Of a stretch of DNA of 21,533 nucleotides, positions 1 through 21,533 are shown piece after piece. Source of the stretch: a virus. The position numbers and the translations under genes are program-made. Position 1 is the first letter of the stretch; every line of letters starts with the position of its first letter. Below the pieces are notes generated by a model. It worked only from the letters and a program-made list of their open reading frames with translations. It did no database searches and was not told the DNA's origin. The stretch is from IMG/VR virus record IMGVR_UViG_3300021519_000085, positions 1-21,533 of that record; one strand, written 5' to 3'.

Positions 1-851
1 GCAGTACGACTTGTTGCTGTAGAATTAGCACTAGCTGCAACTTGCGGATCACCAGTCTTAGCACTTACGCCAGCTGGGCGGAAATACTGACTCCAACGAT
101 CTGCATCATATGCTTCACCGTCAACTGAGGCTTCAAACATTTCTTTGAGTACCTTAACGTCTACATCAGTAGGTTTCTTAGGTAGGAAATCACTTAGATT
201 AAACAACCCGTGATCATTGAATGCCTTCATTTCAGCATCGCTCAGTGGACGCTCGCGACGTGCCCAATTACTTGTGCCGTAGTCTGCATAACCACCCTTA
301 GATGTCTTATTAAGACGGAAATCAATTCCGTGAGTTAGATCAGTTGGCAATTCTTCCATATCTGGATCTAGCAAGCTAGCCTTGATAATTTGAAAGATTT
401 GAGGTCCAATGATAAACCTACGAATTGGGTTTTCAGGGGATGAGTCTTCTTTGATAGGATTTTCTGTAACAAATCCTTGGAAGATGTACGAACGCTTCTT
501 CCAATACTTACGACCCATTTCTTCTAGTGTAGGGTCCTTAAACCATCCACGTACTTCGCCAAGAATTGGACAGGCTTCTCCGTACATTTCCATGCAAGGA
601 ACTTGCACTTGTACTGGACGTGAATCTGTTTCACCCTTGATGCCAGCGAATGGCAACTTAATCATAAGGCGTTCTGCCCAGAAAAAGTCGTTGTTAGGAT
701 TACCGTCAGGAAGGAAACGCAGAGTTGAACTCTGTCCTTCTTGCATATTCCAAAATGGGTAAATTGCGTTATCGCCGCCACCAGTAGAATTACCGTTTGG
801 GCGTGTTTCTTGCTCTTTGAGCTTTGCTCTAATTTCTGCTAACGATGCCAT
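1..851 (-). CDS. 32: Single-stranded DNA-binding protein, T4 gp32-like (partial, C-terminus beyond window)
   Basis: gp32 coats single-stranded DNA during phage replication, recombination and repair and organises the replisome. The first 283 codons are present; the C-terminal tail lies outside the window. Seen: basic N-terminus (MASLAEIRAKLKEQE) like the cooperativity domain of gp32, then a stretch resembling the T4 OB-fold start with TLRFLPDG (about residues 43-50, T4 has VIRFLPS), and a Cys-containing loop with C86 and C94 followed by PILGEVRGW. T4 gp32 uses one His and three Cys for zinc; here only two Cys are visible in that region, so zinc binding may be changed or absent. The start at 851 is set by a strong Shine-Dalgarno AAAGGAGG at 859-866, seven bases upstream. 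It has its own promoter region and structured leader (852-960) and is separated from the upstream 560-residue gene by a hairpin. Confidence 0.85.
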   Translation of the reverse strand, partial: MASLAEIRAKLKEQETRPNGNSTGGGDNAIYPFWNMQEGQSSTLRFLPDGNPNNDFFWAERLMIKLPFAGIKGETDSRPVQVQVPCMEMYGEACPILGEVRGWFKDPTLEEMGRKYWKKRSYIFQGFVTENPIKEDSSPENPIRRFIIGPQIFQIIKASLLDPDMEELPTDLTHGIDFRLNKTSKGGYADYGTSNWARRERPLSDAEMKAFNDHGLFNLSDFLPKKPTDVDVKVLKEMFEASVDGEAYDADRWSQYFRPAGVSAKTGDPQVAASANSTATSRT

Positions 852-883
852 AGTTATGCCTCCTTTAAAATGCCTATGTGCTT

Positions 884-902
884 GAGTAAACTTACTTTAC
901 TC
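884..902 (-). promoter_or_regulatory. Hairpin in the gp32 mRNA leader (proximal)
   Basis: A perfect 7-bp inverted repeat (GAGTAAA / TTTACTC) with a 5-base loop lies 17 bases upstream of the gp32 Shine-Dalgarno sequence. T4 gp32 represses its own translation by binding a structured, unpaired-rich leader; this hairpin is a candidate nucleation structure for similar control. The structure is seen, the role is inferred. Confidence 0.5.
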
Positions 903-914
903 TTGTGCCTTAAT

Positions 915-939
915 GTGTAGCACTATGTATAGTGTACAC
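915..939 (-). promoter_or_regulatory. Hairpin near the predicted 5' end of the gp32 leader (distal)
   Basis: The minus strand reads GTGTACACTA-TACA-TAGTG-C-TACAC, a 10-bp stem with one bulged C and a four-base loop. It starts at about the base where the late-type box at 944-951 would begin transcription, so late gp32 mRNA could carry a 5'-terminal stem. As DNA, the core CACTATGTATAGTG (921-934) is also a perfect palindrome and could be an operator. The role is inferred. Confidence 0.5.
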
Positions 940-958
940 GATATATTTATGTTGTCAA
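931..958 (-). promoter_or_regulatory. gp32 promoter region: sigma70-type elements with an overlapping late-type box
   Basis: On the minus strand TTGACA (953-958) is followed after 16 bases by TACACT (931-936), a 4/6 match to the -10 consensus. Between them sits CATAAATA (944-951), one base from the T4 late promoter TATAAATA. This suggests that gp32 can be transcribed both early by host sigma70 RNA polymerase and late by the phage sigma factor. The -35 match is perfect; the -10 is only moderate. Confidence 0.5.
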
Positions 959-984
959 CCTTTAAATGACAAAATAAATGAGTA

Positions 985-1014
985 AACTAGCAGATTATCT
1001 TAAACCTGCTAGTT
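985..1014 (-). terminator. Hairpin over the stop codon of the 560-aa gene, possible weak terminator
   Basis: A perfect 9-bp inverted repeat (AACTAGCAG / CTGCTAGTT) with a 12-base loop spans the stop codon of the minus-strand gene ending at 995. It is followed by a T-rich but interrupted tract (TTTACTCATTTATTTT). It lies between that gene and the gp32 promoter, so it may end the upstream transcript or protect its 3' end. Confidence 0.4.
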
Positions 1015-2677
1015 CACGCATACGATCAAACTCGTGTCCAGTTTCCATCTGTTGTGGTTGTGTACGCATCTGGAACTGCTCAAAAGTTTGGTTAACTTTT
1101 TCTATAAAGGCCTTTGCGGGTTCTATGAACTGCTCGCCGTAGTCCTTTTCAACCATGGTTAGAACTGCTGTTTCGCCTTTGGGAAACTGGCCTGATTGTC
1201 TATCATAGTGTGCTAGAATGAATTCACCCAATGGAGTCTTTTGTTCTTTAGGCTCGTCAGCCTGCGTCATTGGGCCTTTGGCATTTGTTTCATCGCGAGG
1301 TTGGCTTGAACCTTCGCCAAAATCACTTGCAATTTGATCCATCATACGATTCATAATTTCTTCAATGTCGTCATCCGGATGTAGTCCAGTTTCACTTGTA
1401 ATATCAGTTATCATATCTTGTAGATACTTACCTACTGGACCGTTATCACTTAATAGGGCATATAACTTGTCGTAGTCTTCGTTGTCAGCAATTTGTCCTA
1501 ATTCAGCTGCAAGCTCGTCCATTGCTCCTTCAGCAAACTGACCCATCATACGAGTAAAGCCTTGTTCTAATTCAATGTCTTCTGGAGTTGTGTTATATGA
1601 TGCCTCTCCAACAGACTCACATTCGCATGGATCTTTGCCGCAATCATCACACTTTGCTTCACCTAATAAATCTGCTGGACCTAGTGTCTTTGCCTTTGTA
1701 ACTTCACTTACTAACTTGTAGATGTAAGGGAACACATCTTTTAATTCTTCGTTAAACTGACGGATAGTTAATTGGTCGATCCAATTTTCAGCAACGTCAT
1801 CTGGTACATCTTCAAATACTGGAGCTTCAAATGCTTCAAATGTTTCTTTATAATAGTTTGGTCTTTGTAGACCTTCAATGGTCTTTTTAACTGTTGCGAT
1901 ACGCTCGTATACAGCATCCATATATTCGCCTAGACTTTCTGCCATTACCGCTGAACGTCCCATATAGTTCTTAAACTTACGGAGTTTTGACATTTCTTCA
2001 GATAATCCAACAATGTGTTTACCAAAGTCATCAAACGGTTTGCCGCCCTCTGCTACGTGACGAGCCATTGCTCTTGCTCCACCAAGATGCTTGAATGGAT
2101 ACATAAAACGTTCTCCATCTGCACTCTCAATGTATATTCTACCAATGTTTTGTGTGCGGCCAGCAGCTAGTTCATGATTAACGTGTTCAGTATGCTTGAT
2201 AACTATTCTTGCATTGTCTACGTTTTGATAGCTGATTTTGCTCGTACCGTATAATTTTGACTCGGTCATAGTTCCTTCTCCGGGGCGATTATTTGCTAAA
2301 AATTTGTAATCTCTTTTATCCAAATTTGTTTTGTTAATATCTCTTATATCAAACTTTAATCTGCGCTTCTTACTAAACTGCCTTAGTTCTTTTAAAAAGT
2401 TGAACCAACTGGATTGTGTAGTTTGATCTTCATTAGAAATAAAATCTTTAGAATATATTACTGTAAGCGATTGCTGTCCTTGATCTTCGTTATCTTCTGA
2501 TATTGCTACACTAACCTTACCTAAACTGCGGCCGTTATCAGTATATTCAAAATCAAAAAATCTAGCTGTTTTAGGCGTATCTGTAACGTTACCGTCAGCG
2601 TTGCCTATGGTTACGTTGGAAAAACGTCCCCTAATTTTGTTAAAAAGATCTTCAGCGATTTTATCTAAATTCTGCAT
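995..2677 (-). CDS. Conserved phage protein of unknown function, 560 aa (probable virion-associated)
   Basis: I do not recognise a named function; similar long acidic proteins occur next to the terminase in marine T4-like phages. Seen: a hydrophilic protein with an N-terminal alpha/beta-looking part (about 1-240), a run of charged helices (about 225-335), a cysteine cluster C343-x2-C346-x4-C351-x-C353 that could bind zinc, and an acidic, Gln/Asp-rich C-terminal half ending MRELAGLR. No signal peptide or membrane segment is visible. The start at 2677 has no Shine-Dalgarno sequence; instead a perfect T4 late box TATAAATA (2682-2689) sits four bases upstream, overlapping the terminase stop codon (TGA, 2690-2692). 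This predicts a leaderless or nearly leaderless mRNA. Alternative: a prohead scaffold or internal protein. Confidence 0.8.
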   Translation of the reverse strand: MQNLDKIAEDLFNKIRGRFSNVTIGNADGNVTDTPKTARFFDFEYTDNGRSLGKVSVAISEDNEDQGQQSLTVIYSKDFISNEDQTTQSSWFNFLKELRQFSKKRRLKFDIRDINKTNLDKRDYKFLANNRPGEGTMTESKLYGTSKISYQNVDNARIVIKHTEHVNHELAAGRTQNIGRIYIESADGERFMYPFKHLGGARAMARHVAEGGKPFDDFGKHIVGLSEEMSKLRKFKNYMGRSAVMAESLGEYMDAVYERIATVKKTIEGLQRPNYYKETFEAFEAPVFEDVPDDVAENWIDQLTIRQFNEELKDVFPYIYKLVSEVTKAKTLGPADLLGEAKCDDCGKDPCECESVGEASYNTTPEDIELEQGFTRMMGQFAEGAMDELAAELGQIADNEDYDKLYALLSDNGPVGKYLQDMITDITSETGLHPDDDIEEIMNRMMDQIASDFGEGSSQPRDETNAKGPMTQADEPKEQKTPLGEFILAHYDRQSGQFPKGETAVLTMVEKDYGEQFIEPAKAFIEKVNQTFEQFQMRTQPQQMETGHEFDRMRELAGLR

Positions 2678-2681
2678 GTTG

Positions 2682-2689
2682 TATTTATA
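2682..2689 (-). promoter_or_regulatory. T4-type late promoter box TATAAATA
   Basis: A perfect match to the T4 late -10 element recognised by gp55-type sigma factor. By T4 geometry (start six bases after the box) transcription would begin at about 2676, within the start codon of the 560-aa gene. Confidence 0.65.
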
Positions 2690-4270
2690 TCAATAGTTGG
2701 TACTTACGAAAATTGGCATGGGTTCTATATAGTCCCCGTATTGGTCTGTTTGATTAAACGTATTATAAATGCGTGGATCCCAATCTTTTAAAATATCCAT
2801 CATTCTTATAGATAACAGTACAGCACTAATTAGGTCATCTGTTGCCCCCGACTTGGCTTGATATGTTGCTCCTGTTGCTACAAATGCTTTTAATTCACTA
2901 ATTAAGGGCTTGCTGTTTACAGTCATTTTATCGTTTTCAACCATAGTTTTTAAACGGCTACAAGCTGTAATCTTTGAACTATGTGTAGTATTAAATCCTT
3001 TGCGGAACTTGCGAACATGTCCTTTTCGTATTGGTTCAGATACAAATAGTCCTGGAATGTTTTCTTCACCAAAGTCGTTGATAACAATCAAACATGCTTC
3101 ACCAATTCCGTTGTTTTCAACACTCCAATATACGTTGTTTGCTGATCCAGTAGTGTCTGCGATATAGGTACATATATCTTTTAGTATCCTAACCTGTCCC
3201 GGAATAGCAGTAGTATTATGTTGCCATTCTGCAACTTGTTCATAAGTAGGAAGTTCTATAACCTGTATTGCAGCATAGTTGCCACCGGTGCCCATGCTAG
3301 GGTCTAATGCTACTATATAACTGTATTGTCCAGTGGGCTTCTTATACCAGCGAGTTTGACCCATGTTTAATATAGGAGTCGCGCCTTCCATACCAGCAAG
3401 TTTAATACTGTTAATAAGAGTTTCGTCAAATACTAAGAACTCGCAACCGTATTCACGACGGAAACGTTCTTCACCAATGCGACCAATCTCTACCTGTTTC
3501 CAAACTTCGTCTCTATCAGGATGCTCACTCCAATGTGCAGTAAAGGAATAAAATCCGTTTATACCCAGCGTTGTTTCATTGCCGTGATCATCAAATTTCT
3601 TTTCAGCATCTTTCCAAATAGTAGCAAATGTATCTTCGTCACTGTTAGGTGTTGATGTTATAATAGCTCGTCCACCCGTTGCCAGGGTTGGCGAAATTGA
3701 TGTCCAAAATTCATCGGCGATATTAGGAGCAACGAATGCAAACTCGTCACAGTATAGTAAGGATATTGACATACCACGACCAGTGTTGCCAGTAGTAGTT
3801 GCTGATACAATTCTTGATCCATTTTCAAACTCAATAGAGCCCTTGTTATAGTTTGTCACTCCTGCCCTAATATGGTCAGGGCAACATTCATATACATAGC
3901 GTATACGCTGCATAATTTCCTGCGCACCTGTATATTTGTGAGCTGCGATCAAAATAGTTTGATCAGGGTGAAACATAGCATACCAAGCTAGATAGACAGC
4001 AGCACAAGTAGTCTTACCTGTTTGCCGTGGTAACATATTAACATTGAATCGATAGTTGTGATAGCTGTCCATTAACCGTACTTGATATTCAAAAGGATCA
4101 AATAGCAGTTTACCTTTTACAGGATGTTGGATATAAGCAAAATGTTTTGCAAAATACAAATAGCCATCAGTTGGATCCATACACTTTACTAGCTCTTGAA
4201 TTTGAGCTTCAGTATATGTTTCTTTAGTATTGGCTTTCTTTGTTAATACGCCGTCTAAACTTTTTCCCAT
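2690..4270 (-). CDS. 17: Terminase large subunit, T4 gp17-like (DNA packaging ATPase/nuclease)
   Basis: The packaging motor pumps concatemeric DNA into the prohead through the portal and cuts it at the end. Seen: N-terminal ATPase domain with Walker A-like LPRQTGKTT (residues 80-88), Walker B with catalytic acid LLYCDEF (171-177), a coupling-type motif ITSTPNS (204-210), then an RNase-H-like nuclease domain beginning IVALDPS with metal-ligand candidate D323. Length 526 aa is slightly below T4 gp17 (610 aa). Small terminase gp16 lies upstream in the same direction with two unknown genes between. There is no Shine-Dalgarno sequence: AGTAAATA (4276-4283) lies five bases from the ATG, so the predicted transcription start coincides with the A at 4270. 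A strong intrinsic terminator (4285-4312) isolates it from the upstream gene. Confidence 0.95.
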   Translation of the reverse strand: MGKSLDGVLTKKANTKETYTEAQIQELVKCMDPTDGYLYFAKHFAYIQHPVKGKLLFDPFEYQVRLMDSYHNYRFNVNMLPRQTGKTTCAAVYLAWYAMFHPDQTILIAAHKYTGAQEIMQRIRYVYECCPDHIRAGVTNYNKGSIEFENGSRIVSATTTGNTGRGMSISLLYCDEFAFVAPNIADEFWTSISPTLATGGRAIITSTPNSDEDTFATIWKDAEKKFDDHGNETTLGINGFYSFTAHWSEHPDRDEVWKQVEIGRIGEERFRREYGCEFLVFDETLINSIKLAGMEGATPILNMGQTRWYKKPTGQYSYIVALDPSMGTGGNYAAIQVIELPTYEQVAEWQHNTTAIPGQVRILKDICTYIADTTGSANNVYWSVENNGIGEACLIVINDFGEENIPGLFVSEPIRKGHVRKFRKGFNTTHSSKITACSRLKTMVENDKMTVNSKPLISELKAFVATGATYQAKSGATDDLISAVLLSIRMMDILKDWDPRIYNTFNQTDQYGDYIEPMPIFVSTNY

Positions 4271-4275
4271 ACTGT

Positions 4276-4283
4276 TATTTACT
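4276..4283 (-). promoter_or_regulatory. Late-promoter-like box AGTAAATA ahead of gp17
   Basis: Two mismatches to TATAAATA, but it sits just downstream of a terminator and five bases from the gp17 start codon, the same spacing as at other genes in this window. Its predicted start is 4270, the first base of the coding sequence. Confidence 0.45.
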
Positions 4284-4284
4284 C

Positions 4285-4312
4285 AAAAAGATAGGGCCCG
4301 TAGGCCCTATCT
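4285..4312 (-). terminator. Rho-independent terminator between the 370-aa gene and gp17
   Basis: A perfect 10-bp stem (AGATAGGGCC / GGCCCTATCT, 4289-4312) with a four-base loop, followed on the minus strand by a short T-run (TTTTT, 4285-4289). It would end transcripts from the 370-aa gene, so that gp17 needs its own promoter. The stem also has an A-run-free plus-strand side, so termination is expected on the minus strand only. Confidence 0.85.
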
Positions 4313-4330
4313 GACATTATAAACAACTGT

Positions 4331-5443
4331 TTATCTTTCCATGCGATCGTTATAATCGTTGCGCATACGTTCTTTATTTTTAGCTAATGCTTGTAACCGT
4401 TTCTTAGCAGATTCGTCACCAGCGCCTGCTTTCTTTGTTAACTCTTTCTCATGATGTGCTGCTAATTCACGGCGATGTTCAGCATCTACTGAGTTAGGAT
4501 TGTACGCTTCTTTTTTTAAACGACCGTCTTTTTCTGCACTCTTTAGCATTGCTGCGCGATCGCCATAGCTACCACGTTTGACGTCTTTAGCAGCATCTTT
4601 TTCACCCTTAGTAGGATTCTTGACATGCTTTAAAGGGTCAAACCCTTCATGTTGTTGGCGATCTTTGCCTGACATCTTTTCACGTCCGCGAATTTTGTCA
4701 GCTACGCTGGTCTTCATTCCTCTAGAGCTGAGATGCTTTTCATCTTTGTTCTTAGCACCAACATCAGCAGCAGCGGAATTTTTCTTTGCCTTGTTAGCAG
4801 GATTACCTTCAGCTACTTTTTTTTTAGCAAACGGATTTTTCTTTTTATCAGCAACTGCTTTTTTAAAAGGCTCTTTCTTGTTACCGTCTTTATCTACATC
4901 TAAAAAGTCAGGCTTTGCTTTCTTTTCAGTTAGTGCTGCTAGTAGTTTAGCTTTAATTGTTTCAACTGCCATTGCGTTGTCGCCGTCTTGTGCCTTAGCA
5001 TACATTTTCTTTTTACGATTTAAATCATCACCATTTGGTATTGCAGCATCAATGTCTCCATACTTTTCGTCTGGTTCAGTTGTTGCGCGGTCAAATCCGC
5101 CTGCATCAGCTTCTTCCATTTCAGGCTCAATTTCCATGTCCATGCTAGTTTCTTCAGGCTCAGGTTCACCAACAATGCCACGTAGTCTATCCATGTCCAT
5201 ACGCATTGGCATCATTTCTGCGGAAACAGGCTTTGCTTGCATACCTGCATTCTTCATCATGTTGATTAAATCTTCTACATGTTCTGCACCAGATGCATTA
5301 AGTGTAATGCTCATTGTTACTGGATTGCCTTGGTTAACAGGAGAAGCCATATCCATGCCGCATTCAGCTAGGGCTGATTCGTTCAGTGTCTTCTTACCGT
5401 TTTCGATATCAGTCATTCGCTGAATCATGTCTTTCATATTCAT
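4331..5443 (-). CDS. Lysine-rich, low-complexity phage protein, 370 aa, function unknown
   Basis: I do not recognise a named function; similar proteins are found in marine T4-like phages near structural genes. The start at 5443 (MNMKDMIQRM) is preferred over more upstream in-frame codons because AGGAG (5451-5455) lies seven bases upstream; it starts just after the stop of the preceding gene (one base between). Seen: N-terminal Met-rich helical part, an acidic middle (EPEPEETSMDMEIEPEMEE, about 93-111), then a strongly basic second half. The half contains DFLDVDKDGNKKEPFKKA (179-196), which includes a DxDxDG calcium-loop-like motif at D182, D184, D186, G187. No membrane segment. The charge split suggests a DNA- or capsid-associated protein, but this is inference. 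Its transcript should end at the terminator at 4285-4312. Confidence 0.75.
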   Translation of the reverse strand: MNMKDMIQRMTDIENGKKTLNESALAECGMDMASPVNQGNPVTMSITLNASGAEHVEDLINMMKNAGMQAKPVSAEMMPMRMDMDRLRGIVGEPEPEETSMDMEIEPEMEEADAGGFDRATTEPDEKYGDIDAAIPNGDDLNRKKKMYAKAQDGDNAMAVETIKAKLLAALTEKKAKPDFLDVDKDGNKKEPFKKAVADKKKNPFAKKKVAEGNPANKAKKNSAAADVGAKNKDEKHLSSRGMKTSVADKIRGREKMSGKDRQQHEGFDPLKHVKNPTKGEKDAAKDVKRGSYGDRAAMLKSAEKDGRLKKEAYNPNSVDAEHRRELAAHHEKELTKKAGAGDESAKKRLQALAKNKERMRNDYNDRMER

Positions 5444-5444
5444 A

Positions 5445-5939
5445 TTATTTCTCCTGTGTAGAATCAGCACGTTCCTTACGAGCTTTTTCTAATTCTTTTA
5501 ATAAATCCATTACATGCCCGCCGCCTACGCTCTTCTGAGCACTTTCGCCGCCTAAATCTTCTTTAGTTAGTAATGTTTCGTATTTTGTTTCTTTAGTTTT
5601 TTCTTGGTATTGGTTCAATGGTTCGTTAGGATTTCTAACTACAATGTGCGACTGTGTTAGTCCGCAGCATTGTCCGATGTACTCTTGTAATACCGATGCA
5701 GTAGTAGGATAGCTTAACTCTACTTCGTAGTAGGTAACTTCCATGTTCTGTAGTTGAGGAAAATCTAAAGGACGTTCTTGGATAGGAGTCTTTTTGCCTG
5801 AGCTTATTTTACCTAAACTGTACTTTTCTAGTGCAGTTTCAAGTACGTCAACAAAATGCTCAGGCAACGTGCCTGCTATACCTATCTTAAAAGGGTAAAC
5901 CTTTTTTGTTTCTGTTAGTATGTCTACAAATGATCTCAT
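5445..5939 (-). CDS. Conserved phage protein of unknown function, 164 aa
   Basis: No named function is recognised, but the protein looks like a small family I recall from marine T4-like phages between gp16 and gp17. Seen: N-terminal MRSFVDILTETKK, then a compact alpha/beta region (FKIGIAGTLPEHFVDVLETAL, then EVTYYEVELSYPTTASVLQEYI) with paired Cys (about 91-92), a proline/asparagine turn (VVRNPNEPLNQYQ), and a charged helical C-terminus. The leader has GATAAATA (5967-5974) and a weak Shine-Dalgarno (AGGA). A 14-bp palindrome covers the start codon (5936-5949). It is followed at once by the 370-aa gene. Confidence 0.75.
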   Translation of the reverse strand: MRSFVDILTETKKVYPFKIGIAGTLPEHFVDVLETALEKYSLGKISSGKKTPIQERPLDFPQLQNMEVTYYEVELSYPTTASVLQEYIGQCCGLTQSHIVVRNPNEPLNQYQEKTKETKYETLLTKEDLGGESAQKSVGGGHVMDLLKELEKARKERADSTQEK

Positions 5940-5949
5940 TGCGCAATGA
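5936..5949. repeat. 14-bp palindrome over the start codon of the 164-aa gene
   Basis: TCATTGCGCAATGA is an exact palindrome and includes the ATG (5937-5939). In mRNA it could fold with a GCGC loop and partly hide the start codon. Confidence 0.45.
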
Positions 5950-5965
5950 TCCTGTTCTTATTGTA

Positions 5966-6469
5966 TTATTTATCTTTGTCAAGCCCTTTGAGCTTCTCTA
6001 AGAGACTATTTCGATCAGTGACAACATAGCCTGTGCCATTGATTATACCACTATCGCTATTACCGTCTTCTTTATCTAGTTTCTCTTTCTTAAGCTGTAG
6101 TTCAACCATTTTGAGCTTTTTATCTAGTTTAGCAACTTTAGCATCGAGATTGGTACGCAGCATATTACCTGCTACTTCAAAAACACGGCCTGCATAGCGT
6201 CCTTCAACATTCATTCCTAGATCCATAAGATCTTCGTATGCTTGCATGGCTTTTTCAGCGACTTCGTTTAGTTCTTCGTCAGCTAATTTTCCAAGTCCGT
6301 CTACTTGTGGTAGTGCAGAAGCAATTTTATCAAATTCTGCTATGTCACGAATTGTTTTTTCTTGTTGTTCTAATTCATAACGCTTTTGATTACGCTCTTG
6401 CTTTTCAGCTTGTTTTACAATGTCCTTGCTTTCAGGCAAGTTTAATAAATCTTCAAGTTTTTTAGTCAT
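5966..6469 (-). CDS. 16: Terminase small subunit, T4 gp16-like
   Basis: gp16 recognises DNA for packaging and stimulates the gp17 ATPase. Length 167 aa matches T4 gp16 (164 aa). Seen: hydrophilic N-terminus, a helical hairpin region with a coiled-coil look (about 85-135: GRVFEVAGNMLRTNLDAKVA, then KLDKKLKMVELQLKKEKL). This corresponds to the T4 central oligomerisation segment. The C-terminal GTGYVVTDRNSLLEKLKGL resembles the T4 C-terminal stretch that includes VFMGSPTELMDEI. Position upstream of gp17 and just after gp4 supports the call. A late box GATAAATA (6496-6503) lies about 26 bases upstream; the Shine-Dalgarno is weak (GGA). No helix-turn-helix is obvious. Confidence 0.8.
   Translation of the reverse strand: MTKKLEDLLNLPESKDIVKQAEKQERNQKRYELEQQEKTIRDIAEFDKIASALPQVDGLGKLADEELNEVAEKAMQAYEDLMDLGMNVEGRYAGRVFEVAGNMLRTNLDAKVAKLDKKLKMVELQLKKEKLDKEDGNSDSGIINGTGYVVTDRNSLLEKLKGLDKDK
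5967..5974 (-). promoter_or_regulatory. Late-promoter box GATAAATA inside the end of gp16
   Basis: One mismatch to T4 TATAAATA. It is built from the last codons and stop of the gp16 gene (GAT AAA TAA). It would start a transcript at about 5961, giving a leader of about 22 bases for the 164-aa gene. Confidence 0.6.
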
Positions 6470-6495
6470 TATTTTATTCCATTAACTGCTAATAT

Positions 6496-6503
6496 TATTT
6501 ATC
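6496..6503 (-). promoter_or_regulatory. Late-promoter box GATAAATA overlapping the gp4 stop codon
   Basis: The box includes the TAA stop of gp4 (6499-6501). It would drive gp16 with a leader of about 20 bases. One mismatch to TATAAATA. Confidence 0.6.
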
Positions 6504-6936
6504 GTTTTCTACCAGTATGGAAAATATCATGTTCGCTGACCACTCTAAAAACTAAACCCTGTTGTTTACACCAAGCTCTAGCAGCTTCCCATTTGGCTTG
6601 ATTTACGATCCAGCTTGCTTGATTATATTTGCTGCGGCCTAATTTTTCTTTTATGGTTTGATTTTCTGGTTTAACTTCTATGATCTCTGTACGCTGATGA
6701 CCATTTTTATCTGCATATACAATAAAAAAATCAGGTATGTATATAGTGTATTTTCCAGTTAGGGGATTTCTGTAAGGTATTTTTACAGCTTCACTTGCCC
6801 ATTTTGTAATAGCAGCATGTTCGTCACAAAATCTCATAAAAGCAAATTCCCAACCTGATCTGTATGTAGGTAATCGATTACCTACATACTTTTCTGGGTT
6901 TTTTAAATTATACTTTCCTTGAGCAAAATGAGCCAT
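6499..6936 (-). CDS. 4: Head completion protein gp4-like (PD-(D/E)XK nuclease-like)
   Basis: T4 gp4 (gp50/4) is needed late in head filling so that tails can join. The protein (145 aa; T4 gp4 about 150 aa) shows the usual marine-phage pattern: NPEKYVGNRLPTYRSGWEF, then WASEAVKIPYRNPLTGKY, IPDFFIVY and IIEVKPENQT. Putative nuclease residues are E30, D69 (PDF) and E87-V-K89, fitting a PD-(D/E)XK core. There is no clear Shine-Dalgarno; the gene follows the 123-aa gene by one base, suggesting translational coupling. It carries a perfect 28-bp DNA palindrome (6862-6889) in codons 16-25, described separately. Confidence 0.85.
   Translation of the reverse strand: MAHFAQGKYNLKNPEKYVGNRLPTYRSGWEFAFMRFCDEHAAITKWASEAVKIPYRNPLTGKYTIYIPDFFIVYADKNGHQRTEIIEVKPENQTIKEKLGRSKYNQASWIVNQAKWEAARAWCKQQGLVFRVVSEHDIFHTGRKR
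6862..6889. repeat. Perfect 28-bp palindrome inside gp4 coding sequence
   Basis: The two 14-base arms GTATGTAGGTAATC and GATTACCTACATAC are exact reverse complements with no spacer; the flanking bases do not pair. In mRNA this would be a 12-bp stem with a UCGA loop near the 5' end of gp4. As DNA it could be a dimer-binding site, a cruciform or a packaging-related site. The sequence is certain, the function unknown. Confidence 0.95.
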
Positions 6937-6937
6937 C

Positions 6938-7309
6938 TTATACTATGATATTGCGCTGCTCGTATAGCTCGTTTGAACTGATTCTATAACCAACGGAACT
7001 ACAAGATGATCTGTTTAAATTTAAAATTTGAGCAATTACATTGCTCAACTGAACATCATCAATTCCTTTTAAGGTATCTATAAGTTCAAATACAGGAGTT
7101 CGTTCTTGGCCAGCAGCTTGTAATATCAATGCTGCGGTATTAACTGCTGCTACTTGGTCAAATCCTCGTTTTTGAAAATAACCAACAACCGCATCAACTT
7201 CACTTGCTGTATAATAAACTTCTTGATTATAATATCGATTTACTAGTCTGTTTGTATTGTTAGACTGATCAGTTGCTGTTGTAGGTATTGATGATGATTG
7301 AGTAGCCAT
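6938..7309 (-). CDS. Conserved small phage protein, 123 aa, function unknown
   Basis: A named function is not recognised. The core EVDAVVGYFQKRGFDQVAAV, then an aliphatic helix and IDTLKGIDDVQLSNVIAQIL with NLNRSSCSSVGYR, matches my memory of a small structural-type protein conserved in marine T4-like phages between tail and head-completion genes. Seen: Ser/Thr/Asn-rich N-terminus (about 1-24), then predicted all-helical body. The start at 7309 follows the stop of the upstream gene by two bases, with AAAGG as a possible Shine-Dalgarno inside that gene's end. Translation is probably coupled to its neighbours. Confidence 0.75.
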   Translation of the reverse strand: MATQSSSIPTTATDQSNNTNRLVNRYYNQEVYYTASEVDAVVGYFQKRGFDQVAAVNTAALILQAAGQERTPVFELIDTLKGIDDVQLSNVIAQILNLNRSSCSSVGYRISSNELYEQRNIIV

Positions 7310-7311
7310 AA

Positions 7312-8601
7312 TTAACCTTTATTTGCATTTATTGTATCGCTAGCTATTTGTGCTAGTTTACGATCTCCACTAGCTGCTCTATTAATTATGTCATTTTCTA
7401 TAGCAGTTTGTTCAGTTTTGGGCAAACTAGCAAAGTTGCCAAAATTTCTACTGTTCCAATCAGGACTATATGAGCCAGTAGCTAATGCACGGTTAACTGT
7501 AGCACTTAATACACGTCTGTCGTTTGTTAGTGTAGAGCGTATGCTATCGCCGTTTATTGATCGAGTATCATTAATTGTTGCTGTACGTATTCCGTTAACA
7601 TTGCCAGTAGTTCGTTGAGTAGCACCCCTAGGTGTTGGAAATATTATTTGGCCTAAACGATTAATTTGTCTACCTTCTGAACTTGCACTTAGAATTGATG
7701 TCAATATTCCTCTAGGATCCTTTCTTCCGCTAAACACATTTCTAAAAACAGAACCAATTGTGTTTAGTCCAGTATTATCATAAGGATCATATTGTGGAAT
7801 AACCACAGGCTCAATGCGTCTACCTACTGCCTCAAATCCCTGAACAGCTTCTAAGGTGTCTAGTGGACTGTGTACTTGATCATATCGTGTTTCAGAATCT
7901 GTAAACCCTACAGGCTCGTTGCCTTCTTGAATACTTCCTGTATTATAAAGTACTCCTTCGTAAGCAACAGTCATACTATTTTCCATAGTACTGTTACCGT
8001 CTTTGTATTCCATATCATCATGCCCCCATGCTGTTAAGATAGGGTTGATTAATGTGTACGAAAACCAATTTTGTCGTGCGAGTTGATATATGCGTATATG
8101 AGAAAAGAATGGACCGTTTGTTTCATTATCTAGACCATAACGCGGTACTTGGCTTCTAAATTTATCTCGTTGGCCAAAATCTACAGGTTTTCCTTTATTA
8201 TTTTTATGTCCGTCTTTAAAATAATACTTGTAATATTCTTCAAGCATTGCTCTAGTTAAACCAGTATTATCGTCATGAAATTTAACATTAATTTCATCAT
8301 AGTCAATTCTAGTCTGTACACGTTTTTTTCTATTGTATTGATTTTTAGTTTCTACTGTTGCTTTATACTTGGGTAAATCTATTGAGCTTACTAATACTCC
8401 TAGTTCCTTTCTATAAGCAGAACTATTAGCTATTTTATCTAACGGTGCAGCATATTCAAATACTACATGATACAGGAACTTAGTTTTTGGGCCGAGCGCA
8501 TGTCCGTGCTCAGTGAATAACTGCATAGCGTGTCTAGCATCTCTTAAATGCAATTCGCTATCACTATTAATTAGATATAAGTCTTGTGCGCCGATTCCCA
8601 T
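7312..8601 (-). CDS. gp19-fold baseplate/tail-tube protein (gp54- or gp48-like), 429 aa
   Basis: The N-terminal two-thirds resemble the T4 gp19 tube fold: FLYHVVFEYA (about 43-52), VSSIDLPKYKATVETKNQYN, DYDEINVKFHDD and, later, NPILTAWGHDDMEYKDG followed by MTVAYEGVLY. These are the strand pattern and hallmark wording of tube proteins. In T4 the tube-initiating baseplate proteins gp54 and gp48 share this fold, and this protein is encoded next to gp19, so a tube-initiator role is likely. The Arg/Asn/Thr-rich C-terminal 150 residues are not recognised. The length and motifs do not fit the portal gp20. There is no Shine-Dalgarno: GATAAATA (8607-8614) ends six bases before the ATG, predicting a leaderless mRNA. 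Confidence 0.75.
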   Translation of the reverse strand: MGIGAQDLYLINSDSELHLRDARHAMQLFTEHGHALGPKTKFLYHVVFEYAAPLDKIANSSAYRKELGVLVSSIDLPKYKATVETKNQYNRKKRVQTRIDYDEINVKFHDDNTGLTRAMLEEYYKYYFKDGHKNNKGKPVDFGQRDKFRSQVPRYGLDNETNGPFFSHIRIYQLARQNWFSYTLINPILTAWGHDDMEYKDGNSTMENSMTVAYEGVLYNTGSIQEGNEPVGFTDSETRYDQVHSPLDTLEAVQGFEAVGRRIEPVVIPQYDPYDNTGLNTIGSVFRNVFSGRKDPRGILTSILSASSEGRQINRLGQIIFPTPRGATQRTTGNVNGIRTATINDTRSINGDSIRSTLTNDRRVLSATVNRALATGSYSPDWNSRNFGNFASLPKTEQTAIENDIINRAASGDRKLAQIASDTINANKG

Positions 8602-8606
8602 ATTAA

Positions 8607-8614
8607 TATTTATC
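8607..8614 (-). promoter_or_regulatory. Late-promoter box GATAAATA, predicted start on the ATG
   Basis: One mismatch to T4 TATAAATA; it lies just after the terminator of the tail tube gene. Five bases separate it from the start codon, so the predicted transcription start is 8601, the A of ATG. Confidence 0.65.
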
Positions 8615-8639
8615 TTTAGAGATTAAGTGCATGGATAAT

Positions 8640-8671
8640 AAAAAAGCGAGAACTAAAAATAGTCCTCGCTT
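8640..8671 (-). terminator. Rho-independent terminator after tail tube gene
   Basis: On the minus strand AAGCGAGGACTA pairs with TAGTTCTCGCTT (12 bp including one G-U) around a TTTT loop, followed by a T-run. It lies 26 bases after the tube gene stop and ahead of the next late box. Confidence 0.9.
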
Positions 8672-8697
8672 CTTATTTGAATGCCAACGTTTATGTT

Positions 8698-9369
8698 TTA
8701 GAGTTGACCAGCGTTAGTGCCGCCAGTTATCTGTGTGCCGCCGTCAGCGTCTTGTGTTGCTCTGTTTGTTACTTCACCAATACCAGTTTCAACAGCACCT
8801 TCTGCACCGTATTGAATTGCGTTATCATAACGGATTGATAGTGTTACTGTTACTGGGTCGTTAGTAGCATAAGCAAGTGTGTTGTAGTTAACTGATTCTA
8901 CATAGCATCCAACTAAGTGGAATCTATCTAGAACGTTAGCGCCGCCAGCGTTGCCGTTGCCACCGTCAAGAATTTCAATTCTTGTTTGGAACTTGTAAGT
9001 ACCACCTGCGACTGCGCTTGACTGTTCAAAGAAATCAAACTGTCTTTGAATTTGCTGTCCAACGATTTTTTGTACGTTGTTATTAGCATCTTCACGTAGT
9101 GTAAGTGTAATTGGTTCCCATGTATGCTTACCAGCTAGGAATGACCTACTGTTGTAAGCATCTACTGTAATTTGTTCAAATGTTAAGTTTGGACGAGTTA
9201 CGTCTACTACCTGTCTTGAAACTTCTCTAACTCCGTCAGGTCCACCTGTGGTTCCAAAACCGTCAAGTAATACTCTAAAGCGATATTGCAGCTTTGGCAT
9301 TAACAATGAGCTGTTAGAACCGGCTCCAGCTGTTGGAATCGAAATGTTCTGTAATGTTGTGATTGGCAT
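8698..9369 (-). CDS. 19: Tail tube protein, T4 gp19-like
   Basis: gp19 hexamers stack to form the inner tail tube through which DNA passes. Length 223 aa (T4 163 aa). Seen: YRFRVLLDGFG (about 30-40), VSRQVVDVTRPNLTFEQITV, the loop AYNSRSFLAGKHTWEPITLT (about 71-90), a central helix with QQIQRQFDFFEQS, and a final strand pair NDPVTVTLSIRYDNAIQY, typical of marine gp19 proteins. The Gly/Thr-rich C-terminal tail (about 190-223) looks flexible. The start at 9369 has AGGAG upstream and a late box GATAAATA (9391-9398) giving a leader of about 16 bases. A terminator follows the gene, so it can be expressed as a single-gene transcript, fitting its high copy number. Confidence 0.93.
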   Translation of the reverse strand: MPITTLQNISIPTAGAGSNSSLLMPKLQYRFRVLLDGFGTTGGPDGVREVSRQVVDVTRPNLTFEQITVDAYNSRSFLAGKHTWEPITLTLREDANNNVQKIVGQQIQRQFDFFEQSSAVAGGTYKFQTRIEILDGGNGNAGGANVLDRFHLVGCYVESVNYNTLAYATNDPVTVTLSIRYDNAIQYGAEGAVETGIGEVTNRATQDADGGTQITGGTNAGQL

Positions 9370-9390
9370 TCTATTCTCCTAATACATGTG

Positions 9391-9398
9391 TATTTATC
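9391..9398 (-). promoter_or_regulatory. Late-promoter box GATAAATA ahead of gp19
   Basis: One mismatch to TATAAATA; predicted start about 9385, leaving room for the AGGAG ribosome binding site. Confidence 0.65.
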
Positions 9399-9402
9399 TA
9401 TG

Positions 9403-9426
9403 TGGGCCCCTGTTTCCAGAGGCCCA
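9403..9426 (-). terminator. Intercistronic hairpin with GAAA tetraloop between gp18 and gp19
   Basis: Minus strand TGGGCCTCTG-GAAA-CAGGGGCCCA forms a 10-bp stem (one G-U) closed by a GAAA tetraloop, five bases after the sheath stop codon. No T-run follows, so it may act as a 3' end protector or attenuator rather than a classic terminator. Confidence 0.6.
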
Positions 9427-9431
9427 TTATA

Positions 9432-12400
9432 TTAGCCCAGTGCTGCGATTTCGCCTGTGTTCTTAATTCTCAATGGAATGTAAATGAACTCAACTGCTTT
9501 AACAGGTTCAATAGCAATGTCTAGATATAGCTCATTACGATCAATTCTACTTGGAGTATTGTTTGACTCATCGCAAACTACCAAGTAATCGTATAGCGCA
9601 CGTAAGCTCACAAGTTCTAGGCAGAATGCATCTGCTGCTGCTTTGATCTGATCGCGTGTAATCTTATCGTTTGGTTCAAATAGGTATGGTCTTGCTAGTT
9701 TTTCTAGCTGGCCGCGCATATAAACAACTAAGCGAGCAACATTTACACGGTCTAGAGCACTTGCATTTCTTGCACGAGTCTTTTGACCAAATACAACTAA
9801 ACCAGCACCACTTAAGAATGTAATTGGATTAATTGAGTTGCTGTATAGTGTGTCACGTTGTCCAGTATTGAGTGCGATTGAAACAAATTCGCCTTCTGAA
9901 CTGATATAACCACTTGCGGTTGCATTAGTAACACCACCACGTCTTGTGCCTGCTGGAGCAAACCAGGGGAACGCAACTTGATCGTTTAGTAGTATTGTAC
10001 GCAATGCCATATGACTTGGCGGAACAACTACATTATTACCAGCATTATCGCTAGTGTATCCCCATGGGTAGTACATAGCCATGTATTCATCAAAGCTAAC
10101 AGCACCCTTGTCGTTATCTTCAACTGCGCGACGAACGTTTGCGCCCCACTCATTTAGCGATGTTGCATCAGGTGTTAGTCTTGCTGGTGTATCACCTACA
10201 ACGAACGCAGTTAAACGACGATCGTAATTTAGGGTAATCATTTCACCAATTAGTTCTGGATACCCTGGGCAAGCAATTAGGTTAAAGTAACGTGATTCTT
10301 CATCACGGATTTCTTGATTGCTGTTAACTAATGCTTGTAATGCCTGTACAACACTCTTACGCTGTGCATGGCGACCAAAAGAACCCGAACCATCTTCGTT
10401 GTTGCTTGAATCAGTTACCCAACGATGTGGGTAGTAACCGTCCATAGCTTGATCTAAATAACGTGAGTTAGTTTGATTAACATCAATATAGTTGCGCACA
10501 AAACGCTTCACGTTAAATCCGCTTCTACGTAGATTCCATAGCAACATACCTTTTGGATACAGTGCTGGGTCTGCGGCATCTGGATCTAAGTAGTTAGAAC
10601 TTAGTAGCTCGTCAATTGCACCTGCATCTAATCCGCTTGCTAAACTTCCACCATTTAGACCGTAACGTGCATCACCAAACAATACTCCATTTTCAGTTGT
10701 TTGATCCGTCTTATCAACTAATACCCATGAACCTAAAGTATCATTGTACTTGTAAATTGTTGGGAAGTTTTCAATATCAGCTGTATCAATCCATAGGTCA
10801 CCAGTAACTAGTGGATCGCCCTTTGAATTTTCTGTAGGCTGTGTTGCACCTACAATAGGACCATTTGGATCTGTATTTTCAGTACCGTCACCGTGGTCAT
10901 AGTTTAAATAACCAACCCATGAAGTACCGTTGTGGATCATAATGTCAACTTCATCAACAACTGAACTATACCATAGTTCACCGTCAGCTGTTAGGCTTAG
11001 TGGCTCGTTATTGTCAGCTGTGTATGATAGTACTCTCCAATTAGAAGCTCTAAACTCAACTGGCATTGTTGCGCCGTCTGTACCTGCTTCATATGATAAG
11101 TTTAATGTGCCTTCTGTAGAATCTACGTAAGCACCAAATCCAGCTTGTCCTAAAGCGCCGTCACTATCAACAATCTTAATATCACCGCCTAGCTTGTGAG
11201 TAATTGTTACTCTCTTTAGGCCGTCAACTGTTGCAACAACATTAATTAAACCTGCTGAATTAATAGCTCCTGCAATTGCATCAGCATCAGTTGAAGCTCC
11301 TGTAGCAGTAAATGTTACTACTGCTGGAACTAGTGCATTACCTGTGCTTCTTGGCCAAAACTTGTTATTGCCTGTTCTTGTTTCTGCAAGAGTAAATTGA
11401 TATGTGTCAGGTGTAATTTTCCCACCAGTGATTTTTGCACTTACAATACTTGTTGGGCCATTAACTGCTCTACGGAAAATTTTCCAGTCGCCCTTTTTAT
11501 TAAATGACTCTTCAACGTTGGCTTTAATATACAAGTCGCCTGCCATTAAGCCTACACCGCCACCTGTACGATTAAGCTGGTAAATTGCATCTTCAGCTGT
11601 TTGATAAACTGGAGCAACTACGCTTTCCCATAACATTGTGTCGCCGTTGTACTTTTTAACCTTAAAGTGTGCGCCACCGTTTGGTGATGTAGTTTTAAGC
11701 CATAAAGAACCTGTTGGTCTTGGAGCAGAGTTTGTTTTCTTAAATTCTGGAACATTTGTATGAGGAGCAATTGCAACTGATGGTGCATAGAATGTATCAG
11801 CAATACCCAATTCTGTAGCAAGTGCGCCACCAACTAGCAATGTATCTTCAAATGTATAAATGTGAAGTTGCCCATCTACAACCGCAGCAGTAACATTACC
11901 GCCTACCATATCGCTATTAATTTCAGCAGCAACATCGGCTATGCTATCACCAGTTGTTAATCCTGTGATATTAGTTACAGTACTGTCGCCTGCCTTAATT
12001 GTTAAAACAGTTGCAGTAATTGTTGTTGAAGGCGTAGTAGCAGCAACCACAGTTGGCCAACTAGCTTTCCATTCGTCAGAACCAACAGCTACCCAATCCC
12101 CGCTAGTTGCTTTAAACCATAGCTTGTTAGCAGTGGTTGTAGTATCAACTGCATAGTCGCCAATGGCTCCTAATGATGTTCTTGGTGTTTCTCCTGGAGT
12201 ATCGTCTACTAGTTGTGTTACATCTGAAATTGCAATTGGTGTTACTGTAGAAAAACTCTGGCCGGAATTGGCAGTTAACGCAGCACCGTTCCATTCAAGA
12301 ACGCCAAACGCTGTAACACTAGTGTCTAACCAATAAGCACCGTTTGTTGGTTCGCCACCGGGTGCAACTGACTTAGCTTCTAATTTGGTTAAGTTTAAAT

Positions 12401-12737
12401 CTGCTCTTGCAACATAAACACGGTTACTTACACCTAGTAGCGAATAAGCAGTATTTAAACCATACTCATTTAGTTCGCCGCCGTGGATCATATTTCCAAT
12501 GCTATCAGAATAGAATAAAGCATCACCAAAAGTTTCGCCTAATTCTCTCTGGCTTGTAATTAAATAAGGTTTACCAGCATTTGCCTGTAGTGTTCCTACT
12601 GCTGTTCCTGAACCACTTGCACTAGTTTTATCTTGTGCAGTGGTAATAAAAATCATTGGTACAGTGCCGGCTCCTGCGGGAGTATAAAAACTCTCATCAA
12701 TTACGGTAACTTGTACGCCTGGTGATACTAGTGCCAT
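9432..12737 (-). CDS. 18: Tail sheath protein, T4 gp18-like, with very large insertion
   Basis: The sheath contracts to drive the tube through the cell envelope. The N-terminus (MALVSPGVQVTVIDESFY) and the C-terminal part (about 685-1101: ALVNSNQEIRDEESRYFNLI, AMYYPWGYTS, VAFPWFAPAGTRRG, FLSGAGLVVFGQKTRA, IDRNELYLDIAIEPVKAVEF) are typical of T4-like sheaths. The protein has 1101 residues against 659 in T4. Residues about 120-685 form an insertion with at least six G-x-L/Y-W-x-x-T ... W modules (near 133, 193, 343, 400, 586, 647) and two stretches like the flagellin hook IN motif (about 243-312 and 470-540). These probably decorate the outer sheath surface. The start at 12737 has AGGAGG and a late box AATAAATA upstream; it is followed by an intercistronic hairpin. 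Confidence 0.95.
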   Translation of the reverse strand: MALVSPGVQVTVIDESFYTPAGAGTVPMIFITTAQDKTSASGSGTAVGTLQANAGKPYLITSQRELGETFGDALFYSDSIGNMIHGGELNEYGLNTAYSLLGVSNRVYVARADLNLTKLEAKSVAPGGEPTNGAYWLDTSVTAFGVLEWNGAALTANSGQSFSTVTPIAISDVTQLVDDTPGETPRTSLGAIGDYAVDTTTTANKLWFKATSGDWVAVGSDEWKASWPTVVAATTPSTTITATVLTIKAGDSTVTNITGLTTGDSIADVAAEINSDMVGGNVTAAVVDGQLHIYTFEDTLLVGGALATELGIADTFYAPSVAIAPHTNVPEFKKTNSAPRPTGSLWLKTTSPNGGAHFKVKKYNGDTMLWESVVAPVYQTAEDAIYQLNRTGGGVGLMAGDLYIKANVEESFNKKGDWKIFRRAVNGPTSIVSAKITGGKITPDTYQFTLAETRTGNNKFWPRSTGNALVPAVVTFTATGASTDADAIAGAINSAGLINVVATVDGLKRVTITHKLGGDIKIVDSDGALGQAGFGAYVDSTEGTLNLSYEAGTDGATMPVEFRASNWRVLSYTADNNEPLSLTADGELWYSSVVDEVDIMIHNGTSWVGYLNYDHGDGTENTDPNGPIVGATQPTENSKGDPLVTGDLWIDTADIENFPTIYKYNDTLGSWVLVDKTDQTTENGVLFGDARYGLNGGSLASGLDAGAIDELLSSNYLDPDAADPALYPKGMLLWNLRRSGFNVKRFVRNYIDVNQTNSRYLDQAMDGYYPHRWVTDSSNNEDGSGSFGRHAQRKSVVQALQALVNSNQEIRDEESRYFNLIACPGYPELIGEMITLNYDRRLTAFVVGDTPARLTPDATSLNEWGANVRRAVEDNDKGAVSFDEYMAMYYPWGYTSDNAGNNVVVPPSHMALRTILLNDQVAFPWFAPAGTRRGGVTNATASGYISSEGEFVSIALNTGQRDTLYSNSINPITFLSGAGLVVFGQKTRARNASALDRVNVARLVVYMRGQLEKLARPYLFEPNDKITRDQIKAAADAFCLELVSLRALYDYLVVCDESNNTPSRIDRNELYLDIAIEPVKAVEFIYIPLRIKNTGEIAALG

Positions 12738-12767
12738 GTCATTCCTCCTGTTGGACTTTGTTATATG

Positions 12768-12775
12768 TATTTATT
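12768..12775 (-). promoter_or_regulatory. Late-promoter box AATAAATA ahead of gp18
   Basis: One mismatch to TATAAATA. The predicted start near 12762 gives a leader of about 25 bases containing AGGAGG, a normal leadered late gene. Confidence 0.6.
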
Positions 12776-12842
12776 AGATACTAGATAAAAAGGGCGGAAA
12801 TACACCAGCAAAAAGGGGTAATAAAGGTGAGGTAAATACAGT

Positions 12843-13178
12843 ATGAGACCATTGTGCCTATGCGGCCAACGACCTGCTGCCATTAATTATAAAAAAGAAC
12901 GAAAAGTTTATTATCGTAAACTTTGTGAAGTATGTCTGCGACATGGATTGAGCCATGGCATTCCTAAATGGCGGCAGAGTGGTTACATTAAAAAAGATAC
13001 ATGTGAGAAGTGCGGCTTTAAGAGCAAGCACCAAGAACAGTTTAATGTATTTCACATAGACGGAGAATTAAACAACTGTCGTCCGTCTAACCTAAAGACA
13101 GTGTGTGCTAACTGTCAACGTATCGTGCAAAAAGAAGGTATCAAATGGAAGCAGGGAGATCTACGCCCTGATTTTTAA
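12843..13178 (+). CDS. HNH-fold zinc protein, 111 aa (conserved in T4-like marine phages)
   Basis: Small Cys-rich protein with four cysteine pairs: C5-x-C7, C28-x2-C31, C54-x2-C57 and C88-x2-C91, plus an HNH-like core FHIDGELNNCRPSNL (70-84) then KTVCANCQ. The N-terminal pairs and the treble-clef-like HNH part indicate zinc binding. In typical HNH nucleases the core reads HH ... N ... H; here the first His is F70 and the last His is Q92, so two metal ligands are changed while H71 remains. It may bind DNA without cutting. I recall nearly identical proteins annotated as HNH endonuclease in cyanophages. It is the only plus-strand gene in the left 14 kb and overlaps the 3' end of the kinase gene by 38 bases. 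GAGGT ahead of the ATG is a plausible Shine-Dalgarno; GATAAAAA (12784-12791) is a weak late-type box. Confidence 0.8.
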   Translation: MRPLCLCGQRPAAINYKKERKVYYRKLCEVCLRHGLSHGIPKWRQSGYIKKDTCEKCGFKSKHQEQFNVFHIDGELNNCRPSNLKTVCANCQRIVQKEGIKWKQGDLRPDF

Positions 13179-13671
13179 AGATAGTACGCACTAGTATTTC
13201 TACATTCTTTTTAAGTCTTGCTAAATCACCATTGTTGTCAATGGTGTAGTTACACATCCATTGTTCAATGCTCATGCTACTGGGATCTTCTTTAGGCAAG
13301 TGATCGCAACGATCTACCCAAATAGCATAATCAAAAATTTCTTCATTTTGCATTGCAAAGAACTCACGCTTGTTGCGTAAGCCGCAGTAGATATCATGTT
13401 TAGCAAACAAATTTCTACCCAGCTTGGCTAGGTCGTCACTACAATAACCATGGATCATATTGTACCATTCAGTACGATGATTATGCCTGTCATTAAAACA
13501 CTCGTCTTCATCATTATATCCATATTTGTCTTTTAGTTCATTGAAAATAAACAACTCTGAGCAGAACTTTGAACTTGATTGAAAGGTATATCCGTAATTT
13601 TGTAATAGATCGCAAACTGTATCTTTGCCGTGGCGGCCGTGACCAACGACTAATAGTTTAGGTAAACGCAT
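13141..13671 (-). CDS. 1: Deoxynucleoside monophosphate kinase, T4 gp1-like P-loop kinase
   Basis: gp1 phosphorylates dNMPs to dNDPs for phage DNA synthesis in the cytoplasm. Seen: P-loop GHGRHGKDT (residues 10-18), a Lys/Asp/Arg-rich lid-type region (about 55-75, DEDECFNDRHNHRTEWYN), and a conserved-looking IWVDRCDHLPKEDPSS (about 117-132). Length 176 aa is shorter than T4 gp1 (241 aa). It has a perfect consensus sigma70 promoter (13696-13724) and a good Shine-Dalgarno (TGGAG), unlike the structural genes around it, so it is probably expressed early. Its 3' end overlaps the convergent HNH gene by 38 bases. Alternative: another phage NMP kinase; the substrate cannot be read from the sequence. 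Confidence 0.8.
   Translation of the reverse strand: MRLPKLLVVGHGRHGKDTVCDLLQNYGYTFQSSSKFCSELFIFNELKDKYGYNDEDECFNDRHNHRTEWYNMIHGYCSDDLAKLGRNLFAKHDIYCGLRNKREFFAMQNEEIFDYAIWVDRCDHLPKEDPSSMSIEQWMCNYTIDNNGDLARLKKNVEILVRTIFKNQGVDLPASI
13227..13246. repeat. Perfect 8-bp hairpin inside kinase gene, 48 bases past the HNH stop
   Basis: CACCATTG-TTGT-CAATGGTG. On the plus strand it lies after the HNH gene but has no T-run, so termination is uncertain; it may be chance coding sequence. Confidence 0.35.
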
Positions 13672-13695
13672 ATTTAGAACTCCATTGTTCTAACT

Positions 13696-13724
13696 ATTAT
13701 ATAATAAACGATACTAGTTGTCAA
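13696..13724 (-). promoter_or_regulatory. Consensus sigma70 promoter for the gp1-type kinase
   Basis: On the minus strand TTGACA (13719-13724), a spacer of exactly 17 bases, then TATAAT (13696-13701). Both hexamers match the bacterial consensus perfectly. This is the strongest early-type promoter in the window and lies in the 57-base gap upstream of the kinase. Confidence 0.85.
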
Positions 13725-13728
13725 GCGT

Positions 13729-14130
13729 TTACACGCCGTATTTGTTCTTTTTCTTTTTAGCTACTGGGCTTGTAGTGTTAACTTTATCAGTTTCAACGCT
13801 TTTAGATTTAGCAATTTTCTTAGGCTTGACACCCATAATTTTACTAGCTAGTCTAATAGTTTCTTCTTCTTCCGGCGTGTATGCTATTTGGATTAAATTT
13901 TCTGCCCATTCGCTTTCTTGTTCTATGCTACTAGGGTCTAACTCTCCCTTAGCAATTCCTTGGGCAGCAGCAACCGCTAATCCCAAGCGATATTGCATAT
14001 AGGGATCAGTGTTTCTTAATTGCTTTTGTATAAATGTACCTGGTAACGGGCCAGATACTCTTGCAGGTAAGTTCTTTGTAGTACCTGTAAGTTTTGGAGT
14101 TAATCCTTCAAGTAATTCTCTAATTTTCAT
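13729..14130 (-). CDS. Conserved phage protein of unknown function, 133 aa
   Basis: Function not recognised. Seen: N-terminal MKIRELLEG, a Pro/Gly-rich stretch (about 20-37), then DPYMQYRLGLAVAAAQGIAK (about 42-61), a segment of the kind I recall in small proteins of marine T4-like phages, an acidic helical part (EEEETIRLASKIMG) and a Lys/Ser/Thr-rich C-terminus ending AKKKKNKYGV. No membrane segment. It starts three bases after the gp13 stop codon with no strong ribosome binding site, so translation is likely coupled to gp13. The context suggests a neck- or head-associated protein; confidence in any function is low. Confidence 0.75.
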   Translation of the reverse strand: MKIRELLEGLTPKLTGTTKNLPARVSGPLPGTFIQKQLRNTDPYMQYRLGLAVAAAQGIAKGELDPSSIEQESEWAENLIQIAYTPEEEETIRLASKIMGVKPKKIAKSKSVETDKVNTTSPVAKKKKNKYGV

Positions 14131-14133
14131 TTC

Positions 14134-14892
14134 TTACCCAATTAAAAATGTATAGCCAACGCCGCCAGCCACTGCTTGGTCCACGTCTTTTTCAAGTTTT
14201 TCTATTTCTGATTGGGCTTCTGATTTAAGTGCATCGCCATTTAAGCTACCGCCGCCTTGAGGACCAGCAATAGTAGCAAATTTACTACGTGCTTCACCAA
14301 GCATAAACTTACATGTTGCTAGAGTATAGTCCTTAATCCATTGCTTGGCTAGATAATCATCTAGTAATTGTGCATCAGGACGATAATTGTAGCAGTACAA
14401 CATTAAGTTTTCTTCAGCATTAGGACGTTGTAATATAGTTAGTTTTCGTGTAGTGGCGTTCCAGCTAAATTCAATGAAACTACCAAACATACGTCCTACT
14501 AATTCTTGGTATTGTGCAAATAATTCATAGGTCAGTAAACCGCCCATATTAGAACTGCTTAACAAATATGTATTGGTATAAGCTAAATTAAACGGCTCAA
14601 ATAAAGTTCCGCCGCTGCCCATGCCTGATCTTGAACCTAAACTTCTACGGAAAATTTGACGAACTTCAATGACTTCTTTTGGGAGAATGTACTCGTTTTG
14701 ATTTTCAATAGTTGTAAGGAACATGTAGCTTTCTTCTACACTATTGCTGCCTCGTTGGCGTAATTTTGTTAACGCTTTTGTAAGGGCTACTTCATAGTGT
14801 ATAGGGTCAAGCTCAACATCAACCATGCCGCCGCCCAACATAGTGTAAACATAGTCAAATACCTCTTGTTTTTGTGTTTGCAATTCTGCCAT
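14134..14892 (-). CDS. 13: Neck protein, T4 gp13-like
   Basis: gp13 and gp14 close the filled head and form the neck to which the tail binds. Length 252 aa (T4 309 aa). Seen: N-terminal EVFDYVYTMLGGGMVDVELD, a helical start typical of marine gp13; TKALTKLRQRGSNSVEESYM; ILPKEVIEVRQIFRR (about 69-83); ELFAQYQELVGRMFGSFIEF; and a final amphipathic helix rich in Glu/Lys. The gp14-like gene starts divergently 55 bases away, so neck genes 13 and 14 sit back to back. It is leadered: late box GATAAATA (14911-14918) predicts a start near 14905 and GGAG lies in the 13-base leader. Confidence 0.8.
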   Translation of the reverse strand: MAELQTQKQEVFDYVYTMLGGGMVDVELDPIHYEVALTKALTKLRQRGSNSVEESYMFLTTIENQNEYILPKEVIEVRQIFRRSLGSRSGMGSGGTLFEPFNLAYTNTYLLSSSNMGGLLTYELFAQYQELVGRMFGSFIEFSWNATTRKLTILQRPNAEENLMLYCYNYRPDAQLLDDYLAKQWIKDYTLATCKFMLGEARSKFATIAGPQGGGSLNGDALKSEAQSEIEKLEKDVDQAVAGGVGYTFLIG

Positions 14893-14908
14893 TTGAAGTT
14901 CTCCGTCT

Positions 14909-14944
14909 AGTATTTATCGTTCCGTGTTACTTCCGATAAATACT
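14909..14944. promoter_or_regulatory. Divergent late promoters forming a perfect 11-bp inverted repeat
   Basis: AGTATTTATCG (14909-14919) and CGATAAATACT (14934-14944) are exact reverse complements separated by 14 bases. Each arm contains GATAAATA, facing minus (gp13) and plus (gp14). The predicted starts are about 14905 (minus) and 14948 (plus, the A of the gp14 start codon). Confidence 0.75.
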
Positions 14945-14947
14945 TAT

Positions 14948-16111
14948 ATGCCAAGAATATCCCTTTATAAACCAGAGCGCGGCAATGATTACGAATTCCT
15001 AGATCGACAGATTTCGGAAATGTTCACTGTTGGCGGGACTGATATTAATATACACAAATACTTAGGTCCGTTAAACCCGTCAGAGGGAGAAGCTACAGCT
15101 GATAAACCAATTTATGATGCTGTAAAAGAGACTAACATACAAGATTTGTTATTCTTAGAAAATAGAGATAGAAAGTACGATCCTGACATCTACACAATGC
15201 GAGGCATTTATAATGTACAAGATATTGACTTTAACCTAAGCCAATTTGGACTATTTTTAAGTAATGATACGTTGTTTTTAACTATCCATATTAGAGATAG
15301 TGTTAAAGCATTGGGTAGAAAAATAATGTCAGGTGATGTTATTGAACTACCACACTTAAAAGACGAGTATGCACTAAATGATTATAGCATGGCTCTTAAA
15401 AGATTTTATGTAGTTGAAGATGTTAATAGGGCCAGCGAAGGGTTTAGTCAAACTTGGTACCCACACCTGTATAGATTAAAACTAAAACAAATATACGATG
15501 GTCAAGAATATTCAGAAATATTAGATTTACCCGCAGCAGAAGGTAGCGATAAAACATTGCGTGATGTTCTCAGCACATATGAGAAAGAAATGCAGATTAA
15601 TGCTGCGGTTGTTGCCCAAGCAGAAATAGACGCTCCTAAGAGCGGATTTACCACTAGCCATTTTTATACTGTTGCTACTAACGATGATGGCACTGTATCA
15701 TTACAAACTGCTGACGAAACTGCAATTGATGCTAGCAACATTAGTACCAGTACAGACGAGATTGTTAATCGTCCTGCAAGAGAAGGATATTCTGGATACT
15801 TGTTAAATTACGGTGATAGCAGTACACCTAATGCTGCTCCATACGGGTTTGGTATACAATTTCCTAGAAATCCATATGAAGGCGATTATTTTTTAAGAAC
15901 AGATTACTTGCCTAATAGAATGTTCCGCTTTGACGGAACACGTTGGTTGAAAGTTAAAGATGATGTAAGAATGACTTTGAGTAACACATTAGACAGATAT
16001 ACACAAAAAACATCGTTTATTAATAACACCAATACTAATAATATTGACGGTCAAGTCGTTCCTGAAAGACAATCGTTGTCGCAGGCACTTAAACCAAAGG
16101 CAGATAATTAA
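14948..16111 (+). CDS. 14: gp14-like neck protein, 387 aa
   Basis: The start at 14948 (MPRISLYKPERGNDYEFLDR) is chosen over an in-frame ATG at 14924 because the upstream stretch contains the late box GATAAATA and no ribosome binding site; the predicted transcription start is the A of this ATG. The pattern of the first 190 residues (YEFLDRQISEMFTVGGTDIN, FLENRDRKYDPDIY, NLSQFGLFLSNDTLFLTI, GDVIELPHLKDEYALN, FSQTWYPHLYRLKLK) is that of marine T4-like neck proteins of the gp14 group. T4 gp14 has 256 aa, so the C-terminus is extended. The extension holds YEGDYFLRTDYLPNRMFRFD followed by GTRWLKV, the same kind of module seen in the sheath insertion. It overlaps the next gene by one base (TAATG). 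Confidence 0.7.
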   Translation: MPRISLYKPERGNDYEFLDRQISEMFTVGGTDINIHKYLGPLNPSEGEATADKPIYDAVKETNIQDLLFLENRDRKYDPDIYTMRGIYNVQDIDFNLSQFGLFLSNDTLFLTIHIRDSVKALGRKIMSGDVIELPHLKDEYALNDYSMALKRFYVVEDVNRASEGFSQTWYPHLYRLKLKQIYDGQEYSEILDLPAAEGSDKTLRDVLSTYEKEMQINAAVVAQAEIDAPKSGFTTSHFYTVATNDDGTVSLQTADETAIDASNISTSTDEIVNRPAREGYSGYLLNYGDSSTPNAAPYGFGIQFPRNPYEGDYFLRTDYLPNRMFRFDGTRWLKVKDDVRMTLSNTLDRYTQKTSFINNTNTNNIDGQVVPERQSLSQALKPKADN

Positions 16112-17535
16112 TGCAACATTTTTACGATGGTCAAGTAAGACGTTATATTACTCAGCTGATGAGAATAGTCAGCAACTTTCCTGTTAAGGATGGTAAGGGG
16201 AAGCAAACAACTGTACCTGTAATGTATGGTGATTTAACTAGACAAGTATCTAATATAATTCGTGAGAATAGTGAAAATAAATTGCCCAGTGCTCCGCGTA
16301 TGGCTGTTTATATTACAGCATTGGAATTAGATAAGGATCGTTTAACTGACTCAACCTATACTCGTTCAGTTAATATTAGAGAACGTTCATTTGATACAGC
16401 AACAGGCGAGTATCAAAATAGTCAAGGTCCTAACTATACTGTTGAAAGATTAATACCTACTCCATATATGATGCGAGCCAATGTAGATATATGGACCAGT
16501 AATACTGATCAAAAATTACAAATATTAGAACAATTACTAGTGTTGTTTAATCCTAGTTTAGAAATTCAAACAACTGATAATTTTATTGACTGGACTAGCA
16601 TTACTGTTGTTAACTTAGAAAGTGTACAGTTTACTAATCGTAGTATACCTGTAGGTGTCGAATCAGAAATAGATATTGCTACACTGACTTTTAGCATACC
16701 CATTTATATTAGTCCGCCTAGTAAAGTTAAAAAGATGGGTGTTATCACCAACGTTATTACTTCTATGTTTGATGAAACTAGAGGAACTATTGAGGACGGA
16801 GTAAGTGCTCCAGAAGTTAATGCGTATGACGACTTTGCAGTACCTGGTTCAATTGGTAACGAGTTTGGTAAGAAAGCTGCAACGGCCTTAACTGATAAAA
16901 TGGCCAATGTTAACTATAACACATATGGTGTATATGTTGAAGGTACAACTGCTAAACTTATTAGCAAGGGTACAATAGGATCAAAGAACTGGCGAGAAAT
17001 TTTTGAAGCACTACCGGGAAATTATGTTGCTGATGTAAGCAGGATATATCTAACCAATTTAGATAGCGATGTAACTATAACAGGAACAGTGAGTCTTAAT
17101 CCATTTGATGAAGGTGTTATTGCTGTAAATTGGGATGCTGATAGTTTCCCTCAAGACACTATTATTTCTAGTAGTATAGCTAGCAGAACCAGCATTGATT
17201 ATATCATTGACCCAACAAGATTTGATCCTAGATCTATTAAAGCTTCTGGAATTAGAATCTTATTATTAGAAGATGTAGGCAACGAAGATGCTGTTGAAAA
17301 CTCTGTAGCATGGCGTAATAATGACGGTAGCGGATTGGTTGCTAGTGCTAATGATATTGTAGAGTGGGATGGTTCTAAATGGAATATCATCTTTGCTTCA
17401 AATACAATAACAGAAGTTACGTATATCACTAATTTAAATACTGGTGTTCAGTATAGATTTACTAACGGTAGTTGGTTAAAGAGTGTAGACGGTGAATATC
17501 CAATAGGCGCTTGGAGGTTTGACCTCTACGGATAA
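16111..17535 (+). CDS. 15: Tail terminator / sheath stabiliser, T4 gp15-like, 474 aa
   Basis: gp15 caps the tail and joins it to the head neck. The T4 pattern is visible: FYDGQVRRYITQLMRIVSNF at the start (T4 FYNSSFRRYATLMGDLFSN), VPVMYGD, PRMAVYITALELD, RLIPTPYMMRANVDIWT, LQILEQLLVLFNPSLEIQ (T4 MFQIVEQILPYFQPHFN) and a PP motif at ISPPSKVK. T4 gp15 is 272 aa; here about 200 extra residues follow (from about 205), with a W-x-G-S-x-W and LNTGVQYRFTNGSWLK segment like the modules of the sheath insertion. It starts inside the stop codon of gp14, so the two neck/tail-completion proteins are translationally coupled. Confidence 0.82.
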   Translation: MQHFYDGQVRRYITQLMRIVSNFPVKDGKGKQTTVPVMYGDLTRQVSNIIRENSENKLPSAPRMAVYITALELDKDRLTDSTYTRSVNIRERSFDTATGEYQNSQGPNYTVERLIPTPYMMRANVDIWTSNTDQKLQILEQLLVLFNPSLEIQTTDNFIDWTSITVVNLESVQFTNRSIPVGVESEIDIATLTFSIPIYISPPSKVKKMGVITNVITSMFDETRGTIEDGVSAPEVNAYDDFAVPGSIGNEFGKKAATALTDKMANVNYNTYGVYVEGTTAKLISKGTIGSKNWREIFEALPGNYVADVSRIYLTNLDSDVTITGTVSLNPFDEGVIAVNWDADSFPQDTIISSSIASRTSIDYIIDPTRFDPRSIKASGIRILLLEDVGNEDAVENSVAWRNNDGSGLVASANDIVEWDGSKWNIIFASNTITEVTYITNLNTGVQYRFTNGSWLKSVDGEYPIGAWRFDLYG

Positions 17536-17538
17536 TTA
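17531..17538 (+). promoter_or_regulatory. Possible late-type box GATAATTA ahead of Nudix gene
   Basis: One mismatch to the local GATAAATA consensus, overlapping the gp15 stop codon and five bases from the Nudix ATG, the same spacing as other candidate leaderless genes. Weak on its own. Confidence 0.35.
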
Positions 17539-17543
17539 TCTAT

Positions 17544-17981
17544 ATGCATGATATTAACTGTAGTGGTGCCTTATTTTATACCCTGAATACTCGTAGATTT
17601 TTATTCTTGTATCGTAAGAACGGAAAACGTTCTAACCAATGGGGTATAGTTGGCGGAACCAATGAAGGTGTTGAAACTCCATGGGAAGGGTTACAACGTG
17701 AAATTACTGAAGAAATTGGTTCCATCCCTGAAACAATTAAAACAATTCCCTTAGAAACTTTTATTTCTTCTGATGAAAAGTTTCATTTTCACACGTATCT
17801 GTGTATCATTAAAGATGAGTTTATTCCAAAATTAAACGATGAACACGACGGCTATGCATGGGTAGGATACCAAAACTGGCCTAAGCCATTACATCGCGGA
17901 TTGCGTAATACTCTAACCAGTAGAATAAATCGTGCCAAATTAGAAACTGTGTTGCGTTTAGCAGATTTACTTGACCAATAA
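17544..17981 (+). CDS. Nudix hydrolase, 145 aa
   Basis: Nudix enzymes cleave nucleoside diphosphates linked to another moiety; the substrate here is unknown. The Nudix box G-x5-E-x7-REUxEExGU is complete at residues 38-60 apart from Ser at the last position: G38, E44, R52-E53, E56-E57, G59. A hydrophobic N-terminal strand with LYRKNGKRSNQWGIVGG precedes it. The protein has the compact length usual for MutT-type proteins. It could sanitise damaged nucleotides, degrade signalling nucleotides such as ADP-ribose or Ap4A, or act on nucleotide sugars; the heptose operon next door makes the last worth considering, but there is no direct evidence. No Shine-Dalgarno is apparent. Confidence 0.85.
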   Translation: MHDINCSGALFYTLNTRRFLFLYRKNGKRSNQWGIVGGTNEGVETPWEGLQREITEEIGSIPETIKTIPLETFISSDEKFHFHTYLCIIKDEFIPKLNDEHDGYAWVGYQNWPKPLHRGLRNTLTSRINRAKLETVLRLADLLDQ

Positions 17982-17999
17982 CTAAAACGACTGTATAAT
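17971..17999 (+). promoter_or_regulatory. Sigma70-type promoter of the heptose operon
   Basis: TTGACC (17971-17976), a 17-base spacer, TATAAT (17994-17999): 11 of 12 consensus bases. The -35 lies in the last codons of the Nudix gene. Placing +1 seven bases after the -10 puts it on 18006, the A of the hldE ATG, so this mRNA would be leaderless. Confidence 0.75.
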
Positions 18000-18005
18000 A
18001 ACAAT

Positions 18006-19151
18006 ATGACTAGAGTAGCTGTTCTTGGCGATATTATCATCGACCGTTATATATATGGTACAGCAGAGCGACTAAGCCCTGAAGCACCGGTACCTATTGT
18101 TCGGCATCAAACTACATTTGATCGTAGCGGTGGCGCAGGCAATCTTTACGAGAATCTAAAGAGTTTAGGCGTTGATGTTGACCTATTAGATTTTAGTAGT
18201 CCAAAATGTATTAAAACTCGTGTGTTCTGCGATGGACATTATGTTACACGCATAGATCAGGACCATGCTACAGACGGTATGGATGTGTTAACAGCAGTTG
18301 AAAAAATTGATTTTTCACATTATGAATATGTTGTGCTCAGTGACTATGCAAAAGGAGTGCTAGATCAATCTACTAATATTATTAAACATATTAACCAGTA
18401 TGATTGTAAAGTAATTGTAGACCCAAAAAAACCTGCAAGCTATTATGAAGGTGCATGGTTGGTAAAACCTAATATGAAAGAAAATACTGAATATGGATTT
18501 TCTAGTTGGCCTACTAATTGGATTGTTACTGATTCTAAAAATGCCGTTAGCGCACGTATTGATGGCGTAAGTTATAAAGTACAACCTAAACAGGTTGAAG
18601 TCAATGATGTTACAGGTGCAGGTGATTGTTTCTTAGCAGCTTTTGTATATGCTCTAACTAAAGGCTATAACTATGAAAAATGTATTAGAATTGCAACTGC
18701 TGCATCAACAGAATCTGTAAAACACACCGGCACCTACGTTTTAAAACTTTCAGATGTTGAGGAAACTGTTGTTTTTACTAATGGGTGTTTTGATATTTTA
18801 CATACTGGTCATTTAGAACTATTAAAGTATGCAAAGACTCTAGGTAGTACACTGGTTGTAGGTGTTAATAGTGATGCTAGCGTTAAACGGTTAAAGGGTA
18901 ACAATCGTCCTATTAATAGTGAAATAACTAGGGCTCATCAATTAAATGCGCTACCGTGGGTTGACGAAGTTATTATATTTGACAATGAATCTCCTTATAG
19001 TTTAATTAAAAGTTTGCAACCTAACATAATAGTTAAGGGCGGAGATTATACTGTAGAACAAGTAGTAGGACATGATTTAGCAAATGTCGTTATCTTTCCT
19101 ACAATAGAAGGACATTCTACAACTAAAATTATAGAGGCAACACAAAAATGA
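18006..19151 (+). CDS. hldE: Bifunctional heptose kinase/adenylyltransferase HldE (RfaE)
   Basis: HldE phosphorylates D-glycero-beta-D-manno-heptose 7-phosphate at C1 and later adenylylates heptose 1-phosphate to ADP-D,D-heptose. Seen: N-terminal ribokinase/PfkB domain with GDIIIDRYIYGTAERLSPEA, SGGAGN (41-46) and the anion-hole motif DVTGAGDCF (201-209, catalytic base D207). The C-terminal cytidylyltransferase-like domain has FTNGCFDILHTGHLELLKYA (HxGH at 266-269), VVGVNSDASVKRLKG and EGHSTTKII (368-376). It has 381 aa against 477 in E. coli, with both catalytic domains kept and the linker and loops trimmed. It is the first gene of an overlapping operon (its stop overlaps the hldD ATG), and is driven by a near-consensus promoter with no ribosome binding site. 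Confidence 0.93.
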   Translation: MTRVAVLGDIIIDRYIYGTAERLSPEAPVPIVRHQTTFDRSGGAGNLYENLKSLGVDVDLLDFSSPKCIKTRVFCDGHYVTRIDQDHATDGMDVLTAVEKIDFSHYEYVVLSDYAKGVLDQSTNIIKHINQYDCKVIVDPKKPASYYEGAWLVKPNMKENTEYGFSSWPTNWIVTDSKNAVSARIDGVSYKVQPKQVEVNDVTGAGDCFLAAFVYALTKGYNYEKCIRIATAASTESVKHTGTYVLKLSDVEETVVFTNGCFDILHTGHLELLKYAKTLGSTLVVGVNSDASVKRLKGNNRPINSEITRAHQLNALPWVDEVIIFDNESPYSLIKSLQPNIIVKGGDYTVEQVVGHDLANVVIFPTIEGHSTTKIIEATQK

Positions 19152-19966
19152 AAATATTAGTTACAGGTAGTAACGGATTTATTGGACAAAATCTTGCACG
19201 ATATCTAACAACACAAGGACACCAAGTAGAAGGCTGGGAGTACATTCCTAATACGCTTCCTGATCCCAGCGGATATGACTGGGTAGTTCATCTAGGTGCG
19301 ATTAGTTCAACTACATTCATAGACGTTGACAAAATTATAGAACAAAATTATGAATATAGTATGCAATTACTGCAACTATGCGATACCATGGGTGTTAATT
19401 TTCAATATGCATCTAGTGCTAGTGTATATGGGCCAACTACACACTTTACAGAAGACGGCCCCTTACAACCACAAAGTCCGTATGCATGGACCAAATATTT
19501 GTTTGATAGATTTATTACATTAAACTTAGAGTTCTTTGATATTAAAGTTCAAGGGTTCCGCTATTTTAATGTATATGGCCCATTAGAGGAACATAAGGGC
19601 GAGCAAGCTAGTCCTTATACAAAATTTACTAAACAAGCAAAAGAAAATCGTGTTATTAAATTGTTTGAAGGTAGTAAAGAGTTTAAAAGAGATTTTGTAT
19701 CTGTTGATGACGTGTGCAAAGTACATGAAAAAATGTTTGATTCAGTACAAAAGGGAATTTTTAATGTTGGAACAGGGCAAGCTGTTAGCTTTGATGAAGT
19801 AGCTCAAACTATTGCTCAAAAATATAATGCTGCTGTTGAATATGTTCCTGTTCCAGAAAATCTTAAAAGTCAATATCAGACCTATACTTGTGCAAATCTA
19901 ACAAAATTAAATAATACAATAGACATGCAATGGACACATATAAAGGATTACATCAATGACAACTAG
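19148..19966 (+). CDS. hldD: ADP-L-glycero-D-manno-heptose 6-epimerase HldD (RfaD)
   Basis: HldD converts ADP-D-glycero-D-manno-heptose to ADP-L-glycero-D-manno-heptose, the donor for the LPS inner core. Seen: Rossmann motif GSNGFIG (7-13), NYEYSMQLL, YASSASVYG (87-95), active-site Y112-x3-K116, GFRYFNVYGP (136-145), EEHKG, KLFEGSKEFKRDFVSVDDV (171-189), GIFNVGTG and EYVPVPENLKSQYQTYT. The wording follows E. coli HldD closely (E. coli has FRYFNVYGP, KLFEGSENFKRDFV and YIPFPDKLKGRYQA). Length 272 aa against 310. The ATG overlaps the hldE stop by four bases and the stop overlaps the cupin start, indicating one mRNA. Confidence 0.95.
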   Translation: MKILVTGSNGFIGQNLARYLTTQGHQVEGWEYIPNTLPDPSGYDWVVHLGAISSTTFIDVDKIIEQNYEYSMQLLQLCDTMGVNFQYASSASVYGPTTHFTEDGPLQPQSPYAWTKYLFDRFITLNLEFFDIKVQGFRYFNVYGPLEEHKGEQASPYTKFTKQAKENRVIKLFEGSKEFKRDFVSVDDVCKVHEKMFDSVQKGIFNVGTGQAVSFDEVAQTIAQKYNAAVEYVPVPENLKSQYQTYTCANLTKLNNTIDMQWTHIKDYINDN

Positions 19967-20351
19967 ACAAAGTGGAGTAGTACGCAAAGGCTGGGGTTAC
20001 GAATTAATTTGGGCAACCAACGACAAGTACTGTGGAAAGATTATGGTATTTGAAAAAGCAGGTGCAAAGTTCAGCATGCATTTTCATAAAGATAAAGATG
20101 AAACATGGTTTGTAAACAGCGGAAAGTTTAAGCTGCGGTGGATTGATACTAATACTGCTACTATCTACGAGAAGGATCTAGCAGAAGGTGAAACTTGGCA
20201 CAATCCACCATTACAGCCGCATCAATTAGAAGCATTAGAAGATAATAGCTCACTAACCGAAGTTAGTACTGCTGATAGTGTGGAAGATAATTATAGGTTG
20301 CTGCCTGGTGATAGTCAAGCAGTAGAACTTGTAGAAGATACCAATGAGTGA
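19956..20351 (+). CDS. Small cupin-fold protein in the heptose operon, 131 aa
   Basis: A one-domain cupin with the full metal set: G36-x5-H42-x-H44-x4-E49-x6-G56 and, in the second motif, G78 ... P84 ... H89. The K-GWGYE-like start and the motif order resemble the phosphomannose-isomerase-type cupin at the C-terminus of ManC and stand-alone sugar-processing cupins. Its substrate is unknown. Because it sits between hldD and gmhB, overlapping both, it probably acts on a sugar phosphate of the pathway; a GmhA-like isomerase role is one hypothesis, since no GmhA is visible. Overlap of 11 bases with hldD and 8 bases with gmhB. Confidence 0.8.
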   Translation: MTTRQSGVVRKGWGYELIWATNDKYCGKIMVFEKAGAKFSMHFHKDKDETWFVNSGKFKLRWIDTNTATIYEKDLAEGETWHNPPLQPHQLEALEDNSSLTEVSTADSVEDNYRLLPGDSQAVELVEDTNE

Positions 20352-21003
20352 AGTTTATCGTTGGGGTCAACCTAATACCGCAGTTGTTGAGCAACCGGTA
20401 TATCAGGACTATATGCAGCGTCCTGATTATATTGCTCCTAAGTGTGTAGTTGGGCTAGATCGCGATGGTGTTATCAATAAAGACTTAGGAACCTACTGTT
20501 GGAAAATTTCTGACTTTAGCCCTATTCCTGGTAGTCTAGAAGCAATTGCTAGGATCAGGCGACTCGGTCATAAGGTTGCTGTTATTACAAATCAAGGAGG
20601 AATAGAAAAAAAACTGTTTACTCCTAATGATGTAGATGCGTTACATCAGCATATGCTTAACCTATTAGGTGCTGCAGGGTGTCCTAGTATTGATGCTATC
20701 TATTACAGTGCTAGCGGGCGCAAAGATGACGAGTTTGCTAAACCCAATACAGGCATGTTCAAACGTTGTGAAAAAGAACATGCTTGGAAAAAATTAAAGT
20801 TTGCAGACGGCTATTATGTTGGTGACAAAATAAGTGATCTTAAAGCTGCCCATAAGGTTAATGCAATCCCTATTCTAGTGCGTACAGGATATGGTAAAGA
20901 AACAGAACAAGAATTAAACCGGTTCGCTTATAAAGAAATAAAAAAACGTACCAAAATTTTTGATACGCTTTTAGATTTTGCTGTTTGGCTAGAAAATAAT
21001 TAA
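20344..21003 (+). CDS. gmhB: Heptose 1,7-bisphosphate 7-phosphatase GmhB-like (HAD family)
   Basis: GmhB removes the 7-phosphate from D-glycero-D-manno-heptose 1,7-bisphosphate, between the two HldE steps. HAD motifs: GLDRDGVIN (37-45; nucleophile D39, acid/base D41), VITNQGGI (80-87), KPNTGMF (133-139), YVGDKISDLKAA (158-169; D161, D165). The order and wording follow E. coli GmhB. Two differences: an N-terminal extension of about 30 residues, and loss of the four-Cys/His zinc loop before KPNTGM (here YYSASGRKDDEFAKP has no Cys). This places it with the Zn-free members or gives it altered substrate choice. 219 aa against 191. It ends head-to-head with the minus-strand gene at 21000. Confidence 0.85.
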   Translation: MSEVYRWGQPNTAVVEQPVYQDYMQRPDYIAPKCVVGLDRDGVINKDLGTYCWKISDFSPIPGSLEAIARIRRLGHKVAVITNQGGIEKKLFTPNDVDALHQHMLNLLGAAGCPSIDAIYYSASGRKDDEFAKPNTGMFKRCEKEHAWKKLKFADGYYVGDKISDLKAAHKVNAIPILVRTGYGKETEQELNRFAYKEIKKRTKIFDTLLDFAVWLENN

Positions 21004-21515
21004 GCCTGCGCTTCGCCCCATCTCAACACAATGTTACACGGTACTGCGCTGCCAGCAGCCTTATACACGTTGATAGCTAATACGTCAGGACCGTTAGGAT
21101 AACATCCTCTACCACCTAGGGTAGTATTAGTAAGTTCTTTAAGTTCACCTAGATCAAGTGCAGAGTTAGTACCTGGTGATGCAACGAACGAGAATACAGT
21201 TTCACCTGGTAACGCATAAGGCGGTTGACCAAATTTAAATGTTACTGTAGTAGTGCCCGGAGTAATTGTAGTACTGGTCGATGTCTGCGTTAACGTTACA
21301 CGGTAATACTGCGTACTAAAATATGTAACTAGTGTTGCGGTTGATACGAATGTACCTGCTGGAAACAGTGCGTCACTAACTTCAGTACCGGCTGCTGCGC
21401 CACCGTTTTCCCAGTTTGTCTTACTAAAGAGTAATGTACTGGTATTTTGTACAGCGTACTTCTTAGTAACAGTCAGTCCAGTAGTTGCTGTAGATGAGTT
21501 AGCATTTTGACTCAT
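21000..21515 (-). CDS. Probable virion structural protein, 171 aa (tail/baseplate-associated)
   Basis: Start taken at 21515 (MSQNANSSTATTG); an in-frame GTG lies two codons upstream. Seen: Ser/Thr/Asn-rich beta-type sequence without membrane segment, and a C-terminal block ELKELTNTTLGGRGCYPNGP followed by DVLAINVYKAAGSA and IVLRWGEAQA. I recall this block from the C-terminus of structural proteins in marine T4-like phages, hence the call. Its 3' end overlaps the convergent gmhB gene by four bases. Its promoter is outside or at the window edge; no ATAAATA box is visible in the short upstream sequence. Confidence 0.65.
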   Translation of the reverse strand: MSQNANSSTATTGLTVTKKYAVQNTSTLLFSKTNWENGGAAAGTEVSDALFPAGTFVSTATLVTYFSTQYYRVTLTQTSTSTTITPGTTTVTFKFGQPPYALPGETVFSFVASPGTNSALDLGELKELTNTTLGGRGCYPNGPDVLAINVYKAAGSAVPCNIVLRWGEAQA

Positions 21516-21533
21516 ATACACAATATAATATGT

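Follow-up and report, generated by a model that had tools for sequence, protein, structure and literature searches.

Large, multidomain tail sheath proteins are already known, both from published models and from structure databases. A study from 2022 presented models for 112 sheath proteins, including the type 3 sheath of Atu_ph07 (1086 aa, five or more domains) and that of SCTP-2 (955 aa, four domains) (PMC9230969), and BFVD contains a 1037-aa fold match over the full length together with annotated sheaths of up to 1492 aa. A conserved core assembled from the N- and C-termini is common to flagellin and sheath proteins, and the additional sheath domains, often Ig-like, lie on the outside and away from the tube in the models (PMC9230969). 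Adhesion or virion stability has been put forward as their role, and the split sheath core has been likened to flagellin, in a context that does not name flagellin-like additional domains (PMC9230969). Our searches of an open-licence literature library returned no report of a tail sheath with flagellin-like or IN domains.

Here, we describe gp18, the tail sheath protein encoded in a 21,533-nt stretch of viral DNA (IMG/VR record IMGVR_UViG_3300021519_000085, positions 1 to 21,533; hereafter the window). Its nearest isolated counterparts are the sheaths of Atu_ph07 (Agrobacterium) and Phosso (Sinorhizobium, 1091 aa), which resemble gp18 in size, in their tryptophan-containing (W) hairpins and in the flagellin-like IN domain at site 1, with cores 53–55% identical to that of gp18. 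The sheaths of the RaK2/121Q group and PA5oct (879–888 aa) have hairpins C, E and F alignable with those of gp18, and the 121Q and PA5oct cores are 46–53% identical to the gp18 core; unlike gp18, these sheaths are without IN1 and have a different or unassigned domain at site 2. T4 gp18 (659 aa) is likewise a contractile sheath and has the C-terminal core in common with gp18 here, but it gives no profile match to residues 560–760 of the latter, and neither a W hairpin nor an IN domain can be detected in it. The solved sheath of PhiTE (9cba, 9cb9) is a chain of about 450–465 residues with a single match of this kind, its residues 84–179 superposing on IN2 (Z 7.1–7.8); outside the common sheath parts it is, as tested, unrelated to gp18. 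Finally, the D2 domains of the Vibrio cholerae flagellins FlaA–D, as well as FliD, have the same fold as the predicted IN1. In gp18, by contrast, a sheath core replaces the flagellin core, and there is no role in flagellar export or filaments.

The sheath gene and its split core

The window carries a T4-like structural block, and the best isolated relatives of its terminase (55% identity), gp14 and gp15 are found in PA5oct, Atu_ph07, Phosso and similar jumbo phages. Within this block, gp18 matches the tail sheath family phrog_10581 over its full length (E 5.1e-233; residues 1–1095 on profile positions 2–913 of 915) and contains the C-terminal sheath domain PF17482 (54.4 bits, cut-off 26.9). 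The subtilisin-like sheath domain PF04984 scores 21.5 bits, below its cut-off of 31.4, which none of eight scanned relatives reaches either (two of them score 15.1 and 18.6 bits); PF04984 thus has no diagnostic value in this group. A preliminary description of the window, made from the DNA letters and open reading frames, had noted the length of gp18 (1101 aa against 659 aa in T4) and a modular insertion at 10680–12380. The reading frame bears out the length, and the region corresponds exactly to residues 120–686.

At least 599 IMG/VR stretches encode a relative of gp18, and 80 were retained. Loci L034, L043 and L072 were excluded from the sheath set and the incomplete L004 and L022 stand outside the counts, giving 75 complete sheath relatives and, after removal of those at least 93% alike, 53 non-redundant rows. 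The Salicola sheath, used as a query, found no viral contigs. All 75 complete relatives are of similar size (1061–1126 aa), which rules out a chimeric or misassembled reading frame and shows that the insert is real rather than an assembly artefact.

The core of gp18 is split between the two termini, with at least three domains in the protein as a whole, as in multidomain type 3 sheaths (Table 1). Its C-terminal part matches T4 gp18 clearly (profile probability 99.7, E 1e-26), and residues ~990–1081 of the predicted model align structurally with solved sheaths at a Z of up to 10.7. Residues 1–115 give a weak profile match to residues 1–83 of T4 gp18 (probability 31). Against isolated jumbo phages, identity is 38–59% over residues 1–115 and 40–55% over residues 691–1101, and drops to 22–32% in the insert.

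AlphaFold2, run with 55 aligned sequences, models residues 131–580 with a mean confidence per ten residues of mostly 80–95, and residues 581–690 with 57–87. Since core residues 775–996 have a pLDDT below 50, this model does not show reliably where the insert sits on the core. The insert contains no cysteine, and an enzyme domain was ruled out, as no such family matched. Structural matches listed for the predicted insert include flagellar ones over residues 229–318 and 428–567. The prediction is not of one continuous sheath domain without repeats, and the modular character proposed earlier is supported.

Table 1. Features of gp18, gp14 and gp15, with positions in the window
Feature	Residues	Positions	Strand	Basis
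gp18, tail sheath protein		9432..12737	-	ORF, 1101 aa; phrog_10581; PF17482
N-terminal sheath core	1–115	12393..12737	-	Identity to isolated jumbo-phage sheaths; T4 gp18 profile
Insert	116–690	10668..12392	-	Identity drop relative to core; mostly good-confidence prediction
W hairpin A	124–152	12282..12368	-	GAYWLDT; predicted strands 135–138, 146–149; link to E, probability 62
W hairpin B (weak)	184–218	12084..12188	-	GDYAVDT; predicted strands 195–198, 203–209, 215–217; profile weak
IN1, flagellin-D2-like domain	229–319	11781..12053	-	Superposition on flagellins; Flagellin_IN below cut-off
W hairpin C	334–373	11619..11738	-	GSLWLKT; predicted strands 345–348, 360–364, 369–373; link to F, probability 91
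W hairpin D (weak)	391–424	11466..11567	-	GDLYIKA; predicted strands 402–406, 417–423
IN2, second flagellin/FliD-like domain	428–567	11037..11456	-	Superposition on FliD and PhiTE sheath; profile match to IN1
W hairpin E	577–610	10908..11009	-	GELWYSS; predicted strands 588–590, 598–602, 607–609; links to A, probability 62, and C, probability 41
W hairpin F	637–674	10716..10829	-	GDLWIDT; predicted strands 648–651, 660–665, 670–675; link to C, probability 91
C-terminal sheath core	691–1101	9435..10667	-	T4 gp18 profile; superposition on solved sheaths
gp14, single W hairpin	311–350 (ORF)	15854..15973	+	GDYFLRTD...FRFDGTRW; profile match to sheath E/F/C
gp15, W-containing strands	397–457	17299..17481	+	Predicted strands; block pLDDT 66–92 over 391–460

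Two observations concern the neighbours of gp18. Just beyond its start, on the opposite strand, lies a small HNH-like ORF (12843–13178, +; 18.4 bits, cut-off 21.4), possibly a homing endonuclease, which overlaps the end of the ORF at 13141–13671. On the other side are two adjacent tail-tube-like genes (7312–8601 and 8698–9369, both -), each matching phrog_4542, the longer of which has an additional C-terminal part of about 200 residues.

W hairpins in the sheath and neck proteins

The insert had been described as holding at least six modules of the form G-x-L/Y-W-x-x-T. Repeated modules are indeed present, but not as six strict copies: G-x-[LY]-W-x-x-T occurs three times (at residues 133, 343 and 646), a number that none of 2000 shuffled inserts reached (mean 0.016). 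The looser pattern G-x-[LYAFW]-[WY] occurs five times, as it does or more in 2 of 2000 shuffles. AlphaFold2 places strands at all six of the sites chosen (A–F). In profile comparisons, hairpin C is linked to F and, with lower probability, A and C to E (Table 1). Hairpins B and D are weakly linked, the D–F pair reaching a probability of 31 in one comparison and 2 in another.

Leave-one-out tests gave a mixed picture. HMMs built without a given hairpin failed to find it again: A scored 2.1 bits, B -0.9 and F 4.6, and C, D and E fell outside the best 12 matches listed. Neither gp14 nor gp15 appeared among the best matches of these HMMs. With ungapped leave-one-out scoring matrices, each module ranked first or second against 6429 other positions, at sites that had been preselected by motif. 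In comparison with shuffled inserts, F and A alone stood out as clearly rare (0 and 9 of 300), with the other four modules reached in 44–82 of 300. Profiles and predicted strands taken together make about five or six W hairpin units in gp18 plausible. Beyond the IMG/VR group, hairpins C, E and F can be aligned in 12 of 14 rows (Atu_ph07, Phosso, locus L090, PA5oct, SCTP-2, Vibrio 2.275.O and six RaK2-type phages), the two rows where they cannot being the XacN1 and RAS14 sheaths.

Related modules had also been proposed at the C-termini of gp14 and gp15. For gp14 this stands with modest support: a unit similar to the sheath W hairpins appears once near its C-terminus, and the homologues from Atu_ph07, Phosso and PA5oct conserve it. 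The profile of this gp14 hairpin matches sheath hairpins E, F and C with probabilities of 21, 14 and 7 (D, below 1), compared with at most 1.2 and 0.9 in two gp14 control sets. When segments of gp14 and gp15 (49–61 residues) were compared with the whole insert using hhalign, nothing was found (best probability 1.04). By eye, the gp14 homologue of 121Q (L182:289–1485) seems to carry two or three C-terminal W hairpins. For gp15 the proposal lacks profile support, the best match to a sheath module having a probability of 14.5 over eight columns (a short W stretch), where an unrelated control pair reached 8.3. Strands are predicted with good confidence over gp15 residues ~350–455. Residues 1–207 superpose on T4 gp15 (Z 13.3), and structural matches of gp15 cover residues 4–217.

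A hairpin on the gp14 neck protein similar to those of the sheath is one of the points in favour of a docking role, in which the insert would anchor appendages along the side of the tail. A possible example is the hairy fibres of phAPEC6, whose sheath carries fibres at three annular positions and, at 97 kDa, is of a size order like that of the 121Q sheath (887 aa) (PMC7247149). We consider this improbable: every ring of a helical sheath presents an identical site, yet the phAPEC6 fibres are found at three levels only, and no fibre partner was identified for gp18.

Downstream of these genes, a Nudix hydrolase gene (17544–17981, +) lies directly 3′ of gp15 and is followed by a gene set for ADP-heptose synthesis (18006–21003, +), comprising an HldE-like protein, an HldD-like epimerase, a cupin and a GmhB-like phosphatase, with all matches below equivalog cut-offs. 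The HldE-like kinase/adenylyltransferase fusion is 381 aa long, its kinase half being shorter than the family model.

Flagellin-like domains and their sites

Two stretches of the insert had been likened to the flagellin IN motif, and both the predicted fold and the relatives of gp18 agree with this. In the predicted model, IN1 superposes on the Vibrio cholerae flagellins with Z 11.1–11.6 (88–89 residues, rmsd 1.8–2.2, 25–32% identity), the best superposition having Z 11.6 over 88 residues with an rmsd of 1.8. A further superposition of IN1, on Salmonella FliD, has Z 8.9. Modelled IN2 superposes on Helicobacter pylori FliD (Z 8.4, 100 residues, rmsd 2.4) and, over 88 residues, on the PhiTE sheath (Z 7.8). 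A Z-score near 8 may reflect a common arrangement, which makes IN1 the firm case, while the assignment of IN2 draws in addition on profile similarity between the two domains. By this comparison (probability 81, E 1.2e-5; best pair with a control segment, 4.9), IN1 and IN2 are repeats of each other.

The earlier proposal fared less well against the Flagellin_IN family itself (PF07196), with gp18 scoring 16.2 bits at residues 245–291 and the IN1 segment alone 17.9 bits, both below the curated cut-off of 22.7. The IN2 segment of gp18 gave no match. Two of eight scanned relatives pass the cut-off (31.9 and 28.4 bits), and in a selection of 14 IN1 and 12 IN2 segments from the 55 alignment rows, four and three segments, respectively, match at E of 1 or below. 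We therefore describe the predicted IN fold as resembling flagellin D2 and do not assign gp18 to the Flagellin_IN family. Single-sequence searches of the PDB returned no flagellar match for either domain. In PDB profile searches, IN2 yielded nothing relevant, and for IN1 the SUN-domain protein SUN1 (E 5e-4) ranked above flagellins (E 0.07–2); we take the SUN-domain relation to be a chance match.

The sites of these domains differ between lineages. All 53 IMG/VR rows have IN domains at sites 1 and 2, and in each of them hairpins A and B are joined by a short link (26–34 residues). Atu_ph07, Phosso and locus L090 have IN domains at sites 0 and 1, with IN0 inside a long segment between hairpins A and B and site 2 empty (6 residues); gp18 shows the opposite pattern, in that site 0 is without an IN domain and site 2 has one. 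IN0 matches IN1 of the IMG/VR group with a probability of 97 (E 1.3e-10; best control pair, 4.9). In the other 11 isolated phages compared, site 1 is empty or short (0–24 residues) and site 2 holds 94–139 residues. Compared with IN1 and IN2, the domains found at site 2 in PA5oct, the 121Q/RaK2 group, SCTP-2, Vibrio 2.275.O and XacN1 reach a probability of at most 14, and their identity as IN domains is unsupported. The presence of one domain family at different sites is consistent with gain and loss, and the sequence comparisons fit a process in which IN domains have been gained and lost site by site among jumbo phages. It is also conceivable, though we give the idea little weight, that the D2/FliD-like domains are transposable tail surface parts, added, lost or moved between fixed hairpin sites. 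Sheath and hairpin-bearing neck would then share one surface lattice, which perhaps mimics bacterial flagella in appearance or in binding behaviour.

Possible roles of the insert

Across the 53 IMG/VR rows, median identity to gp18 is 50% in the insert and 82% in the core. The insert is 536–596 residues long in every row, with constant module order and length. Among the 15 closest of 1001 pairs, dN/dS is 0.09–0.36 in the insert and 0.06–0.15 in the core, the insert being higher in 14 of the 15. The insert thus evolves faster than the core, yet is under purifying selection.

We propose that gp18 is an ordinary contractile sheath with an enlarged, outward-facing insertion, a reading that we regard as evenly poised between right and wrong. 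In this proposal, the small W hairpins would be a scaffold kept by much of this jumbo-phage group, with flagellin-D2/FliD-like domains inserted between them. The insert would face outward on each sheath ring and form a coat, whose main task may be stabilising or covering the sheath in its extended state; it would have no part in gripping the tail tube. An outward position is in line with the published models that place additional sheath domains off the tube (PMC9230969). A structural role accounts slightly better than rapidly changing receptor binding for the fixed order and length of the modules and for the purifying selection.

The higher evolutionary rate of the insert also speaks for an adhesion coat, where the many sheath copies would display flagellin-like domains and hairpins that bind glycans of the host surface weakly and multivalently. 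Help in adhesion is among the roles proposed for additional sheath domains (PMC9230969). We think this rather unlikely, since the dN/dS values given above for the closest pairs reveal no diversifying selection across the insert, and modules and their order are fixed in all rows. Moreover, no carbohydrate-binding family was found in the insert with confidence, the one hint being a weak CBM_X2 match (E 0.035) in one of 14 IN1 segments.

The additional domains of T4 are described as non-essential for sheath formation (PMC9230969), which counts against a stabilising coat. The same observation, together with sheath size tracking genome size (PMC9230969) and with the variation of IN sites between lineages, would suit largely neutral growth, by which the insert gathered tolerated domains that have no specific task. 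Purifying selection on the insert and an architecture constant in 53 of 53 rows argue against this, and we consider it very improbable.

To large multidomain sheaths, which were known already, gp18 adds flagellin-like domains, their repeats and their changing sites. The result is a part list for one large sheath insert, of a class earlier described as additional domains only, in which two parts have the predicted fold of flagellar surface domains and occupy differing sites in related phages. With single, named deletions, the purpose of large sheath inserts becomes testable domain by domain.
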